DNA of 64,000 nucleotides from Polyangiaceae bacterium. GTDB lineage: Bacteria > Myxococcota_A > Polyangia > Polyangiales > Polyangiaceae. Position numbers and translations under genes: made by a program. The notes beneath the pieces were generated by a model that did no database searches, was not told the origin of the DNA, and saw nothing but the letters and a program-made list of their open reading frames with translations. The stretch lies in NCBI GenBank assembly GCA_020849655.1, contig JADLFU010000183.1, forward strand, positions 1 through 64,000, read 5' to 3'. Below, in pieces: positions 1 to 64,000 of this stretch; position 1 is the stretch's first letter, and each line of letters starts with the position of its first letter.

Positions 1-120
1 CGGCGGCCGGAGGCCGGCGGACGGAGGACGGAGGCCGGAGGACGGAGGCCGGAGGACGGAGGACGGAGGACGGAGGACGGAGGACGGAGGACGGAGGACG
101 GAGGACGGAGGACGGCGGAC
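1..120. repeat. 7-bp tandem repeat tract
   Basis: The tract is built from the heptamer CGGAGGA, nearly perfect from about base 45 to 112 and degenerate (CGGAGGC variants) before that. It starts at or before the window edge, so its true length is unknown. The unit length is not a multiple of three, and no gene was recognised across it. It lies next to a decayed transposase, so this is probably a non-coding, slippage-prone region. Confidence 0.85.
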
Positions 121-244
121 GGGCTGCGTCACCCTCCGGGGGCGCCGTCGCGCCCGGGGTCACAGAGTTCACAGAGTGACAGACCTCGCCGGTGGTGCCG
201 TCCTGGAGTGTGAGGCGAGGGCGGTGGATAGCGTGGTGTCCTGC

Positions 245-501
245 AAGCGCTTCGACGGGCTCGCGCGGATCACGCTGAAGCGCGCGCTGGGCGCCGGGAC
301 GATCGCGGTCGACATGGACCCGCTGTCGCTCGATCAAGTGCAGCGGCTGCAGGAAGCTCGTCGCGATCGTCACCGATCCGAAGAGCGTGCGCGCGTACCT
401 GCGAGCGAGCCTTGCGAAGTGCCCGAGCGCACCCGCCGTCCTGGCGAAGCACCGTGCTGCGCCGCAAGGCGCTCGGCGGTGGTCGAGGGGCGGACGTGTG
501 A
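245..501 (+). pseudogene. Decayed 3' end of an IS91/IS801-type transposase
   Basis: Short protein matches to the C-terminal part of IS91-like transposases appear in order but in all three frames. An AVDMDPLSL block lies near 305-331. KLVAIVTDPKSV starts at 354 in another frame. VPERTRRPGEA starts at 419, back in the first frame. STVLRRKALG starts at 448 in the third frame and ends at a TGA at 499-501. The family normally has these blocks in this order, with about 100 residues between the first and second. The copy therefore seems to carry an internal deletion and at least two frameshifts. Family assignment is from memory of the motif order, not a database search. Confidence 0.6.
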
Positions 502-715
502 TACCGCCTGCGAAATGACGCCGCTCTTCGCGAGCCCGCCTGCCCCCGGCCGTTCGTCGGCCGTCGTCATGGCCGTGCCGCGGGGGGCGACGGCCTGGAT
601 CGGCGGTCGCCCCGCTCACGTCGAGCCCCTCGGCCACGCCGCGCAGCGTGTTTGTTCTCCTTTGCACCCGCAGGTCGCTCGGGCTCGATGCCTTGACAAG
701 CCTGCTCTCCGTGTG
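502..715. other. Intergenic stretch without a supported gene
   Basis: No frame here gives a convincing protein. An open frame from 176 to 1114 crosses it, but the part before base 716 has no signal peptide or coherent composition and runs over the transposase remnant. A TTGACA box at 693-698 is a good -35 match but lacks a good -10, and transcription from it would start inside the next gene. Confidence 0.5.
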
Positions 716-1114
716 ATGTACACGGCTGTCGTGGCGATCTCTCCACGGGACCGGGTTCGGGGCGGCCGGGCGGCGCGCGCGGCGTGCTGGCTGGCGGCGG
801 CGTGGCTCCTCGCGTGCCAGCCGCGCACGTTCGAGCCCGACGATGTGTGCGAGGACGTCGCCGCCTCCGTCTCCAACCGGACCTTCGCTTGCACCAAGGA
901 CATTGACCTCGCCAACGCTCGGTACCACCAGCTCCGCTCGCGCTACCGCTGCACGGCCGACCCGTTGACCCCGTTCGAGCAGGTCTATGATTGCCCGATC
1001 TCGGTGGGCGAGCTCTCCTGCGAGCAGGTGTCGGCGGCCGGCGATGACTACGACAAGTGGCTCTCGGCGTCGCCACGGTGCGCCGAGATCCTCACGAAGG
1101 AGGGCGGAAAGTGA
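716..1114 (+). CDS. Putative small lipoprotein of unknown function
   Basis: The 132-residue product has an Arg-rich start, a hydrophobic stretch and a lipobox (LLAC) at about residues 32-35, so it is probably exported and lipid-anchored. The mature part of about 100 residues carries several cysteines (in DVCEDV, FACTK, RCTAD, DCPIS and LSCEQ), which suggests disulfide bonds. I do not recognise a family. The ATG at 716 was chosen because it directly precedes the signal peptide; a GTG at 731 would also work, and the frame is open further upstream over non-coding sequence. Its stop overlaps the start of the next gene (GTGATG), so the two are probably cotranslated. Confidence 0.6.
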   Translation: MYTAVVAISPRDRVRGGRAARAACWLAAAWLLACQPRTFEPDDVCEDVAASVSNRTFACTKDIDLANARYHQLRSRYRCTADPLTPFEQVYDCPISVGELSCEQVSAAGDDYDKWLSASPRCAEILTKEGGK

Positions 1115-2409
1115 TGGGGCGGCGCGCGCGTGCGGCGGCGCTCTCCCTGCTCTGGGGGGTTCTGTGGGCCGGGGTCAGCGAGGCTCAGGAGCACAACACC
1201 AACGACTGCCAGTACCGGCCGATCGCGGGCACCGTGCCGTACCAGGTCGGGACGCTGGCCGTGCGGTCGTTCGCCGCGGCCTTCAGCGTGTCGCGCATGG
1301 TCGACGAGCAGCTCGCCCCCGAGCTCGCGTCGGGCAACAATTTCGCGTTCGCCGGGCGAGTCGCGTCCATCGCTCCCGTCACCTACGTCCCTGGCTTCGC
1401 CACCAATCCGTCGTGCCGCGGCGACTCGAACCCTGGCAGCCGCGCGACCGATGATCGCTACGCCCGGCTGCCGCTGTCGATGTCCACCGGCGGGCTCGGG
1501 TTCGCGCTCGGCACCCAGACCTTTCAGTTCATCTACGCGTCCAACATGACGCTCTCGGTCGTGAACAACGGCTCGTTTCAGGACTCGTTCGCCCCGCACG
1601 TCCTCGGCGCCGAGGGCTTGCTGCTGGGCCAGCTCTCCCCCTTTCGCTCCAGCAAGATCGAGGGCCCGCAAGCGAAGATGTTCGACTACATCGCCGCGGG
1701 CTCGGTCAACCTGGCCGACCTCGTCGTGGTCCGCGCCGGGTACGTGGGGTCGCGCGGGCTCCACACCGGGCTCGAGGTCCCGCTGGTCAACGTCGGAGGC
1801 TCGGCGACCGTCACCGGCGGCCTGAGAGAGCTGGCGTCGGTGCGCGCGTTCGCCGGACCCTACACGACGCCGGTCGGCGTGACCTCGGCCTTCCACACTC
1901 GCTCGATCATCTCGACCGGCCCGCGGATCGATCGACAGGGCCGTGAGCTCGCCGAGCCGCCCGTGACCACCGGGTGGAACACGACGCACCTTCGCCACGA
2001 GATCGGCCCCGCCCGGACGTTCGCGGTCGGGCGCTCGCTGCCCAAGCGCTACGGGCAGGTCGAGGTGGCGACCACGAGCACGCCCCACCCGGAGCTCTAC
2101 CTCGCCGTCGCCAGCGCGTTCTTCGGGCCCGCCTTCGTCTCTGGTGGCTGGGTCAAGCCGCCCGAGCTCCGCTTCCTCGGCTCCGAGGGGCGAGGGCGCT
2201 TCACCGGCGCCGTGGGGGTGGTCCTCGATCCCGACTTCGTCAAGAGTGACTTCCTCTCTCACGAGACCCCGTACCCGCTCCTCGATCTCAGGGTCGCGGT
2301 GAATGATCCTGACATGCTCCGATTGTTCCCCTACGCGCCGCAGGGCGCGTTCTCGGTGCTTCTCAACCTCCACGTCGCGGCGAGCACGAAGGAGAAACCG
2401 AAACCATGA
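1114..2409 (+). CDS. Secreted protein of unknown function
   Basis: The 431-residue product starts with a clear Sec-type signal peptide (Arg-rich start, Leu/Trp-rich core, cleavage likely after GVSEA). The mature part is rich in Gly, Ser, Val and aromatic residues without other membrane helices, which fits an outer-membrane or extracellular protein. I recognise no catalytic motif. The start is the ATG that overlaps the previous stop codon; an earlier start at 1057 would add 19 residues without a signal-like character. It ends in a 4-base ATGA overlap with the LamG lipoprotein gene, so the three genes from 716 form one operon. Confidence 0.65.
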   Translation: MGRRARAAALSLLWGVLWAGVSEAQEHNTNDCQYRPIAGTVPYQVGTLAVRSFAAAFSVSRMVDEQLAPELASGNNFAFAGRVASIAPVTYVPGFATNPSCRGDSNPGSRATDDRYARLPLSMSTGGLGFALGTQTFQFIYASNMTLSVVNNGSFQDSFAPHVLGAEGLLLGQLSPFRSSKIEGPQAKMFDYIAAGSVNLADLVVVRAGYVGSRGLHTGLEVPLVNVGGSATVTGGLRELASVRAFAGPYTTPVGVTSAFHTRSIISTGPRIDRQGRELAEPPVTTGWNTTHLRHEIGPARTFAVGRSLPKRYGQVEVATTSTPHPELYLAVASAFFGPAFVSGGWVKPPELRFLGSEGRGRFTGAVGVVLDPDFVKSDFLSHETPYPLLDLRVAVNDPDMLRLFPYAPQGAFSVLLNLHVAASTKEKPKP

Positions 2410-3311
2410 CGACGTGTCTGCCCGCCTCGACGCGGCTCCGCGCGCTCCTCTGGCTGTCGCTGGGGCTGGCTGCCTGCGACCTCTCCAAGGAGGTGTATTA
2501 CGTGCCGGTCGGCGGTGTCGCCTCTGCGCAGCAGATGGCAGGCGCGGGAGGCGAGGCCGGGCAGGGGGGCGCAGGAGGGGAGGCTGGTCAGGGAGGCGAA
2601 GCGCAAGCGGGAGGGGCCGGTCAGGGTGGCGCCTCGCAAGCGGGGGGTGGGCAGGGCGGCGAGGCTGGGAGCGAGAGCCTCGAGCGCGTGCTGCGCCTCG
2701 GGACGCTCGGGGGTCACGTGACCGCGAGCGGAAAGCTGCTGCCGCTCGGGCAGGCGGCGCGCACCGTCGAGGTATGGATCCGGGCCGATCCAGGGTTGGG
2801 CACCGAGCGCTTCGTCGTCTCGTGGGGCGAGCTCACCCCCGGCGGAGGCTGGATGCTGGGCCTCGAGAACGGCCTGCCGGTGATCACCCAGATCGGCGCC
2901 AGCATCAAGGGCCCGGCGCCGCTCGACGACGGCGCCTGGCACCACCTCGCCGTCGCGTTCACGCCTCCCAACAAGTATTCACTGTATACGGACACCAAGC
3001 TGGCGGTCACCGGTTCGATGCCGACTGACACCCAGCCCGGCTCGCTGGCGGTCGGGCGGTCGATCGAGCCAGAGACCAAGTGGTTCGCCGGCGACGTCGA
3101 CGAGGTGCGCATCTGGACCGTCACCCGCACCGCGGAGGAGCTCGCGGCGTCCGCGAAGATGTCACTGTCAGGATCGGAGCCGGGCCTCATCCTCTACTGG
3201 GACATGACAGGCCCCTCCCCGCGCGCCGAGAACCGCGCGGTGGCGGCCAGCGGCGCGGCGGGCGGCGATCTCCGCAACAACGCGATCTTCGTGGCTGGCA
3301 GCCCGTTCTGA
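2406..3311 (+). CDS. Lipoprotein with Gly-rich linker and LamG-like domain
   Basis: The 301-residue product has a signal peptide ending in a lipobox (LAAC, about residues 21-24). A linker of Gly, Ala, Gln and Glu (about 40-85) follows, then a concanavalin A-like/LamG domain of about 200 residues. Domain hallmarks are DGAWHHLAVAF, a Leu-Tyr-Thr-Asp strand and FAGDVDEVRIWTVTRT. Such domains bind carbohydrates or proteins at the cell surface; the ligand here is unknown. This gene closes the operon that starts at 716. The linker is like those of the lipoproteins at 57952 and 61346. Confidence 0.75.
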   Translation: MTTCLPASTRLRALLWLSLGLAACDLSKEVYYVPVGGVASAQQMAGAGGEAGQGGAGGEAGQGGEAQAGGAGQGGASQAGGGQGGEAGSESLERVLRLGTLGGHVTASGKLLPLGQAARTVEVWIRADPGLGTERFVVSWGELTPGGGWMLGLENGLPVITQIGASIKGPAPLDDGAWHHLAVAFTPPNKYSLYTDTKLAVTGSMPTDTQPGSLAVGRSIEPETKWFAGDVDEVRIWTVTRTAEELAASAKMSLSGSEPGLILYWDMTGPSPRAENRAVAASGAAGGDLRNNAIFVAGSPF

Positions 3312-3430
3312 GCCCGAGGCCGAGCAGAGGGCGTGGGGATCACGTTGGGGATGCTGACGTACCCGGGCCGCGTGAAGATCTCCACCCCTCCCGCCTGCCG
3401 TCTCCCGTTCCACGTCTCCCGGCTCCGCTC

Positions 3431-4708
3431 CTACGGCGACGGGACGACGGCGACCTGGGTGATGGTCTGCGCCTCGATGAACGCCTGCCCGGAGCCGATC
3501 GGCTTGCCGTCGAGCGCGGCGTTCACTGTCACGAGGCCCGTCGGGAGGTTGAACCCCCCGGCGATGCCCGCGCCGTCCGTCGCTGTCGCGTCCTTCGTGG
3601 GGAACCCAGCCTGGAAGTAGCCCACCGTGGACCCGGCGTCCGCGCTGCTGATGGTGATCGTGGCGCCCGAGACGTACGACAGCTCACAATCCTGAAGGAT
3701 GGCGATGAGGTGCCCGCGCTTCGGATCGGCCGACACGCCGAGCGCCGCCGTCGCCGCGGCGAACTCGATGTCGCGCAGGATGGGCATGGGGGGTAGCGTC
3801 ATCGAGCTCGCGACCGGCGGGTTGTAGAACCCGAGCGTCGGCGTGTAGCCCGCCGCGGTGATCTTGAAGAGGCCGTTGAAGCCGCCGACCACCTCGGTGA
3901 CGGAGAGATCGAACTCCGCGACGCCTCGCGCGTCGGTGGTGGCCGGCGGCGCGAGGGGCGAGGCGCACCCGACGTCGACCTTGCCGCAGGCGCGGACCTC
4001 GGCGCCCGGGACGGGCTTGTTGTTGGCGGCGCCGGAGACCGCGAGGACCACGTGCACGCTGGTCGTGCCGGGCAGGACGCGCGGCCAGGCGACGTGGCCG
4101 TTGCAGGCGACCTGCTTGCCGACGTCGCACTCCGCGCCGCACGCGAGGCGCGCCGCGGCCGCGAGGTCGCCCGTTGTCGAGCGCGCGGCGCACCGCTCGA
4201 GGCACCCGCGGTCGAGGGGGTTGCACGAGAGCGCGCAGGTCGCCGCGTCGACGCACTTGGAGTCGCTCGCGCACGTGGTCGTGATCGCGCAGGCCTTCGA
4301 GCCCAGGCACGCGGCGCAGGCCGAGCTCCGCCCGACGAGCGTCGGCAGCAGCAGGCCCGAGTCCCCACAGGTGTCGCCGCACTTGCCGGCGCACCCCACG
4401 GCCTCGCACGCCACCATCGCCGAGAGCGCCGCGCTCGCGCCCTTCCCGCAGGCGCCACGGCAGCCTTGATCGCCGGCCGGGCACGCCGCGAGGCAGTCGT
4501 ACGTCGCCGCGCAGGCTTGATCGGCGCGACAGGCCGCGGCCTGTTCGCAGCAAGCGCTCGCGGTGCAGGCGGCGCACGCCTCGGGGAGGGCGAAGCCACC
4601 GCACGTCGCGCCGGACGGCGGCCTCCCCTTCGGCTCCTCCGGGGGGCTGCAGGCGCCGGGCGCCGCCGAGAGGGCCAGGAGGAGAGCCAGCGTCGGCGAG
4701 GCGCGCAT
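3431..4708 (-). CDS. Cys-rich lipoprotein
   Basis: The 425-residue product has a lipoprotein signal peptide (lipobox PGAC near residue 20). Residues of about 35-200 carry more than 30 cysteines, many in C-x2-C, CC and C-x3-C spacings, as in extracellular disulfide modules. The C-terminal 200 residues contain two Gly/Val-rich beta segments resembling carboxypeptidase regulatory-like or Ig-like folds. The function is unknown. The ATG at 4708 gives the signal peptide; a start at 4744 would add a poor N-terminus. It is divergent from the MurE-like gene, with a 59-bp shared upstream region. A gap of about 120 bp to the convergent LamG gene holds no clear terminator. Confidence 0.7.
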   Translation of the reverse strand: MRASPTLALLLALSAAPGACSPPEEPKGRPPSGATCGGFALPEACAACTASACCEQAAACRADQACAATYDCLAACPAGDQGCRGACGKGASAALSAMVACEAVGCAGKCGDTCGDSGLLLPTLVGRSSACAACLGSKACAITTTCASDSKCVDAATCALSCNPLDRGCLERCAARSTTGDLAAAARLACGAECDVGKQVACNGHVAWPRVLPGTTSVHVVLAVSGAANNKPVPGAEVRACGKVDVGCASPLAPPATTDARGVAEFDLSVTEVVGGFNGLFKITAAGYTPTLGFYNPPVASSMTLPPMPILRDIEFAAATAALGVSADPKRGHLIAILQDCELSYVSGATITISSADAGSTVGYFQAGFPTKDATATDGAGIAGGFNLPTGLVTVNAALDGKPIGSGQAFIEAQTITQVAVVPSP

Positions 4709-4767
4709 GCTCCCTGTATATCCGGCCCGCGCCGCGCCCGTCACCCACGCTAAGCTCGCGGCCCGTC

Positions 4768-5976
4768 ATGAACGCGAGCGAGCTGCGGCCGAGGTTCCGC
4801 GTGGTCTGCGCCACGGGAACGAACGGCAAGACCACGACGACGAGCCTCGTCGAGGCCATCGTGCGCGAGGCGGGCGAGATCCCCGCGCGCGTGACGACGC
4901 TCGGCGCGTGGGTCGACGGCGAGCACCTCGCGGACGAGGCCACGCCCGAGGCCTTCGAGCTCGCGGTCAACCGCGCCGCCGAGCGGGGCGTGCGCACCCT
5001 GGCCGTCGAGACGACGTCGCAGGCGCTGCAGAAGGGCTTCGCGGCCGCGTTCCCGCCCGATGTAGCGATCTTCACGAATCTGACGCGCGATCACCTCGAC
5101 GCGCACGGCACGCTCGAGGAGTACCTCGCCGCGAAGGCGCAGCTCTTCCTGCACGCGCGCGCGGCGGTCGTGCTGAACGCGGCGGACGAGGCGAGCGCGC
5201 TCCTGCGCGAGATCGTGCCGGAGGGGGTGCAGGTGCGCTGGTACGCGGCGCGTGAGCCCGTCGTCGACGCCCCGCTCGATCTGTCCGCGACGGGCGTGCT
5301 CGCCGGGCGAGACGGCACCCGCGTCGAGCTCGCGCCGTCGGACGCCGCGCGGCGCCTCGGCGGGGAGCTCTCGCTGCGGATGGTCGGCGACGTGCACGCG
5401 GCGACCGCGCTCGGCGCCGCGCTCGCCGGGCTCGCGCTCGGCTTCGACGGCGAGGTCGTCCGGCGCGGGCTCTCGGGGTTCGCGGGGGTGCCGGGGAGGT
5501 TCATGAGGATCACCGACGAGCCGCTCGGCGTCGTCGACTACGCGCACACGCCGGACGCGCTCTCGCGCACGATCTCGCTCGCGCGTCGCCTCGTCGCCCC
5601 CGGAGGCCGCGTGCTCGTCGCGTTCGGCTGCGGGGGCGATCGCGATCAGGGCAAGCGCCCGGAGATGGGCGCGGTCGCGGCGGCGCTCGCCGACGTCGTC
5701 GTGCTGACGAGCGACAACCCGCGCACGGAGGACCCCGAGGCCATCCTCGACGCCATCCTGGCGGGCGCCGGGGAAGGCCCGGCCGAGGTGCTCCGTATCT
5801 CGGACCGGCGAGCGGCGATCGAAAGAATCATTTCCCTCGCGCGTCCGTCAGATATCGTCGTGGTCGCTGGGAAGGGCCACGAGGCTGTACAAGTGGTGGG
5901 GAGCGACGCTCTCCCTTTCGACGACGCGACCGTGCTCGCGGCCGCCGCCCAGAGGAAGAAAGGAACATCGACATGA
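4768..5976 (+). CDS. MurE-like Mur ligase lacking the N-terminal UDP-binding domain
   Basis: The 402-residue protein is an ATP-dependent amide ligase of the Mur family. The P-loop TGTNGKTTTT lies at about residues 17-26. TNLTRDHLDAHG, DYAHTPDAL and FGCGGDRDQGKRPEMG follow, and SDNPRTEDP near residue 315 matches the DNPR motif linked to meso-diaminopimelate selection in MurE. GKGHE and a DDATVL tail complete the C-terminal domain. MurE is normally near 490 residues and begins with a domain of about 90 residues that holds UDP-MurNAc-L-Ala-D-Glu; here the protein starts almost at the P-loop. The divergent lipoprotein upstream leaves no room for it. It may use a different acceptor, perhaps a recycled peptide, but this is inference. 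Confidence 0.8.
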   Translation: MNASELRPRFRVVCATGTNGKTTTTSLVEAIVREAGEIPARVTTLGAWVDGEHLADEATPEAFELAVNRAAERGVRTLAVETTSQALQKGFAAAFPPDVAIFTNLTRDHLDAHGTLEEYLAAKAQLFLHARAAVVLNAADEASALLREIVPEGVQVRWYAAREPVVDAPLDLSATGVLAGRDGTRVELAPSDAARRLGGELSLRMVGDVHAATALGAALAGLALGFDGEVVRRGLSGFAGVPGRFMRITDEPLGVVDYAHTPDALSRTISLARRLVAPGGRVLVAFGCGGDRDQGKRPEMGAVAAALADVVVLTSDNPRTEDPEAILDAILAGAGEGPAEVLRISDRRAAIERIISLARPSDIVVVAGKGHEAVQVVGSDALPFDDATVLAAAAQRKKGTST

Positions 5977-6269
5977 AGCTGGATCGTGAGAAATTCTTGG
6001 CCGCCGCGTTCGTGATGGTCGGCGCGTCGTCGACGCTCGTCGGCTGCAGCAAGAAGGAGCCCACCGCGGACACCCAGGCGACCACCGCCCCGGCCGCCGA
6101 GACGACGGCGACCACGCCGAAGCCCCCGCCGCCTCCCGCGCCGAACGCCGAGGCCGTCGTGAAGCCCGGCGACCGCGTGGTCCGCGTCCCTGCGCCGCAC
6201 GCGGAGACCGCCGCGCCTGCGACGCCTCCGCCCGGCGCTCCACCGAAGATCAAGCCCGTCACGAAGTGA
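5973..6269 (+). CDS. Small Pro/Ala/Thr-rich lipoprotein
   Basis: The 98-residue product has a short signal peptide and lipobox (LVGC near residues 23-26). The mature region of about 70 residues is rich in Pro, Ala and Thr, including PPPPP runs, and looks unstructured. It could be a periplasmic tether. Its ATG overlaps the stop of the MurE-like gene (ATGA), so the two are cotranslated. An inverted repeat at 6321-6343 follows about 50 bp after the stop. No family is recognised. Confidence 0.7.
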   Translation: MKLDREKFLAAAFVMVGASSTLVGCSKKEPTADTQATTAPAAETTATTPKPPPPPAPNAEAVVKPGDRVVRVPAPHAETAAPATPPPGAPPKIKPVTK

Positions 6270-6320
6270 CCCGAGCGCCGACGCGAGGGCGCGGTTGCCT
6301 CCTCGCGTCGGCCGGCTACA

Positions 6321-6343
6321 ACGCCCGCCGAGTTGGCGGGCGT
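6321..6343 (+). terminator. Perfect 9-bp hairpin, terminator-like, overlapping the next start codon
   Basis: ACGCCCGCC (6321-6329) and GGCGGGCGT (6335-6343) are perfect inverted repeats around the loop GAGTT. TCGCTTTT follows, so it resembles a weak intrinsic terminator for the MurE-like operon. The proposed TTG start of the L,D-transpeptidase gene (6333-6335) lies in the loop and first stem base. The structure could instead control translation of that gene. Confidence 0.55.
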
Positions 6344-8030
6344 TCGCTTTTCCATCCTCTGCGCGCTCGCGTCGCTCGCCCTCGTCGGGTGCAAGCGCGG
6401 CGCGTCGACCCCGGCGCCGGCCGCGTCCGCGAGCGCGGAGCCAGCGGACGCGCCGCCCGCGGCGTCCGGGCCGAAGCCTCGAGAGGTCGAGCCGGCGCCG
6501 GACGGCCCCATCGTCGGCGCGATCACCGGCCAGGCGAACGTGCTGCTCGAACCGCGCGAGGGCGCCCGCCGCGTCGGCTACCTGCGCCTCGGCGCGATGG
6601 CCCCCCGCGACGGCGACGCCGTCGGCCGATCGGGGTGCCCGGGCGGGTGGTACAGGATCAAGCCCCGCGGGTTCGTGTGCGTCGGGCCCGAGGCGACCAT
6701 CGATCCCGAGCACCCGGTGCTCCGTGCGGCGCGTCGGGTGCGGCCCGATCGCAAGAGCGCGATGCCGTACCGCTACGGGTTCGTGCGCGCCGTGCTCCCG
6801 CTCTACCTCCGCCCTCCATCGCGCGTGCAGCAGGAGCGCAGCGAGATGAGCCTCAAATCTCACCTCGAGAGGTGGCGAGCGCAGCAGGCGGAGCTCAACA
6901 AGGTCGTGCTCGGCGCCGACGACGTGCCGGTCGACGCGCGCGGCGCGCCGATCGTCGGCAAGGCGCTCGGTGACGTCCCGCACCCGACGACCACGTGGGG
7001 GCAGGGGCAGCTCTTCGGCGGCGACTCGGACGACGACCCCGTGCCCTTCTGGCTCGAGGGCGGCAAGCGCGCGATCCCGAACGTCGCCGACTTCAAGGTC
7101 ACGGGCACCTCGGTGTTCGCGGACCGCGCGCGCCGCCACACGGGCCTCGCGTTCATCGGCTCGTTTCACATGGGCGAGGACGGCTTCTCGCGCCGCTTCG
7201 GGATCACCACCGATCTGCGCCTCGCGCCGACGAGCAAGGTGAAGCCCGACACGGGCTCGCCGTGGCACGGGCTCGAGCTCGGCGAGGGCAAGACGGCGCC
7301 GCCGCTGCCGTTCGCGTGGGTGCGCGTCACCGGCGTCAAGACGTACAAGCTCTCCGACGGCAAGGCCCGCGAGCGCGCGCCCGTCGAGAAGCGATCGGTG
7401 CTGCTCCTGACCGGCAAGAAGGTCGCGGGCCCCGACGATCACTACTGGGAGCTGAAGAACGGCCAGTACGTGCGCGCGTCGCAGGTGGCCGCGGTGATGC
7501 CCCCGCCCGAGTGGCCCGGCGCCGCGAAGAAGGGCGAGAAGTGGATCGACGTCTCGATCGAGAACCAGACGCTCACGCTCTACGTCGGCCAGAGCCCCGT
7601 CTTCGCGACGATGGTGTCGACGGGGCGCGACAAGCTCGGTGACCCGAAGACCACGCACAGCACCGTGCGCGGCGCCTTCCGCATCCAGAGCAAGCACGTG
7701 ACCGCGACCATGGACTCGAACGAGGGGCTCGGCGGCCAGAAGGCGAAGGACCAGGATCCCGCGTACGGCGTCACGAAGCGCCGCGGCGAGGGCCAGTTCT
7801 GGCTGCGCGACGTGCCCTACGTGCAGTACTTCGAGAAGGGCTACGCGCTGCACGTCGCGTACTGGCACGACGTGTTCGGCCTCGCGCGCAGCCACGGCTG
7901 CATCAACCTCGCGCCGCTCGACGGCAAGTACGTGTTCGAGTGGACGGACGGCCAGCCCCCGCCCGGCTGGCACGGCGTGATGCTCGGCGCCGAGATGGGG
8001 CAGGGGACGACCATCGTCGTCAGGGAGTAG
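6333..8030 (+). CDS. L,D-transpeptidase (YkuD) lipoprotein with SH3-like region
   Basis: The 565-residue product has a lipoprotein signal peptide (lipobox LVGC near residues 17-20) and a Pro/Ala linker. An SH3b-like segment of about residues 60-115 follows (ITGQANVLLEP, GCPGGWYRI), then a central region without a known family, and a C-terminal YkuD domain from about 395. The catalytic signature is HVAYWH followed by SHGCINL, with Cys as the nucleophile. Such enzymes cross-link peptidoglycan between diaminopimelate residues or anchor outer-membrane proteins. Its location beside a MurE-like ligase supports a cell-wall role. TTG is the only start that keeps the signal peptide, and no good Shine-Dalgarno is visible, because a hairpin covers the start. 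Confidence 0.85.
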   Translation: MAGVRFSILCALASLALVGCKRGASTPAPAASASAEPADAPPAASGPKPREVEPAPDGPIVGAITGQANVLLEPREGARRVGYLRLGAMAPRDGDAVGRSGCPGGWYRIKPRGFVCVGPEATIDPEHPVLRAARRVRPDRKSAMPYRYGFVRAVLPLYLRPPSRVQQERSEMSLKSHLERWRAQQAELNKVVLGADDVPVDARGAPIVGKALGDVPHPTTTWGQGQLFGGDSDDDPVPFWLEGGKRAIPNVADFKVTGTSVFADRARRHTGLAFIGSFHMGEDGFSRRFGITTDLRLAPTSKVKPDTGSPWHGLELGEGKTAPPLPFAWVRVTGVKTYKLSDGKARERAPVEKRSVLLLTGKKVAGPDDHYWELKNGQYVRASQVAAVMPPPEWPGAAKKGEKWIDVSIENQTLTLYVGQSPVFATMVSTGRDKLGDPKTTHSTVRGAFRIQSKHVTATMDSNEGLGGQKAKDQDPAYGVTKRRGEGQFWLRDVPYVQYFEKGYALHVAYWHDVFGLARSHGCINLAPLDGKYVFEWTDGQPPPGWHGVMLGAEMGQGTTIVVRE

Positions 8031-8046
8031 GCTCTCTCGCGCGGCC

Positions 8047-8523
8047 ATGATCGAGCTCCGTGACGCGACCGACGACGACGGCGAAGCGCTCCTGCTCGTG
8101 CTCGGCGCCGCGTTCGCCGAGTACCCGCCTTGCCTGATGGAGCGCGGCGAGTACCCGGAGCTCGCCCGGCCTCGCGAGAGCTTCGCGCGCCAGGGCGGCG
8201 CGCTGTGGGTCGTCGAGGACGAGCACGGCGTCGTCGGCTCGTGCGGCGTCACGCCGTCGAGGGAGCCCGATCTGTGCGAGCTGAAGAAGCTCTACCTCTT
8301 GCCGCGCGCGCGCCGTCGCGGCGTGGCGAGCCAGCTCGTCGCCCTCGCGGAGCGCTTCGCCGAGTCGGGCGGGCGCGCGCGGGTGCACCTGTTCTCCGAC
8401 GCGCGCTTCGTCGACGCGCACCGCCGCTACGAGCGTCTCGGGTACCGCCGCCTCGACGACGTGCGCGCGCTCGGCGACGTGAGCCAGTCGATCGAGCTGC
8501 ACTTCGAGAAGCGCCTCGGTTGA
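8047..8523 (+). CDS. GNAT-family N-acetyltransferase
   Basis: The 158-residue protein has the GNAT fold order: an N-terminal beta strand with IELRDATDDDGEALL, a central strand (LWVVEDEHGVVGSCGV), and the acetyl-CoA binding motif A in LKKLYLLPRARRRGVASQLV (R-R-x-G-V-A, residues of about 81-97). A C-terminal YERLGYRRLDD segment completes it. The acceptor substrate cannot be told from sequence. It starts 17 bp after the transpeptidase gene and is followed by the methyltransferase-like gene after 32 bp, so it may be the first gene of the run to 12419 or the last of the preceding one. Confidence 0.85.
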   Translation: MIELRDATDDDGEALLLVLGAAFAEYPPCLMERGEYPELARPRESFARQGGALWVVEDEHGVVGSCGVTPSREPDLCELKKLYLLPRARRRGVASQLVALAERFAESGGRARVHLFSDARFVDAHRRYERLGYRRLDDVRALGDVSQSIELHFEKRLG

Positions 8524-8555
8524 CCCCGGCGCGCGCGCTGTACAAGCTCGCGCCG

Positions 8556-9386
8556 ATGAACGGTGTCCCGCTCTGGGTCCGCGGCCTCGTCACGTCGAGC
8601 AAGGCGATCGATTTCCTGAAGATCGGCCAGGCGATGCTGCGCGACGATCTCCTGTACGCCTACCTGACGCCCGACGAGCGGGCCGAGATCACGCAGCGCC
8701 TCTACGACGCCGACTCGTCGTACTTCCCCGGCGGCAAGGTCGCCGACGGGCTGCACGCCTTCGAGGAGGAGGCGCTCGCCCAGCCCGGGATGCCGCGCGC
8801 GGGCCGCGTGCTGATCGGCGGCGCAGGCGCGGGCCGCGAGACGCGGGCGCTCGTGTCGCGCGGGTTCTCGGTGTTCGCGTTCGAGCCCGCGGAGCTGTTC
8901 CACTCGGAGCTCGAGAAGACCGCGCGCGCGAGCGGGGGGAAGGTGCAGGCGGCCCGCGCGGCGTACGCGGATCTGATCGAGGCGGCCGACGGGAGGGGCG
9001 CGCTCGCGGCCGCTCGCTCGCTCGACTTCTCGCTCGTGATCACCGGCTGGGGGAGCCTGCTGCACCTGCCGGAGCGAGAGACGCAGGACGCCCTGATGCG
9101 CGCGATCCGCAGCCTCGCGCCCGAGGCGCCCGTGCTCCTCAGCGTCAACGTCCGCGGGCCCTGGTCGGCGCCGAAGACGCGCTGGGATCCGGTGCGCGCG
9201 CGCTGGGCCGCGGCCATCGAGCGCCTCGGCGGGCGCCACCGCCCCGACGGCGCGTACTTCGACGCGATGTGCGGCTTCGCGTACTCGTACACCGAGGACG
9301 ACGTCGTGCGCCTCGCGCGGGTCGGCGGGTACCGCGTCGAGCGGCTCGAGACGACCTGGCAGCTCTTCTACCCCGAGGCGCGCTGA
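8556..9386 (+). CDS. Class I SAM-dependent methyltransferase-like protein
   Basis: The 276-residue product contains a Rossmann-like methyltransferase signature: RVLIGGAGAGRET (motif I, about residue 87), VFAFEPAE (acidic end of strand 2) and a strand-4-like SLVITGWGSLLHL. The C-terminal half (ESAP-like loop, then VERLETTWQLFY) fits the family's last strands. The glycine motif is GGAGAGR rather than the common GxGxG, so substrate and even activity are uncertain. ATG 8556 was chosen; a TTG at 8520 overlapping the GNAT stop would add 12 residues. Its stop overlaps the DUF58 start (TGATG). Confidence 0.6.
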   Translation: MNGVPLWVRGLVTSSKAIDFLKIGQAMLRDDLLYAYLTPDERAEITQRLYDADSSYFPGGKVADGLHAFEEEALAQPGMPRAGRVLIGGAGAGRETRALVSRGFSVFAFEPAELFHSELEKTARASGGKVQAARAAYADLIEAADGRGALAAARSLDFSLVITGWGSLLHLPERETQDALMRAIRSLAPEAPVLLSVNVRGPWSAPKTRWDPVRARWAAAIERLGGRHRPDGAYFDAMCGFAYSYTEDDVVRLARVGGYRVERLETTWQLFYPEAR

Positions 9387-10270
9387 TGCCGAGCGGCGCC
9401 GCGCTGCTCGATCCCGCGTTCTTGCACGAGCTCGAGGTGCTCCGGCGTCGCCTCGACGTGCGCGCGAGGAGCGGCGGCGTGGGCGAGCGGGCGACGTCGC
9501 GCCGCGGCGGCTCCGCGGAGTTCCAGGACCACAGGCCCTACGCGCCAGGCGACGATCCTCGACGCATCGACTGGTCGGTGATGGCGCGCACCGGCGAGGC
9601 GTTCATCAAGCTGTTCCGCGCGGAGGAGGACGCCGTCGTGCGCCTGCTCGTCGACGCGAGCGCGTCGATGAGGTTCGGCGATCCGGAGAAGCTCGGCGTC
9701 GCGAAGAAGCTCGCGGCCGGGCTCGGGTACATGGCGCTGCGCAGGCAGGAGCGGGCGCAGCTGTGGATCACCTCGGCCGAGCGCGCGCGCCCGTCGAGCC
9801 CGGTGCGGGGACGCGCCGGCGTCGCGCCGCTGCTCGAGGCGCTCTCGTCGCTCGAGGCAGACGGCTCGGCCGAGCTCTCGCGCGCGATCGACGCCGTCGT
9901 GCGCACGAGCCCGCGCCCCGGGATGCTCGCGATCTTCAGCGATTTCTTCGATCCGGGCCCGGTGCTCGCGTCGCTCTCGCGCGCCCGCGCCGCCGGCCAC
10001 GCGGTGTGCCTCGTGCAGATCGTGTCGCCCGAGGAGGAGGAGCCGGAGCTCGAGGGCGATCTGTGCCTCGTCGACGCGGAGACCCAGGCCGAGGTCGAGC
10101 TGACCGCCGACGCCGACGCGCTCGACGCGTACGCCGCGCGCTTCCGCGGCCTCTGCGAGGAGCTGCGGGGCTTCGCGAGGGGCCGCGGCGCGAGCTACGT
10201 CCGCGCCCGCACGGACGCGGCCCTCGAGGACGTGATCCGGCGGGTGGTCGACCGCGCCGTCGACGGCTGA
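9386..10270 (+). CDS. DUF58 family protein
   Basis: The 294-residue protein has the DUF58 core (RRGGSAEFQDHRPYAPGDD, then RRIDWSVMARTGE, about residues 35-65). A von Willebrand A-like segment follows, with VDASASMRFG (MIDAS-like DxSxS) and a later AIFSDFFDPG. Family members usually act with MoxR ATPases in assembly or stress complexes, but no MoxR gene is in this window. It overlaps the methyltransferase-like gene by one base and lies 45 bp upstream of the SAM decarboxylase gene. The link to polyamine genes is contextual only. Confidence 0.85.
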   Translation: MPSGAALLDPAFLHELEVLRRRLDVRARSGGVGERATSRRGGSAEFQDHRPYAPGDDPRRIDWSVMARTGEAFIKLFRAEEDAVVRLLVDASASMRFGDPEKLGVAKKLAAGLGYMALRRQERAQLWITSAERARPSSPVRGRAGVAPLLEALSSLEADGSAELSRAIDAVVRTSPRPGMLAIFSDFFDPGPVLASLSRARAAGHAVCLVQIVSPEEEEPELEGDLCLVDAETQAEVELTADADALDAYAARFRGLCEELRGFARGRGASYVRARTDAALEDVIRRVVDRAVDG

Positions 10271-10315
10271 TCCGCCGCCTTGCGGCGCCTCGAGCGGGCG
10301 GGTATTCGTCGATCG

Positions 10316-10675
10316 ATGACGGTGCCGCCGCTGGGCATGGAGTGGGTGGTCGACGCGCAGGGCTGCGCGCCGTCTCGCCTGCGCGAGCCGGAGCGGCTGC
10401 TCGAGCTCGTCTCGTCGATGCTCGCGGATCTGCGCCTGTCGCCCGTCGCGCCGCCGCTCGTGCATCGGTTCCCCGGCGAGGGCGGCGTGACGGCGATGGT
10501 GCTGCTCGCCGAGTCCCACCTGACGCTGCACACCTTCCCGGAGCACGGCACGATGACGCTGAACCTCTACTCGTGCGTGGCGCGGCCGCCGTACCCCTTC
10601 CGCGAGCGCATCGAGCGCGAGCTCGGCGCGACCCGCGTCGACGTGCGCAGCTTCGCGCGGGGGGCGCTGCCGTGA
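10316..10675 (+). CDS. speD: S-adenosylmethionine decarboxylase proenzyme (prokaryotic class)
   Basis: The 119-residue protein is of the small prokaryotic AdoMet decarboxylase type. Its hallmark is LAESHLTLHTFPEHG near residue 63: the proenzyme cleaves itself before the Ser of ESH, making the pyruvoyl cofactor, and the nearby His and Cys (LYSC) help catalysis. It supplies decarboxylated AdoMet, the aminopropyl donor for polyamine synthesis. The ATG at 10316 was chosen; an earlier TTG at 10280 would add a 12-residue basic stretch. It ends in a GTGA overlap with the DUF350 gene and is two genes upstream of a spermidine synthase-like gene, its logical partner. Confidence 0.9.
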   Translation: MTVPPLGMEWVVDAQGCAPSRLREPERLLELVSSMLADLRLSPVAPPLVHRFPGEGGVTAMVLLAESHLTLHTFPEHGTMTLNLYSCVARPPYPFRERIERELGATRVDVRSFARGALP

Positions 10676-10905
10676 GCGGGGCGCTCGCGGCGCTCGCGCG
10701 CCTGGCCAGCGGCACCGGCGTCACGGTGCTCGTCGGCATGCTCTCGTTCGTCCTCGCCTACGCGGTGCTCGAGCGCGCGCTGCCGTTCTCGCTGACGCGC
10801 GAGCTCGGCCAGAAGCGAAACCCCGCGGTGGGCGTGCTGATGCTCTCGCTCGCGATCGGGCTCGCGCTCATCGCCGCGGCGACCGCGCGGCCGCCGGCGC
10901 CGTGA
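10672..10905 (+). CDS. DUF350 small membrane protein
   Basis: The 77-residue product has two predicted membrane helices (about residues 12-32 and 53-70) joined by a short polar loop with the ELGQKRNPAVG segment typical of DUF350. GTG 10672 overlaps the speD stop, and its own stop overlaps the GTG of the spermidine synthase-like gene, so translation is coupled on both sides. DUF350 proteins are known to recur in operons with AdoMet decarboxylase and spermidine synthase-like genes; their biochemical role is not settled. It is only one domain long, half the length of many two-repeat family members. Confidence 0.8.
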   Translation: MSGALAALARLASGTGVTVLVGMLSFVLAYAVLERALPFSLTRELGQKRNPAVGVLMLSLAIGLALIAAATARPPAP

Positions 10906-12419
10906 GCCGGGATCGCCGCGCGATCGCGCTGTACGTCGTCGTGTTCCTGATCGCGACGGCGGGCCTCGTCTACGAGCTCGTCTGCGGCGCGGTCGCGAGC
11001 TACCTGCTCGGCGACTCGGTCACGCATTTCTCGCTCGTGATCGGCGCGTACCTCTCCGCGCTCGGCGTCGGCGCGTACGCGACGAAGCTCGTCGAGCGCG
11101 ACGTCGCCGCGCGGTTCGTCGACATCGAGGCCGCGACGGCGCTCGTCGGCGGCCTCTCCGCGCCGGTGCTGTTCCTCTGCCACGGCAAGGGCGGATCGTT
11201 CTCGTTCGTCCTCTGGGTCGTGGTCGGCCTGACGGGGACGCTCGTCGGCATGGAGCTGCCGCTCTTGATGCGCCTGCTGCGCGAGCGCGTGAAGTTCGAG
11301 GATCTCGTCGCGAAGGCGCTCTTCTTCGACTACCTCGGCGCGCTCGCCGCCTCGGTGCTGTTCGCGATGGTGCTCGTGCCGACCCTCGGGATGATCCGCA
11401 CGAGCCTCCTGTTCGGCGTGGTCAACGCGACGGTCGGGCTCGCGACGACGTTCGTGCTCGACGCCGACGCGGGGTCGCTCCGGGGGCCGCGCGCGCGCTC
11501 TGCGATCGTCCTCGCCGGGCTCGCCGCGCTCTTCACGCAGTCCGACAGGATCCTCGCGGCCTCCGAGGCGAGCCTGTACGCCGATCCGGTCGTGTTCGCG
11601 GCGCAGAGCCGCTACGCGCGCGTCGTGCTCACGAAGGGCGAGGGCGGCGTGTCGCTCCACCTCGACAACAACCTGCAATTCTCCACCGCCGACGAGCACC
11701 GGTACCACGAGGCGCTCGTGCACCCGGCGGTGGCCTCGCTCGGCCGCCCGCCCGTCACCGCGCTCATCGGCGGCGGCGGCGACGGGCTCGCCGCGAGGGA
11801 GCTGCTGCGGTACCCGTCGATCGAGCGCGTCACGCTCGTCGATCTCGATCCGGGGGTCACCGAGCTGGCGCGGCGCCGCCCCGAGCTCGTCCGGGCGAAC
11901 GCGGGCGCGCTCGACGACCGGCGCGTCACCGTGGTCAACACCGACGCCGCGCGCTTCGTCGAGGACGACCGCGCGCGGTACGACGTCATCATCCTGGATT
12001 TCCCGGACCCGAACTCGCTCTCGCTCGGCAAGCTGTTCTCCACGAGGATGATGCGCGCGACGAGCGCGCGGCTCGCCGACGGCGGCGTGATCGCGGTGCA
12101 GTCGACGTCGCCGTTCTACTCGCGCGCGTCGTACTCGACCGTGCTGGCGACGGTGCGCGCCGCGGGCCTCGCCGCGCTGCCGTACCATGTGTTCCTGCCG
12201 TCGTTCGGCGAGTGGGGCTTCGTGCTGGCGAAGCGCGGGGCGATCGAGGCGCCGCGCAGGCTCGCGACGGCGGGCCTCCGATCGCTCGACGACGAGGCGC
12301 TCCGCGCGCTGTTCGTCTGGCCGGCCGACCTCGCGCCGCTCCCGGCGTCGCCCAACACCGAGGAGACCCAGCGCCTCGTGCGCGCCTACGACCGCGAGAT
12401 GTCGCGGTACCAGCCCTGA
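10902..12419 (+). CDS. Membrane-linked spermidine synthase-like aminopropyltransferase
   Basis: The 505-residue product has about seven predicted membrane helices in residues 8-230 (LYVVVFLIATAGLVYELV, SLVIGAYLSALGVGAY and others), then a soluble spermidine synthase-type domain. Hallmarks there are LDNNLQFSTADEHRYHE, ALIGGGGDGLAARELL, VTLVDLDPG and LDFPDPNSLSLGKLFS, which match the aminopropyl-donor and amine-binding positions of the family. It could make spermidine at the membrane or modify another amine. The GTG at 10902 overlaps the DUF350 stop. The gene ends 6 bp from the convergent TPR gene. Confidence 0.85.
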   Translation: MSRDRRAIALYVVVFLIATAGLVYELVCGAVASYLLGDSVTHFSLVIGAYLSALGVGAYATKLVERDVAARFVDIEAATALVGGLSAPVLFLCHGKGGSFSFVLWVVVGLTGTLVGMELPLLMRLLRERVKFEDLVAKALFFDYLGALAASVLFAMVLVPTLGMIRTSLLFGVVNATVGLATTFVLDADAGSLRGPRARSAIVLAGLAALFTQSDRILAASEASLYADPVVFAAQSRYARVVLTKGEGGVSLHLDNNLQFSTADEHRYHEALVHPAVASLGRPPVTALIGGGGDGLAARELLRYPSIERVTLVDLDPGVTELARRRPELVRANAGALDDRRVTVVNTDAARFVEDDRARYDVIILDFPDPNSLSLGKLFSTRMMRATSARLADGGVIAVQSTSPFYSRASYSTVLATVRAAGLAALPYHVFLPSFGEWGFVLAKRGAIEAPRRLATAGLRSLDDEALRALFVWPADLAPLPASPNTEETQRLVRAYDREMSRYQP

Positions 12420-12425
12420 CCCGCG

Positions 12426-13562
12426 TCAGCGAAACGCGCGGCAGTCGTGCTTCGGACCTCGGGTCGCCAGCTCGACGCATTTTCCGAACACCACCTTCGC
12501 GTCGGCGCGCTTGCCGGTCTCCATCAGCGCCGTGCCCCAGTACAGGTAGGCGTTGGCGTCGGACGGATCCGCGTCGATCGATCTCGACGCGAGGTCGATG
12601 GTCGCCTTGTAGTCCCCGCGCTCGAGCGCTCGAAGCGCCTTCTTGGTCAGCTCCTTCGCGGCCGCCGGGTCTGCCGCTGCGCTCGCGGAGGGGGCGGGCG
12701 CGGAGGCCGACGCAGCGGCGGACGCGCTGCTCTCGGGCGACGCGCCCGCGGCAGGCGGGGAGGCGCTGGCGTCCGGGCTCGGTGACGCGCTCGCCGCGTG
12801 GCGCACGTCGTCGGAGCGGGGCGCCGAGGTCGGCCCTGTCACCGCGGACGCCCGAGGAGGCGGCGCGGCGGCCGGGATCGGGTCCGCGTGGTGAGGCTTG
12901 TCGCGCATCCGCACGAGGGCGAGCGCCGAGGCCGCGGCGGCGCCCGCGACGACGAAGGCGACCCACCGTCGGAGGCGGCGCTGGCGCTCGCGCTGCGCGG
13001 GCGTCAACACGACGCGGTCGCGCTGATGCGCCTGGTCCTCGATCTCGCGCACCGCGCGGGCGTCGGCGTGCATCTTCTCGACCGCGGCGTCGGCGCCGGA
13101 GAAGAACGCGTCGTGGTGATCGTCGTCCGACACCGAGAGCCTGCGGGCAGACGGGCGCTCGTCGCCCGCCGCGCGCATCCGGCCCGACGACGGGCGCTCG
13201 GCGGGCGGCGACTTCGCGTCGGTGTCGCCAGCGTCGGACGCGACCGGGATCGTCGTCGCCGCCGCGGCAGGCTCCGGCGACTCCTCGGGCCTCGACAGCG
13301 GCGCGAGGGAGTCGGGCGGGGGAGGCGACGCCGGCACGCGCTCTGCGTCGGGCGCGGGGGGCGACGAGGGACGCGCGTCCGACAGAGGAGGCGCTGACAC
13401 GCGCTCGCCAGCGGCTGAAGGCGACGAGGCGTGCTCGCCGGACTCGGGCGGCGACGAGGGGCGCGCGTCGGAGGCCGGCGGCGACGAGGGGCGCGCGTCG
13501 GGCGCGAGCGAGCGCCTGGATTTTCTGCCTTCCTTCGACTTTCCGGGCTTCCGCTTGCTCAT
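12426..13562 (-). CDS. Membrane protein with Pro/Ser-rich N-terminus and C-terminal TPR-like repeats
   Basis: The 378-residue protein starts with basic residues, then a long low-complexity Pro/Ser/Ala/Asp region (about 20-150) with three DARPSSPP repeats. A single membrane helix follows near residues 190-210 (WVAFVVAGAAAASALALV), then another Ala/Pro/Ser linker. Residues of about 310-370 form TPR-like helices (ALERGDYKATIDLASRSI, DANAYLYWGTALMETGKRADA). The topology would put the charged N-terminus in the cytoplasm and the TPRs outside. This domain order is common in myxobacterial scaffold or kinase-related proteins, but no kinase domain is present. The partner is unknown. Confidence 0.75.
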   Translation of the reverse strand: MSKRKPGKSKEGRKSRRSLAPDARPSSPPASDARPSSPPESGEHASSPSAAGERVSAPPLSDARPSSPPAPDAERVPASPPPPDSLAPLSRPEESPEPAAAATTIPVASDAGDTDAKSPPAERPSSGRMRAAGDERPSARRLSVSDDDHHDAFFSGADAAVEKMHADARAVREIEDQAHQRDRVVLTPAQRERQRRLRRWVAFVVAGAAAASALALVRMRDKPHHADPIPAAAPPPRASAVTGPTSAPRSDDVRHAASASPSPDASASPPAAGASPESSASAAASASAPAPSASAAADPAAAKELTKKALRALERGDYKATIDLASRSIDADPSDANAYLYWGTALMETGKRADAKVVFGKCVELATRGPKHDCRAFR

Positions 13563-13629
13563 GCGCGCGTCTCGAGGCCGGCGGAAGATACTCGCGGTCG
13601 CGCGGTGCGCTCGCCAAATCGCTCTCGCG

Positions 13630-14382
13630 CTATTGTTCCAGCCTCACCGCTCGACCCGCGACCGGCGCCTCGGCGGGCACGATCCACGTCGTGATCGGCA
13701 GCGCGGGCTCGGTCGTCTTCAGCTTGTCGTAGAGATCGAACGTGAGGCCCCACTCCACGCTCGGATCGCCCGAGACGACGAGGGCGGTCGACGCCGCGCA
13801 CGCCTTCACCTGCTTCGCGACGCCCTCGAACGTGAGCGTCAGATCGGGGCCCGCCATGCCGCGCGGGTACTTCAGCGCGACGCCGCCGCGCAGCGTCCAC
13901 GACGCGGCCGTCCTGTCCTTCAGCATCATCGCGGCCACGGTGCACTCGGGGAGCTTGCCCGCGCGCTTCGGCGGCGTGACGGAGAAGAGGGTGTCGCGGC
14001 GATCGCGGTTCTGCGTGCGCACCTCCGCGCCGGTCGCGCCGGCGGCGAAGAGCGCCCCGAGCAGCGCCGTCACGTCGCCCGTCTTCGCGCCGCGCAGCGC
14101 GACCACCGGGACGTCCTTACCCGAGACGGGGAGCTTCGCGACGGCGTCCCGGAGGCGCTTCGTGGCCTCCGGGTTCTGCGCGTGGTGCGGCTCGCCGCCG
14201 ACGTTCACGCCGGGCGTGTCGACGACGAGGTTCGGCAGGCGGGGCGGGGAGGCGCTCGGCGCGGGCGCGGCCGCGGGCGCGGAGGTCACGGCGGGGGCGG
14301 CGCTCGGCGCGCTCGGCGCCTCACTCTTCGGCGAGTCACACCCGACGGCGGCGACGGCGAGGCACGCGAGGCTCCAGCGCAT
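13630..14382 (-). CDS. Lipoprotein with ExbD/TolR-like features
   Basis: The 250-residue product has a lipobox (AVGC near residues 16-19) and an Ala/Pro/Ser linker. Two alpha/beta segments follow: PVVALRGAKTGDVTALLGALFAAGA, and later STALVVSGDPSVEWGLTFDLYDKLKTTEPALP. These recall the VxIxxDxxxxygxvvxvldxxxxaG pattern of ExbD/TolR periplasmic domains. The assignment is weak, and no ExbB/TolQ gene is near. The ATG at 14382 fits the signal peptide better than the start at 14397. It lies 21 bp downstream of the Cys-rich lipoprotein gene, probably in one transcript. Confidence 0.55.
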   Translation of the reverse strand: MRWSLACLAVAAVGCDSPKSEAPSAPSAAPAVTSAPAAAPAPSASPPRLPNLVVDTPGVNVGGEPHHAQNPEATKRLRDAVAKLPVSGKDVPVVALRGAKTGDVTALLGALFAAGATGAEVRTQNRDRRDTLFSVTPPKRAGKLPECTVAAMMLKDRTAASWTLRGGVALKYPRGMAGPDLTLTFEGVAKQVKACAASTALVVSGDPSVEWGLTFDLYDKLKTTEPALPITTWIVPAEAPVAGRAVRLEQ

Positions 14383-14403
14383 GGCCTCGCGTACCACAGC
14401 CGA

Positions 14404-15231
14404 TCACTGCTTGAAATTGTTGCAAGTCGAGAGGCACGAGCCGTTCGGGCAGCCGAAGCTCAGCTCCGTGAGGCAGATGCGCCGCGCCTTGTTCGTGCCC
14501 TCGGGGACGAGCGCGCAGAACGCCGAGGCGCACTGATCGTCGGAGGTGCAGTCGGCGTTCGCGCCGCGCTTGCCCACGCACGTCCCGCCCTCGCACAGGA
14601 GCGTCGACTTGCACGGGTTGGCGCCGGCGTCGCACGCGACGCCCTCGCCGCGCCCATCGAAGCAGATCTTGTCGGCCGACGAGCAGAACAGGCCAGGCGC
14701 GCAGCGGCTGCTCGTGCAGTCGCCGCCCTTCGTCTCGGTGCCGACAGGGCGGCAGGAGCCGGTGCCGAGGTCGCAGGTCAGGCCCGCGCCGAGATCGCAG
14801 TCGAGGTCGACCTTGCACGGCCCGCCCTCGCCCTTCTGCGCGGAGAACACCGGATCGCACGCCTTCCGGATGGCCGCGTGCTCGTCGGCCTTGATCGACG
14901 TGTCGGCGTACGCCGCGCCGAGCGCGCCGACGCAGGCCTCGGCCTTGTCGTTGCGGTAGTTCTGCTCGAGCGTCTGCAGGCCGAAGGTCACGTCCGCGTT
15001 GCGGCTGTTGCAGTCGCTGCTGACCTTCGCGATGCACGACGGCTCGTCGCCCGCGCCGCACGCGTCGCGGATCGCGGCGCTGCACTCGGCCTTCGCGACG
15101 GCCTGGCAGAACGCCGCGCTGTCACGGTACTTGGGCTCCTCGACCTTCTCCGGCGACTCCGAGCCGCCGCAGCCCGCCACCGACACCACCGCCACGAACG
15201 TCAAGCCCAACCATCCCAAGACCTTGCGCAT
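14404..15231 (-). CDS. Dickkopf-like Cys-rich lipoprotein
   Basis: The 275-residue product has a lipobox (SVAGC near residues 17-21). A helical segment of about 100 residues follows, then a Cys-rich part (130-275) with repeats such as GGPCKVDLDCDLG, GGDCTSSRCAPGLFCS and NADCTSDDQCASAFC. The spacing resembles the Dickkopf N-terminal Cys-rich pattern seen in many myxobacterial surface lipoproteins. The start at 15231 is preferred to 15240 because GAGGAGG lies 9 bases before it but abuts the earlier ATG. It is divergent from greB. Confidence 0.7.
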   Translation of the reverse strand: MRKVLGWLGLTFVAVVSVAGCGGSESPEKVEEPKYRDSAAFCQAVAKAECSAAIRDACGAGDEPSCIAKVSSDCNSRNADVTFGLQTLEQNYRNDKAEACVGALGAAYADTSIKADEHAAIRKACDPVFSAQKGEGGPCKVDLDCDLGAGLTCDLGTGSCRPVGTETKGGDCTSSRCAPGLFCSSADKICFDGRGEGVACDAGANPCKSTLLCEGGTCVGKRGANADCTSDDQCASAFCALVPEGTNKARRICLTELSFGCPNGSCLSTCNNFKQ

Positions 15232-15318
15232 GCCTCGCATCCTCCTCGGCGCCCGCGGCGCTCGTGCCGCTTATAGCTGAACATCGGGTACGGTCTCTCC
15301 CGGAGTTCTCTTCCCCGC
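15232..15318. promoter_or_regulatory. Divergent upstream region of greB and the Cys-rich lipoprotein
   Basis: This 87-bp region must hold promoters for both directions. It contains a TATAAG hexamer on the minus strand (15270-15275) in the place expected for a -10 box about 35 bp before the lipoprotein start. On the plus strand, TATAGC (15272-15277) is a weaker -10 candidate for greB. No clear -35 box was seen for either. Confidence 0.35.
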
Positions 15319-16086
15319 ATGGAAAAGGGTTACATCTCGCGCGCGGGCCACGCGCGCCTCACGGCCGAGCTGTCGCACCTGCGCCACGTCGAGCGCCCGA
15401 AGATCGTGGAGGAGGTCGCCGCCGCGGCGGCCCAGGGCGATCGCTCGGAGAACGCCGAGTACATCTACGGCAAGAAGCGGATGCGCGAGATCGATCGGCG
15501 CATGCGGTTCCTCGACAGGCGCCTCGACGCGCTCGTGCCGATGGACGTCGACGCCCCCCGCGACACCGACAAGGCGTACTTCGGCGCGTGGGTCACCGTG
15601 GAGGACGAGGTCGGCGCGCCGCGCACCGTGCGCATCCTCGGCCCCGACGAGGTCGACCCCGACGCCGGCGCGATCAGCTACCAGTCGCCGCTCGGCCGCG
15701 CGTTGCTGGGCAAGCGGCCAGGCGACGAGCTGACCGTCCGGAGCCCCGGCGGCGAGCGGGTGGTGTACGTGACGAATGTTCAGTATGGCCCACGAATCGC
15801 TTTACGAGAGGGGCGGGTTCGGGGGATGGTCCCGTCCGGATGGTTCGTCACGTCCCTAGCGGCCTCTTCGGCCACTGGCTCACCGTGCTCCCGGCGCTGG
15901 CGCTCCTCTTCACGCTCGTGGGGTGCGGCAGAGGGGACGAGCGCGGCGACATCCGCAAGCTGGCCGAGCACGGCCTGTCGGTCGCCACGCCCGCAGGCTG
16001 GACGGGGGGCGGGGCGGGCGGCACGTACGAGTTCCGCAGCCCGGACGGCGCGGCGAAGCTCCGCGTCGCGCCCCTCGACGGGGTGA
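15319..16086 (+). CDS. greB: GreB-type transcript cleavage factor with abnormal C-terminal extension
   Basis: Residues 1-155 match GreA/GreB throughout: YISRAGHARLTAELSHLR, QGDRSENAEYIYGKKRMREIDRRM (the acidic tip that stimulates RNA cleavage by RNA polymerase) and a C-terminal domain ending in VVYVTNVQYG. GreB is normally about 158-165 residues and ends there. Here the frame continues for 100 more low-quality residues to 16086. Those codons overlap the next lipoprotein gene by 247 bp in another frame. The native stop seems to have been lost or shifted near 15784. Cleavage function is probably intact if the tail folds harmlessly. Confidence 0.85.
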   Translation: MEKGYISRAGHARLTAELSHLRHVERPKIVEEVAAAAAQGDRSENAEYIYGKKRMREIDRRMRFLDRRLDALVPMDVDAPRDTDKAYFGAWVTVEDEVGAPRTVRILGPDEVDPDAGAISYQSPLGRALLGKRPGDELTVRSPGGERVVYVTNVQYGPRIALREGRVRGMVPSGWFVTSLAASSATGSPCSRRWRSSSRSWGAAEGTSAATSASWPSTACRSPRPQAGRGAGRAARTSSAARTARRSSASRPSTG

Positions 16087-16361
16087 CGACGATCGGCAGC
16101 CTGAAGGACCCCCAGCTGCTCGCGGGGACGGGCGCCACCCTCGTCTCGCGCAACCTCCCCCCCTCTCCCACCCGCGTGGGGAAGCTGGCGGCCGAGCGCG
16201 GCCGGTTCACCTGCAACGACGGCCGCGTCTATGACGTCGTGGCGGTGCAGACGGCGAAGGGCGTGCTGCTCTTCCAGACCAGCGTCTCGGCGGACCGCGC
16301 GGCGGAGGAGAGCGAGCGCGTGTTCAACGCCATCCGCCACTCCATCCAGCCCGACAAGTAA
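15840..16361 (+). CDS. Lipoprotein of unknown function
   Basis: The 173-residue product has a signal peptide with lipobox (TLVGC, about residues 19-23). The mature part is about 150 residues with an alternating strand pattern: GLSVATPAGWTGGG, TYEFRSPDGAAKLRVAP, DGRVYDVVAVQTAKGVLLFQTSVS, then a helix (AAEESERVFNAIRHSIQ). The C-terminal fold recalls small periplasmic DUF-type domains such as that of the lipoprotein at 49447. The ATG at 15840 gives a clean signal peptide. It lies inside the extended frame of greB, which is not needed for greB function. Confidence 0.7.
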   Translation: MVRHVPSGLFGHWLTVLPALALLFTLVGCGRGDERGDIRKLAEHGLSVATPAGWTGGGAGGTYEFRSPDGAAKLRVAPLDGVTTIGSLKDPQLLAGTGATLVSRNLPPSPTRVGKLAAERGRFTCNDGRVYDVVAVQTAKGVLLFQTSVSADRAAEESERVFNAIRHSIQPDK

Positions 16362-16368
16362 CGAGAGC

Positions 16369-16803
16369 TCAGCGGGGAGCGGATGGCGGAGGCTCGGGCC
16401 GCAGCTCCTCCGTGCCCATCGGGCCGACGCAGAAGCACCCGCGCGCCGGCTTGCCGTCCGGGCCCTTGTCGACCGCCGAGGGCGCAAATTTCCCCTTGGG
16501 GTACCCGCGCAGCTGGCAACGCTGGGTGCACACGCGCAGATCGCGAGCGTCCCCGACGGAGAGCCCGGTGAACAGCGTCATCAGCCCGAAGCCTCCAGCG
16601 AACACCGCCACTCGAAACATCACCCTGTCACGGCGCGCGCCGGGGGCCTTCATCGGCGAGTCGTCGTCGAACACGACCGAGAGCGTCCTCGAGCGATCGA
16701 GCCCGCCGTACCTGCCGAGCAGGACGAAGATCGCCGCGCCGGCGAGCACCCAGACGGCGAGGCCGACCCAGAACAGCAACCCGAACGGTCCGAGCAATTC
16801 CAA
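16369..16803 (-). CDS. Small membrane protein of unknown function
   Basis: The 144-residue product has two predicted membrane helices (about residues 4-29 and 63-81) flanking a polar loop with VVFDDDSP. A C-terminal segment follows with four cysteines (in LRVCTQRCQL and ARGCFCVG) that could bind metal or form disulfides outside the membrane. No family is recognised. It is convergent with the lipoprotein ending at 16361, with a gap of only 7 bp, and divergent from the alpha/beta hydrolase gene. Confidence 0.6.
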   Translation of the reverse strand: MELLGPFGLLFWVGLAVWVLAGAAIFVLLGRYGGLDRSRTLSVVFDDDSPMKAPGARRDRVMFRVAVFAGGFGLMTLFTGLSVGDARDLRVCTQRCQLRGYPKGKFAPSAVDKGPDGKPARGCFCVGPMGTEELRPEPPPSAPR

Positions 16804-16850
16804 GGGGATCTCCCTTCTCCGCGTAGCACAGGTGTGCTTGTCTCCGGGCC

Positions 16851-18023
16851 GTGAACTTCTTGCGCTGCGTCAAGATCGTCCTCGCGCTCTCCGGGGCGTC
16901 GCTCGCGGCCTGCGGCGGAGGGGGGGGAGACGGAGACCCGCCGGCGCAGTCCGGCGCCGCGGGGGCCGCGGGCGCGGGAGGAGGCGTGCCCGGCGCCGAC
17001 GTGAAGGATCTCACCTCGCTGCCGGTGGACCAGGACGGGCCCTTCCTCGTCGGGTACCGCTCGTTCGCGCACACGTACACGCCGCCCGGACAGACGGCGC
17101 CGCGCAAGATCCAGATCCACGTCTGGTACCCGGCCGCGGAGACCAACGATGACAACCCCAACTACGGCCCGCTCCGCGACCCAGCGGCGTACCGGGACGC
17201 CGCGCCCACGTCCCCGGTGGAGGCCGGCGGGTTCCCGGTGGTCGTGCACTCCCACGGATCGAGCTCGTTCGGCGGATCCAGCCCGTTCCTCGTGCACCGC
17301 TTCGTCTCTCATGGGTGGGTGTTCGTCGCGCCGGATCACACTGGCAACTTGTTGCTGGACCCGCCGAACCAGCAGGACCGACCGATCGCGCTCTACTACG
17401 AGCGCCCGCTCGACGTCAGCCAGGCGCTCGACGCGCTGGCGGCGGACGCGGCGCTCGGACCGAGCTCGCGCACGTCCAGGGTGGTGATGACTGGGCACAG
17501 CTTCGGCGGGTACACCACCTGGGTGAGCGCGGGCGCCACGCTCGACCCGGCCGCGGTCGACCAGCAGTGCAAGTCGGGCGGGTTCAAGGCGCCCTGCACC
17601 GACGCGGAGCGGGCGGCCTTCGCGGGGCAGCTGTCCGATCCGCGCATCGTCGCGGCCATCCCGATGGCGGGCGGCAACGACTCGACCGACTGGTACGGAC
17701 AGGGCGGCCAGGACCACGTGAGGGTGCCCCTCTTCATGATGACAGGGTCCGAGGACGGACCCGGGTCCGCCGCCGCCGCGCTCGCGCGCATCACCCAGGT
17801 GCCGCTCACATGGATCGACATCGAGGGAGGGTGCCACCAGAGCTTCTCCCTGGGAGGTTGCAAGGACATCCCGGACGCGGACAGCTTCTCGATCGTGAGC
17901 ACCTACGCGCTCGCCTTCGCCCGCCGGCACGGCCTCGGGGACGCGTCGGCCCGCGTCGCCGCCATCCTCGACGGGACGGAGACAGTGAACCCCCGCGTCA
18001 CCTTGAAGAGGAAGAACCAGTGA
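16851..18023 (+). CDS. Lipid-anchored alpha/beta hydrolase
   Basis: The 390-residue product has a lipobox (SLAAC near residue 20) and a Gly/Ala linker, then an alpha/beta hydrolase domain. The nucleophile elbow is GHSFGG (about residue 216), and HSHGSSS (about residue 130) may supply the oxyanion loop. A late His in GCHQSF could be the catalytic base. The overall pattern is like platelet-activating factor acetylhydrolase or dienelactone hydrolase-type secreted esterases. The substrate is unknown. Its stop overlaps the next ATG by one base, making it the first gene of a four-gene secreted operon. Confidence 0.8.
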   Translation: MNFLRCVKIVLALSGASLAACGGGGGDGDPPAQSGAAGAAGAGGGVPGADVKDLTSLPVDQDGPFLVGYRSFAHTYTPPGQTAPRKIQIHVWYPAAETNDDNPNYGPLRDPAAYRDAAPTSPVEAGGFPVVVHSHGSSSFGGSSPFLVHRFVSHGWVFVAPDHTGNLLLDPPNQQDRPIALYYERPLDVSQALDALAADAALGPSSRTSRVVMTGHSFGGYTTWVSAGATLDPAAVDQQCKSGGFKAPCTDAERAAFAGQLSDPRIVAAIPMAGGNDSTDWYGQGGQDHVRVPLFMMTGSEDGPGSAAAALARITQVPLTWIDIEGGCHQSFSLGGCKDIPDADSFSIVSTYALAFARRHGLGDASARVAAILDGTETVNPRVTLKRKNQ

Positions 18024-19633
18024 TGAGACGCCTGCTCTCCTCTCTCGTGCTGGCGGTCGTCGCCGGCTGCTCCGGCGGGGACGATCCCGCGCCCGCCCCG
18101 GAGGCACCCAAGGTGGCGCCCGACATCCCGGCCCAGACCGGCCTCGCCAGGCTCACGGCCGCCCAGTACCGCGCCTCGATCGCGGACGTGTTCGGCACGG
18201 AGATCGTGGTGCCCGCGCAGCTGGAGCCCGACGTGGTGCAGGAGGGCCTCATCGCCGTGGGCGCGACGGCGGCGTCGATCTCCGCGCGCGGCGTCGAGCA
18301 GTACGAGTCGGCGGCCTTCAAGATCGCGTCACAAGCGATGAAGAGTGACGCCGTGCGCGCGCGCGTCGTCCCCTGCGCTCCCGGCGGCCCAGGCGACGCG
18401 GCGTGCGCGGAGAAGCTGGCGTCGTCGCTCGGGCTGCGCCTCTGGCGGCGGCCGCTGTCGGCGGACGAGGTCGCCTCCGTCCGCGATCTCACGCTGAAGG
18501 CCGCCGCCGTGCTGGGCGACTTCTACAAGGGCGCGGAGCTGGGGATCGCGCGGCTGCTGCAGTCTCCGTACTTCTTGTTTCGCGTCGGGCTCGGCGAGCA
18601 GATCGACGGCGCGCGGCGGTACCCCGCGTACGAGCTCGCGGCCCGGCTGTCGTACTTCCTGTGGAACACGACCCCGGACGACGAATTGCTCGGCGCCGCC
18701 GCGAACGGCGCGCTGTCGACCGAGGCCGGGCTGCGGGAGCAGGCGGAGCGGCTGCTCGCTTCGCCGCGCGCGCGGATCGGGCTCCGATCGTTCGTCACGC
18801 AGTGGCTCGGCCTCGGCGACCTCGATCAGCTCTCGAAGGATCCGACGCTGTTCACCTACTACACCCCCGATCTCGGGCCGATGGCCCGCGAGGAGACGCT
18901 GAGGTTGTTCGAGCGCGTCGCGTTCGACGAGCGGGGTGACTTTCGTGACGTGTTCACCACCCGTCGCACCTCGGTGAACCCCAAGCTCGCGTCGATGTAT
19001 GAGGTGCCCGCGCCCACGCGCGACGGGTTCGGGGAGGTCGAGCTGCCGTGGGACGGCCCGCGGGCGGGGCTGCTCGGGCACATCAGCCTGCTCGCACAGT
19101 ACGCGCACCCGGTGTCCTCGTCGGCCACGCTGCGCGGCAAGTTCATCCGCGGGCGCCTCTTGTGCGGCGAGATCCCGCCTCCTCCGGTCAACGTCAACAC
19201 CGCGCTGCCGGAGCCCTCCGGCACGACACGCACGCTGCGCGAGCGCGTCGCCGAGCACCTGACGGATCCAGGCTGCCGCGCCTGTCACTTTCGCATGGAT
19301 CCGATCGGGCTCGGCCTCGAGAACTTCGACGGGATAGGGCGCTACCGCCGCGACGATCACGGCGAGCGGATCGATCCCTCCGGGGACGTCGACGGCGCGC
19401 GGTTCGCGGACGCGCGTGGCCTCGGGCAGGCGCTGCGCGACGATCCGAGGACGACCCGCTGCGTCTCCGCGTACATGTACCGCTACGCGACCGGCTTCCT
19501 CGAGGCGTACCAGGAGGAGCCCACCATCGACGCCGTCGACTACGCGTTTCGCGCCTCGGGCCACAGGCTCGACCAGCTGATGCTGGCGATCGCCCTCACC
19601 CCTGCGTTTCGCCTCTCGGGAGACCCACAGTGA
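18023..19633 (+). CDS. DUF1592/DUF1588/DUF1585-type secreted protein with CxxCH motif
   Basis: The 536-residue product has a lipoprotein signal (VAGC near residues 13-16). Blocks known together in Planctomycetes and myxobacteria follow: LARLTAAQYRASIADVFG (DUF1587-like), LGLRLWRRPLSADEV (DUF1595), PYELAARLSYFLWNTTPDDELL-like residues (DUF1592), ATLRGKFIRGRLLCGEIPPPP (DUF1588) and GIGRYR after MDPIGLGLENFD (DUF1585). CRACH near residue 420 is a possible c-type haem site and is common in the family. The biochemical role is unsettled. It overlaps the downstream gene by GTGA. Confidence 0.85.
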   Translation: MRRLLSSLVLAVVAGCSGGDDPAPAPEAPKVAPDIPAQTGLARLTAAQYRASIADVFGTEIVVPAQLEPDVVQEGLIAVGATAASISARGVEQYESAAFKIASQAMKSDAVRARVVPCAPGGPGDAACAEKLASSLGLRLWRRPLSADEVASVRDLTLKAAAVLGDFYKGAELGIARLLQSPYFLFRVGLGEQIDGARRYPAYELAARLSYFLWNTTPDDELLGAAANGALSTEAGLREQAERLLASPRARIGLRSFVTQWLGLGDLDQLSKDPTLFTYYTPDLGPMAREETLRLFERVAFDERGDFRDVFTTRRTSVNPKLASMYEVPAPTRDGFGEVELPWDGPRAGLLGHISLLAQYAHPVSSSATLRGKFIRGRLLCGEIPPPPVNVNTALPEPSGTTRTLRERVAEHLTDPGCRACHFRMDPIGLGLENFDGIGRYRRDDHGERIDPSGDVDGARFADARGLGQALRDDPRTTRCVSAYMYRYATGFLEAYQEEPTIDAVDYAFRASGHRLDQLMLAIALTPAFRLSGDPQ

Positions 19634-20964
19634 AGAAGCCCACCCTCTCTCGCCGCGCCGTCTTGCGCGGCGCGCTCGGCGGCGCCGCCGTCGCGATCGG
19701 CCTGCCGATGCTCGACGTGTTCCTCGACTCGTCGGGCGCCGCGCTCGCGGACGGCAGCCCGCTGCCGCGGCGCTTCGGGATCTTCTTCTGGGGCAACGGC
19801 GTCCTGCCTCCCCAGTGGAACCCGGCCACCACGGGCGCCGGCGACGAGTGGCAGCTCTCCCCGCTGCTGCTGCCGCTCGAGCGCCACAAGAAGAAGCTGA
19901 CGGTGGTGTCAGGCATGCAAGTGAAGACCGGCAATTCCGTCCCCCACAAGTCGGGCCCGGCCGGCCTCCTGTCGGGGACGACCGTGCAGCAGGGCGGGGA
20001 CGAGTCGTTCGGCGGGCCCACCATCGACCAGACCATCGCCGAGCAGCTGGGCGCGCCGACGCGGTTCCGCACGCTGGAGACGGCGGCGTGGCGCGGCACC
20101 GGGACGCTGTCGTACACCGGCGTGCACGCGTCGAACCCCGCCGAGTTCTCGCCGCGGGGGCTGTTCGACCGGCTGTTCGGCGACGGCTTCGTGGAGCCCG
20201 GATCGAGCGCGAAGGCCGATCCGAAGATCGCGCTGCGGCGCAGCGTGCTCGACGCGGTCGGCGACGACGTCGGGCGGCTGTCGTCGCGCCTCGGGAAGGT
20301 CGACCAGGCGCGCCTCGACAAGCACCTCTCTGGCATCCGCCAGCTCGAGCAGCAGCTGCAGAAGCTCGAGGAGAACCCGCCGAACCTCGCCGCCTGCAAG
20401 GCCCCCGCGCAGCCGCTCGACGACTACCCCGACACCGACGGTCGCCAGCCGCTCGCGGAGGTCTCCCGCGCGATGGCCGCCATCCTCGCGATGTCGCTCG
20501 CGTGCGACCAGACGCGGGTGTTCTCGCACTGGTTCAGCTACCCGGTGAACAACCTCCTGTATCCGGGGGTCTCCGCCGGGCACCACCAGCTCACCCACGA
20601 CGAGCCGGGCGATCAGCCGCAGGTGGCGAAGATCCTCGGGTACGTGATGACGGAGCTCGCGGCGTTCCTCGACGCGCTCGACGGGGTAGAGGAGGGAGAT
20701 GGCACGCTGCTCGACCACCTCGTGCTCCTGGCGACCAGCGACGTCTCCTACGGGCGCACCCACTCGCTCGACGACTACCCCATCCTTCTCGCCGGCTCGT
20801 GCGGCGGGAAGCTGAAGACAGGGCTCCACTACCGGAGCCCCGCGAGCGAGAACGCCGGCAAGGTGATCGTCTCGCTCGCCCGCGCCATGGACGTGTCGCT
20901 CGCGAGCTTCGGCAGCGGCGACGCGAAGACCAGCGACAGCCTGTCCGCCATCGAGGCCACGTGA
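19630..20964 (+). CDS. DUF1552 family protein with Tat-type signal
   Basis: The 444-residue product starts with a twin-arginine signal (SRRAVLRGALGG, residues 7-18), then the DUF1552 core: RFGIFFWGNGVLPPQW, VVSGM, HKSGPAGLLSG and GPTIDQTIAEQLG. A helical middle (HLSGIRQLEQQLQKLEE) and a C-terminal block (ATSDVSYGRTHSLDDYPILLAG) follow. DUF1552 proteins are typically encoded next to DUF1592-type proteins, as here. The family is related to sulfatase-like secreted proteins of unknown activity. Export by Tat implies a folded, perhaps metal-containing, protein. GTG 19630 overlaps the previous stop. Confidence 0.85.
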   Translation: MKKPTLSRRAVLRGALGGAAVAIGLPMLDVFLDSSGAALADGSPLPRRFGIFFWGNGVLPPQWNPATTGAGDEWQLSPLLLPLERHKKKLTVVSGMQVKTGNSVPHKSGPAGLLSGTTVQQGGDESFGGPTIDQTIAEQLGAPTRFRTLETAAWRGTGTLSYTGVHASNPAEFSPRGLFDRLFGDGFVEPGSSAKADPKIALRRSVLDAVGDDVGRLSSRLGKVDQARLDKHLSGIRQLEQQLQKLEENPPNLAACKAPAQPLDDYPDTDGRQPLAEVSRAMAAILAMSLACDQTRVFSHWFSYPVNNLLYPGVSAGHHQLTHDEPGDQPQVAKILGYVMTELAAFLDALDGVEEGDGTLLDHLVLLATSDVSYGRTHSLDDYPILLAGSCGGKLKTGLHYRSPASENAGKVIVSLARAMDVSLASFGSGDAKTSDSLSAIEAT

Positions 20965-21827
20965 GGCGGGTCTGCGGCCTGTTGCTCGCGCTCGCGCTCG
21001 CGGGCTGCGCAGGCGGGGAGCTCGACGAGCCGGCCGGCCCGCCGGGGCCCGTGCCCACCGATACGCGAACGCGGGGGTACGTGGTGACGACGCTCGGCTT
21101 CACTCGTCAGACGCAGCCGGGCGTGCGCGAGGGGTTCGATCTCGACGGGCGCGAGAGCGACGGCTCCGACGAGGCCACGTGCTTCAAGGCGGACGCCACC
21201 GATCCCGACGGACGGGTGGGCATCGACAACGAGCTGTCAGGGATCATCCCGACGGTGGACGGGGTGTTTCAAGGCGCCGTCGACGGGCTCATCCAGAGCT
21301 CCCTGCGCGATGGACAGCTGGTGCTGACGTACGAGCTGCGCGGCGTCGACTCCCTCGTCGACGATCCGGAGGTCGAGTTCGTGTTCCAGGTCGGTCAGAA
21401 GGCCCACCCCAGCCTCGGCACCGACGGCGTCATCGAGGCGTACCAGACCTTCGATCCCGATCCCGCGAGCCCGGCGAACAGCACGCGGAGGGGCCGCATC
21501 GAGGCGGGTGTGCTGTACGTCGGTCCGCTGACGCTGGCCTTGCCGATCGCCATCTTCGACGTGTCGTTCGTCTTGCACCTGCAGGACGCGCAGTTTCGCG
21601 CCGCCGTCGCCGAGGACGGCAGCATCGACGGCCTGCTCGGCGGCGGCATCATCGTGCAGGAGCTCCTGGACGGCGTGAAGCAGGGTGCCGGCGTCGAGCA
21701 GAACCTCCCGATGATCAGGCTCGCGATGAACGCCTCGGCCGATCTGGCGCCGGACGCCGACGGCGTGTGCCGTCAGCTGTCCGCCGCGCTGTCGTTCCGC
21801 TCGAGGCCCGCCTTCGTCCGCTGGTAG
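20961..21827 (+). CDS. Lipoprotein of unknown function
   Basis: The 288-residue product starts at a GTG overlapping the DUF1552 stop and has a lipobox (LAGC near residues 13-16). The mature protein has mostly beta-rich segments (TYELRGVDSL, EVEFVFQVGQ, LALPIAIFDVSFVLHLQDAQF) and a helix near GGGIIVQELLDGVKQG. It is the last gene of the operon from 16851. The C-terminal 113 bp overlap on the opposite strand the extended end of the FadL-type porin gene. No family is recognised. Confidence 0.7.
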   Translation: MRRVCGLLLALALAGCAGGELDEPAGPPGPVPTDTRTRGYVVTTLGFTRQTQPGVREGFDLDGRESDGSDEATCFKADATDPDGRVGIDNELSGIIPTVDGVFQGAVDGLIQSSLRDGQLVLTYELRGVDSLVDDPEVEFVFQVGQKAHPSLGTDGVIEAYQTFDPDPASPANSTRRGRIEAGVLYVGPLTLALPIAIFDVSFVLHLQDAQFRAAVAEDGSIDGLLGGGIIVQELLDGVKQGAGVEQNLPMIRLAMNASADLAPDADGVCRQLSAALSFRSRPAFVRW

Positions 21828-23391
21828 CGGGCGGCGCTCGTAAGAACCGGTAGACGCCGCCGATCGAGAACACGTCGATCGACTGCGTGAGCTTGCCGCC
21901 GTTGACGCCGTACGGAGAGCGGAACTCCTGATCGCTGTCGGTGACGGTGCGGCCCGCGACGAGGCCGCGGATCTGGCCGTTGCCGTGGTTGTCGACGCTG
22001 CCGACCATCACGTGCTGGTAGCCGGCCTGGATGTCGACGGGCCCCGCGCGGAACGTCCCGCCGACCGTGAGGCCGATGCGCTGGCTCGGCACGAAGTCCA
22101 TGTGCAGGTACTCCTCGCGCACCGCCGAGGTCTGGAACCACGCGCCCGCCCGCACCGCGAGCTTCGCGGGGAGGATGACGTAGTCGCCGCCGAGCCGCGC
22201 GCCGTACGAGTCCTTCCAGCGGTGCGGGACGTCGGCGTTCACCGGGACGTCGGCCGTGATGCCCGGCCCGTTGACCACGGTGTTCGGCGCGAAGCGCAGC
22301 TCGAGATCCGTGAATTGGCTGTCGTGCGCCCACTCGAGGTCGAGCTCGACATCGAACACCTCCTCCTTCAGCGGATCCTTGCGGCCGGTGGGCGTGACGC
22401 CGTCGCGGCGCTTGTAGTAGCGCACGCCGACCCTGGCTTCCATCGGCTGCGGGACGTTCGCGTCCGTCTGGCCCGCCGGGGTCTTGTTGGCGACCTTGTC
22501 GCCCGAGGGGTTGGCGACGTCCGGGTTGGAGCGCACGACCGTGATGTCGGCGGCGCCCTTCGCGCGGACGGAGTCTGACCAGTGGAACCAGGCGGCGAAG
22601 TCGAAGCGATCGTCGAGCGTGTACATGCTCGACAGCACGATCCCGGGGACGAAGTAGTCCTTCGCCGACACCGCGGCGGTCGCGTCCATGCCGGCCGAGT
22701 CACGGATGGTGCCGTCCGGGTTGCGCTTCTGGGTGTCGCTCGACTGGCCCATCGAGACGTTGCCGAACTTCAGCATCGCCACGCCCCAGATGAAGGACGC
22801 GCCGACGCGGAGGTTCGGCGCGATCTCGTAGCCGACCGCGAATTGCGGCCAGATGATCTTCGCGTCCTTCTCGGTGAGGACGTAGCGGGTGCCCGACGGC
22901 GCCTTGATCGACGCGCCGTCCGACACGCGGTACCCGCCCGCCGTCTCGGGGAACTTGGCCTTGCCGATCGCCGACGGCCCGAGCACCGCGACGCCGATGC
23001 CGAGCTTGTCCGTGACGCGGTACTGGAAGGCGATCTGCGGGTTGGGGAACAGCTCGGGATCGCTGCACACCTTGCCGTAGCGGTACGTCGTCGACTGCGA
23101 GCCGGAGCCCACGTAGGCCGGGCCGCCGCCGGGGCTCTGGCGCTGGAAACAGGTGTTCGCCTTGAAGAGGTTGACAGTGACGGACGCGCCGCTGCCGTTG
23201 CGCGAGAGCGCGGCGGGGTTGTAGAACGTCGCCAGGGGGTCGGACGCGCGGGCGAGCCACGCGGAGCCGCGGGCCATCTGTTCGGTGCCGTTGCCCGGCG
23301 TCTCGAAGCCGTTGGCGAGCGCGGCGGTGGTGAGGGTCAGGGTCGCGAGCGCGGCCGCGGACGAGGCTGTGAGGTGGTGGGTTCGGCGCAT
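21715..23391 (-). CDS. OmpP1/FadL-type outer-membrane transporter with C-terminal extension
   Basis: The 558-residue product starts with a Sec signal peptide (cleavage near ALANG), then the FadL-family opening GNGTEQMARGSAWLARA, LATFYNPAALS and a long beta-rich barrel. FadL proteins carry hydrophobic compounds across the outer membrane. The barrel should end with an aromatic residue at the C-terminus; SIGGVYRF at residue 516 (about 21844) is that signal. The frame goes on for 42 Arg/Pro-rich residues that are antisense to the convergent lipoprotein gene. These could block BAM recognition unless removed or unless the sequence has an indel here. Confidence 0.85.
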   Translation of the reverse strand: MRRTHHLTASSAAALATLTLTTAALANGFETPGNGTEQMARGSAWLARASDPLATFYNPAALSRNGSGASVTVNLFKANTCFQRQSPGGGPAYVGSGSQSTTYRYGKVCSDPELFPNPQIAFQYRVTDKLGIGVAVLGPSAIGKAKFPETAGGYRVSDGASIKAPSGTRYVLTEKDAKIIWPQFAVGYEIAPNLRVGASFIWGVAMLKFGNVSMGQSSDTQKRNPDGTIRDSAGMDATAAVSAKDYFVPGIVLSSMYTLDDRFDFAAWFHWSDSVRAKGAADITVVRSNPDVANPSGDKVANKTPAGQTDANVPQPMEARVGVRYYKRRDGVTPTGRKDPLKEEVFDVELDLEWAHDSQFTDLELRFAPNTVVNGPGITADVPVNADVPHRWKDSYGARLGGDYVILPAKLAVRAGAWFQTSAVREEYLHMDFVPSQRIGLTVGGTFRAGPVDIQAGYQHVMVGSVDNHGNGQIRGLVAGRTVTDSDQEFRSPYGVNGGKLTQSIDVFSIGGVYRFLRAPPATSGRRRASSGTTARRTADGTRRRRPAPDRPRRSSRA

Positions 23392-23401
23392 GGGTGGTGT
23401 C

Positions 23402-25054
23402 TCAGTCCTTCACTGGGCTGGCCTTCAGGGCGGCCTTGCCCTCTTTCACGTACACGGTGAACTTGACGCGCTTGCAGCCGTGGCGCGCGACCAGCGCGTC
23501 GCGGTTCTTGACGAGCGTCTGACGAAACTTGTCGAATGTGAGGTTGTCCGTGGGCTCGCCGTTGGAGCGCTTCAGCTTCACGAACTCGTCGAACACCTGG
23601 GGCCAGTCGGCGGTGTCGTCGTCGATGGCCTTGTGCTCACCGGTCGCGAGCGCCATCACCTCCTGCGGGATCTTGCTGACGACCGTGGAGTCGTCCTCCG
23701 GCTCCACGGGCGGCTGCGGGGCGCTCGGGCGCGCGGGCGGCTTCGGCGGGCCGGGCCTGCGCGGCGGCGGCTTTGGCGCCTCCGCCGGGGGCGCGGTGAG
23801 CGACATCATGTCGATCGACGCGGAGGGGGCGTCCTGAGGGAAGGAGAAGGCGCTCATCGACGGCTGCTGCGGGAGCGGGCCGAGCACGCTCTCGAGGTCG
23901 GCGGCCTTCCTGGTGCCGCCGCCCTTCACCGCGATCTTCTCGACGCCGTCGTTGAGGTCGGCCGCGATCTTCCGGTAGACCGAGAAGAACTTGCTCGGCG
24001 CCATCGTGTCGACCTCGCCCTTCGCGAAGCGCGCGGCCTCGTTGCGGAACTTCATCAGCGGGCGCGTGTGCTCGATGAAGGAGAACAGGAGGCCGAGCAG
24101 CGCGACGGCCAGGCCGGCGCCGACGACGACCGGGTAGCTGACGGACTTCTTGTCGAGATCGTCGGCCTTCTGCACGAAGGCGAGCGGGCCGCCGAGCAGC
24201 GAGGCCGAGCGTCCGACCGCGTACCCGGCCCCGAGCGGCCACGACTCGCCGGGGATGCGCGCGTACATCACGCCGAGGTTCCCGTGGAGGATGCGCGCCT
24301 CGGTGCGGCCCTTCGTCTTGTAGCTCTCGTCGGCCGCGAGCCCGGAGAGGTCGCTCGTGATGGCGTCGAGCTGGCCCGCGTCGAAGCCCTCGGGGGCGGC
24401 GGCGGAGACGCGCGTGTTGGCGGCGTAGAAGGCGACGGCGGCGCCCGTGCGCTTCGACAGCTCGCGCGCGTAGGAGTCGTCGAAGATGCGCGCGCCGACG
24501 ATGGCGCCGGCGGGCGCCTGGGAGGGATCGGTCTCGACCGGCCGCGCGACCACCTTGTAGATGCGCCCGTCGAGCACCCACGTGTCGTCGCGCACCCAGC
24601 CGTGCAGGGCGTCCGCGACGAGCGGGTAGCCGCCGAGCTCGAAGTCGGCGTTGCCAGCGACCTGATCGAAGCCCACCTGCGCGACGACGCGGCCGTACTG
24701 ATCGACCGCGAAGAGCGCGGTGAACTTCAGGTCGGCCGGCAGCTTGTCGTCGACGCTCCGGAGGAGCTTCTTCGCCTTGTCGTGCGCCTCCGCCGGGAGC
24801 TTGTCGGGCGACGCGGTGGCCTTCGAGAGCGCCGCGCCGAGCTCGGCGTCGAGCGCGAAGTTGATGAGCGCCGAGGAGCGCTTGCGCGCGTCGTCCTTCA
24901 TGTACCAGGAGACGACCTGCGCGTCGCCGTTGAGCCCCTCGCTCATCACGCGCTTCGCGGCGCGGTCGTACATCGACGTGCCCACGTACAGCGCGAACAC
25001 GAGGAACGCCGTCGCGATGCCGAGGACGACGTACCAGAGCCGGGACGCGATCAC
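23402..25054 (-). CDS. MXAN_5187-like membrane protein with extracytoplasmic sensor region
   Basis: The 550-residue product has an N-terminal helix (LWYVVLGIATAFLVFALYV). An extracytoplasmic region of about 25-230 resembles a double Cache sensor domain (FAVDQYGRVVAQVG, GAIVGARIFDDSYARELS). A second helix follows near 245-265 (VVVGAGLAVALLGLLFSF), then a HAMP-like segment (ARFAKGEVDTMAPSKF) and a Pro-rich linker. The C-terminal block FDEFVKLKRSNGEPT...FTVYVKEG matches the domain first named in myxobacteria as MXAN_5187. The function is unknown. GTG 25054 overlaps the stop of the gene upstream. Confidence 0.75.
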   Translation of the reverse strand: MIASRLWYVVLGIATAFLVFALYVGTSMYDRAAKRVMSEGLNGDAQVVSWYMKDDARKRSSALINFALDAELGAALSKATASPDKLPAEAHDKAKKLLRSVDDKLPADLKFTALFAVDQYGRVVAQVGFDQVAGNADFELGGYPLVADALHGWVRDDTWVLDGRIYKVVARPVETDPSQAPAGAIVGARIFDDSYARELSKRTGAAVAFYAANTRVSAAAPEGFDAGQLDAITSDLSGLAADESYKTKGRTEARILHGNLGVMYARIPGESWPLGAGYAVGRSASLLGGPLAFVQKADDLDKKSVSYPVVVGAGLAVALLGLLFSFIEHTRPLMKFRNEAARFAKGEVDTMAPSKFFSVYRKIAADLNDGVEKIAVKGGGTRKAADLESVLGPLPQQPSMSAFSFPQDAPSASIDMMSLTAPPAEAPKPPPRRPGPPKPPARPSAPQPPVEPEDDSTVVSKIPQEVMALATGEHKAIDDDTADWPQVFDEFVKLKRSNGEPTDNLTFDKFRQTLVKNRDALVARHGCKRVKFTVYVKEGKAALKASPVKD

Positions 25055-25794
25055 TTTCCCTTCTCCTTCGGCTCGTCCGCGATGACGAGCGCCTCGCGGA
25101 GATCGAGGTTGCCCGTCGCCCGCACGTTGACCTGCAGCGGCTTGCCGGACGGCTCGCCGTTGAAATAGGCGCGCAGCGTGTACTCGCCCTCCGGCAGGTT
25201 GCCGAACGTGAACGAGCCGTCGCGGCCCGGGTAGGCGATCCCGGCGACCTTCGGATCGACCACGATCCACGACCGGACGCTGGGGGCCAGCTCGTCGCGC
25301 AGCTCGTACTTGCCGGGCGCCGGGGCCTTCCACTGCCGCACGGCGCCGCTCTTCATCTCGGCGGCCTGGAAGGATCCCTGCCCGACAAGGTAAGGTTTGT
25401 GTGGAAAGGGATCGCGGTTCTGGAACTCGATCGAGGCGCCGGGCGGAACGACCAGCGTCACCGGGGAGGTGCGGCCGCCGGTGATCTTGAAGGCGATGGC
25501 GCCGGTCGACGGGGGGGCGTTGTTCGCGCCGATGGCGGCGATGCACACCTCCTTCGGCGCGTGCGCGAAGAGCGTGCGGAACTCGGCCTTCACGGTCGGG
25601 GACGGCTCACGCCACGTGAAGCGGTTCGCGCTCGCGTCCTTCGCCTCGCTCCAGACGGGGTTCAGCAGGCGCTGCGCGCCCGTCACCTTGCCCTTGACCG
25701 ATCCGGGCAGCGCGGTCGCGGGCGCCAGCAAGAGCACCCCCGCCACCACCGCCGGAAGACCCCAAGCACGCCCTGCCGCTGGTCGAGTCCACAT
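25051..25794 (-). CDS. Secreted cupredoxin-like / carboxypeptidase-regulatory-like protein
   Basis: The 247-residue product has a signal peptide (core GLPAVVAGVLLLAPATA). Two beta-sandwich-like segments follow: one near residues 95-155 with PVTLVVPPGASIEFQNRDPFPHKP, the arrangement seen in cupredoxin-like domains, and one near 185-225 with DGSFTFGNLPEGEYTLRAYF, as in carboxypeptidase regulatory-like domains. A blue-copper His/Cys/Met set is not complete, so copper binding is unproven. It starts the operon with the MXAN_5187-like and FadL-type genes. The ATG at 25794 was chosen over a start at 25860, which adds a poor N-terminus. Confidence 0.65.
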   Translation of the reverse strand: MWTRPAAGRAWGLPAVVAGVLLLAPATALPGSVKGKVTGAQRLLNPVWSEAKDASANRFTWREPSPTVKAEFRTLFAHAPKEVCIAAIGANNAPPSTGAIAFKITGGRTSPVTLVVPPGASIEFQNRDPFPHKPYLVGQGSFQAAEMKSGAVRQWKAPAPGKYELRDELAPSVRSWIVVDPKVAGIAYPGRDGSFTFGNLPEGEYTLRAYFNGEPSGKPLQVNVRATGNLDLREALVIADEPKEKGK

Positions 25795-25900
25795 GCGAGC
25801 GGTGGACGTTACACACTCGCGCGAAGGAGTGTAAACCGAGGCCGATCGAGGCGGAATCATCCGTCCGAGACGGAAGCCTCGTGGTAGTCAGGCGCCCGTG

Positions 25901-26293
25901 ATGCGCGGCGCTGCCCTCTCTCGCGGGCTCGGTGTGGCCCTCGCGGTCGGCGTGGTCGCGGGGGACGCTCGCGCGGACGACGAGTGGCTCGGGCGCGACA
26001 AGCGGCTGCACTTCGGCGCGTCCGCGGTCGTCGCCGCGGGTGGGTACGGCGCCGCGTCCGTCTGGACGACGTCGCGCGGAGCGCGGGCCCTCGCGGGCGG
26101 CGGGCTCGCGCTCGCCGTGGGCGCCGCGAAGGAGGGCTGGGACGCGGCGGGGCGCGGCGATCCGTCGTGGAGAGATCTCGCGTGGGACGCGGCGGGCGCG
26201 GCGGTCGGCGTCGCCGTGGCGTGGGCGATCGATCTCGCGCTCCGGCCTGCCGCGCGCGCCCACGCCGACGCCCCGCTGGTCGTGCGATGGTGA
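25901..26293 (+). CDS. YfiM/DUF2279-like periplasmic protein
   Basis: The 130-residue product has a signal-like N-terminus (LGVALAVGVVAGDARA). The mature part has the YfiM family pattern: DKRLHFGASAVVAA, AVGAAKEGWDAAGRGDPSWRD and LAWDAAGAAVG. The Lys-Glu and Trp-Asp positions match the conserved ones I know for this family. The role is unknown; family members are often lipoproteins, but no lipobox is visible here. A GTG at 25898 is equally possible. It overlaps the XPB-like gene by 7 bp, so it is probably cotranscribed with it. Confidence 0.65.
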   Translation: MRGAALSRGLGVALAVGVVAGDARADDEWLGRDKRLHFGASAVVAAGGYGAASVWTTSRGARALAGGGLALAVGAAKEGWDAAGRGDPSWRDLAWDAAGAAVGVAVAWAIDLALRPAARAHADAPLVVRW

Positions 26294-27654
26294 GGCCCGA
26301 GGTCCGCTGGCTCCAGGGCACGATCGACGTCGTCGGGCTCGACGAGGGCGCCGTGCTGCCGCCGGGCTTCGCGTGGGACGCGCGGACGGGATCCCACCGC
26401 GCCCCCGCGTTCGCGTACCCGGCGCTCGTGTGGCAGCTGATCCGCGGCGGCGTCGCGTTCGACGACCGCGCGAAGGCGTACGAGGAGCTCCCCGCGGGCG
26501 CGCGCGAGCTGCCGCGCCTGCGAGACTACCAGGAGGCGGCGCTCGACGCGTGGGCCGCGGGCCGGGGTGGAGGGGTCGTGGTCCTGCCGACGGGGGCGGG
26601 CAAGACGCTGGTCGCCATCGCCGCGATCTCGCAGCGGCGCCGCGCGACCCTCGTCGTCGCGCCGACGCTCGACCTCGTGCGGCAGTGGGCGACCCAGCTC
26701 GGGCGCGCGTTCGGCGGCGAGATCGGCGTGGTCGGCGGGGGCCACCACGACGTGCGCCCGATCACGGTGACGACCTACGAGTCCGCGCACCTGCACATGG
26801 GCAACTTCGGTCATCGGTTCGGGATGCTCGTGTTCGACGAGTGCCACCACCTCCCGAGCGACGCGTACGCGACGGCCGCGCGGATGTCGCTCGCGCCGTT
26901 TCGCCTCGGCCTCACCGCGACGCCCGAGCGCGCGGACGGGCGCGACGCGGAGCTCTCGCGGCTCATCGGACCCGTCGTGTACCGGCGCGACATCGTCGAG
27001 CTCTCGGGGGAGTTCCTCGCGGACTACGAGGCCGTGCGGGTGACCGTCCGGCTCACCGACGAGGAGCGCGCCCTCTACGAGCGCGAGCGCGGGATCTACC
27101 GCGCGTTCGTCTCGTCGCAGGGCATCCGCATGTCGTCGCCGTCCGGCTGGACGGACTTCGTCATCCAGTCGTCGCGCAGCGAGGAGGGGCGCCGCGCGAT
27201 GCGGGCGTACGTGGCGCAGCGCCGCGTCGCGTTCTCGCCGCCGTCCAAGATCGAGCACGTCGGGCGCCTGCTCGCGCGGCACGCGGGCGAGCGCGCGATC
27301 GTCTTCACCGAGGACAACGCGACCGCGTACGCCGTGTCGCGGAGGTTCCTCGTGCCGGTGATCACGCACCACACGAAGGTGCGCGAGCGCGCGGAGATCC
27401 TCGAGCGGTTCTCGGCGGGCACGTACGACGTCATCGCGACGTCCAAGGTGCTGAACGAGGGCGTCGACGTGCCGGACGCGAGCGTCGCCGTCGTGTCGAG
27501 CGGCTCCGGGTCCGTGCGCGAGCACGTGCAGCGGCTCGGGCGCATCCTGCGCAAGAAGGGCGACAAGCGCGCGACGCTCTACGAGCTCGTCTCCGAGGAC
27601 ACCGGCGAGACCTACACGAGCGAGCGCAGGAGGCAGCACAGTGCTTACCGCTGA
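26287..27654 (+). CDS. XPB-like superfamily 2 DNA helicase
   Basis: The 455-residue protein has helicase motifs in order: Q-like LRDYQEAALDAW, Walker A LPTGAGKT (near residue 99), Ia APTLDLVRQW, DEXH box VFDECHH, motif III LGLTATPER, then C-terminal AIVFTEDN, VIATSKVLNEGVDVPDASV and motif VI QRLGRILRKKG. Residues following TATPER (RADGRD) sit where XPB carries its R-E-D motif. The N-terminus has a short domain (PAFAYPALVW) seen in archaeal-type XPB. It overlaps by 14 bp the DUF790/Bax1-like gene, the known nuclease partner of archaeal XPB. A role in DNA repair or unwinding is likely. Confidence 0.9.
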   Translation: MVRPEVRWLQGTIDVVGLDEGAVLPPGFAWDARTGSHRAPAFAYPALVWQLIRGGVAFDDRAKAYEELPAGARELPRLRDYQEAALDAWAAGRGGGVVVLPTGAGKTLVAIAAISQRRRATLVVAPTLDLVRQWATQLGRAFGGEIGVVGGGHHDVRPITVTTYESAHLHMGNFGHRFGMLVFDECHHLPSDAYATAARMSLAPFRLGLTATPERADGRDAELSRLIGPVVYRRDIVELSGEFLADYEAVRVTVRLTDEERALYERERGIYRAFVSSQGIRMSSPSGWTDFVIQSSRSEEGRRAMRAYVAQRRVAFSPPSKIEHVGRLLARHAGERAIVFTEDNATAYAVSRRFLVPVITHHTKVRERAEILERFSAGTYDVIATSKVLNEGVDVPDASVAVVSSGSGSVREHVQRLGRILRKKGDKRATLYELVSEDTGETYTSERRRQHSAYR

Positions 27655-28858
27655 GCACGCCCGCGTGCGCCGCGTGAAGGGCGAGCTGCGGCTCGTCCCC
27701 CTGTCGCCCGCCGCGCGCGAGGAGGCGCGCGCGACCGCCGAGTCGCTCCTCTCCGCCGCGCACGCCGCGATCGGCGCGTCGCGGGGCGAGGTCGAGGCCG
27801 CGTGGGCCGACGTCCCCACCGGACCGAGCGGCAAGCGCCTCCGCGACGGGATCCTGAAGGTCGTCGCCGACGCGTGCGAGTTCGACTCCCCCGACGGCGA
27901 GCAGGCGGCCGCGCTGCGCCGCGCGGTGTTCGCCGGGGCGACGGCGGCGCGCGCGGCGGGCGCTCTCGATCGTGCGCAGGTGCTCGGCCTTGCGGGCGCG
28001 GCCTTCGGCCTCACGCCCGACGAGGTCGAGGCGCGGCTCTACGCCGATCTGCCCGACGCCCACCCGCTCGTCCGCGTGGGGTTCCAGCGCGCGGACGCCG
28101 TCGTCGACGCGTACGTCGCGGGGCAGGCCGCCGCGGTGCTGCTCCGCGCGACGCGGGTCGTGGCGGAGGTGACGTGCGGCTCAGCGGGCGCGTACCGCGC
28201 GCTCTTCCGCGCGCTGAAGTTTCACCGCCTGCTGTTCCACGCCGAGGCGCTCGAGGACGGCGCGTACCGCCTGACCCTGGACGGCCCGATGTCGCTGTTC
28301 CAGTCGACCCGCAGGTACGGCCTCGCGCTCGCGCTGATGCTCCCGTACGTCGCGGCGTGCGAGCGCTGGTCGATCGTCGCCGACGTCGCGTGGGGGCCGA
28401 CGCAGGAGCCGCTCGTGTTTCGCGCGCGCGGCGAGGGGGGAGAGGGCGTGGCCTCCGCGCCGCTGCCGGACGAGGTCGACGCCCTGCGAAGGGCGATCGG
28501 GCGCGCGTCGCTCGGGTGGCGCGCCGAGGCCGCGCGGCGGCTCCTCCCCGTCGGCGCCGGCGGCGTGATCGTGCCCGATCTCTGCCTGTCCCGCGACGAC
28601 GGCGCGCGCGTGTACCTCGAGGTGCTCGGGTACTTCCGCCGCGAGGCGGTGTTCCAGCGCGTCGACGCGGCGCGCGGCCTGCGCGAGCGCGTGCTGTTCG
28701 CGGCGAGCGATCGCCTCCGCGTCAGCGAGGAGCTGCTCGGCGACGACGTCCCGGCGTCTTTGTACATATACAAACAGTCGATGAGCGCCCGCGCCGTCCT
28801 CGCCCGCGCCGACGCGCTCGCGGCCCGCGGCGTTGACCAGCCCTCGGGGGAGGGGTAG
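27641..28858 (+). CDS. Bax1-like nuclease (DUF790)
   Basis: The 405-residue protein matches the DUF790/Bax1 family. Archaeal Bax1 binds XPB and cuts the DNA the helicase opens. Visible hallmarks are an N-terminal LTAEHARVRRVKGELRLVPL, LFRALKFHRLLFHA in the middle, GPMSLFQSTRRYGLALALMLPY, and the nuclease site VIVPDLCLS...VYLEVLGYFRREAV. The Asp of PDL and the Glu of LEVLG are the expected metal ligands. GTG 27641 lies inside the helicase gene. It ends 9 bp before the DUF692 gene. The pair is well described in archaea and less so in myxobacteria. Confidence 0.85.
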   Translation: MLTAEHARVRRVKGELRLVPLSPAAREEARATAESLLSAAHAAIGASRGEVEAAWADVPTGPSGKRLRDGILKVVADACEFDSPDGEQAAALRRAVFAGATAARAAGALDRAQVLGLAGAAFGLTPDEVEARLYADLPDAHPLVRVGFQRADAVVDAYVAGQAAAVLLRATRVVAEVTCGSAGAYRALFRALKFHRLLFHAEALEDGAYRLTLDGPMSLFQSTRRYGLALALMLPYVAACERWSIVADVAWGPTQEPLVFRARGEGGEGVASAPLPDEVDALRRAIGRASLGWRAEAARRLLPVGAGGVIVPDLCLSRDDGARVYLEVLGYFRREAVFQRVDAARGLRERVLFAASDRLRVSEELLGDDVPASLYIYKQSMSARAVLARADALAARGVDQPSGEG

Positions 28859-28867
28859 GCCCGGCGC

Positions 28868-29716
28868 GTGCGCCAGCCGTCCGCCCGCCCGGCCGCCCCC
28901 TCGACGCTCGCGCGGGGCTCGCTCGGGGTCGGCTACCGCGCCGCGCACCGCGAGGCGCTCCTCGGCGAGGTCTTGCCCGCGGAGATCCAGCACCTCGAGA
29001 TCATCACGGAGAACTTCCTCGGCCCGGCGCCCGCGCCGAGGGAGACGCTCCGCAGGCTGGCGGCGCGGCTCCCGATCGTGCTCCACGGCGTCGGCCTGAA
29101 CCTCCTCGGCGCCGAGCCGCTCGACGAGCGGTACCTCGACGCCGTCGCGCGGCTCGCGGACGAGGTCGACGCGCCCTTCGTGACCGATCACCTCTGCTGG
29201 ACGGGGAGCGCGGGGCACGCGCACTTCGATCTCCTGCCCTTCCCGTACACCGACGAGGCGCTCGAGCTCGCGGCGGCGCGCGCGGCGCACGTGCAGGCGC
29301 GGCTGGGGCGCCCCTTCGGGCTCGAGAACGTGTCGAGCTACGTGACGTTCGTCGAGTCGAGGATGTCCGAGGCCGAGTTCACGACGCGCGTGGTGCGCGA
29401 GGCCGGGTGCTGGCTGATGTTCGACGTGAACAACGCCGTCGTCTCCGCGCACGACCACGGCGGCGATCCCGAGGAGTGGCTCGGCCTCGTCGACTTCTCG
29501 CGCGTCCTGCAGGTGCACGTCGCGGGGCACGATCGCCAGGCCGACGGCCTCTGGGTCGACACGCACGATCGCGAGGCGTCCGACGAGACGCGCGCGCTCT
29601 ACCGGGCCGCGTGGCGCGCGGGCGGGCCCTTCCCGACGCTGTTCGAGTGGGACGAGCGCATCCCTCCGCTCGACGTCGTCGTCGAGCAGCTCCGTCGGCT
29701 CGTGGAGGCGCGGTGA
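28868..29716 (+). CDS. DUF692 (MNIO-family) multinuclear iron oxidase-like protein
   Basis: The 282-residue protein is a TIM-barrel-like DUF692 member. Motifs are LGVGYR, EIITENFLG, LHGVGLNLLG, VTDHLCWTG, LENVSSYV, MFDVNNAVVSAHDHG and VHVAGHD, followed by DTHDREAS. The Asp, His and Glu residues in these are the iron ligands of MbnB-type enzymes. Such enzymes modify cysteines in small peptide precursors and act with a DUF2063/HvfC-like partner, which is encoded next (GTG overlap). No obvious Cys-rich precursor peptide gene lies nearby. GTG 28868 was taken as start; the first 18 residues are Pro/Ala-rich and may not be needed. Confidence 0.85.
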   Translation: MRQPSARPAAPSTLARGSLGVGYRAAHREALLGEVLPAEIQHLEIITENFLGPAPAPRETLRRLAARLPIVLHGVGLNLLGAEPLDERYLDAVARLADEVDAPFVTDHLCWTGSAGHAHFDLLPFPYTDEALELAAARAAHVQARLGRPFGLENVSSYVTFVESRMSEAEFTTRVVREAGCWLMFDVNNAVVSAHDHGGDPEEWLGLVDFSRVLQVHVAGHDRQADGLWVDTHDREASDETRALYRAAWRAGGPFPTLFEWDERIPPLDVVVEQLRRLVEAR

Positions 29717-31872
29717 AGCGGCTGGAGGCGCCGGCGTCGCTCGCAGAGATGCAGCGCTGGTTCTCCCTCGTGCTGCGGGCGCCGCTCGACCCCTCGTCGC
29801 GGTCGTTCGTCGCCTCGCCCGAGGCGTGGCCGCCCGAGGCAGAGCGCCTGACGACGCCCGGCGCCCACGGGACACGGCGCGAGAGACTCGCCGTCTACAA
29901 CCGGCAGTACTGGTTCCGGTTGTTCACCGCGTTCGGGCGCGAGTACCCGCTGCTCGCGCGCCTCGTCGGGCATTTTCGGCTCAACCAGCTCACGCAGCGC
30001 TTCGTGCTCTCGCGCTCGCTCTCGGGGGTCGATCTCGGGCGCGCCGCCGACGGCTTCGACGCCTTCGTCGCCGAGGAGCTGTCGCGGGGCGAGCTCGGGC
30101 TCATCCCCTCGTTGCCCGCCGAGGTGAACGACGCGCTCCGGGACGCCGCCGCGATCGACGCCGCGTATCGCGCGCTCTGGGCCGCGCCGAAGGCGCCCAC
30201 CCTCAGGCCCGATCCGGCCGACCTCGAGGCGCTCACGGCCGCGCCGCTCGTGCCCTCGGGGGCCGCGGTGATCGTCGAGGAGGGCTGGGCGCTGCTCGAG
30301 CTGCGCCGCGCGCTCCCGGGCGTGGAGGGGGAGGGCGCGGTCGCGCTGCCCGAGCGACACGACGCGCGCCGAGCGGTCGCGCTCGTGCGGCGTGACGGCG
30401 TGATCGTCGAGGCGCCGCTCGAGCCGCTCCAGGCGCTGCTCTACCGGGAGCTGGCGAGGCGGGCGCTCCCCGCCGCGCTCGACGTGGTCGCGGCCGCGTC
30501 GACGTCGCCCTCGGCCGAGCTCGCCCGCGACGTCGAGCGCTGGGTCGCGTGGAGCGTCCGGGCCGGCCTGTGGGCTGCGCCGGCCCCGCCCGCTCCTCTG
30601 CGCTAACTTGCCTGCCGCCACCTTCGCCTGGAACGGCCGGAACCCGCGGAACGTGACCGCCGTGATCGCGTCCGGGAACACGCGGACGTCGGCGTAGCCG
30701 AGCGTGACGACCTTGCCGCCGACGACGCCGACGGCCGAGACGCGCGCCGGGCCGGGCGTGATGTCGAGCGTGCTGTAGAGGCCGAGCGTGCTCGTGCCGA
30801 GCGAGTCGCGGCTCGGATCGGGCAGCGGCGACGCCTCGTTGTCGGTGAAGTACCCGCGGTACGCGCGCTTCGACGAGATGTCGACGCTCGCGCCCGTGAC
30901 GCGCACGTCGCCGCAGTCGTGGATCTCGCCGGCGACGCTGCCGTTGCCGTCGGTGATCTGGCGGCCGATCGCGGTCGTCGGGATGACCGTGTAGTCGCCC
31001 GCGACGACGACGCGCACGTCGTGCGCCCAGTACTCGCCCTCGGCGTCGGACTTCAGGACGGAGTTCGGGACGTAGACGTAGTCATAGAGCGTCGTGAAGC
31101 CGTTCATCCCGTCGGCGCTCAGCGACTTCACGATGAGTTCCGTCTCGGTGGGGATGCCGTCGTACACGAACGCGCGCTCCTTGCGCTCGTCTCCGATCTT
31201 GCATTTCCCCTCGACGACCTGCAGCCGGCAGGCCGCGTCGTTGTTGCACGGGCCGTCGACGACCGTCACCGCCTTGCCGACGAGATCGCCCGGCAGCCCG
31301 TCGTCGGCGCCGCCGCGCTTCACCTTGTAGACCTCGATCTTCGAGCCCTTCGAGTCGCAGCCGTTCGCGAAGTTGCGCGCGTAGCCCTTCATCTTGACGG
31401 TCTTCGTGGCGGCCTCCTTCGGCCAGCTCGACATCTGGAAGCAGCCGAGATCGACCGGGCCGGTGCCCGCGTACTCGTCCGTCGACGTCGTGCGCGAGAT
31501 CTCGGACGGGTTGCCCGACGGATCGCGCGCGAGGGTGATGAACGTGCCGCACGCCTCGACGTTGCGGTCCTTCGCGCTGCTCGAGTTGCAGTCGACCGCC
31601 GGGCCCGTCGCGGGGCAGATCTCGTGGTTCTCGGGGCGCACGCAGCCGCAGCGGCCGTCCGCCTCGCCGGGGATGCCGGTGACGTTGCAGGTCTTCGGGT
31701 CGCCCTGGCCGGAGCCGCCCTGCGCGCTCGATCCGCCCGAGCCCCCGGTGCTGCTGCTCCCGCACGCGGCGCCGCACGCGGCGTCGTCGCCGCCTCCGCA
31801 GCCGACGAGGGAGGCCGCCGAGAGGGCGACGGTGGAGAGGGCGACCAACAGCGAGGTGGGCAGGTGTTTCAT
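29599..31872 (-). CDS. Lipoprotein whose open frame runs antisense through the HvfC-type gene
   Basis: The ATG at 31872 begins a lipoprotein signal (lipobox SLVGC near residue 24), followed by a Gly/Ser/Gln linker and a mature region of about 375 residues with several Cys pairs, ending near 30600 at RGFRPFQAKV. No stop occurs there: the frame stays open to 29599, covering the whole antisense of the DUF2063 gene, with Arg-rich unlikely sequence. One frame over, a TAG lies at 30603-30605, overlapping the convergent stop. A single-base indel near 30610, in the genome or the assembly, would explain it. The likely true gene is about 30603-31872. The function is unknown. Confidence 0.65.
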   Translation of the reverse strand: MKHLPTSLLVALSTVALSAASLVGCGGGDDAACGAACGSSSTGGSGGSSAQGGSGQGDPKTCNVTGIPGEADGRCGCVRPENHEICPATGPAVDCNSSSAKDRNVEACGTFITLARDPSGNPSEISRTTSTDEYAGTGPVDLGCFQMSSWPKEAATKTVKMKGYARNFANGCDSKGSKIEVYKVKRGGADDGLPGDLVGKAVTVVDGPCNNDAACRLQVVEGKCKIGDERKERAFVYDGIPTETELIVKSLSADGMNGFTTLYDYVYVPNSVLKSDAEGEYWAHDVRVVVAGDYTVIPTTAIGRQITDGNGSVAGEIHDCGDVRVTGASVDISSKRAYRGYFTDNEASPLPDPSRDSLGTSTLGLYSTLDITPGPARVSAVGVVGGKVVTLGYADVRVFPDAITAVTFRGFRPFQAKVAAGKLAQRSGRGRRSPQAGPDAPRDPALDVAGELGRGRRRRGRDHVERGGERPPRQLPVEQRLERLERRLDDHAVTPHERDRSARVVSLGQRDRALPLHARERAAQLEQRPALLDDHRGPRGHERRGRERLEVGRIGPEGGRLRRGPERAIRGVDRGGVPERVVHLGGQRGDEPELAPRQLLGDEGVEAVGGAPEIDPRERAREHEALRELVEPKMPDEAREQRVLAPERGEQPEPVLPVVDGESLAPCPVGAGRRQALCLGRPRLGRGDERPRRGVERRPQHEGEPALHLCERRRRLQPLHRASTSRRSCSTTTSSGGMRSSHSNSVGKGPPARHAAR
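29713..30606 (+). CDS. HvfC/BufC-type partner protein (DUF2063)
   Basis: The 297-residue protein begins with SLAEMQRWFSLVLRAPLD, then RERLAVYNRQYWFRLFTAFGREYPLLARLVG (residues of about 57-87). This is the typical DUF2063 start in which helices bring a peptide substrate to the MNIO enzyme. The C-terminal half (GAAVIVEEGWALLELRR and later LYRELARRALP) is a second alpha/beta region of the family. GTG 29713 overlaps the DUF692 stop. The stop at 30604-30606 is also where a frameshifted convergent lipoprotein would end. Confidence 0.8.
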   Translation: MKRLEAPASLAEMQRWFSLVLRAPLDPSSRSFVASPEAWPPEAERLTTPGAHGTRRERLAVYNRQYWFRLFTAFGREYPLLARLVGHFRLNQLTQRFVLSRSLSGVDLGRAADGFDAFVAEELSRGELGLIPSLPAEVNDALRDAAAIDAAYRALWAAPKAPTLRPDPADLEALTAAPLVPSGAAVIVEEGWALLELRRALPGVEGEGAVALPERHDARRAVALVRRDGVIVEAPLEPLQALLYRELARRALPAALDVVAAASTSPSAELARDVERWVAWSVRAGLWAAPAPPAPLR

Positions 31873-31920
31873 AGGGGGGCTCCTTGACCGGCGAAAGCGG
31901 CGGGACGATAGCCAAACAGC

Positions 31921-32967
31921 GTGGTCGAGAGCAACGAGCACCGCATCCGCGCGCGCGCCGAGGAGCTCGGGTTCGACGCGGTCGGCGTCGCCGCGGCCGA
32001 CGCCGCGATCGACCGGGACTTCGAGCGCTACGCGCGCTTCGTCGACGCCGGCATGCACGGGACGATGGCCTGGGTCGCCGAGCACCGCGAGGTGCGCCGC
32101 CGCGTGGACACCGCCGACGTGCTCCTCGGCGCGCGCTCGATCGTCTGCGTCGCCGGCCGCTACGTCACCGACGCGGCGCCGACCGAGGGCGTGACCGCGG
32201 GCATCGCGCGCTACGCCCGCGGGCAGGACTACCACAACCGCATGCGCAAGCAGCTCCGCAAGCTCGCGGTGATGATCCGCGGCCTCGGCGACGGCGTCGC
32301 GGCGCGCCCGATCTCCGACACGGCGCCGGTGCTCGACCGCGCGTGGGCGGCGCGCGCGGGGCTCGGGTTCGTCGGCAAGAACGGCCTGCTGATCGTCCCC
32401 GGCCAGGGCTCCTTCGTGCTGCTCGGCGCGGTCGTGACGACGCTCGCGCTCGCGCCCGACGCGCCGATCACCGAGCGCTGCGGCGCGTGCACGCGCTGCC
32501 TCGACGCGTGCCCCACGCAGGCGTTCCCGCGGCCGTTCGTCCTCGACGCGCGCAGGTGCGTCTCGTACCTGACGATCGAGCGCCGGGACGCCATCGACGA
32601 GGCGCTGGCGCCGGGCGTGGGCGCGAACCTCTTCGGCTGCGACGTCTGCCAGGAGGTGTGCCCTTTCAACGCGTCTCGCCGCCAGACGACGCTCGACCCG
32701 CGCCCCTTCGAGCCGCTCGCGCGGTGGGCCGACCTCGATCTCGGCGATCTGCTGCGGCTCGACGAGGCGGGCTTCGTCGCGCTGACCACCGGCTCGCCCG
32801 TGCGCCGCGCCACGCGCGACGGGCTCGTGCGCAACGCGTGCGTCGTCGCGGCGAACACCGGGCGGAGAGATCTCCTGCCCGCGCTCCTCGCCCTCGCGGC
32901 AGGCGATCCGTCGCCCGTCGTCCGCGCGCAGGCCGCCGCCGCCGCGGCCAGGCTCCGCGCGGGCTGA
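31921..32967 (+). CDS. queG: Epoxyqueuosine reductase QueG
   Basis: The 348-residue protein catalyses the last step of queuosine synthesis in tRNA, reducing epoxyqueuosine with a cobalamin cofactor and two [4Fe-4S] clusters. The cluster ligands are visible: CGACTRCLDACPT (about residue 190) and CDVCQEVCPF (about residue 240). GRYARGQDYHN near 95-105 and GKNGLLIVP near 155 match the family. C-terminal HEAT-like repeats also match. GTG 31921 is the start; an upstream start is unlikely because of the divergent lipoprotein. Length is usual for the family. Confidence 0.93.
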   Translation: MVESNEHRIRARAEELGFDAVGVAAADAAIDRDFERYARFVDAGMHGTMAWVAEHREVRRRVDTADVLLGARSIVCVAGRYVTDAAPTEGVTAGIARYARGQDYHNRMRKQLRKLAVMIRGLGDGVAARPISDTAPVLDRAWAARAGLGFVGKNGLLIVPGQGSFVLLGAVVTTLALAPDAPITERCGACTRCLDACPTQAFPRPFVLDARRCVSYLTIERRDAIDEALAPGVGANLFGCDVCQEVCPFNASRRQTTLDPRPFEPLARWADLDLGDLLRLDEAGFVALTTGSPVRRATRDGLVRNACVVAANTGRRDLLPALLALAAGDPSPVVRAQAAAAAARLRAG

Positions 32968-33000
32968 GCGCCGCGCGGGATCTGGGGTATCCGTGGCGGC

Positions 33001-34734
33001 ATGTCCGACGAGCTCCTCGCGCGCGCGCGCGCCTTTCGTGACGGCGATCCCGACCCCGCCACCCAGCGCGAGCTGGGCGCGCTGATCGACGCGGGCGACC
33101 TCGCCGAGCTGCGCGAGCGGATGGCCGGGCCCCTCGAGTTCGGCACGGCGGGGCTGCGAGGCGTGCTCGGGGCGGGCGAGAGCCGGATGAACCGCGCCGT
33201 CGTCCGCCGCACGACCGCCGGGCTCGCCGCGTACCTCGCCCGCCAGGTGCCCGACGCGCGCGAGCGGGGTGTCGTCGTCGGCCACGACGCGCGCCATCAG
33301 AGCCGCGCCTTCGCCGAGGACTGCGCCGCCGTGCTCGCGGCGGCCGGCTTCCGCGTGTGGTTGTTCGCCGACGTGGGGCCGACGCCGCTCGTCGCGTTCG
33401 GCGTGCTCCACCACCGCGCAGCGTGCGGGGTGATGGTCACCGCGAGCCACAACCCGCCCGAGTACAACGGCTACAAGGTCTACTGGGAGGATGGCGCGCA
33501 GATCATCCCGCCCCACGACGCGGGCATCTCCGCCGCCATCGCCGCCCAGCCGCCGGCGCGCCTCGTCCCGCTCGCGGACCTGTGCGCCGCGCAGGCCGAC
33601 GGGCGCGTGGCCACCCTGTCGCCCGAGGTGACAGAGGCGTATTTTCAGCGGATCGCGGCGCTCGGCGCGGACGCGCGCGGGCGCGACGGCGTGCGCATCG
33701 TGGTCACGGCGATGCACGGCACGGGCGCGCCCTGGACGCGGGAGGCGCTCCGCCGCGCCGGGTTCTCGAGCGTCTCGCCCGTGCCGGAGCAGGAGCTGCC
33801 GGATCCTGACTTTCCTACCGTCAAGTTTCCCAACCCCGAGGAGCCTGGCGCGATGGACCTCGCGCTCGCGCAGGCGGCGCGGGAGGGCGCGAACCTCGTG
33901 CTCGCCAACGATCCCGACGCCGACCGCCTCGCCGTCGCCATCCCCGCGCGGGCCGGGTGGAGGCTGCTCACGGGCAACGAGATCGGCGCGCTGCTCGGCG
34001 AGTACCTGCTGCGCGCGCGGCCGGAGGGCGGCGCGTCCCGCCTCGTGCTCACGACGATCGTGAGCTCGCCGCTGCTCGTCCGCGTCGCCGAGGCGCTCGG
34101 CGTGCGCTACGCCGAGACGCTGACGGGGCTGAAGTGGATCTGCGCGGAGGCTCGCCGGCAGGAGGCGGAGGGGGCGCGGTTCGTGTTCGGGTACGAGGAG
34201 GCGCTCGGCTACTGCGTCGGCAACGTGCGCGACAAGGACGGCGTCAGCGCCGCGGCCGTCTTCGCCGAGCTCGCGGCCGTCGCGGGCGCGGAGGGGCGCA
34301 CGGTCGAGGACGAGCTCGGGCGCATCGCGCAGGCGTACGGCCTCTACGTCAGCGGCCAGCACAGCGTCGTGCACAAGGGCGCCGACGGCCTCGCGGCCAT
34401 CCGGGCGACGATGGCGAGGCTGCGCGCGTCGGCGCGCGGCTCGATCGGCGGGCTCGCCGTCGTGGGCGTGCGCGACGTCGAGGCCGGGACGTGCCGGCGG
34501 GCCGACGGCGCCGTCTCCGCGCTCTCGCTGCCGAGGAGCGACGTCGTGATGTTCGACCTCGAGGGCGGCTCGCGCGTCGTCGCGAGGCCGAGCGGCACCG
34601 AGCCGAAGATCAAGTTCTACTTCGACGTGTGTGAGCGCTGGGCGCCGGGCGAGCCCTTCGACGTCGCGCGCGCGCGGGCGGAGGCGAGGCGCGGGCGCGT
34701 CGTCGCGGAGTTCCTCGAGCTCGCGGGCGCATGA
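33001..34734 (+). CDS. Phosphohexomutase (phosphoglucomutase/phosphomannomutase type)
   Basis: The 577-residue protein belongs to the alpha-D-phosphohexomutase family. The active serine loop is VTASHNPPEYNGYKVYW (near residue 145), the metal loop NDPDADRL (near 303), the sugar-binding loop GYEEALGYCVG (near 400) and the phosphate loop RPSGTEPKIKFY near the end (about 525-540). It interconverts hexose 1- and 6-phosphates. The length and the GYEEALG form fit PgcA-type phosphoglucomutases more than GlmM. The aroE start overlaps its stop (ATGA), suggesting cotranslation. Confidence 0.92.
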   Translation: MSDELLARARAFRDGDPDPATQRELGALIDAGDLAELRERMAGPLEFGTAGLRGVLGAGESRMNRAVVRRTTAGLAAYLARQVPDARERGVVVGHDARHQSRAFAEDCAAVLAAAGFRVWLFADVGPTPLVAFGVLHHRAACGVMVTASHNPPEYNGYKVYWEDGAQIIPPHDAGISAAIAAQPPARLVPLADLCAAQADGRVATLSPEVTEAYFQRIAALGADARGRDGVRIVVTAMHGTGAPWTREALRRAGFSSVSPVPEQELPDPDFPTVKFPNPEEPGAMDLALAQAAREGANLVLANDPDADRLAVAIPARAGWRLLTGNEIGALLGEYLLRARPEGGASRLVLTTIVSSPLLVRVAEALGVRYAETLTGLKWICAEARRQEAEGARFVFGYEEALGYCVGNVRDKDGVSAAAVFAELAAVAGAEGRTVEDELGRIAQAYGLYVSGQHSVVHKGADGLAAIRATMARLRASARGSIGGLAVVGVRDVEAGTCRRADGAVSALSLPRSDVVMFDLEGGSRVVARPSGTEPKIKFYFDVCERWAPGEPFDVARARAEARRGRVVAEFLELAGA

Positions 34735-36521
34735 GCGGCGTCACGGTCTGCGGATCGCTGTCGAGGTTCCCCGTCTCGCTCGGCCGCGCGATGCACGAGG
34801 CGGGGTACCGCGCGCTCGGGCTCGACTGGATGTACGCGCCGTTCGCGTGCGTCGACGTGCGGGGCGCGCTCTCTGGCATGCGCGCGCTCGGCATCCGCGG
34901 GCTCGGCGTGTCGATGCCGTTCAAGGTGGAGGTCCTCCCGCACCTCGACGCCGTGACGCCGCAGGCCTCGCGCATCGGCGCCGTGAACACGCTCGTCAAC
35001 GACGGCGGCCGCGTCACCGGGCACAACACCGACGCCGCCGGCGCGGTCGAGGCGCTCCGCGAGGTCGTCTCGCTCGAGGGGCGACGGGTGCTCGTGCTCG
35101 GCGCGGGCGGCGCCGCGCACGCCGTCGTCTTCGGGCTGGTCGACGCGGGCGCGCGCGTGACCGTCGCCAACCGCACGCCCGAGCGGGGGCGCGCGCTCGC
35201 GGCGCGGTCGGGCGCGGCGTACGCGGCGTGGGACGCGGCGCTCGCCGGCGACCACGAGGTGCTGGTCCACGCGACGTCGCAGGGCATGGCCGGCGTCGGC
35301 GACGAGTCGCCCGTCCGGGCGGCGAGCCTCACCGCGTCGACGGTGGTGATGGACATCGTCTACAAGCCGATCGAGACGGCGCTCGCCCGCGCGGCGCGCG
35401 AGCGTGGCGCGACGGTGATCACCGGGGAGCGCATGCTGCTCCACCAGGCGATGGGTCAGTTCTCGCTCTACACCGGGCTCGCGGCGCCGCGCGAGGCGAT
35501 GGAGTCGGCGCTCCTCGCCGCGCTCTGTGCGTTACGCGCGCCGCTTCGCCGCCTCGCGCGCGCGCGCCGCGGTGACCGTGTTCGCGAGCAGGCACGCGAT
35601 GGTCATCGGGCCGACGCCGCCCGGCACCGGCGTCAGGTGCCCCGCGCGCTCCGCCGCCTCGGCGAACGCGACGTCGCCGACCAGCTTGCCGTCCGCGCCG
35701 CGGTTGATCCCGACGTCGATGACGACCGCGCCCGGCTTGATCCAGTCGCCGCGCACCAGGTTGGCGCGGCCCACCGCCGCGACGAGCACGTCGGCCTCGC
35801 GGCAGACGGCGGGCAGATCGCGCGTCCTCGAGTGCGCGATGGTGACGGTCGCGTGCTTCGCGAGCAGGAGCTGCGCGATCGGCTTGCCGACGATGTTGCT
35901 GCGACCGACCACGACGGCGCGCGCCCCCGCGAGCTCGACGCCCGACTCGGCGATGAGGCGCATGCAGCCGAGCGGCGTGCACGGGACCAGCGCGGGGTGC
36001 CCCGTCGCGAGGCGCCCGGCGTTCAGCGCGTGGAACCCGTCGACGTCCTTGTCGGGATCGATCGCGCGGAGGACCTCGGCCTCGCGCACCTGCTTCGGCA
36101 GCGGGAGTTGCACGAGGATGCCGTCGACGGCGTCGTCGCGGTTGAGCCGCTCGACCAGCGCGAGCACCTCGGCCTCGGGCGTCTCCGCGGGCAGGCGGAT
36201 CAGCGTGCCCGCGATCCCGCACTCCTTCGCGCTCCGCTCCTTGTTGCGGGTGTAGACGACGCTCGCCGGATCCTCTCCGACGAGCACCACCGTCAAGCCG
36301 GGCGCCCGGCCGTGCGCCGAGGTGAACCCGGCCACGTCCGCGCGGACCTCCGCGCGCACCTTCTCTGCGATCGCCTTGCCGTCGAGGATGTTCGCCATGC
36401 GCCCGGTGTACACCAGCGCCCGTGCGGCGCGAGCGCCCGCTGCTCGGCCGGGAGGCGCGCCCGCGGGATCATCCCCGGCGCAGCCCGAGGCGCGCGCGCG
36501 CCTCCGAGTACTCGTCGGTGA
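34731..36521 (+). CDS. aroE: Shikimate dehydrogenase with very long C-terminal extension
   Basis: Residues 1-265 are a normal shikimate dehydrogenase: [24 protein letters not shown] (substrate site start), [33 protein letters not shown] (NADP-binding loop), VANRTPERG and [15 protein letters not shown]. It reduces 3-dehydroshikimate in aromatic synthesis. Length should be about 270-280, but the frame is open to 36521, with 330 Arg/Ala-rich residues antisense to folD, which has a normal sequence on the other strand. Neither off-frame shows an immediate stop near 35530. An eroded stop codon or an indel is the simplest reading. The conserved enzyme ends near 35530. Confidence 0.85.
35532..36398 (-). 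CDS. folD: Bifunctional methylenetetrahydrofolate dehydrogenase/cyclohydrolase FolD
   Basis: The 288-residue protein is full-length FolD, interconverting 5,10-methylene- and 10-formyl-tetrahydrofolate. Visible are [20 protein letters not shown] (catalytic Lys in the middle), [40 protein letters not shown] (nucleotide loop) and [16 protein letters not shown] near the end. ATG 36398 is clear. It lies 70 bp downstream of the methyltransferase gene, on the same strand. Its whole length is covered on the other strand by the over-extended aroE frame; the sequence quality leaves no doubt that folD is the coding strand. Confidence 0.93.
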
Positions 36522-37227
36522 TCGCGCCGCGCAGGTCGCGCACGGAGAGCCTCTCGCGGGCGATGTCGCCCTCCTCGCGCGCGAACGCCCAGACGTCGAG
36601 CAGCGGCGCGGGCCGACCGGCGCGCGCGAAGACCTCGACGTGCACGCGCGCGTGGAGCCTCGCCAGCCTGGCGGCGTCCTCGGCGCGCGCCCGGCCCGCG
36701 CTCGGGAACACGACGACGAACCTCCCGCCGGGCGCGAGCGCGCGCGCCGCCGCTCGGGCGTAGTCAAGGACGCCCCCGCGCAGCTCGAACCTGCACGCGC
36801 GCCGCTGCGGATCGGACGGAAGCACCCCGGTGCCGACCGGGAAGTAGGGCGGCGATCCGGTGATGAGCTCGAACGCGGGCAGCGCTCGCTCCTCGAGCGC
36901 GCGCAGATCGCCGCGCAGCAGCTCGATGCGCGGAGGGTCGGGGAGCTCCGCGACGGCGCGCGCGCACATCGCGTGGCTCTCCTCCTGCGCCTCGACGCCG
37001 AGCGAGAACGCAGGGCGGAGCGCGTGCGCCGTCAACAGGAGGACGGTGCCCACGCCGCACCCGAGATCGAGGTAGCGCGCGGGCGGCGCCTGCGAGACGC
37101 GCGCCGCGAGCCACGCCGTCACGACGTCGTCCGTGCTCGCGCGGTGACCGCCCGATCTCTGGTAGAACGACCAGTCGCCCACGAGCTCCTCGCGCGCGGC
37201 GTCGGCGGGCCACGGCGTCGCGCTCAC
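36469..37227 (-). CDS. TrmN6-like N6-adenine methyltransferase
   Basis: The 252-residue protein has a class I SAM-binding fold: [14 protein letters not shown] (motif I, near residue 53) and [10 protein letters not shown] (motif II). [11 protein letters not shown] near 130 is the (N/S)PPY motif of amino-methyltransferases. The start block [19 protein letters not shown] matches the TrmN6/YfiC family, which modifies A37 of tRNA-Val or related RNA. The substrate is inferred from family only. GTG 37227 overlaps the stop of the acyltransferase gene, so it closes the leftward six-gene operon from 41770. Confidence 0.85.
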
Positions 37228-37952
37228 CGCGCGGCCAGCTCCGCGCGGTAGGGGGCGAGCACCGACTCCAAGGCGTCGAACGTCGCCTGGCGCACGCGCG
37301 CGACGTCGGCCGGATCCTCAGGATCGCCCGCGGTGTCGACTGGAGGCAGCGCGTGGTAGCGGAGCGGGACGTCCCGCGGGACGAGCGACGCGACGATCGG
37401 GAGATCGTACCGCGCGTCGCCGAGCAGCGCGCGGCCGAGCCACGGCTCGTGCGCGATGACAGAGAACAGCTCGTCGATCCCGAGGGCCGCCATGGGCACG
37501 ATCGGCGCGCGGGCGCGCATCGCCACCCGCGCGAACCCCGCGCGCTCGCCCCACCGCAGCGTGTACGCGTCGCGCGCGAGCTTGAACGAGTCGTCGACCC
37601 CGCCCGGGTACACGCCGACCAGCTCGCCCTCCGTGAGCAGGCGCGTCGCGGCCTCGGGCTCGCCCGGCACGGCGCCGATCGCGTCGAAGAGCGCCCGCGC
37701 GAACGGCGCGCGGAACAGGTTTCGCTCCGCGAGGAACCTCGGCGCGCGCCCCACCTCGAGCTGAAGGAGCGCCGTCAGCACGATCGAGTCGACCCCGAGC
37801 AGCGTGTGGTTGCCGACGAGCAGTGCGGCGCCCTCTCGTGGCACGTGCTCCGCGCCCGTCAGGGTCGCGCGGAACCGCTCGCGGATCAGCCGCGCCACGC
37901 GCTTGCCCGCGAGCGTCGCGGCGAACCTGTCGAGCAGCGTCGGCGTCGTCAC
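37224..37952 (-). CDS. Lysophospholipid acyltransferase (PlsC-like)
   Basis: The 242-residue protein has the acyltransferase pattern: GAALLVGNHTLLGVD (about residues 42-56), with a His and Asp separated by five residues rather than the usual four. Further blocks are FLAERNLFRAP, GEPEAATRLLTEGELVGVYPGG and RARAPIVPMAALG. This HX5D variant occurs in a subgroup of membrane acyltransferases. It probably acylates a lysophospholipid or another lipid alcohol. Its gene overlaps both neighbours by four bases, with the OYE-like gene upstream. Confidence 0.8.
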   Translation of the reverse strand: MTTPTLLDRFAATLAGKRVARLIRERFRATLTGAEHVPREGAALLVGNHTLLGVDSIVLTALLQLEVGRAPRFLAERNLFRAPFARALFDAIGAVPGEPEAATRLLTEGELVGVYPGGVDDSFKLARDAYTLRWGERAGFARVAMRARAPIVPMAALGIDELFSVIAHEPWLGRALLGDARYDLPIVASLVPRDVPLRYHALPPVDTAGDPEDPADVARVRQATFDALESVLAPYRAELAAR

Positions 37953-39388
37953 GGGGCCTCGTCGAGCGGCACGTCGACCGACACCGACGGGCCCACCGGC
38001 CCGCGGCGGCCCGCGAGATCGTAGGGCCGGAGCGCGTAGCGGTACGTGTGTCCCCCCGTGATCTCGCGGTCCTCGAAGCGCAGCGACCGCCCACGCACCG
38101 ACGCGCGGTGGAGCAGGAGGTCGTGCCCGGTGGCGCGCAGCAGCTGGAACCCATAGGGCGCGGCGTCGGGGGCGGTCCAGGTCACTACGATCTGTCCGTC
38201 AGCGTAGCGCGCGCTCGGCGCGAGCGGGGCACGGGCGGGCGGTCCGCCTTCGGGCGCACGAGGGGCCTGCAGCGAGCCCTTCGGCCACAGGGTGCAGACC
38301 ACCTTGCGAAAGGACTCGTCGAGCGCCTTGCAGACGTTGCCGTACTGGCAGCGCACGACCTCGTCGTCGCGGCCCTCGCGCCACTTCCTGGGCAGATCCG
38401 GGTCGGCGAGCAGCGCGCGGGCCATGCCGACGAGATCGACGTCCCCTCGCTCGAGCGCGCGCTCCGCGAGCTCGCGCGTCGCGATCTTCCCGGCGCCGAC
38501 GACCGGCGTCTGGAGGCCCGCGGCGCGCAGGTGGCGGCGCACGTGCGCGGCGAGGTGCAGGTTCGCGCCGTCGGGGTAGGCCGCGCCCGGCATGCACCGA
38601 TCGCCCGAGTAGCCCGTGTAGGGATAGAGCGGCGCGCCGTCGCGCTTGACCGCGTCCTCGAACTTGCCGCCCGCCGAGAGCGACACGTACGCGGCGCCTA
38701 TCCGCGCGAAGCGCTCGGCGATCTCGGCGGCCTCGATCGCGGTGTAGCCGTCCTTGATGGCCTCGTCGGCGACGAAGCGGACGCCGACCGGGAACCCCTC
38801 GCCCACCTCGCGCCGCACCGCCGCGAAGACCCGGGTCGGCAGCCGCAGGCGGTTCTCGAGGGTGCCGCCGTACGCGTCGCGCCGCGGGTTGAGCCGCGAG
38901 AGGAAGCTGGAGAGCGTGTACGCGTGCGCCATGTGCAGCTCGACCCCGTCGAACCCCGCCGCCCGCGCGCGCGCCGCCGCCGCCGCGTACGCGCCGACGA
39001 CGCCGTCGAGGTCGCCGTCGGACAGCGAGTCGATCGTCTGGCGCCAGCCGCTCCGCGCGACCTTCAGGAAGTGGATGATCTGCGGGAAGATCTTGCTCGG
39101 GGACGCGTCGTGGCACGCCGCCGCGAGATCGCGCAGGCCGGGGAGGAACGCGTCGCTGCAGACGCGCAGCAGCGGCCCGCTCTTCGCGTCGTGCACCGCC
39201 ATCGCCTCGACGACGACGAGGCCCGCCTCGCCCTCCGCGAAGCGCACGTACCGATCCCGGACGTCGCGGTTGACGTGGCCGTCCTCGCCCGAGAGGCGCG
39301 TCACCATCGCCGGCACGACGACGCGGTTGGGCAGCGTGAGCCCCGACGAGAGCCGCAGCGGCGACAGGACCGGCGAGGCCGCGCTCAC
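37949..39388 (-). CDS. OYE-family NADH:flavin oxidoreductase fused to a fibronectin type III-like domain
   Basis: Residues 1-355 form an Old Yellow Enzyme TIM barrel: LPNRVVVPAMVTRLS, FDGVELHMAHAYTLSSFLS, RRDAYGGTLENRLRLP, GVRFVADE and a flavin-phosphate block near DLVGMARALLADPDLP. Cys ligands in RCQYGNVCK and VVCTLWP recall Fe-S-containing relatives such as 2,4-dienoyl-CoA reductase, but one of the usual four cysteines appears missing. After a Pro-rich linker, residues of about 385-479 resemble a fibronectin type III fold (QIVVTWTAPDAAPYGFQLL, GHTYRYALRPYDLAGRRG), an unusual fusion. GTG 39388 overlaps the acyl-CoA dehydrogenase stop. Confidence 0.8.
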   Translation of the reverse strand: MSAASPVLSPLRLSSGLTLPNRVVVPAMVTRLSGEDGHVNRDVRDRYVRFAEGEAGLVVVEAMAVHDAKSGPLLRVCSDAFLPGLRDLAAACHDASPSKIFPQIIHFLKVARSGWRQTIDSLSDGDLDGVVGAYAAAAARARAAGFDGVELHMAHAYTLSSFLSRLNPRRDAYGGTLENRLRLPTRVFAAVRREVGEGFPVGVRFVADEAIKDGYTAIEAAEIAERFARIGAAYVSLSAGGKFEDAVKRDGAPLYPYTGYSGDRCMPGAAYPDGANLHLAAHVRRHLRAAGLQTPVVGAGKIATRELAERALERGDVDLVGMARALLADPDLPRKWREGRDDEVVRCQYGNVCKALDESFRKVVCTLWPKGSLQAPRAPEGGPPARAPLAPSARYADGQIVVTWTAPDAAPYGFQLLRATGHDLLLHRASVRGRSLRFEDREITGGHTYRYALRPYDLAGRRGPVGPSVSVDVPLDEAP

Positions 39389-40542
39389 CGCCGCACCAGA
39401 TCGCCGCCGATGATGAGGCGCTGGATCTCGCTCGTCCCCTCGTAGATGCGCAGCGGACGGATCTCGCGGTACAGGCGCTCGACGACGCTGCCCGACACGA
39501 CGCCCATCCCCCCGAACAGCTGCACGGCGTCGTCGACGACGCGCTGCGCGCTCTCGGTCGCGAAGAGCTTCGCCATCGACACCTCCGTCGAGGCCCGCGC
39601 CGCGCCCGCGTCCTTCGCGTGGGCCGCGCGCGCGACGAGCAGCCTCGACGCGTCGAGGAGCGTGGCCATCTCCGCGAGCTTGCTGCGCACGACCGGCTGG
39701 TCCGAGAGCGGCTTGCCGAACTGCGTGCGCGCCCTCACGCGGGCGACGGCCTCGTCGAGCGCGCGCCCCGCCATCCCGCACGCCGCCGCGCCGACGGTCA
39801 CGCGGAAGGTGTCGAGCGTGCGCATCGCCAGCTTGAACCCGCCGCCCTCCGCGCCGACCCGCGCGCCGCGGGGCACCTTCGCGCCGTCGAAGCGCAGCCG
39901 GCCGATCGGGTGCTCGACGCCGAGCTGCATCGGCTCCTCGGTGAGGCCCGGCGTCCCGCGCTCCAGCATGAAGGCGGTGATCCCGTCGCGGCCGCGGGCC
40001 GGATCGACGGTCGCGAAGACGATGAAGTGCGTCGCGATCCCGACGTTGGAAATGAAGACTTTCTCGCCGCGCAGCACGTAGCCGTCGCCGTCGGGCGTGG
40101 CGGTCGTCGCGATCGCGGCGACGTCGCTGCCGGCGTCCGGCTCGGTGAGCGCGAACGCGCCGACGCCCGACCCGTCGGCCACGCCGGGCAGCACCCGCGC
40201 GCGCTGCTCGGGCGTCCCCTCGAGCACGATCGGATACGAGCCCAGCCCCTGCACCGCGAGGATGGAGTCGGCCGTCGGCGACACGTACGCGAGCGCCTCC
40301 CGCGCGAGGCAGAGCCCCCGCACGTCGACGGCCGACGGCGAGGCGGGCTGGCCGATCGCGGCGCCCCCCAGCGACTCGGGCAGCAGCAGCCTCGTCAGGC
40401 CGAGGTCTGCGAGCGAGCGGGCCAGGCGCGCGGCGTCGTGTCCCGCTCCCTCGAGCGTCGGCGCGAGCCCGGTGAGCCTCGCCGCCAGCGCGTCGTGGCG
40501 CGCCTCGAAGAACGGCCGCGCGATCTCGAGCGTGAGCCTCAC
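39385..40542 (-). CDS. Acyl-CoA dehydrogenase
   Basis: The 385-residue flavoprotein oxidises an acyl-CoA to the enoyl-CoA. Visible are FALTEPDAGSDVAA (near residue 130, the FAD/substrate loop), RGEKVFISNVG, RTQFGKPLSDQP (near 275), QLFGGMGVVSGSVVERLYRE and IYEGTSEIQR, where the Glu is the catalytic base. GTG 40542 overlaps the stop of the enoyl-CoA hydratase gene. A start at 40599 would run 57 bp into that gene and adds an Arg-rich tail, so it was not chosen. The natural acyl chain is unknown. Confidence 0.93.
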   Translation of the reverse strand: MRLTLEIARPFFEARHDALAARLTGLAPTLEGAGHDAARLARSLADLGLTRLLLPESLGGAAIGQPASPSAVDVRGLCLAREALAYVSPTADSILAVQGLGSYPIVLEGTPEQRARVLPGVADGSGVGAFALTEPDAGSDVAAIATTATPDGDGYVLRGEKVFISNVGIATHFIVFATVDPARGRDGITAFMLERGTPGLTEEPMQLGVEHPIGRLRFDGAKVPRGARVGAEGGGFKLAMRTLDTFRVTVGAAACGMAGRALDEAVARVRARTQFGKPLSDQPVVRSKLAEMATLLDASRLLVARAAHAKDAGAARASTEVSMAKLFATESAQRVVDDAVQLFGGMGVVSGSVVERLYREIRPLRIYEGTSEIQRLIIGGDLVRR

Positions 40543-41366
40543 GGGTCGGTCTCGCCACGCGGCGCGCCCACGAAGGCGGGCTCGCGCTTCTGCTTCCACG
40601 CGTCGTGCGCGATCCTGAAGTCGGGGTGGGCCATGCAGATCATCTGCGCCTGCGCCTCCGCCTCGATGGCCTGCGCGAGCGTCATGCCGTGCTCCTGCTC
40701 CAGCATCTGCTTCGTCATCGCGTGCGCGAACGCGGGGCCCGCGGCGAGCTTCTCGGCCATCGCCATCGCCGTCGCCTCGGCCTCCCCCGCGTCGGCGAGG
40801 CGGTTCAAGAACCCGAGGCGCTCGGCCTCCGTCGCGTCGAAGATCTCGCCGAAGAAGAGGATCTCGGCCGCGCGCCCCAGCCCGACGATGCGCGGCAAGA
40901 GGTAGCTCGCGCCCATGTCGGCGCCCGAGAGCCCAACCTTCGGGAAGATGAACCCGAACTTCGCCGTGCGGTCCGCGACGCGCAGATCACACGCCGCGGC
41001 CATCACCGCCCCCGCGCCGACGCACGCGCCGTGGATGGCGGCGACGACCGGCCGGCGGCACGCCCGGATGGCCGCGATCAGCCGCCCCGTCATCCGCGTG
41101 AACTCGAGCAGGCCCGCCGTGTCGCGCGAGAAGAGCTCCGCGATGATTTCGTCCTGGTCGCCGCCCGAGCAGAAACCGCGCCCGCGGCCCGAGAGCACGA
41201 CCGCGCGCACCTCGTCGCACGACGACAGCGCCTCGAAGCACTCGGCGAGCTCGCGGTACACGGTGAACGTCAGCGAGTTGAGGCGCGCCGGGCGCGCGAG
41301 CACGACGCGCGCGACGCCGCGCTCGACCGACAGCTCGAACGACGTGGGGCAGGGGAGCCTGCTCAT
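40539..41366 (-). CDS. Enoyl-CoA hydratase/isomerase family protein
   Basis: The 275-residue crotonase-fold protein has the oxyanion-hole blocks VLSGRGRGFCSGGDQ (near residue 68) and HGACVGAGAVMAAACDLRVA (near 110). FPKVGLSGADMGASYLLPRIVG replaces the Glu-containing loop of classic hydratases. An Asp in that loop suggests an isomerase-like or variant activity. The C-terminal FRIAHDAWKQKREPAFVG matches family members active on CoA thioesters. The TGATG overlap with the RidA gene and the GTGA overlap with acyl-CoA dehydrogenase place it inside the operon. Confidence 0.9.
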   Translation of the reverse strand: MSRLPCPTSFELSVERGVARVVLARPARLNSLTFTVYRELAECFEALSSCDEVRAVVLSGRGRGFCSGGDQDEIIAELFSRDTAGLLEFTRMTGRLIAAIRACRRPVVAAIHGACVGAGAVMAAACDLRVADRTAKFGFIFPKVGLSGADMGASYLLPRIVGLGRAAEILFFGEIFDATEAERLGFLNRLADAGEAEATAMAMAEKLAAGPAFAHAMTKQMLEQEHGMTLAQAIEAEAQAQMICMAHPDFRIAHDAWKQKREPAFVGAPRGETDP

Positions 41367-41770
41367 CAGGCGCGCTCCTCGGGCAGCACCGCGATGGCCT
41401 CGATCTCGACCTTCGCGCGAGGCTCGACGAGCCCCGCGACGCCGACGAGCGCCATCGACGGGTAGTGCCGCCCCATCCGCGCCCGCCACGCCTCGCCGAG
41501 CGCCTTGCCCGCGCCGCGGTAGGCGTCGAGATCGGTCACGTAGATCGTCATGTGCGAGAGGTGCTCGACGTCGCCGCCCGCCGCGCGCACGACGGCGAGC
41601 ACGTTGTCGAGCGCCTGGCCGAGCTGCGGCACGAGCTCGTCGCTCTCGAACTGCTCGCGGGCGTCCCAGCCGATCTGCCCTGCCACCGTGAGCACGCGGC
41701 CCGACGCGAGCACGCCGTTCGAGTAGCCTCGCGGCCGCGGAAACCCAGGGGGGTGAATGATGGTCGCCAT
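41366..41770 (-). CDS. RidA family protein
   Basis: The 134-residue protein has the RidA (YjgF) pattern: a GYSNGVLASGRVLTVAGQIG start, QLGQALDNVLAVVRAAGG and THMTIYV-like MTIYVTDLDAY. A later VEPRAKVEIEAIAVLP ends it, where the family's conserved Arg and Glu lie. RidA proteins hydrolyse reactive enamines and imines, but other RidA-like proteins act as ring or amide hydrolases in pathways. It is the first gene of the leftward operon. The ATG at 41770 was chosen; a GTG further upstream adds only a 13-residue basic stretch. Confidence 0.88.
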   Translation of the reverse strand: MATIIHPPGFPRPRGYSNGVLASGRVLTVAGQIGWDAREQFESDELVPQLGQALDNVLAVVRAAGGDVEHLSHMTIYVTDLDAYRGAGKALGEAWRARMGRHYPSMALVGVAGLVEPRAKVEIEAIAVLPEERA

Positions 41771-41933
41771 CGCGCGCAGCCTGTACGGCGCGTTGGGGCC
41801 GCGAGGCAAGGCCGCCCTGCTGGCGCGCCGCGCCGGCGGGGCGCGTCACGCGGCTCGGGTCGGCCGCCCCTCCAGGAGCTTCCGCCTTTGACGCCGCGTC
41901 GGCGCCGGGCGTAGGTTCGTCCCCACGAACCAC

Positions 41934-42800
41934 GTGGCTAGATTTCGCCTGCGGTTTCTCCTCCAAGAGTTCGATCTCCCCCAGGGCGAGACGATCCTCG
42001 GCCGCAGCCCCGAGTGCCACGTGTCGATCGAGGACCCGCTCGTCTCCCGTCAGCACGCGCGGGTGACCATCCTCGGCGACGACGTCGCGATCGAGGATCT
42101 CGGCAGCCGCAACGGCGTCCGGGTGAACGGCGCCCCCATCACCGGGCGGCACCAGCTCGCGGACGGCGATCGGCTGCGCATCGGCACCCAGGAGCTGGTA
42201 TTTTCGCGCGTCTCCTCCGCGGCGCGCGAGGCGTCGTCGAAGCGCACGGGCTTCCTGCGCCACTGCGGGCAGTGCAACACGCCCTACCCCGAGGAGCTCG
42301 GCGCGTGCCCCTCGTGCGGCGCCGTCGCCCCGCTCGACGAGGAGACGATGAGCGGCATCGTCGGCGAGACGAAGCAGTCCTGGACGCTGCAGCTGCTCGT
42401 CGAGGTGCTCGACAAGGCGCTGTCGGTGGGGCGCGACGTCGACGCCGAGCGCATCCTCCGGCGCGCGACCGCGAGCGTCGACGAGCGGCTCGACGCCGGG
42501 GGCGCGTTCGATCGCCGCCAGATCGACGCGCTCGCCGAGGGCGCCGCGCGGCTCGCGCTGATGCAGCGCGACGCGCGCTGGTGCGGCTGGGTGCTCTCGA
42601 CGTACGCGAGGCTCGCGTGGGTGCCCCGCGCGACCTTCGTCGCCCACGCGCAGGGGCTGCCCGAGGCCGAGGGCGCCGCGCTGCGGCCGGCCGTCGCGGG
42701 CCTCATCGCGGTGCTGCGAGATCGCGGCGGCACGATGATGGACGACGATCTCGCGGGGATGCTGAAGCTCGAGGCGCTCGGCCGGGAGCTCGGCGCCTGA
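41934..42800 (+). CDS. FHA-domain protein with zinc ribbon
   Basis: The 288-residue protein opens with a forkhead-associated (FHA) domain: ETILGRSPECHVSIEDPLVSRQHARV and EDLGSRNGVRVNG, which bind phosphothreonine. A zinc ribbon follows (CGQCNTPYPEELGACPSCG, about residues 107-125), then a helical C-terminal domain of about 145 residues (LLVEVLDKALSVGRDVDAERIL). FHA proteins commonly read the output of Ser/Thr kinases, abundant in myxobacteria; no kinase is in this window. It is the first of two tandem genes with a similar layout. GTG 41934 was chosen and overlaps TGATG with the second gene's start at its end. Confidence 0.88.
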   Translation: MARFRLRFLLQEFDLPQGETILGRSPECHVSIEDPLVSRQHARVTILGDDVAIEDLGSRNGVRVNGAPITGRHQLADGDRLRIGTQELVFSRVSSAAREASSKRTGFLRHCGQCNTPYPEELGACPSCGAVAPLDEETMSGIVGETKQSWTLQLLVEVLDKALSVGRDVDAERILRRATASVDERLDAGGAFDRRQIDALAEGAARLALMQRDARWCGWVLSTYARLAWVPRATFVAHAQGLPEAEGAALRPAVAGLIAVLRDRGGTMMDDDLAGMLKLEALGRELGA

Positions 42801-43624
42801 TGCGGTTCCGCCTTCGCTACCAGCACCACAACCTCGAGCTCGCGCCGGGGCACTTCGTCATCGGCAGGAGCACCGACTGTCAGCTGTCGCTCGATGATCC
42901 GCTCGTCTCCCGCCGGCACGCGCGCCTCGTCGTGACCGACGACTCCATCTACCTGGAGGATCTCGGCAGCCGCAACGGCGTGCTCGTCTCGGGCGCCAAG
43001 GTCGAGGGCAAGCGCCAGCTCGTCGGCGGAGATCGCTTCACCATCGGCAGCCAGGAGATGGTGGTCATCGACTCGCAGGGCTCCGACCGCTCCGTCACGG
43101 GCCCCGCGACGGGCTCGGTCCACGCGACGTTCGCCGGCCCGCTCACGGTGACGTCGATGCCCGCGTTGAAGAGCGATCAGGACGAGGGCTCGCGCAAGGC
43201 CGACGCGTTCAAGCTGCTCGGCGCGGTCGCGGACAAGGCGCTCGCGATGGGCAAGGCGGACGAGGCCGAGCGCATCCTCGGCTCGCTGCTCGGGCAGCTG
43301 ATCGAGCGCGCGCGCGCCGGGGCGAAGCTGCAGCCCGAGGTCATCGAGCAGGCGGCGCGCTACGCGGCCCGCCTGGCCGGCGCGACGGGCAAGGGCTCGT
43401 GGGTCGACTACACGATCGAGCTCTTCGCGCTGCACCAGCGCGTCGTCTCCGCCGTCGTAGTCGACGAGCTGTACGTCAGCGTCCGCCGCGCGAGCGCCGT
43501 GAACCTCGCCCAGCTGCGAGCGTATCTCGCAGCCATGAAGACGGTGTCGACCCAGCTGTCACCGAACGAGCGGTTCCTGCTGCAGCGCGTGGAAGGCCTG
43601 GAGAAGCTGGCGGCGCTGCGCTGA
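42800..43624 (+). CDS. FHA-domain protein, tandem paralogue
   Basis: The 274-residue protein has an FHA domain (GHFVIGRSTDCQLSLDDPLVSRRHAR, then EDLGSRNGVLVSG). A Ser/Thr-rich linker replaces the zinc ribbon of its neighbour, and the same C-terminal helical block follows (FKLLGAVADKALAMGKADEAERILGSLL). The alignable C-terminal parts of the two proteins suggest a tandem duplication followed by loss of the ribbon in this copy. The gene begins at an ATG overlapping the previous stop. Its last 149 bp overlap the DciA-like frame on the other strand. Confidence 0.88.
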   Translation: MRFRLRYQHHNLELAPGHFVIGRSTDCQLSLDDPLVSRRHARLVVTDDSIYLEDLGSRNGVLVSGAKVEGKRQLVGGDRFTIGSQEMVVIDSQGSDRSVTGPATGSVHATFAGPLTVTSMPALKSDQDEGSRKADAFKLLGAVADKALAMGKADEAERILGSLLGQLIERARAGAKLQPEVIEQAARYAARLAGATGKGSWVDYTIELFALHQRVVSAVVVDELYVSVRRASAVNLAQLRAYLAAMKTVSTQLSPNERFLLQRVEGLEKLAALR

Positions 43625-44084
43625 GGCGGTCGTGCGCGCGCTGCCACGCGAGGTTGCGCTGCGCGGCGAGCTGCAGGATCGCGCGCAGCTCGGGGTCGTC
43701 CACCTTCGAGAGCGCAAGGTCGACCACCGCGGGCAGCGGCTCGGCCGGCGGCGTCCGCGGCACCGTCACCTGGCGCTCGGGCTCGCGCGTGGGCCGCGCG
43801 ATCGGCTGGACCTTGAACCTGACGCGCGACACGTCGAGCCCCGCCTCCCTCGATCGCGCGACGAGGGCGGTCTCCATCAGCGCCAGCTCCTGCGCCCACG
43901 ACGAGCTGCTGACCGCGACGAGCAGCACGCCGCGATCGACGCGCAGCGGCCGCGTGCGCCGCGCGATGTCGACGCCGACCAGCCGACGCCACCCGTGCTC
44001 GTCGAGCGGCGTCGTGGACGGCGCGCCCGAGAGCACCGGATCGACGAGGTAGGAGAGCCGCACGGGCGCGCGCGCGCGCTTCAC
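43476..44084 (-). CDS. DciA-like (DUF721) protein with extended C-terminus
   Basis: The 202-residue product has a DUF721/DciA-like core (residues of about 28-105: LDEHGWRRLVGVDIARRTRPL, LLVAVSSSSWAQELALMETALV, VRFKVQPIA). In many bacteria DciA helps load the replicative helicase DnaB. The core continues to AAQRNLAWQRAHDRLSA near residue 150. The frame then stays open for another 50 or so Arg/Pro/Ser-rich residues to 43476, antisense to the second FHA gene. The natural end is near 43625. GTG 44084 is the start. Distance from the adenosine deaminase gene is 131 bp. Confidence 0.75.
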   Translation of the reverse strand: MKRARAPVRLSYLVDPVLSGAPSTTPLDEHGWRRLVGVDIARRTRPLRVDRGVLLVAVSSSSWAQELALMETALVARSREAGLDVSRVRFKVQPIARPTREPERQVTVPRTPPAEPLPAVVDLALSKVDDPELRAILQLAAQRNLAWQRAHDRLSAAPPASPGLPRAAAGTARSVTAGSTPSSWLRDTLAAGRGSRRSRGGR

Positions 44085-44215
44085 GTCGTCCTCCGCGCCA
44101 CGGTCCTGCCTCGCACCCGTCGGGCATAGCGGCTCTCTCGCCCGAGGCCAACGCGCTCCCCGGCGAGGGGCGGCCCACCCTCGCGCCGCCGCGGGCGCCT
44201 GTGCTAGGAAGGAAC

Positions 44216-45379
44216 ATGGAACCCGAGAAAAAGCTGCCGCTGTCGTTCTTCGAGCGGCTCCCGAAGACCGATCTGCACGTCCACCTCGACGGCTCGCTGC
44301 GGCTGAGCACCATCCTCGAGCTCGCGAAGCAGGACGGCGTCGCGCTCCCGGCGACCACCGAGGCCGGCCTCCGCGACGCGATGAACCTCGGGCGCAACTG
44401 CGGCACGCTCGTCGAGTACCTGCGCGCGTTCGACGTGACCCTGCAGGTGATGCAGACCGAGGAGGCGCTGTTCCGCGTCGCGTACGAGCTCGCCGAGGAC
44501 GCCGCCCGCGAGAGCGTCCGGTCCATGGAGGTGCGCTACGCCCCGATGCTGCACGGGCGCCTCGGGCTGAAGATGACCCAGGTGGTCGAGGCCGTGCTCG
44601 CGGGGCTGCGCGCGGCGCAGCAGCGCTACGGCATCGAGTCGACCGTGATCATCTGCGGCATCCGCAACATCTCCGCGGAGGTCTCGCTCGAGATGGCGGA
44701 GCTCGCGGTCGCCTACAAGAACAGGGGTGTCGTCGCGTTCGATCTGGCAGGCGCCGAGTACGACCACCCCGCGAAGCACCACAAGGCTGCGTTCCAGCTC
44801 GTCCGTGACAACAACATCAACGTCACCATCCACGCCGGCGAGGCGTACGGCCCCGAGTCGATCGCGCAGGCCATCCACTTCTGCGGGGCGCACCGCATCG
44901 GCCACGGCTGCCGGCTGCGCGAGAACGGCGATCTGCTGCACTACATGAACGATCACCGCCTCCCGCTCGAGTGCTGCCCGTCGTCGAACGTGCAGACGGG
45001 CGCCGTGCGCGATCTCGCGTCGCACCCGCTCAAGCTCTACTTCTCGCTCGGCCTGCGCGTGACGATCAACACCGACAACCGCCTCGTCACGGACACCACC
45101 GTCTCGAAGGAGCTGTGGCTCTGCCACACGGAGATGAACATGCCGCTCCGGGACATCAAGACGATGATCCTCGCGGGGTTCAAGTCGTCGTTCCTGCCGT
45201 TCCACGTGAAGCAGTCGTACCTCCGACAGATCAACGAGGAGCTGACGAGGTTCTCGGCCGACGGGAAGATCGCGGACGCGCCGACCCGCGCGACCGGCGA
45301 CCCGCCGTGGCGCGATCCCGCCGCGCGGCTCCTCCGCCCCTCCGAGCCCCCCGCGGAGAGCGTCGCGAGCGTGAGCTGA
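44216..45379 (+). CDS. add: Adenosine deaminase
   Basis: The 387-residue protein has the deaminase core: PKTDLHVHLDGSL (metal His pair, near residue 15), ITVIICGIRN-like VIICGIRNISAE, FDLAGAEY, HAGEAYGPESI (catalytic Glu and metal His, near 205), HRIGHGCRL and TINTDNRLVTDT (catalytic Asp). It deaminates adenosine to inosine. ATG 44216 follows a good Shine-Dalgarno (AGGAAGGA, 44205-44212); a GTG at 44201 would place the start upstream of that site. The 131-bp intergenic region contains no clear promoter. The stop overlaps the response-regulator start, an uncommon coupling. Confidence 0.92.
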   Translation: MEPEKKLPLSFFERLPKTDLHVHLDGSLRLSTILELAKQDGVALPATTEAGLRDAMNLGRNCGTLVEYLRAFDVTLQVMQTEEALFRVAYELAEDAARESVRSMEVRYAPMLHGRLGLKMTQVVEAVLAGLRAAQQRYGIESTVIICGIRNISAEVSLEMAELAVAYKNRGVVAFDLAGAEYDHPAKHHKAAFQLVRDNNINVTIHAGEAYGPESIAQAIHFCGAHRIGHGCRLRENGDLLHYMNDHRLPLECCPSSNVQTGAVRDLASHPLKLYFSLGLRVTINTDNRLVTDTTVSKELWLCHTEMNMPLRDIKTMILAGFKSSFLPFHVKQSYLRQINEELTRFSADGKIADAPTRATGDPPWRDPAARLLRPSEPPAESVASVS

Positions 45380-46059
45380 TGCCGCGCATCGTCGTCGTCG
45401 AGGACGACGCGCCGATCGCCGACGCCGTCACCTACGCGCTCGCGAAGGACGGCATGACCGCCGAGGCGGCCGGCACGCTCGCCGTGGCGCGGCGCCTGCT
45501 GTCGGGCGCCGATCTCGTCGTGCTCGATCTGACGCTGCCGGACGGGAGCGGCTTCTCGCTGCTCGACGAGATCCGGCGCGCGGGCGGGCCGCGCGTGATC
45601 GTGCTCACGAGCCGCGACGACGACGTCGACTGCGTCGCGTCGCTCGAGGCGGGCGCCGACGACTTCGTCACGAAGCCCTTCTCGCCGCGCGCGCTCGTCG
45701 CCCGCGTGCGCGCCGTGCTCCGACGCTCGGGCGCAGGCACCGCGCGGCCCCCCGCCGCGCTCCCGCTCGGCAAGCTGCTGGTCGACGCCGAGCGGCGGGC
45801 GGCGACGTTCGACGGCCGCGAGGTGGCGCTCACGAAGATCGAGTTCGATCTGCTCGCCGCGCTCGCCGAGGTGCCGGGGCGCGTGCGGACGCGCGCGCAG
45901 CTCGTCGAGCGCGTGTGGGGGCCGAGCTACGCGCTCACCGAGCGCACGGTCGACTCTCACTTCAAGGGGCTGCGCCGCAAGCTCGAGGAGGCGGGCGCCC
46001 CGTCGGCGCTCGTCGAGACGGTGCGGGGCGTCGGCTTCAAGCTGCGCGACGAGCCGTGA
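45379..46059 (+). CDS. OmpR-family response regulator
   Basis: The 226-residue protein has a receiver domain (VVVEDDAPIAD, phospho-Asp in VVLDLTLPDGSG, Thr/Ser in VLTSRDDD, Lys in TKPFSP). A winged-helix output domain of the OmpR/PhoB type follows, with LTKIEFDLLAALAEVPG, LVERVWGPSYALTERTVDSHFKGLRRKL and VRGVGFKL. It binds DNA as a dimer when phosphorylated. The ATG overlaps the add stop, and the histidine kinase GTG overlaps its stop, so three genes are coupled. The target genes cannot be told from sequence. Confidence 0.92.
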   Translation: MPRIVVVEDDAPIADAVTYALAKDGMTAEAAGTLAVARRLLSGADLVVLDLTLPDGSGFSLLDEIRRAGGPRVIVLTSRDDDVDCVASLEAGADDFVTKPFSPRALVARVRAVLRRSGAGTARPPAALPLGKLLVDAERRAATFDGREVALTKIEFDLLAALAEVPGRVRTRAQLVERVWGPSYALTERTVDSHFKGLRRKLEEAGAPSALVETVRGVGFKLRDEP

Positions 46060-47153
46060 TCGCGGTCACCGTCGCGGCGCTCCTCGCCGACGCGGCGCTG
46101 CTCTTCTTCACCCTCTCTCGGCTCTGGCGCTCGCGCGGGGAGGGCGCGTCGCTGCGCATCCAGATCTTCGCGTCGCTCGCGATAGCGACGCTGCTCGGCG
46201 CGCTGGTCACGGGCCTCGTCGCGGTCGCGGAGGACGCGTACGCGCACGGCGTCGCGGTGGTCGCCGCACGCGTCGCGCCGAAGGCCCTGTTGCTCGCCAC
46301 GCTGCTGCTCGGCGGCGCGGCCGCGGGCGCCGCGCTGGTCGGCCGGCGGCTCTCTCGATCGGTCGAGGAGCTGGCGGAGGCCGCTTCGCGCATCGCGGAG
46401 GGGCACCTCGACGAGCCGCTGCCGCGCGGCCGGGGCCGGGAGATGCGCAGCCTCGCGCGCGCCCTCTCCAGCATGCGCAGCGAGCTCGAGGGGCGCCCGT
46501 ACGCCGCCGCGTTCCTGCGCGACGCGTGGCACGATCTGAAGACGCCGGCCGCGGCGATGAAGGCCACCGTCGAGGTGCTCGAGGACGGCGCCCTCGACGA
46601 TCCGGCCGAGGCGCGGCGCTTCGTGTCGAACCTCCGCCGCTCGTCGGAGCAGCTCGAGCGCACGCTCGACGATCTCGTCACCCTGGCGCGGCTCGAGACC
46701 TCCACGACGAAGGACGATGTAGAGGTCGCGGTGGGGGAGCTGGCGCGGGATGCGTGCGAGGCCCTCCGCCCGCTCGCCGACGCGCGAGGCACGTCGCTCG
46801 TGTGCGACGACACCTCCGAGGGCGCCCTCTTGCGGTGCGATCCCGACGCCTTGACCCGCGCGCTCTCGAACCTCATCGACAACGCGATCGCCGCGAGCCC
46901 CGGCGGTCGCGTGGAGCTGACCGCCGCGGTCACGGACGCGGCGTTCTGCCTCGAGGTCGCGAACAGCCCGGGCGAGGTGCCCGAGGAGATGCGCGCGCGG
47001 CTCTTCCACCGCGCGGCGACCTCGCGCAAGGGCGCCGGCTCCGGGCTCGGCCTCGCGATCGCGCGCGCCGCCGTCGAGGCGCACCGCGGGCGCATCAAGT
47101 TCGTGTCGATGGGGCCGCCGAGGGTGGCGCTGAGGATCGAGCTGCCCCGGTGA
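46056..47153 (+). CDS. Sensor histidine kinase, CreC-like
   Basis: The 365-residue protein has two or three membrane helices in residues 1-105, a HAMP-like linker (AASRIAEGHLDEPLPRGRG), a dimerisation domain with phospho-His in FLRDAWHDLKTPAAAMK (near residue 156), and an ATPase domain with LSNLIDNAIAASPG (N box, near 274), CLEVANSPGEVPEE and GSGLGLAIARAAVEAH (G2 box). The order and the loop around the His resemble CreC. The extracytoplasmic part is short, so the signal is unclear. GTG 46056 overlaps the regulator stop. The intergenic space to coaE (47154-47196) has an A-rich segment. Confidence 0.9.
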   Translation: MIAVTVAALLADAALLFFTLSRLWRSRGEGASLRIQIFASLAIATLLGALVTGLVAVAEDAYAHGVAVVAARVAPKALLLATLLLGGAAAGAALVGRRLSRSVEELAEAASRIAEGHLDEPLPRGRGREMRSLARALSSMRSELEGRPYAAAFLRDAWHDLKTPAAAMKATVEVLEDGALDDPAEARRFVSNLRRSSEQLERTLDDLVTLARLETSTTKDDVEVAVGELARDACEALRPLADARGTSLVCDDTSEGALLRCDPDALTRALSNLIDNAIAASPGGRVELTAAVTDAAFCLEVANSPGEVPEEMRARLFHRAATSRKGAGSGLGLAIARAAVEAHRGRIKFVSMGPPRVALRIELPR

Positions 47154-47196
47154 GCCGCCCTGGCGAAAAATGCAACTAACTTAACACACGCGCCGC

Positions 47197-47826
47197 TCAC
47201 ACCGCGGCGTAGGCCGACGGCGACAGGCCCGCTCTGCGCAGGATCTCGTCGAGCACGGAGTCGGCCGCGGCGACGAGCGCCTCTCTCGCGCCGGAGTTGT
47301 CGATCACGTGATCGGCCGCCGCGAGCTTCGCCGAGAGCGGCGCCTGGGCGTCGAGGCGCGCCCGCGTCTCCTCTTCGCTCGCGCCGTCGCGGGCCATCGC
47401 GCGGGCGAGCTGCGCCTCGTAGGGCGCGGAGACGACGACCAGCGGGCGAAACGCGTCCGCGACGCCGTTCTCGACGATCAGCGCGGCCTCGTAGCAGGCG
47501 ATCCGGGCCCCCGAGGCCTCGAGCCTCGCCGTCGCCTCGGCCGTCGCGGCGGCGATGAGCGGGTGCACGATCGCGTTGAGCCGCTGGCGCTCGGCCGCGT
47601 CGGCGAACACGCGGGCCGCGAGCGCCTTGCGATCGAGCGCGCCGTCTGCCCCGAGGAGCTCCGGGCCGAAGGCCTCGAGGATCGCCGCGAGCCCGGGCGT
47701 CCCCGGCGCGACCACGTCGCGCGCGAGCTGGTCGGCGTCGATGACGGGCACGCCCCGCGCGCGGAACCTCGCCGCGACCGCGCTCTTGCCGCTCGCGATG
47801 CCGCCGGTCAGCCCGAAGAGCCGCAC
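47197..47826 (-). CDS. coaE: Dephospho-CoA kinase
   Basis: The 209-residue protein phosphorylates dephospho-CoA, the last step of coenzyme A synthesis. The P-loop is GLTGGIASGKS (residues 5-15), with the CoA-site blocks PVIDADQLARDVVAPG, RVFADAAERQRLNAIVHPLI and YEAALIVENG. The C-terminus includes a Q-A-P-L-S block (LDAQAPLSAKLAAADHVIDN) and a final helix. GTG 47826 is the start, 1 bp after the stop of the gene at 47828-48955, so both are probably in one transcript. It is full length. Confidence 0.92.
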   Translation of the reverse strand: MRLFGLTGGIASGKSAVAARFRARGVPVIDADQLARDVVAPGTPGLAAILEAFGPELLGADGALDRKALAARVFADAAERQRLNAIVHPLIAAATAEATARLEASGARIACYEAALIVENGVADAFRPLVVVSAPYEAQLARAMARDGASEEETRARLDAQAPLSAKLAAADHVIDNSGAREALVAAADSVLDEILRRAGLSPSAYAAV

Positions 47827-47827
47827 G

Positions 47828-48955
47828 CTACTGGTTCTTCCCCTTGCGCTTCAGCTGCTGGGTCGCCGCCTGACGCACCGGGGCGGAGACGTCGCGGCTG
47901 CGCTCGAGCGCCTTCAGCTCGTGCTCGCGCATGTGCAGGACGAGCTTCGACGCGACGACGAAGGGCGTGCGCGGGTTCGAGACGAGGTTGAATTTCACCT
48001 GGTGGTTCTTCAGCCACTCGCCGTTGTTGCCGATGATGCGCAGCACGTCGTCGTGCGTGTTCTTGCTCGCGGAGAACCGCACGACCTCGGGCTCCTGGAC
48101 CTGCGGGCTGCGGATGGCGGCCGACGCGACGAGCTTGTTCTTGTCGCGCACGAGCAGGCTGCGCTCGGCGGCGGTGCCGAGGATGGCGCGGCGGATCTTG
48201 GCGCTGATGGGCATCTGCGCGAGCGCCGCGTGGAGCGGCAGGACCTTCTTCGTCGGCTGCTCCTCGCCGTCCGCCGTGGCCTCGAACGTCTCCTCTCGCT
48301 CGACGTCGAGCGCGAGCGCGGCCGCCACCGCCTCGGCGTCGTCGAACGCGAGATCGTCCGGCGACGGCTCGTCCGTCGCCTCCGCGATGAGCTCGCCCTC
48401 GAGCGCCGCGGCGGCCTCGCGGAACGCGCCGATCCCCTTGACCTCCACGCCGTTGCGCGCGGCGAGATCGATCAGGCGGTCGGCGGTGCTCATGCGCGTC
48501 GCCTTGTTGAGGTAGAGCGCGGCGATGATGTCGGGCGCCGCGAGCAGGCGCGTCTCGTTCGTCGCGATGATCTCCGTGAGCCGCTCGCCGCCCGTCTTCG
48601 CGAGCCAGACGAGCGTCTCGTCGGCGATGCGCGGCTGCGACGCCAGCTTCTCGAGGGTCTCCGCGCCGGCGGGCAACGCGCGCGCCAGCCGCTCGATGGC
48701 GTAGGGCTCGAGCTCGGCGGCGAGCGCGGGCCCGAGCACCGGCGGCGGCAGCGCGGCGAGCGTGGCGGACGCGACCGACGAGACGGCGGCGTCCGGGTGC
48801 TCCGTGAGCGCGGCGACGATCGCGACGACGTGCTCGGGACGCGCGCCGGGGACGATGCCCCTCGCGGCCATCGCGCGCATCGGCGGCGGCGCGCTCGCGT
48901 CGAGCACCTTGCGCGCGGGGGGCGGGAGCGCGGCCACGTCGAGCGGCGGGATCAT
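47828..48955 (-). CDS. Conserved alpha-helical repeat protein of unknown function
   Basis: The 375-residue protein is largely alpha-helical with repeated short helices in residues 1-185 (for example VVAIVAALTEHPDAAVSSVA, EPYAIERLARALPAGAETLE, QPRIADETLVWLAKTGGERL) like HEAT/ARM-type solenoids. An acidic stretch lies near 190-240, then a second helical part: MPISAKIRRAILGTAAERSL, DDVLRIIGNNGEWLKN and RTPFVVASKLVLHMREHELK. The C-terminal basic block RQAATQQLKRKGKNQ may bind nucleic acid or ribosome. I know no named family. It precedes coaE by 1 bp and its ATG at 48955 lies just downstream of a lipoprotein gene. Confidence 0.6.
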   Translation of the reverse strand: MIPPLDVAALPPPARKVLDASAPPPMRAMAARGIVPGARPEHVVAIVAALTEHPDAAVSSVASATLAALPPPVLGPALAAELEPYAIERLARALPAGAETLEKLASQPRIADETLVWLAKTGGERLTEIIATNETRLLAAPDIIAALYLNKATRMSTADRLIDLAARNGVEVKGIGAFREAAAALEGELIAEATDEPSPDDLAFDDAEAVAAALALDVEREETFEATADGEEQPTKKVLPLHAALAQMPISAKIRRAILGTAAERSLLVRDKNKLVASAAIRSPQVQEPEVVRFSASKNTHDDVLRIIGNNGEWLKNHQVKFNLVSNPRTPFVVASKLVLHMREHELKALERSRDVSAPVRQAATQQLKRKGKNQ

Positions 48956-48994
48956 CGGCGCGACGGTAGCAAATCGCCCGCCCTCGCGCGTCGC

Positions 48995-49447
48995 TCACTT
49001 GATGACGAACGACGCGATCGACGCGTCGATCTCGGTCGCGTGGGCCTCGACGTCCGGCTTCGCCCCGCCCGCCTCGAGCACGAAGATGCGGTCGTCGGTC
49101 ACGAACAGCGTCACCTGGTAGCTGTGCGGCGCGCCGCCGTGGTCGCGGCCGAACCTCAGCGTCGCGCCCCGCTGCCCGGAGCGCGCGACGGCCTCTCGCT
49201 CGTCGACCAGCGTGTACCCGTCGCGCTCGCGCAGCTTGCGCTTCGTGACGTCGACGTAGAACGAGAGCGTGCCCTTCGGGCGGTTCTCGAGCGATCGCGC
49301 GGCGAGCACGACGCCGTCCGCGCTGGCGGCGCGGTAGTCGTAGCCGGGCGACTCGAGCTCCACGAACTCGGCGGGCGTCTTCGCCTCGAACCGCTGACAA
49401 CCCATGACCGACAAACCAAACAGCAACGCGGTGAGCAAGTGTTTCAT
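48995..49447 (-). CDS. Lipoprotein of unknown function
   Basis: The 150-residue product has a lipobox (SVMGC near residues 13-17). The mature part of 130 residues starts with PAEFVELESPGYDYRAASADGVVLAARSLEN and continues with FYVDVTKRKLRERDGY and TLFVTDDRIFVLEAGGAKPDVEAHATEIDASIASF. The fold resembles small secreted domains that end in a helix after a hairpin. The ATG at 49447 is used; an earlier one at 49453 adds two residues. The DUF4349 gene lies 15 bp upstream, so both may be cotranscribed. Confidence 0.65.
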   Translation of the reverse strand: MKHLLTALLFGLSVMGCQRFEAKTPAEFVELESPGYDYRAASADGVVLAARSLENRPKGTLSFYVDVTKRKLRERDGYTLVDEREAVARSGQRGATLRFGRDHGGAPHSYQVTLFVTDDRIFVLEAGGAKPDVEAHATEIDASIASFVIK

Positions 49448-49462
49448 GTGCATCGTCCAGTG

Positions 49463-50272
49463 TCAGAGGGAGAGCAGCCTGCCGAGCCCGAGCGACTCGA
49501 CCCACGGCAGCGGCAGGCGCGGACGACCGGGCGCCGCGGGCGGCGCGTCGGTCTTCTTCGGGGAGAAGCGGAGCGTGAGCGTCGAGAACGCGGCGCGGTC
49601 GCGCAGCAGCTTCACGCGGCCCTGCAGGCGCTCGAGATCCGAGGTGACGCGGGCGAGCTCGCGCTCGAGGTTGATCGAGTCCTGGATGGTGGTCGACTTC
49701 GCGAGCAGCTGCTCCAGGCGGTCGCGGACGGCGCGCGCGTTCTTGATGCGCACCTCGAGGTCGGCGAACTCCTCGGTCACGTCGGCCGCGGAGACGTCGC
49801 GCCGCACGACGTCCCCGAGCGCCGCCGCGCGCGCGACCGCGTCACCGAAGCGCGCGACCGGCACCCGCAGCGTGATGGATCGATCGTCGCGCCGCGCGAG
49901 GTAGCCGCCGTGCTCCGCCGCGAGCTTCTCCGCGTCGGCGAGCGCCGCCGCCGTGTCGAGGACGGCGAGCTCGAGGTTGCCCGTGTAGATCAGCATCGGC
50001 AGGCGCGCGTCGGGCGCGGCCACCTGCGCGGGGGCGTCGACCCCGAAGAGCGCGCGCGCCGGGGCCTGGGACGCCTGCGAGGCCCCGGGCGGCGCGGCGG
50101 GCTCCTCGCTGGGCGCGCGCAGCGGTGACTCGTCGGCCGTGGTGGTCGCGGGCTGCGCCGCCGGGGCCGCGCCGCCGCTCATCGCCGCGGCGGGCGCCCT
50201 GTGCATCGAGGAGGCGCCGCACGCCGTGGTGGCGAGCGACGCGGTGAGGAGGAGGAGCGCCGGCGTCCGCAT
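49463..50272 (-). CDS. DUF4349 lipoprotein
   Basis: The 269-residue product has a lipobox (TACG, near residue 16) and an Ala/Pro/Ser linker. The DUF4349 core follows: IYTGNLELAVLDTAAALADAEKLAAEHGGYLA, ITLRVPVARFGDAVA and VTEEFADLEVRIKNARAVRDRLEQLLA. A coiled-coil segment (DSINLERELARVTSDLERLQGRVKLL, about 190-220) leads to a C-terminal strand. Many DUF4349 proteins add a membrane helix, but here the C-terminus ends in WVESLGLGRLLSL, which is weakly hydrophobic. The role is unknown; family members are often surface proteins. Confidence 0.8.
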   Translation of the reverse strand: MRTPALLLLTASLATTACGASSMHRAPAAAMSGGAAPAAQPATTTADESPLRAPSEEPAAPPGASQASQAPARALFGVDAPAQVAAPDARLPMLIYTGNLELAVLDTAAALADAEKLAAEHGGYLARRDDRSITLRVPVARFGDAVARAAALGDVVRRDVSAADVTEEFADLEVRIKNARAVRDRLEQLLAKSTTIQDSINLERELARVTSDLERLQGRVKLLRDRAAFSTLTLRFSPKKTDAPPAAPGRPRLPLPWVESLGLGRLLSL

Positions 50273-50335
50273 GCACCCCGAAACGCGGCAGCCAGGGCTG
50301 TCTTACACCGCGCGGTCGTGGCAGGAGCGCGGGGC

Positions 50336-50833
50336 ATGGACGACGCCTGCGCAGCCCTCATCGCCTCGCTCGAGCTCGCGCCTCACCCCGAGGGCGGGTT
50401 CTACCGGGAGACGTTCCGCTCGCCGCAGCGGCTCGACGGCCTGCCGCACGGAGCCCCGCGCGCGGCGTCGACCGCGATCTACTTCCTCCTGCCGCCGGGT
50501 GAGTTCTCGGCGTTCCACGCGGTCGCGTCGGACGAGGTGTTTCATCACTACGACGGCGCGCCGCTCGCGCTCGAGCTCCTGCACGCCGACGGGCGCCACG
50601 AGCGGCTCATGCTGGGGCGCGACGTGGCGAGGGGTCAGCGCCCGCAGGGCGTCGTGCCCGCGGGCGTGCTGCAGGCGTGCGCGCCGTCGGGCGGCGGATG
50701 GTCGCTCGTCGGCTGCACGGTCGCGCCGGGGTTCGACTTCGCCGACTTCGTGATGCCGTCGCGGGAGGCGCTCCTCGCGAGGTTCCCGGCGCACGCGGCC
50801 CTCATCACCGCGCGCACGCGCGCCGCGATCTGA
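50336..50833 (+). CDS. Cupin superfamily protein (DUF985)
   Basis: The 165-residue protein has the DUF985 cupin pattern: LAPHPEGGFYRETFRS (near residue 16), STAIYFLLPPGEFSAFHAVASDEVFHHYDGAPLALELL, VARGQRPQGVVPAGVLQA and VGCTVAPGFDFADFVMPSR. The conserved His residues around FHAV and FHHYDG are the likely metal ligands. The substrate is unknown. ATG 50336 follows a GGAG sequence about 9 bp upstream, and no other good start is seen. It is divergent from the DUF4349 gene, and the intergenic region is about 60 bp. Confidence 0.82.
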   Translation: MDDACAALIASLELAPHPEGGFYRETFRSPQRLDGLPHGAPRAASTAIYFLLPPGEFSAFHAVASDEVFHHYDGAPLALELLHADGRHERLMLGRDVARGQRPQGVVPAGVLQACAPSGGGWSLVGCTVAPGFDFADFVMPSREALLARFPAHAALITARTRAAI

Positions 50834-50872
50834 CGCTCGCCGCGCCGCGCTGGCTCCGGCACAATCGGCGAC

Positions 50873-51340
50873 GTGCGAGGCTGGTGGCGGCGCAGGTGGA
50901 CGGAGCTCGCGCGGCTCGCGCGGCGCGCGGTCCGCGAGGCGTCGTCGCCGCGCGAGCTCGCGCTCTCGGTAGGGCTCGGCGTGCTCGTCGGCGCCTCTCC
51001 GCTCGTCGGGCTGCACTCGGTCGTCGCCCTCGGCGCGGCGAGCGCGCTCCGGCTCAACCGCGTCGGCGCGTTCCTCGGCTCGAACGTGTCGTTCGGGCCG
51101 ATCGTGGTCGGGCTCGTCTGGGCCGAGGTGCGGCTCGGCTGCGCGGCGCTCGGCGTGGCGCCGCTCGCGGGCGACGACGCGCTCGCGCTCGCGCGCAGCC
51201 ACCTCGCGGCGTGGTGGCTCGGCTACGCGCTCCTCGGCCCGCTGCTCGCGTCCCTCTCGGCCGCCTTGACGTGGGCCGCGGCGAGCGCGTGGCAGCGGCG
51301 CGTCAGTTCAGCGTCAGGGAGAACATCAGCCCCGGGGTGA
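50873..51340 (+). CDS. DUF2062 membrane protein
   Basis: The 155-residue protein has a basic amphipathic start and the DUF2062 pattern: ELALSVGLGVLVGASPLVGLHSVVALGAASALRLN, FLGSNVSFGPIVVG and WWLGYALLGPLLASLSAALTWA, which give three predicted membrane helices. The family is often next to glycosyltransferases or membrane biogenesis genes; here it follows the cupin gene after 39 bp. GTG 50873 is the start. Its last 38 bp overlap, on the other strand, the outer-membrane protein gene. Confidence 0.8.
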   Translation: MRGWWRRRWTELARLARRAVREASSPRELALSVGLGVLVGASPLVGLHSVVALGAASALRLNRVGAFLGSNVSFGPIVVGLVWAEVRLGCAALGVAPLAGDDALALARSHLAAWWLGYALLGPLLASLSAALTWAAASAWQRRVSSASGRTSAPG

Positions 51341-52226
51341 TCGCCTTCAGCTTCGCGCGGCCGCCGTCGACGGTGGCGCTCATCTGCGACCACTCCATCC
51401 GCGCGAGCCCGCCGATCGCCCAGTTGGGGCCGACCCAGCCCTCCCAGCCGATCGCCGCGTTGAGCTGTCCGCCGGAGAAGTTCTGGTCCTCCGCCATCGT
51501 GCTGACCGCGCTCGGCACGGCGAGCGACCGTCGCGCGGAGATCGTCGCGGACGCGAGGCCGCCGCCCGCCTGGACGTGGAAGCCTCTTCGCGGGTTCGGG
51601 TAGAAATCGACGAGCACGCCGATGCGCGAGGCGCCGTACGCGCCGATCCGCAGGCCGTCGCTCGCGCTCGTCGTCGGCGCGCTCGTGTCGTGCCCGCCGA
51701 AGTCGAGCGCGATCGCGAAGCCGGGGAAGACGTTGCCGCCGACCGCCGCGTCGAGCCCGAGCCCCGCGCCGCGGATCGTGTCGGTGCCCGTCCCCGCCGG
51801 CTGCCCGTTGGTCGCGAACACGAGCGGGTAGGAGATCGCGACGCTCGGGCGCGCCAGGCCGGCCGCCATCCGGAAGTAGAACCCGTCGCGCAGGTGGTAG
51901 CCGGGCAGGCGCTCGGGCGGCACGTACACGGGCGGCGGCGGCCCGTAGTCCCACATCGGCGGGGGCTCCGGCTCTCCGGCGTAGCCCGGGGGAGGAGGAG
52001 GTGGCGGCGGCGCGGGCGCGGGCGGCCCGCTCGCGCCAGGCGGCACCACGGGGAGGAACACGAACGGCGATCCCGATCCCATCGGTCGCGCCGACGACGG
52101 GGGCGCGGGGGGCGCGCCGGTCGAGGGCGGGGGCGTCGCGCCGGGCTCATCCGCGCGCGAGCTCGCGGCGACGACGAGGGACATCGAGACGACTAGCGCG
52201 GCGATCGCCCGCTCCGTGGCCCGCAT
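51303..52226 (-). CDS. Outer-membrane beta-barrel-like protein with Pro-rich N-terminus
   Basis: The 307-residue product has a signal peptide (LVVSMSLVVAASSRADE) and a Pro/Ala-rich segment of about 80 residues with several PPPPP runs. A beta-rich domain from about residue 120 follows: FYFRMAAGLARPSVAISYPLVF, GFAIALDFGGHDTS, FHVQAGGGLASATISAR, LNAAIGWEGWVGPNWAIGGLARMEW. The final residues LMFSLTLN do not end in an aromatic residue. It is the last gene of the leftward operon that includes the epimerase and the Fe-S protein. The role is unknown. Confidence 0.65.
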   Translation of the reverse strand: MRATERAIAALVVSMSLVVAASSRADEPGATPPPSTGAPPAPPSSARPMGSGSPFVFLPVVPPGASGPPAPAPPPPPPPPGYAGEPEPPPMWDYGPPPPVYVPPERLPGYHLRDGFYFRMAAGLARPSVAISYPLVFATNGQPAGTGTDTIRGAGLGLDAAVGGNVFPGFAIALDFGGHDTSAPTTSASDGLRIGAYGASRIGVLVDFYPNPRRGFHVQAGGGLASATISARRSLAVPSAVSTMAEDQNFSGGQLNAAIGWEGWVGPNWAIGGLARMEWSQMSATVDGGRAKLKAITPGLMFSLTLN

Positions 52227-52229
52227 CGC

Positions 52230-53012
52230 TCAAACGTCCGGCGCGTCGGGCGCCGCGTCAAGGCAGGCCGCGAGGCCGTCACGGTACGACGGGTAGCGGA
52301 GCGTGACGCCGAGCTCGCGCAGCGTCGCCCGGGGATCGATCTCGCGCGATCCGCGCAGCGTCTCGGCCACGTCCGTCGCGGGGACCGACGGCGGCGTCGG
52401 CGCCCGGAGGCGCGCGACGATCAGCGCGACCGCGTCGACGTGGCGTGCCGGGTGGAGATCGGCGGCGAGGTACGTCGCGCCAGGCCGCCCGCGCGCGAGC
52501 GCCGCCACGATGATCGCGGCCAGATCGTCGACGTGCACGCGAGAGATCACGTTGTCGCCGGGGCCTGGCATCGCGTGGACCCCGCGCCTCACGCGCTCGT
52601 GCAGCCCGAACCCGGAGCCGTAGATCGCCGCCGCGCGCACGACCATCGCGCCCCGCGCGCGCCACGCCTCCTCGGCGGTGCGCCGCGCGATCGCGCGAGG
52701 GGTCACCGCGTCCGCGACCGTGCGCTCGTCGACGCGGCCGCCACGGTAGACCCCCGTCGACGACACGTAGACGAGCCGCCGCGCGGCGCACGCGCCGGAC
52801 CACGCGTCGTCCGTCGCCGGATCGGGCGGGAAGCTCGCGACCACGTCGTGGCCTTGTGTGAGGTTCGTGATATCGGCCGACGCGGCCAGCGCGGGCGTGA
52901 CGCCGAGCGCCGAGAGCGCGGCGAACCTCGCCGGATCGCGGGTCGTGCCCACGCACGGGCCGGCCATCCGCGACAGCGCGGCCCCGACGCGCCCGACGCC
53001 GAGCAGGATCAC
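52230..53012 (-). CDS. NAD(P)-dependent epimerase-like short-chain dehydrogenase
   Basis: The 260-residue protein begins with a short nucleotide-binding motif (VILLGVGRVGAALSRMAG). Blocks of the extended short-chain dehydrogenase family follow: RRLVYVSSTGVYRG (catalytic Ser/Thr region near 93), VVRAAAIYGSGFGLHERVRRG (Tyr-like position) and RVHVDDLAAIIVAAL. It resembles YeeZ-type proteins. The classic Y-x3-K is not obvious: the expected Tyr/Lys may be replaced, so its activity is uncertain. GTG 53012 overlaps the DUF3501 stop. Confidence 0.75.
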   Translation of the reverse strand: MILLGVGRVGAALSRMAGPCVGTTRDPARFAALSALGVTPALAASADITNLTQGHDVVASFPPDPATDDAWSGACAARRLVYVSSTGVYRGGRVDERTVADAVTPRAIARRTAEEAWRARGAMVVRAAAIYGSGFGLHERVRRGVHAMPGPGDNVISRVHVDDLAAIIVAALARGRPGATYLAADLHPARHVDAVALIVARLRAPTPPSVPATDVAETLRGSREIDPRATLRELGVTLRYPSYRDGLAACLDAAPDAPDV

Positions 53013-53584
53013 GCGAGATCGAGCGCCAGCGAGCCGACCGTCGCCGGCGACAGCGCCGCAGTGTGCAGGTAGCGAGGGTGGCAGGAGCCGAGCGTCCACG
53101 CGCCCTCGCGCGCGCGGAGCTTGGCCCGCGCGCCCTCGTCGAGCGGCACCTTCGCGTAGTGGACCGCTGTCGTGCGGTCGGGGAGGACGCCGCGCGTCTC
53201 GCTGCGCGCCTCCTGCCTGTGGCCGTCCACCTCGAGGTAGAAGCAGCGCTCGAGGCCCGCGAGCTCGACGAGCATCCGCTCGCGCAGCGCCGCCTCCGGG
53301 ATCTCGACGAACAGCGTGAGCGACAGCTCGCCCTCGCCCGGCACGAGCTCGTTGTAGGTGTCGAGCTCGTGCTGCACCGCGTCCTCGCGCGTGATGCGCT
53401 CGGTGCGGAGCATCTCCTGCACCTGGTGCAGCACGGTGTCGCGATCCTCGAACACCGCCGACATGTGCGGCCCGAGCGCGACCCGCCGCGCGCGCTTGTG
53501 CTCGATGACGCGCGCGCGAAATCGATCGCGGACCAGCTCGTACTCGGCGAGCGGCAGCAGCTCCCCGCGGTCAACCTTGCGCAT
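53009..53584 (-). CDS. DUF3501 protein
   Basis: The 191-residue protein carries the DUF3501 pattern: [54 protein letters not shown] and a middle of alternating beta strands. The C-terminus ends with RYLHTAALSPATVGSLALDL. The function is unknown. DUF3501 genes are commonly found next to rubrerythrin and GlpC-like genes, exactly as here, so it may help build or repair the Fe-S or di-iron centres. The ATG at 53584 lies 14 bp inside the GlpC-like gene. Confidence 0.85.
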   Translation of the reverse strand: MRKVDRGELLPLAEYELVRDRFRARVIEHKRARRVALGPHMSAVFEDRDTVLHQVQEMLRTERITREDAVQHELDTYNELVPGEGELSLTLFVEIPEAALRERMLVELAGLERCFYLEVDGHRQEARSETRGVLPDRTTAVHYAKVPLDEGARAKLRAREGAWTLGSCHPRYLHTAALSPATVGSLALDLA

Positions 53585-54941
53585 CGTGGGCTCCTCTCGC
53601 GTGCTCCGAGCCGGGGCGGTGGTCGGGCTCGTCGAGGCCGTAGGCGAGCGCGAGCGCCTCCACCGGGTGCAGCACCTCGCGGCGGTTCTCCTGTGCGACG
53701 CGCAGCCCGGCGAGCGAGCAGTCGCTGACGACGAGGTCGGCCTCGGCCCGGTCGACCGCGCGCACGAGCTTCGCCGCGTAGCGCCGCCCGAGCTCGTAGT
53801 AGGCGGCCTTCATGCCCCAGGTGCCGTCGACCGCCGAGCACTCCTCGATGATCTCCACCTTCGTGTCGGGCGCCATCGCCATCAGCCGAGCCGCGGGCGA
53901 GCCCACCTTCTGCGCGCGCAGGTGGCACGGCGCGTGGTACGCGACCGCCCCGAGGCCGCGCGCGAACTCGGTCGGCAGGCGCTTCTTGCGCCGCAATTTG
54001 TCGAGAAATTGCATCAGATCGTCGGTCGCGGCCGCCACCCGGCTCGCCGCGTCGGTGCGGAGCAGCGCGGGCCACTCGCGCTTCATCGTGTAGCCGCACG
54101 TCGGCCCCGGGACGACGACGGTCGCGCCCGCGTCGACGTGCGGCGCGAGCGCGGCGACGTTCTGTCTCATCTTCTCACGGGCGGCCTCGAGGTCGCCGCC
54201 GTCGAGGTTCGGCATGCCGCAGCAGGTCGCGTCGTCGACCGTGATCACGCGGAGCCCGGCGTGCTCGAGCACGCGCACCGCCGCCTTCGGGACGCCGGGG
54301 TAGTTCGACTCGCCGTAGCAGGTCGCGAACAGCACGACCGTGCCCGCGTCGCCCGCCCCCGCGGGGGTGCGCCGGGCCATCCACGCGGAGAACGGCTCCT
54401 CGGCCATGCGCGGCAGCGGGAAGCGCGCGCTCACGCCGGTCGTCTTCTCCATCACCTTGCGCACGAGCGCGCTCGCGTTGACGAGGTTCGCGACCCGCGC
54501 CTGCGGCCCCGCGCCGAGCTTGCCGACGAGCTGCGGCTCGCCGAGCGCGCGATCGACGAGCGCGACGCCGTCGCGGCGCGCGCGCACCGCCTTCTCGCGG
54601 AACATCATCCGCGGGAAATCGAGCGCCTCGTACGCCTCCTCGTCAGGCGTGTACGGGCACTTGATGTAGCAGAGCTTGCACTGCCAGCAGAGCTCGGTGA
54701 CCCTCGCGAAGTCCTTCGTGTCGAGGTGCTCGGCGCCCTCGGCGCGCCCCGCCTCGATGTCGCGATCGACCGCGTCGAACAGCGCCGGGAACGATCCGCA
54801 GTAGCCCACGCACATCCGGCACTCGTGGCAGATCTGGAACGTGCGCCGCAGCTCCGCCTCGAGATCGCGCGCGTCCCAGAAGCGCGGATCGTCAGGATCG
54901 TGGGCGGGCGGTGCAGCGGGGGCGCGGGGGAGGACGGACAT
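53571..54941 (-). CDS. GlpC-like/heterodisulfide reductase-related Fe-S protein
   Basis: The 456-residue protein has two [4Fe-4S] ferredoxin-type motifs ([26 protein letters not shown], residues of about 38-110). Two CCG-type domains follow ([49 protein letters not shown] and [21 protein letters not shown]). The order matches glycerol-3-phosphate dehydrogenase subunit C/heterodisulfide-reductase-related electron carriers. It likely passes electrons between a quinone or ferredoxin and the rubrerythrin. The start ATG 54941 lies 50 bp inside the rubrerythrin gene. Confidence 0.88.
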
Positions 54942-55419
54942 GGCAGAGGGCAGGGTGGAGGGGCGCGGCGAGCGCGTGGCGGCGCCGCGCCTCCTCGGTG
55001 GATAACAGCGCCTCGAGCGCCTTCTGGAAGCGACCGGCGTGGCTCTTCTCGGCCTTCGCCAGTGTCTCGAACCACTCGGCGATGTCGGCGAAGCCCTCCT
55101 CGCGCGCGGCCTTCGCCATGCCCGGGTACATCGTCTCGTACTCGTGCGTCTCGCCGGCGACCGCGGACCTCAGGTTGGCCTCGGTGTCGCCGATCGGCAG
55201 GTTCGTCGCCGGATCGCCGACCTCCTTCAGGTAGTCGAGGTGGCCGTGCGCGTGGCCCGTCTCGCCGTCGGCCGTCTCCTTGAAGAGCGCGGCGGCGCTG
55301 GTGAGCCCCTCGATGTCGGCCCGCTTTGCGAAGTAGAGGTAGCGGCGGTTCGCCTGGGACTCGCCCGCGAACGCGTCCTTGAGGTTCTGGTGGGTCTTGG
55401 TTCCTTCGAGCTTCGGCAT
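54892..55419 (-). CDS. Rubrerythrin-type di-iron protein without rubredoxin domain
   Basis: The 175-residue product has the four-helix rubrerythrin core: [47 protein letters not shown] and [19 protein letters not shown]. The Glu and His residues in these give the di-iron site. Rubrerythrin reduces hydrogen peroxide, and the missing C-terminal rubredoxin suggests the GlpC-like neighbour supplies electrons. The core ends near residue 150, but the frame goes on 25 more Arg/Pro-rich residues over the start of the GlpC-like gene. The ATG at 55419 was chosen because PKLEGTKT begins the family; an upstream start at 55491 is Arg-rich. Confidence 0.88.
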
Positions 55420-55466
55420 GGTGACGGTGCTCCGCTGGGTGGGGTGGATGGGGGAGGAGAGCTTGC

Positions 55467-55889
55467 TCAGCGCGCGCGGCACCTGGCGCACGCGCCGCGG
55501 TAGATCGTCTCGACGGCGCGCACGACGAACCCCGCGGGCGGCGCCGCCGTCGCCCGCGCGGCGCGCCCCGGGAGATCGATCAGCGCGCCGCAGGAGTCAC
55601 AGACGGCGTGGCCGTGGGGGGCGACGTTGGGATCGAAGCGCGCGGGCCCGGGCGACAGCGCGCGCACAGCGCACAGGCCCGCGGCGGCGAGGGTGTCGAG
55701 CGTGGTGTACACGGTCGCGAACGACATCGTCGGCAGGCGCCGCCGCAGCCGCTCGAAGATCTCCTGCGCCGTCGGGTGGGTCGGGTCGTCGGCGAACGCC
55801 TCGACGATCGCGAGCCGCTGGGGCGTCAGCTTCAGCCCCGCGCCGCGGAGGCCCTCGATCATCTGCTCCGCGGCGGCGCTCCGGTGCAC
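55467..55889 (-). CDS. Fur-family regulator, PerR-like
   Basis: The 140-residue protein has the Fur DNA-binding start ([19 protein letters not shown]), [30 protein letters not shown] (recognition helix), then a dimer domain with [17 protein letters not shown]. Two C-x2-C pairs are present (CDSC and CARC), a structural zinc site. The His in HPTAQ and the Asp in ALID are placed as in PerR, so it may sense peroxide. It is the first gene of the leftward operon with rubrerythrin. GTG 55889 is the start; an inverted repeat lies directly upstream. Confidence 0.85.
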
Positions 55890-55893
55890 GGTG

Positions 55894-55911
55894 GATTCTC
55901 TAATAAGAATC
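55894..55911 (-). promoter_or_regulatory. Candidate PerR/Fur operator in front of the regulator gene
   Basis: GATTCT and AGAATC (55894-55899 and 55906-55911) form a perfect inverted repeat around CTAATA. This AT-rich block is unlike the surrounding GC-rich sequence. It lies only about 5 bp upstream of the proposed GTG start. A TTGCAA sequence on the minus strand just upstream could be a -35 box, with a TATTAG-like -10 inside the repeat. Binding of the regulator here would autorepress the operon. Confidence 0.55.
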
Positions 55912-55989
55912 TTTCCTACTTGCAAGCCCCTCTCGCCCGCGTGTGTCTGGTGGCCGCGCGCCTCGGGCTTTGTTAGAGGGCCGCCTCGC

Positions 55990-56490
55990 ATGCGCTACTT
56001 CGTCACCATCGAGGGAGAGGAGCTGGCCGTCGACGTCACGGCGCTGCCGGGCGGGGGCGTGGAGGTGCTGGTCGACGGCAGGGAGGTGCCGGTCGACGTG
56101 GCGCCGCTCGGCGACAGCGACAGCCTGATCATCGACGGCGGCGTCATCGATCTGACCGTCGAGGGCAGGCCGCCGCGCGTCGGCGTGATCGCGAGCGGCA
56201 AGCGCGTGTACCTCGACGTGGAGAGCGCCCGGCTGCGCGCGGCCCGGGCCGCGAAGAAGGGCGCCGGAGCGGAGGGCGACGGCGTCATCGTGTCGCCGAT
56301 GCCGGGGCGCGTGCTGAAGCTCCTCGTGGCGAAGGGCGACGAGGTGGCCGCCGGCCAGGCGGTCGCGGTCGTCGAGGCGATGAAGATGGAGAACGAGCTG
56401 AAGGCTACGCGCGCGGGCAAGGTCACGGAGATCTCGGCCGAGGTGGGCGCCGCGGTCGAGGCGGGCGCGAAGCTCGTCACCATCGCGTGA
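55990..56490 (+). CDS. Biotinyl/lipoyl carrier protein
   Basis: The 166-residue protein has a beta-rich N-terminal part (TIEGEELAVDVTALPGGGVEVLVDG) and an attachment domain in residues of about 96-166: VIVSPMPGRVLKLLVAKGDEVAAGQAVAVVEAMKMENELKA. The Lys in EAMKMEN would be biotinylated by a biotin ligase. It resembles the carrier of acyl-CoA carboxylases or decarboxylases. No carboxylase gene is next to it in this window. ATG 55990 was chosen; its stop overlaps a membrane-protein gene (GTGA). The short upstream region (55912-55989) has a TTGTTA-rich spot that could be a promoter. Confidence 0.88.
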   Translation: MRYFVTIEGEELAVDVTALPGGGVEVLVDGREVPVDVAPLGDSDSLIIDGGVIDLTVEGRPPRVGVIASGKRVYLDVESARLRAARAAKKGAGAEGDGVIVSPMPGRVLKLLVAKGDEVAAGQAVAVVEAMKMENELKATRAGKVTEISAEVGAAVEAGAKLVTIA

Positions 56491-57215
56491 GCGCCCGGAC
56501 CGCCGCGCGCGCCGCCGCGTGGTGGCTCGGCGCGGCGGTGGTCGCGCACGTCGCGACGGAGGCGCTGTCGGAGCGGCCGCTCGGCGCCGTCGTGATCGCG
56601 GCGGTCGGGGTCGACTTCGTCGCCGGGCGCGCGGGAGCGCCGTGGATCGGCGGAGAGATCGCCGCTGCGGCGCGCCGAGGCGTCGCCGGCGCGCTGCTCG
56701 GGGTCGCGCTGGTCGTGGTCTCCACGGTCGCGCTGGTCGCGGTCGGGCAGGGGCGGCTGTCGTTCGCGCTCGAGCCCGTGTCGCTCGCGCTCGGCGTCGT
56801 CGGCGCGATCGCCGCCGCGGTGCGCGTCGAGCTGCTCGCCCGGCACCTGCCCGACGCGCTCCTCGGCCGGTGGCTCGGCGCGCGAGGCGGCGCGATCGTC
56901 GCGATCCTGGCGGGCACCGCGCCGCTCGCGCTCTCGACCGGGGCGCGCCCCGCGGCGTTCGCGCTCGCGCTCGCGACCGGCGCGCTGTCCGTCACGCTGA
57001 TGCGCGCGTGGGGGACGGTCGCCGCGGTCGGCGCCCGGGCCGGACTCTCGCTCGCGAGCACCGCGCTCCTCGGCGACGTCCGCTGGGCGCGCGGGGGGCT
57101 CTCGCCGCTCGAGCTCGCCTCGGGCCCGCCCGCGGTCGCGCTCTCGGTCGTCGCGCTCCACGCGGCCGCGGTCGTCGCCTGGCGCGCGCCGGCGTCGGCG
57201 CGGCGAGCCGAGTGA
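56487..57215 (+). CDS. Integral membrane protein of unknown function
   Basis: The 242-residue product has five to six predicted membrane helices with Ala/Val/Leu-rich cores (LGAAVVAHVATEAL, GALLGVALVVVSTVALVAVG, LALGVVGAIAAAV, AIVAILAGTAPLALSTG, AALSVVALHAAAVVAW). I recognise no family. Conserved polar residues are few: Arg-Glu near residue 113 and a Trp-Ala-Arg-Gly-Gly-Leu motif near residue 197. GTG 56487 overlaps the biotin carrier gene by four bases, so it could be membrane support for the same system, although this is inference. Confidence 0.6.
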   Translation: MSARTAARAAAWWLGAAVVAHVATEALSERPLGAVVIAAVGVDFVAGRAGAPWIGGEIAAAARRGVAGALLGVALVVVSTVALVAVGQGRLSFALEPVSLALGVVGAIAAAVRVELLARHLPDALLGRWLGARGGAIVAILAGTAPLALSTGARPAAFALALATGALSVTLMRAWGTVAAVGARAGLSLASTALLGDVRWARGGLSPLELASGPPAVALSVVALHAAAVVAWRAPASARRAE

Positions 57216-57253
57216 GCACGGATTTCAGGGTCTCGGGCGTCTCCCGACGACCG

Positions 57254-57907
57254 TCAGCAGCCTGGCAGGCAGGTGACGCCGAGCCGAGCGGCCGCGGCGG
57301 CGCGGGCCGCCCCCGCGAGCTCGGCCACCCGCCCGACCGCCGCCCGGGCTTCGTCGCGGAGCGCAGGCGTCGTCGCGTACTTGTGCAGCAGCTCCCTCCC
57401 GAGGTGCGGGTGCGCGAGCTCGTCGGGCTGGATGTAGCTGCGGTAGATCCGCACGGTCTCCTCGTCGCCGAGCGCCACGCAGAGATCGATGAACCGCTCG
57501 TTCACCGAGTACGCCAGCGCCTCGAGGGTGAACAGCCCCGCGGCGACGCGGGCGACCGTGCCCTCGAGGTCGCGCAGGTAGGCGAAGAGCGGGCTCGGCG
57601 CGGGCGGTGAGAACGACTCGAGATCGACGCCGAGCGCGGCCAGGCGAGACGCGACCAGGCGAAAGTGGCTCGCCTCGTCGCCCGCTTGCCGCGCGAAGGC
57701 GATCTTCACGTCGACCTCGCGCGTCGTGGGGATCCAGTGCGACGCGAGCTCGGTGACGCTGAGCTCGTTGACGAGCGCGACGAGGAGCCGCTTCCTCGCG
57801 CCGTCCGCGTCGTCCGCGTCGTCCGGCGTCGGGGTCGGGGCGACGAGCGGTGCGAGCAGGGCGTCGCGGGTGCGCGTGAGCTCGTCGACGAACGAGGCTG
57901 GGTCCAC
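57254..57907 (-). CDS. Ferritin-like di-iron protein
   Basis: The 217-residue protein is largely helical with metal-site motifs: NELSVTELASHWIPTT (Glu residues near 48-52), FARQAGDEASHF (Glu-x2-His near 79) and FTLEALAYSVNERFIDLC, then SYIQPDELAHPHLG (Glu-x2-His near 166). This matches ferritin-like di-iron folds such as the MiaE, PaaC or DUF455 groups, but I cannot tell which. The C-terminus has two cysteines (TCLPGC). GTG 57907 was chosen. It is divergent from the CAP lipoprotein gene with 44 bp between, and convergent with the membrane-protein gene. Confidence 0.7.
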   Translation of the reverse strand: MDPASFVDELTRTRDALLAPLVAPTPTPDDADDADGARKRLLVALVNELSVTELASHWIPTTREVDVKIAFARQAGDEASHFRLVASRLAALGVDLESFSPPAPSPLFAYLRDLEGTVARVAAGLFTLEALAYSVNERFIDLCVALGDEETVRIYRSYIQPDELAHPHLGRELLHKYATTPALRDEARAAVGRVAELAGAARAAAAARLGVTCLPGC

Positions 57908-57951
57908 CGTGTCCCTCTACCATCACGGGGCGCACCCGGTATGCTCTTCGT

Positions 57952-59049
57952 ATGAACCGCCTCGCCGCCGCGCTCCTCGCCCTGCCCGCGTTCGTCGCCG
58001 TCGCCTGCGCGGGGAGCGACTCGGGCGGCGACGCGACCTGTGTTGGCGCGACCTGCACCAACGGCGCGGCGCTCGGTGGATCGCCGGGGAGCGGCGGCTC
58101 GAAGGCGGCGTCGGGCGCGGCGGGCGGGCTCTCGACCGCGGGCACCTCGAGCGCGGGCTCGCCCGGCGGAGGAGGGGCGCTCGGCACCGGCGGGGACCCG
58201 GGCACGGGCGGCGCGGCGGGCTCCCCTGCCCAGTCCGCCTGCGATCCGTCCCAGGGCGAGACGGCATGTTATTCTTGTTGCGCCACCGCGCACGCCGACG
58301 GGCGCAAGGTCTACTCCCAGGACGTCAGCGCCTGCGCGTGTCAGGGCACCTGCAAGACCGCGTGCTCGGCCGAGTGCAAGGCGGGGGGCAACGTGGGGCA
58401 AGGGTGCGGAGCGTGCCTCGAGGCCGCCTTCTCGGGCGGCACGTGCGCACTCACCCAGTGCGGCGCAGACACCGATTGTGTCGCCTACGCGGGCTGCCTC
58501 GACACCTGCGGCGCTGGTCAGGGCGGCGGGGGCCAGGGCGGCGGCGGGCAGGCGGGGAAGGCCGGCAGCGGGCAGGCGGGGAAGGCCGGCAGCGGGCAGG
58601 CGGGGAAGGCCGGCAGCGGGCAGGCGGGGAAGGCCGGCAGCGGGCAGGCGGGCGGCTCGAGCGGCGATCCGCTCGAGCAGGCGCGCGCGCTCTGCGTGCA
58701 GGAGATCAACGAGCACCGCGCGACGATCGGCCTCGGCCCGCTCGAGCGCTGGACGGCCGCGGAGAGCTGCTCCGACGGCGAGGCGAAGAGCGACAGCCAG
58801 ACGGGCAAGCCGCACGGCGCGTTCGGTCAGTGCGGCGAGTGGGCGCAGAACGAGTGTCCGGGGTGGCCTGGCCCGCCGGTCGCCCAGCTGCCTGGCTGCC
58901 TGCAGATGATGTGGGACGAGGGCCCCGAGAACGGCGACGGGAAGGTGCACGGTCACTACGTCAACATGACCAACAAGCAGTACAAGCGCGTCGCCTGCGG
59001 GTTCAGCTCGGCCACTGGTTCGTGGTGGGGCGTACAGAACTTTCAGTGA
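57952..59049 (+). CDS. CAP/SCP-domain lipoprotein with octapeptide repeats
   Basis: The 365-residue product has a lipobox (VACA, near residues 17-20) and a Gly/Ala/Ser-rich linker. A Cys-rich region near 95-190 follows (YSCCATAHADGR, CQGTCKTACSAECK), then four identical GQAGKAGS octapeptides (near 199-230) and a C-terminal CAP/SCP domain (CVQEINEHRATIGLGPLERWTAAE, PHGAFGQCGEWAQNECPGWP, WDEGPENG, HGHYVNMTNKQYKRVACGFS). CAP domains bind lipids or act in surface contacts. The repeats are identical at DNA level, so they arose recently. It is divergent from the ferritin-like gene. Confidence 0.8.
   Translation: MNRLAAALLALPAFVAVACAGSDSGGDATCVGATCTNGAALGGSPGSGGSKAASGAAGGLSTAGTSSAGSPGGGGALGTGGDPGTGGAAGSPAQSACDPSQGETACYSCCATAHADGRKVYSQDVSACACQGTCKTACSAECKAGGNVGQGCGACLEAAFSGGTCALTQCGADTDCVAYAGCLDTCGAGQGGGGQGGGGQAGKAGSGQAGKAGSGQAGKAGSGQAGKAGSGQAGGSSGDPLEQARALCVQEINEHRATIGLGPLERWTAAESCSDGEAKSDSQTGKPHGAFGQCGEWAQNECPGWPGPPVAQLPGCLQMMWDEGPENGDGKVHGHYVNMTNKQYKRVACGFSSATGSWWGVQNFQ
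58546..58641 (+). repeat. Four perfect 24-bp repeats inside the CAP lipoprotein gene
   Basis: The 24-bp unit encodes GQAGKAGS and is repeated four times without a mismatch, followed by a partial fifth copy. It keeps the reading frame, so copy number may vary between strains, giving variable linker length. Confidence 0.95.
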
Positions 59050-59062
59050 GCACCGACGCGCG

Positions 59063-60574
59063 TCACCCGAGGAACAGCTGGTACACGGGGTTGTCACTCT
59101 CGTCGACGTAGGGATAGCCGAGCGATCCGAGGAACTCCCGGAACTCCCCGCGCTCGGCCGGGGGCACCTGGATGCCGACCAGGATGCGGCCGTAGTCGGC
59201 GCCCTGGTTTCGATAGTGAAACAGGCTGATGTTCCAGCTCGGGCTCATCGACGTGAGGAACGTCATCAGCGCGCCCGGTCGCTCGGGGAACACGAACCTG
59301 TACACCGACTCGTCGCGCGCGAGCGGCGAGCGGCCGCCGACCATGTGTCGAATGTGCAGCTTGGCGAGCTCGTCCTTGGTCAGATCGATCGCGCGGAACC
59401 CGGCCCGCGTGAACCCGGCGGCGATCTCGCGCGCCTCGCCCCGTCTGCGCGTCTCGATGCCGACGAAGATGTGCGCGACGTGCAGGTCCGCGATCCGGTA
59501 GTTGAACTCCGTGACGTTGCGGGCGCCGACGAGCTCGCAGAACCGACGGAAGCTCCCGCGCGCCTCCGGGATGGTGACGGCGAACACCGCCTCGCGCGCC
59601 TCGCCGAGCTCCGCGCGCTCGGAGACGAAGCGGAGGCGGTCGAAGTTCATGTTGGCGCCCGAGCAGACCGCCACGAGCTCGCGCCCCTGGCGGCGCCTCG
59701 CCTGGCTCCAGGCCTTCGCCCCCGCGACGGCGAGCGCGCCCGCCGGCTCGAGGATGCTGCGGGTGTCGCGGAACACGTCCTTGATCGCGGCGCTCACCTG
59801 GTCGGTGTCGACGAGCACGATCTCGTCGACCACCTCGCGGCAGAGGCGGAGCGTCTCGGCGCCGACCTCCTTCACCGCGGTGCCGTCGGAGAAGAGGCCC
59901 ACGCTCGCGAGCCGCACCCGGCGGCGCGCGGCGATCGATCGGCGCATCGCGTCCGAGTCGACGGTCTGCACGCCGACGACGCGCACCTCGGGCCGCACGC
60001 ACTTCACGTAGGCGCCGACGCCCGCCGCGAGGCCGCCGCCGCCGATGGGCACGAAGACGGCGTCGAGCGGCCCGGGGTGCTGCCGGAGGATCTCCATCCC
60101 CACCGTGCCCTGTCCGGCGATGACGTCGGGATCGTCGAACGGGTGCACGAAGACGCGCCGCGCCGTCCGCTCGAGCTCGCGCGCGCGCTCGTACGCGTCC
60201 GAGTAGCTGTCGCCGTGGAGGATGACCTCGGCGCCGCGGCGCCTGACGGCCTCGATCTTCAGCTCGGGCGTCGTCACCGGCATCACGATCGTCGCCGGGC
60301 ACCCGAGGCGCGAGGCGGCGAGCGCGACGCCCTGCGCGTGGTTGCCCGCCGACGCCGCGAGCACGCCGCGCGCCCTCGCCCGCGCCGGCAGGCGCGCCAT
60401 CGTGTTGAAGGCGCCGCGGAGCTTGAAGGAGACGACCGGCTGGAGATCCTCTCGCTTCAGCCACACGCTGGACGACAACCGCAGCGACAAGAGCTCGGCG
60501 CGCTCGAGCGGGCTCTCGATGGCGACGTCGTACACGTTCGCGGTGAGGATGCGGGAGAGGTAGGCGCGGGGCAT
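59063..60574 (-). CDS. ilvA: Threonine ammonia-lyase, biosynthetic type
   Basis: The 503-residue protein is a PLP enzyme that deaminates threonine to 2-oxobutanoate for isoleucine synthesis. The PLP Lys lies in SFKLRGAFN (near residue 52), with SAGNHAQGVALAA, GGGGLAAGVGAYVK (phosphate loop) and CSGANMN. The C-terminal third has two ACT-like regulatory domains (VFAVTIPEARGSFRRFCELVG, YRFVFPERPGALMTFLTSM) that bind isoleucine/valine. Length and order match the allosteric biosynthetic type. ATG 60574 is the start. It overlaps no neighbour; 13 bp separate it from the CAP lipoprotein stop. Confidence 0.92.
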   Translation of the reverse strand: MPRAYLSRILTANVYDVAIESPLERAELLSLRLSSSVWLKREDLQPVVSFKLRGAFNTMARLPARARARGVLAASAGNHAQGVALAASRLGCPATIVMPVTTPELKIEAVRRRGAEVILHGDSYSDAYERARELERTARRVFVHPFDDPDVIAGQGTVGMEILRQHPGPLDAVFVPIGGGGLAAGVGAYVKCVRPEVRVVGVQTVDSDAMRRSIAARRRVRLASVGLFSDGTAVKEVGAETLRLCREVVDEIVLVDTDQVSAAIKDVFRDTRSILEPAGALAVAGAKAWSQARRRQGRELVAVCSGANMNFDRLRFVSERAELGEAREAVFAVTIPEARGSFRRFCELVGARNVTEFNYRIADLHVAHIFVGIETRRRGEAREIAAGFTRAGFRAIDLTKDELAKLHIRHMVGGRSPLARDESVYRFVFPERPGALMTFLTSMSPSWNISLFHYRNQGADYGRILVGIQVPPAERGEFREFLGSLGYPYVDESDNPVYQLFLG

Positions 60575-60657
60575 CGGCCCCGACACTCCGACACAGAATC
60601 GAGGGCGTGTCCTCGGTGTTCGTGCGGCGCGCGGCGCGCGCGGCGCCTGCCTCGATC

Positions 60658-61335
60658 TCAGCTCCTCCGCGCGAGGACGCGCGCGATCCTGGCGAGGGTC
60701 GCCCGCTGGTCGCCGGACATCCGCACGCCCGGGCGCCGGTCGCGCATCAGCGCCTCGGCGTGCGCCGCGTCCGCTGCGTGACCCCGCGCGACGAGCAGCG
60801 CGGCCATCACCATCGCGCTGCGGCCGTGGCCCGCGGCGCAGTGGATCGCGACCACGCGGTGCGCGTCGAGGTAGCGGACGAGCTCGAGGACCGACGCCTG
60901 CCGGGGCGCGGCGCCGTCGAGCGTCGGGATGGGCAGGTACTCGGCGTCCCCCGGGATGCGCCCGAGCTCGGCCGTCAGATCGACGACCGCCGTCACGCCG
61001 TCGGGCAGCCGTGAGGCCCGTCGCCCGAGGAAGAGCCCCGGCACGATCTCGTCCCAGTCGGGCTCGCGCCCGAGCCGGGACATCGCCCAGACCGTGAGCT
61101 CGGCGAGCGCGAGGTACGGCGCGAACAGCAGCCACGTCGTCAGGGGCACCCTCCCGTCTCGCCGCTTGCCGAACACGCGCGGCTCGTTCGCCGCGTACGC
61201 CGCCGCGACCGCCTGCGTCGAGAGGCCCATCCAGCCGAGCGGCGCGAGCCCCCACGGGCGCGTCAGCATCCCGAGCGCGAGCAGCCCGGCCCCCAGCCAG
61301 AACAGCCACAGCGCGAGCCACGCGCGCGAGGTCAT
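60658..61335 (-). CDS. Dual-specificity phosphatase with N-terminal membrane segment
   Basis: The 225-residue product has two predicted membrane helices (about residues 5-28 and 30-48, with a third near 66-82), then a cytoplasmic domain carrying VAIHCAAGHGRSA (H-C-x5-R-S near residue 170), the catalytic site of cysteine-dependent dual-specificity phosphatases. The Asp of TLDGAAPRQ may be the general acid. It could dephosphorylate proteins or phospholipids at the membrane. ATG 61335 is 10 bp downstream of the lipoprotein stop at 61346. Confidence 0.82.
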   Translation of the reverse strand: MTSRAWLALWLFWLGAGLLALGMLTRPWGLAPLGWMGLSTQAVAAAYAANEPRVFGKRRDGRVPLTTWLLFAPYLALAELTVWAMSRLGREPDWDEIVPGLFLGRRASRLPDGVTAVVDLTAELGRIPGDAEYLPIPTLDGAAPRQASVLELVRYLDAHRVVAIHCAAGHGRSAMVMAALLVARGHAADAAHAEALMRDRRPGVRMSGDQRATLARIARVLARRS

Positions 61336-61345
61336 CTACCTAGAC

Positions 61346-63154
61346 CTAGAAGATCGTGAGCGACAGCGCGTACGTGCCGGTCGCTCCCTGGAAGCCGTCG
61401 ATCGCGAGCCAGATGGGGACGCCGGCCTGCACCGGCACGTCGACGCGCTCCTTGCCGTTGCCGATGACGTCGTCGCAGGCGAGCTCCGCGCTCGACGCGC
61501 CGAAGCACGCGCCCGCGCGCGCGTAGAGCACGGCGTCGAAGCTCGCCGTCGTGATCTCGGCGCGGAGCGTGCCCGTGGCGTGCGGGACGACCTGGTAGAA
61601 CCGCTCCTTCGCCGTGTCGCCCCCGCACGTGCCCTTGTCGAAGGCCGCGTAGCCGACCGTCGTGCCGGACACGATCGTCGCGTCGTCGAAGACGTGCACC
61701 TCCTGGCCCGGGCAGTCGCCGTCCGCGGGGGCCTGCTCGACCTTGCAGGCGAAGCAGCCGTCGCCGCTCGCGGAGTTCTTGTCGTCGCACTGCTCGCCCT
61801 TCGTGACGACGCCGTCGCCGCAGCTGGTCGTCGAGAGTGACAGTGACAGCGAATAGCCGCCGGACGATCCCGACTGCCCGTCGACGACGACGCTGTAGGT
61901 GGCGCCGGCCGTCACTGGCATCGTGAGCTCCTCCGCGCCCGCCGGCCCGGCGGCGGCGCTGCACGCCTGCTGCGCGCCCGTCGTGCACGCGCCCGAGCGC
62001 GCGTACAGGACTCCGTCGAACGGCGCTGTCGGGGTCAGCGTCGCGGTCAGCGTGCCGCCGGCAGACGGGGTGACCGCGTAGACGACGTCGTTCGTCGAGT
62101 TGGTCTTGTCGCACGGGGCCGCACCGACGAGATCGGCCTTCGCGAGCGACGTGTCTCCGGTGAGCACGACGGGTGCGCCGGCGGCGAGCGCCACCGCCTT
62201 GCCAGGGCACTTGTCTCCCTCGACCGAGGTCGGTGGCGCGACGGACAGCGTGAGCTCGAACGCGCCGTCGGTGGTCGCCGCGTCGACGGCCACCCACACC
62301 GGCTTCGACGCCGTGATCGGGAACGTGCCCGCCTCGACGCCGCCCGCGCCCGCGGCGTTGGCGCACAGGGCAGGGGCGCCCGCGCCGCACGCGCTCGTCC
62401 ACGCGACCACCGCCGCGTCGAGCCCGCCCTCCGCCTTCACTTGCACCGAGAGCGTGCCAGTGATCGTCGAGGTGATCTGGTAGACGACGTCGCCGCCCTT
62501 GCCGGTCGCGCACGTCGCCGAGAGCTGATCGCTCGCGCCCGCTGTCGTGCCCGAGAGGACGGTCGGCGCGCCCGGTGACACCGCGACCACGGTGCCGGGG
62601 CAGGTGTCGTTCGGCGAGGGAGGCCCCCCCGCGGCGCCGCTCGCGCCCGCTTGACCGGCCGCTCCCGCCGCGCCGCCGCCCGCGCTCCCTGCCTGTCCGG
62701 CCTTGCCCGCCTGCGCGGCGCCGCCCTGGCCTCCGACGACGCCTCCCGCGCCGGCCTGGCCCGCGCCCGCCGCGCCGCCGCCGCCCGACCCCGCGCCCGC
62801 CGCGCCGCCGCCGCCCGACCCCGCGCTGCCGCTCGCGCCCGCGTGTCCGGCCGCGCCCTCGCACTCGCACGCGAGGTAGCGCGTCCCGTCCTCCGCGCAC
62901 TGCTTCGTCCCCTCGGACTTGTCGGCGCAGGTGCACAGCTCGTAGTTGCCGGGATCGCACAGACACGGCCCGAACGACCCCCCGCCCGGCGCACACTGTT
63001 GCAGGCCGGGCGCGCCGTCCGGGAGCCGACAGTACACATACTCGTCAGGCTTGCAGCTCACCGCCCCCGAGGGCGAGCGACCGTCGTCGGGCGCGTCGCC
63101 GCCCCCGGCGCAGGCGGCGAGGACGAAGAGCGAGAGGGCGAAGAAGCTACGCAT
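61346..63154 (-). CDS. Large lipoprotein with DUF4215-type Cys-rich repeat and Gly-rich linker
   Basis: The 602-residue product has a lipobox (LAAC, near residues 12-15). Cys-rich modules follow near 30-100 (CKPDEYVYCRLPDG, CTCADKSEGTKQCAEDG), then a Gly/Ala linker with a duplicated 10-residue block. Three beta-rich domains of about 100 residues follow, each ending with a strand like LSLSLST. Near residue 450 lies CGDGVVTKGEQCDDKNSASGDGC, the DUF4215 Cys-rich repeat. This layout fits myxobacterial surface proteins. ATG 63154 overlaps the metalloprotease stop by eight bases, so the two may be cotranslated. Confidence 0.75.
   Translation of the reverse strand: MRSFFALSLFVLAACAGGGDAPDDGRSPSGAVSCKPDEYVYCRLPDGAPGLQQCAPGGGSFGPCLCDPGNYELCTCADKSEGTKQCAEDGTRYLACECEGAAGHAGASGSAGSGGGGAAGAGSGGGGAAGAGQAGAGGVVGGQGGAAQAGKAGQAGSAGGGAAGAAGQAGASGAAGGPPSPNDTCPGTVVAVSPGAPTVLSGTTAGASDQLSATCATGKGGDVVYQITSTITGTLSVQVKAEGGLDAAVVAWTSACGAGAPALCANAAGAGGVEAGTFPITASKPVWVAVDAATTDGAFELTLSVAPPTSVEGDKCPGKAVALAAGAPVVLTGDTSLAKADLVGAAPCDKTNSTNDVVYAVTPSAGGTLTATLTPTAPFDGVLYARSGACTTGAQQACSAAAGPAGAEELTMPVTAGATYSVVVDGQSGSSGGYSLSLSLSTTSCGDGVVTKGEQCDDKNSASGDGCFACKVEQAPADGDCPGQEVHVFDDATIVSGTTVGYAAFDKGTCGGDTAKERFYQVVPHATGTLRAEITTASFDAVLYARAGACFGASSAELACDDVIGNGKERVDVPVQAGVPIWLAIDGFQGATGTYALSLTIF
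62761..62820 (-). repeat. Two identical 30-bp repeats inside the lipoprotein linker
   Basis: Two consecutive identical 30-bp units at 62761-62790 and 62791-62820 encode a duplicated Gly/Ala-rich decapeptide. The duplication keeps the frame of the lipoprotein gene. Confidence 0.9.
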
Positions 63155-64000
63155 GGCGACCCCGTCGTCTACCACGCGAGGCGACCAGGAGCAGCGCGAG
63201 GCAAGCGACGCACGCCGGCGGCGTCGGCGAGCCGTGGCCGAGGGCGCACCCTCCCCCGTCGTCGGGCGGCGCGGACTCCGTGCAGTCGGCGGAGAAGCCG
63301 TTCGCCGGCGTAGGGAGGCAGGGCGCGCCGCGATCCGGCGGGTACGCCTCGCAGACCGCGTCGACGTCGTCCGGCGTGAGCGTCCGCAGCGACGTCGCCC
63401 CGCGATCGTAGGTCGCGTACATCGTCGCCGTGGGATCGGCCGAGTGCGACAGGCCGAGCGCGTGGCCGAGCTCGTGCGTGAGGATCGACTGCAGATCGAA
63501 CTTCACGCCGACGTCGCCGGTCGTGAGCGGGTTCTGCGCGGCGTTCACCTCGGTGTCGCTGTCGAGGATCTCGCCGGTCGCGACGTCGTAGGTGACCGTC
63601 GTGAACGCGAGCGTGTTCTCCGCGCCCGGGTGCGGCCACGCGTCGTCACGGAACAGCAGCACGTTCGCGTTCGGCAGCTCGCGACGGTAGCCGACGCCGC
63701 ACGACGACGGCGCGAGCCGCGCCCACGCGAACGACGCCGCTCCAGGCTCGCCGCACGAGAGGGCGCTCCACGAGGCCATCGACGCCGACAGCACGCGCTC
63801 GACCTCGGCCGCGTCGACGTTGCGCGTGCCCCGCGGGCTGAGGCTCAGGCCGGGACAACCCGTGCGCCACGCGAGCGGGAGGCCCGTCAGCTTGCAGCCC
63901 TCCTCGTCGCGGAGGCAGTCAGCCTTGCGAGGATCGCACGTCGTCGAGCGGCAGAACCCCCACGCGGGCGCCGCGACGAGCCACGCGGCGAGCGCGACCG
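63147..64000 (-). CDS. Matrixin-type metalloprotease with MYXO-CTERM tail (5' partial)
   Basis: The gene runs off the right edge, so its start is missing. The visible 284 codons begin in a signal-peptide-like segment (ALAAWLVAAPAWG). The zinc site HELGHALGLSH (H-E-x2-H-x2-G-x2-H) is typical of matrixins and metzincins; the Met-turn candidate is ATMYATYD. The C-terminus GGGCALGHGSPTPPACVACL-type tail, then LALLLVASRGRRR, matches the MYXO-CTERM pattern: Gly-Cys, membrane helix, Arg cluster. It suggests a secreted protease that is sorted to the outer membrane and perhaps released. Its stop overlaps the lipoprotein start by eight bases. Confidence 0.85.
   Translation of the reverse strand, partial: VALAAWLVAAPAWGFCRSTTCDPRKADCLRDEEGCKLTGLPLAWRTGCPGLSLSPRGTRNVDAAEVERVLSASMASWSALSCGEPGAASFAWARLAPSSCGVGYRRELPNANVLLFRDDAWPHPGAENTLAFTTVTYDVATGEILDSDTEVNAAQNPLTTGDVGVKFDLQSILTHELGHALGLSHSADPTATMYATYDRGATSLRTLTPDDVDAVCEAYPPDRGAPCLPTPANGFSADCTESAPPDDGGGCALGHGSPTPPACVACLALLLVASRGRRRGRHA

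Follow-up and report, generated by a model that had tools for sequence, protein, structure and literature searches.

A two-domain MurE paralogue paired with a leader-bearing lipoprotein in myxobacteria: a candidate protein-modification module

The window, a 64,000-nucleotide stretch of DNA from a Polyangiaceae bacterium (contig JADLFU010000183.1), carries a MurE-like ligase gene followed by genes for a small lipoprotein and an L,D-transpeptidase, all on the + strand, in the order given by the original prediction. The features of the locus are as follows.

4768–5976, + strand: MurE-like ligase of the two-domain T family, 402 aa, assigned from Pfam, TIGRFAM, motifs, AlphaFold2 and structure matches
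5973–6269, + strand: partner lipoprotein of 98 aa whose gene overlaps the ligase stop by 4 nt; relatives of its leader lie beside T ligases
5973–6047, + strand: conserved leader and lipoprotein signal, MKLDREKFLAAAFVMVGASSTLVGC, assigned from a leader profile and a genome-wide pattern
6090–6101, + strand: P-x-x-E motif 1 (PAAE) of the mature lipoprotein, candidate acceptor glutamate, from motif counts
6141–6152, + strand: P-x-x-E motif 2 (PNAE), from motif counts
6195–6206, + strand: P-x-x-E motif 3 (PHAE), from motif counts
6333–8030, + strand: lipoprotein-type L,D-transpeptidase (YkuD at residues 403–560, SHGCINL; TTG start uncertain)

Pfam assigns to the ligase Mur_ligase_M (residues 16–220, 106 bits) and Mur_ligase_C (residues 243–370, 114 bits) alone, with no domain before residue 16. 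The alignments with the murE model TIGR01085 and with NF001124 start at model positions 85 and 108, respectively. The UDP-binding N-domain is therefore absent by all three comparisons, as had been predicted, and there is indeed no room for it, because the space 5′ of the ligase is taken by an opposite-strand gene (3431–4708). This gene has the same placement in a genome of the same genus (G001, locus L053). No frame upstream of position 4768 codes for the domain, which excludes a frameshift or a coding region in another frame. The catalytic motifs of MurE were all found: the P-loop GTNGKT, the carbamylated Lys (K123), DYAHTPDAL, GGDRDxGKR, and the mDAP motifs DNPR (residues 316–319) and GKGHE (residues 368–372). 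Annotators should beware that the ligase, at 310.5 bits, clears the TIGR01085 cut-off of 257.3 and would be named MurE. The AlphaFold2 model consists of two domains with a mean pLDDT of 92.9, and its closest solved structures are PAP11 (9epc, Z 40.6, the top match), MurE (2wtz, 37.9; 1e8c, 35.1) and CphA1 (7wae, 36.1).

The source genome was searched for a full-length MurE, a check called for by the original prediction, and one was found in the division/cell-wall (dcw) cluster (G000:C64, L057:5336-6823; 465.6 bits with TIGR01085). The window copy, which lies outside this cluster, is therefore a paralogue. It belongs to a distinct group of two-domain MurE paralogues, the T clade, with 112 rows in 89 of the 289 genomes of the class. 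Genes were called with our own script and the clade tree was built with FastTree; the counts given here are inflated by near-identical genomes and by repeats within one protein. The truncation is not a matter of chance: a first comparison comprised 16 two-domain relatives and 18 full-length MurE, a larger one 114 and 18. Of the 76 T proteins called, almost all have the P-loop within 55 residues of the start; only the fusions and a single long gene call depart from this. A wider contig scan with two patterns returned mostly ordinary MurE of many phyla and two myxobacterial records of use.

Residues were compared between 114 T proteins and the 18 full-length MurE of relatives. The T proteins retain the ATP site and the carbamylated Lys, and loss of the DNPR or GKGHE motif is rare among them (K123 in 114 proteins, D316 in 113, N317 in 114, R319 in 114 and E372 in 113). 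Arg292, which we take to be the equivalent of the mDAP contact Arg390 of E. coli MurE, is present in the window ligase but kept in just 73 of the 114, so some members may use another donor. The role of the DNPR motif in MurE concerns mDAP (PMC3829189). Ser222 and Arg230 of Mycobacterium tuberculosis (Mtb) MurE are described as part of the substrate site that contacts UDP-MurNAc-dipeptide (PMC6736417); by equivalences computed here, they correspond to positions 83 and 91. Position 91 is Arg in all 18 MurE and in none of the T proteins (Phe in 65, including that of the window, Tyr in 37 and Leu in 7), and position 83 is Ser in all 18 MurE and Thr in 112 of the 114 T proteins, again including that of the window. 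Replacement of the dipeptide-contacting residues with retention of those for mDAP fits the earlier suggestion of another acceptor. That part of the suggestion is supported; as the acceptor, the lipoprotein fits more of the evidence than the free peptide that had been proposed for assay. The T ligase is very probably an active ligase with a non-UDP acceptor.

Folates are among the substrates of Mur ligases. Others that have been described are UDP precursors, lipid II (MurT) and cyanophycin (PMC3829189, PMC6085368, PMC9262961). Domains 2 and 3 of the T ligase are folded as in MurE, and the ATP site, carbamylated Lys, DNPR and GKGHE are common to both, but the T ligase differs in the lost nucleotide-binding domain, the replaced equivalents of Mtb Arg230 and Ser222, and its position outside the dcw cluster. 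The Mur-like M domain of CphA1 has a nearly identical fold and acts without a UDP substrate, as predicted for the T ligase; it is described as adding Arg to Asp side chains along a polypeptide (PMC9262961). CphA1, however, is a single large enzyme that includes an ATP-grasp domain, which Pfam does not find in the 402-residue window ligase, and it places Arg on poly-Asp; the T ligase stands alone, has MurE-type mDAP motifs and lies beside a ribosomally made lipoprotein. MurT is also a Mur ligase that lacks a uridine-binding domain, and its reported substrate is lipid II rather than UDP precursors (PMC6085368). It differs in its Cys-rich insertion, its glutaminase partner (GatD) and its amidation of lipid II, whereas the T ligase has a lipoprotein as its partner; Pfam finds no extra domain in the window ligase, and no glutaminase occurs among the scanned window neighbours.

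The original prediction named the lipoprotein as a neighbour but gave it no weight. Leader evidence identifies it as the conserved partner of the T ligases, a small lipoprotein with a leader of the type M-K-I-D-R-x-K-F-L-A-L...C. The strict motif occurs within 3 kb of the ligase at 35 of 76 loci; farther out, there were two matches in 391 kb, both T-linked copies. A leader profile matched 26 of 38 hold-out loci, which include genera present in training, while the best control score was −0.08 and 103 kb of control DNA gave no match. Across the 289 genomes, the exact leader pattern gave 31 matches and its reversed control none. Five of the 31 are twin-Arg; of the other 26, 25 are in T-bearing genomes, against a baseline of T in 89 of 289, and 14 lie within 3 kb. 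The leader does not match a Tat signal peptide (RRxFL): in the window and in most partners it reads R-x-[KR]-F-L, and the second Arg is replaced, mostly by Glu, Ser, Thr or Ala. For 34 of the 114 T ligases, the neighbourhood yielded no identified partner. When the lipoprotein bodies were sorted by eye into nine types, these tracked the ligase tree with 30 changes versus 68.8 after shuffling, and none of 200 shuffles was as low. It is very likely that the ligase and the lipoprotein form a functional pair.

A conserved N-terminal leader, a variable body and a small precursor gene beside an ATP-dependent ligase recall RiPP-type systems, and the pairing of leader-bearing precursors with an enzyme gene is found at the T loci. 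The T-partner leader differs in that it doubles as a lipoprotein signal, and the modification is here a proposal. Among papers found on Mur ligases together with RiPPs, no title or abstract opening names such an enzyme. A candidate counterpart of a conserved core residue is P-x-x-E in the disordered bodies: it occurs 118 times in 23 of them, versus 33 ± 4.8 expected, with an excess at that spacing only (six loci were named by hand for this count, to no effect on the result). Over all 44 bodies, the count was 138 versus 42 expected; 67 unlinked lipoproteins gave 44 versus 37 expected. The motif is missing from two lipoproteins with ST-E-G repeats and from two or three others. Among 35 aligned Cys-rich lipoproteins (L213, L249, L269, L284 and L200 were left out), 15 columns are conserved at 70% or more, all of them Cys, and none is a conserved Glu or Asp. 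The Cys-rich bodies thus offer no fixed Glu as acceptor, and a single fixed Glu site fails for the family as a whole. The Cys-rich domain was modeled with a pLDDT of 71.4 by AlphaFold2, and a structure search gave a weak match only (6poo, Z 3.0), from which no function was drawn.

The earlier idea that the ligase feeds a cell-wall modification fits the stem-peptide enzymes at the loci of some relatives. When the L,D-transpeptidase was compared by BLAST with every gene called in the surroundings of 76 T ligases, it matched only itself; it lies beside a T ligase in the source genome only and was rejected as a conserved partner. A γ-Glu-DAP-type NlpC/P60 peptidase gene lies directly 3′ of the T ligase on the same strand at 17 of 114 loci. 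A MurF-like ligase is fused N-terminally to T at 4 of 114 loci, all with P-x-x-E lipoproteins. In the class as a whole, scores far above those of ordinary MurF were confined to these four fusions and a single separate copy (G243:C1081), and the source genome has no standalone MurF-like partner.

We tentatively propose that the T ligase adds mDAP to carboxylates of its partner lipoprotein, most likely those of glutamates; with somewhat less than even confidence, we hold this lipoprotein to be the direct substrate. By analogy with CphA1, a Mur-type ligase may here act on acidic side chains within a polypeptide. The ligase, a MurE paralogue in a clade of its own, has dropped its nucleotide-binding domain and would form one half of a two-gene module with a dedicated-leader lipoprotein. 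It would bind ATP, phosphorylate a carboxylate and join this to mDAP or a similar diamino acid; the carboxylate would most likely belong to the lipoprotein, whose leader would be the feature recognized in the cytoplasm. In disordered bodies, including that of the window, the acceptor would most likely be the γ-carboxyl of the P-x-x-E glutamates. The product would be a protein-borne γ-Glu-mDAP isopeptide, chemically the second half of the peptidoglycan stem peptide.

It is less likely that the enzyme is a recycling ligase that joins mDAP to free L-Ala-γ-D-Glu or a similar peptide, with Mpl loading the tripeptide on UDP-MurNAc and the lipoprotein serving that pathway as an independent envelope protein. 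An Mpl-like ligase is present in the source genome (L237:7899-9884), though its TIGR01081 score of 330.7 bits is under the cut-off of 388.7, and the downstream NlpC/P60 genes are YkfC-like without a signal peptide. YkfC is described as a γ-D-glutamyl-diamino acid endopeptidase (PMC2954226); such a peptidase and the ligase would, however, cancel each other. Free D-Glu would also keep the α-carboxylate that the MurE Arg lost in the T clade presumably serves, and free-peptide ligation leaves unexplained the leader common to unrelated lipoproteins, the co-diversification and the P-x-x-E excess. It is likewise unlikely that the two are functional partners without direct modification, for example if the ligase produced a DAP-peptide signal that the lipoprotein senses, with Ser/Thr kinases as the output. 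Orthologous kinase genes lie directly 5′ of the ligase at L038, L040, L189, L193 and L202, and some bodies are Cys-rich or LDLa-like modules that resemble binding domains; but kinases abound in these genomes without being conserved throughout the clade, a disordered, repetitive body makes a poor receptor, and sensing needs no leader motif. An acceptor on lipid I or II, with an amino acid replacing the ammonia of MurT and the lipoprotein acting as a wall-binding partner, is improbable: N-domain loss accompanies a lipid-linked substrate in MurT (PMC6085368) and some T loci have stem-peptide enzymes, but neither an additional Pfam domain nor a GatD-like neighbour was noticed, and the leader and P-x-x-E motifs would be left without a role. 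A catalytically dead scaffold like plant PAP11, the best structural match, is very improbable because catalytic and donor-site residues are kept in 111 to 114 of the 114 T proteins.

If mDAP is indeed placed on the lipoprotein, the free amine of γ-Glu-mDAP could allow transpeptidases to link the protein to the wall after export. That the lipoprotein is joined to peptidoglycan is doubtful as matters stand. Equally speculative is the fuller scheme in which glutamates of leader-tagged lipoproteins would bear γ-Glu-mDAP, extended by D-Ala-D-Ala where the MurF-like ligase is fused, and transpeptidases would tie them covalently to the wall. The window recalls Braun lipoprotein in pairing an L,D-transpeptidase with a lipoprotein that ends in Lys. 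A C-terminal Lys, however, occurs in only 10 of 75 partner lipoproteins and was rejected as a family trait, and the transpeptidase is not conserved at T loci. To our knowledge, Braun-type attachment requires no ligase.

In searches of the open-licence literature, we found no account of a lipoprotein pairing with a two-domain MurE. A widespread clade that keeps the mDAP site, has a changed acceptor site and co-diversifies with tagged lipoproteins points to an unrecognized protein modification in myxobacteria. It offers a concrete, testable target, namely the presence of mDAP on one named 98-residue lipoprotein. If the proposal is true, it would answer how lipoproteins could be anchored to the wall in myxobacteria; in the fuller scheme, the stem-peptide pathway would be redeployed on ribosomally made proteins, both as a protein modification and as a tether of the outer membrane.

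The window ligase is a member of a distinct clade of two-domain MurE paralogues, here called T, and is not a broken gene. Three adjacent genes are considered here:

4768-5976, + strand: MurE-like ligase of 402 aa with Mur_ligase_M and Mur_ligase_C domains
5973-6269, + strand: partner lipoprotein gene, with a 4-nt overlap with the ligase stop
6333-8030, + strand: lipoprotein-type L,D-transpeptidase, downstream of the lipoprotein gene

The original prediction held that the UDP-substrate domain is missing and that there is no room for it, and both points were borne out. Alignments of the ligase with MurE models start only at model position 85 or 108, the upstream space is occupied by an opposite-strand gene, and none of the frames upstream encodes the missing N-terminal domain. 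The opposite-strand gene (window 3431-4708, − strand), which is Cys-rich, lipoprotein-like, and divergent from the ligase, has a counterpart at the same place and in the same orientation in a same-genus genome (G001, L053:481-1758), whose ligase is 89% identical to the window ligase over the first 135 residues. The full-length MurE that was to be sought elsewhere in the genome (6.56 Mb, 307 contigs) was found on contig C64, where the standard MurE, MurF, MurD, and MurC form one cluster. An Mpl-like ligase on contig C110 scored 330.7 bits, below the family cut-off of 388.7.

Among 39 relatives compared, the two-domain homologues separate from full-length MurE. A profile built from 15 of the two-domain type (A1) was run over the 289 genomes of the class, of which 89 contained matches (112 rows, scoring 415 to 627 bits); full-length MurE scored at most 363 among the matches listed, and a few partial T matches fell between. 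At 1e-108, a match was also present in 25 of 282 genomes from the wider phylum. We studied 114 T ligases (76 in a first set and 38 held out), and a FastTree phylogeny with seven MurE placed all T proteins on one side of a branch with a support of 100. One genome (G169) has three T ligases (L222, L223, and L224) besides MurE. In one group of relatives (L042, L043, L188, L192, and L201), the T block adjoins or sits inside a ribosomal protein operon, the ribosomal-protein-like genes being named from their sequence starts.

Judged by a residue comparison of the 114 T proteins with 18 MurE, the predicted ATP and donor residues are retained in T and the putative acceptor side is altered. K21 is kept in 111 proteins (the other three have gaps), E81, H109, K123, D257, H260, K296, R297, N317, and R319 in all 114, and D316 and E372 in 113 each. 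Arg292, on the donor side, is variable (R in the window ligase and in 73/114 T); we take it to be E. coli Arg390. Position 91, the equivalent of M. tuberculosis (Mtb) Arg230, is Arg in 18/18 MurE and in 0/114 T proteins, where the residue is F, Y, L, W, H, or V. Position 83 (Mtb Ser222) is Thr in 112/114 T proteins, and N210 is Asn in 18/18 MurE versus 4/114 T. A review lists Arg230, Ser222, Thr195, and Thr196 as key residues in the substrate site of Mtb MurE (PMC6736417), and another paper describes binding of the meso-diaminopimelate (mDAP) carboxyl by DNPR (PMC3829189). If MurE uses this Arg for the free alpha-carboxylate of the gamma-linked D-Glu, the absence of the Arg from T would be consistent with an acceptor Glu within a protein chain. 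The AlphaFold2 model of the window ligase (pLDDT 92.9) matched MurE (4bub, Z 38.0; 2wtz, Z 37.9), plant PAP11 (9epc, Z 40.6), and CphA1 (7wae, Z 36.1).

T ligases are paired with lipoproteins. Gene calls around the first T loci contained a recurring unusual lipoprotein start, or leader (type M-K-I-D-R-x-K-F-L-A-L...C), in which D/N-R-x-K/R-F-L resembles the Tat motif but lacks its second Arg. The strict motif occurred within 3 kb of T at 35/76 loci, and the 391 kb further out held two matches, both copies near T. A profile built from 43 leaders identified a partner in 26 of the 38 hold-out loci (lowest score 16.8) and none in the other 12; control DNA (103 kb drawn from the window and the same genome) scored −0.08 at best. 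With other variants and Cys-rich neighbours assigned by eye, partners were identified in 80/114 loci. The exact leader DNA pattern had 31 matches in the 289 genomes and its reverse had none. Five were twin-arginine signals; of the remaining 26, 25 were in the 89 T-bearing genomes (binomial 3e-12, kinship ignored), and 14 lay within 3 kb and 17 within 10 kb of T. In G024, the T ligase (L044) has no adjoining partner; one lies on another contig. A T-type leader also occurs at G272:C49:6501, in an 87% complete genome without a T row. The predicted neighbourhood of lipoprotein and L,D-transpeptidase holds in the window, but the transpeptidase adjoins none of the other T ligases of the 76-locus set.

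Some mature lipoproteins are disordered, either Pro-rich or made of repeats; others have E-C repeats, LDLa-like repeats, or a 14-Cys domain. Body types cluster on the ligase tree (30 changes for eight labels versus 68.8 when shuffled, 0/200 as low, near copies adding to the clustering); therefore, ligase and lipoprotein are inherited together. The 23 disordered bodies contain 118 Glu residues with a Pro three positions ahead, compared with 33 after shuffling (at most 48), and spacings of 1, 2, or 4 to 8 show no Pro-Glu excess. This P-x-x-E motif, whose Glu is a candidate acceptor, was in excess in all 44 bodies (138 versus 42 expected), in 75 partner lipoproteins (201 versus 69), and in 26 hold-out bodies (52 versus 24.3, maximum 41), with 44 versus 37 in 67 unlinked lipoproteins; repeats within one chain are not independent in these counts. 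The repeats vary in sequence (PTREV, PTKEG, PNNEG, PSGEC, PAAEG), and the window lipoprotein contains PAAE, PNAE, and PHAE. A Cys-rich helical lipoprotein domain with ~14 conserved Cys was observed at L043:4480-5223, L049:7277-7942, and 33 further places, with no convincing Pfam match (seven proteins scanned) or structural match. Its alignment contains no conserved acidic residue, which speaks against one acceptor site for all.

An NlpC/P60 gene lies directly 3' of T on the same strand at 17/114 loci (9/76 and 8/38), overlapping the ligase in some, and the family was not found elsewhere in the loci. The product has a Cys-His-His pattern and no visible signal peptide; its relatives of solved structure are Spr/MepS, LytE, and dipeptidyl-peptidase VI. 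MurE forms a gamma-D-Glu-diamino acid bond. YkfC, of this NlpC/P60 kind, is reported to cleave such bonds (PMC2954226). A class A beta-lactamase-like gene follows NlpC/P60 at L043:1434-2249, L188:3515-4330, and L192:8161-8934 (Pfam Beta-lactamase2, assigned from the L043 copy only). Orthologous Ser/Thr kinases precede T at L038, L040, L189, L193, and L202. In four loci, all adjoining P-x-x-E lipoproteins, a MurF-like ligase is fused ahead of T (L185:6004-8541, L191:5971-8703, L210:2437-5199, and L219:5983-8733), the reverse of the MurE-MurF order of the NF008896 fusion model. The MurF part at L191 scored 301 bits with TIGR01143 (cut-off 288.6). The MurF DSR motif, which has a role in UDP binding, is absent from the MurF-like parts.

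Most likely, by analogy with MurE, the T ligase would form an acyl-phosphate on a carboxylate and then couple mDAP, with a protein acceptor delivered by the leader. The lipoprotein would be the substrate; after export, the mDAP amine may be joined to peptidoglycan by transpeptidases, one of which is encoded next door in the window, and NlpC/P60 is a possible eraser. The data establish the pairing of ligase and lipoprotein; the identity of the substrate, the modified site, the donor, and the attachment to the wall are inferences. Two reports offer parallels: the Mur-like domain of CphA1 couples Arg to Asp side chains in the corresponding way (PMC9262961), and MurT is a Mur ligase that lacks the uridine domain and acts on a non-UDP substrate (PMC6085368).

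A search of open-licence papers yielded no description of a two-domain MurE paired with a lipoprotein. The enzyme itself is a MurE that consists of two domains and has an altered acceptor site, a variant of a known enzyme type; a real protein modification would make the system new in kind.
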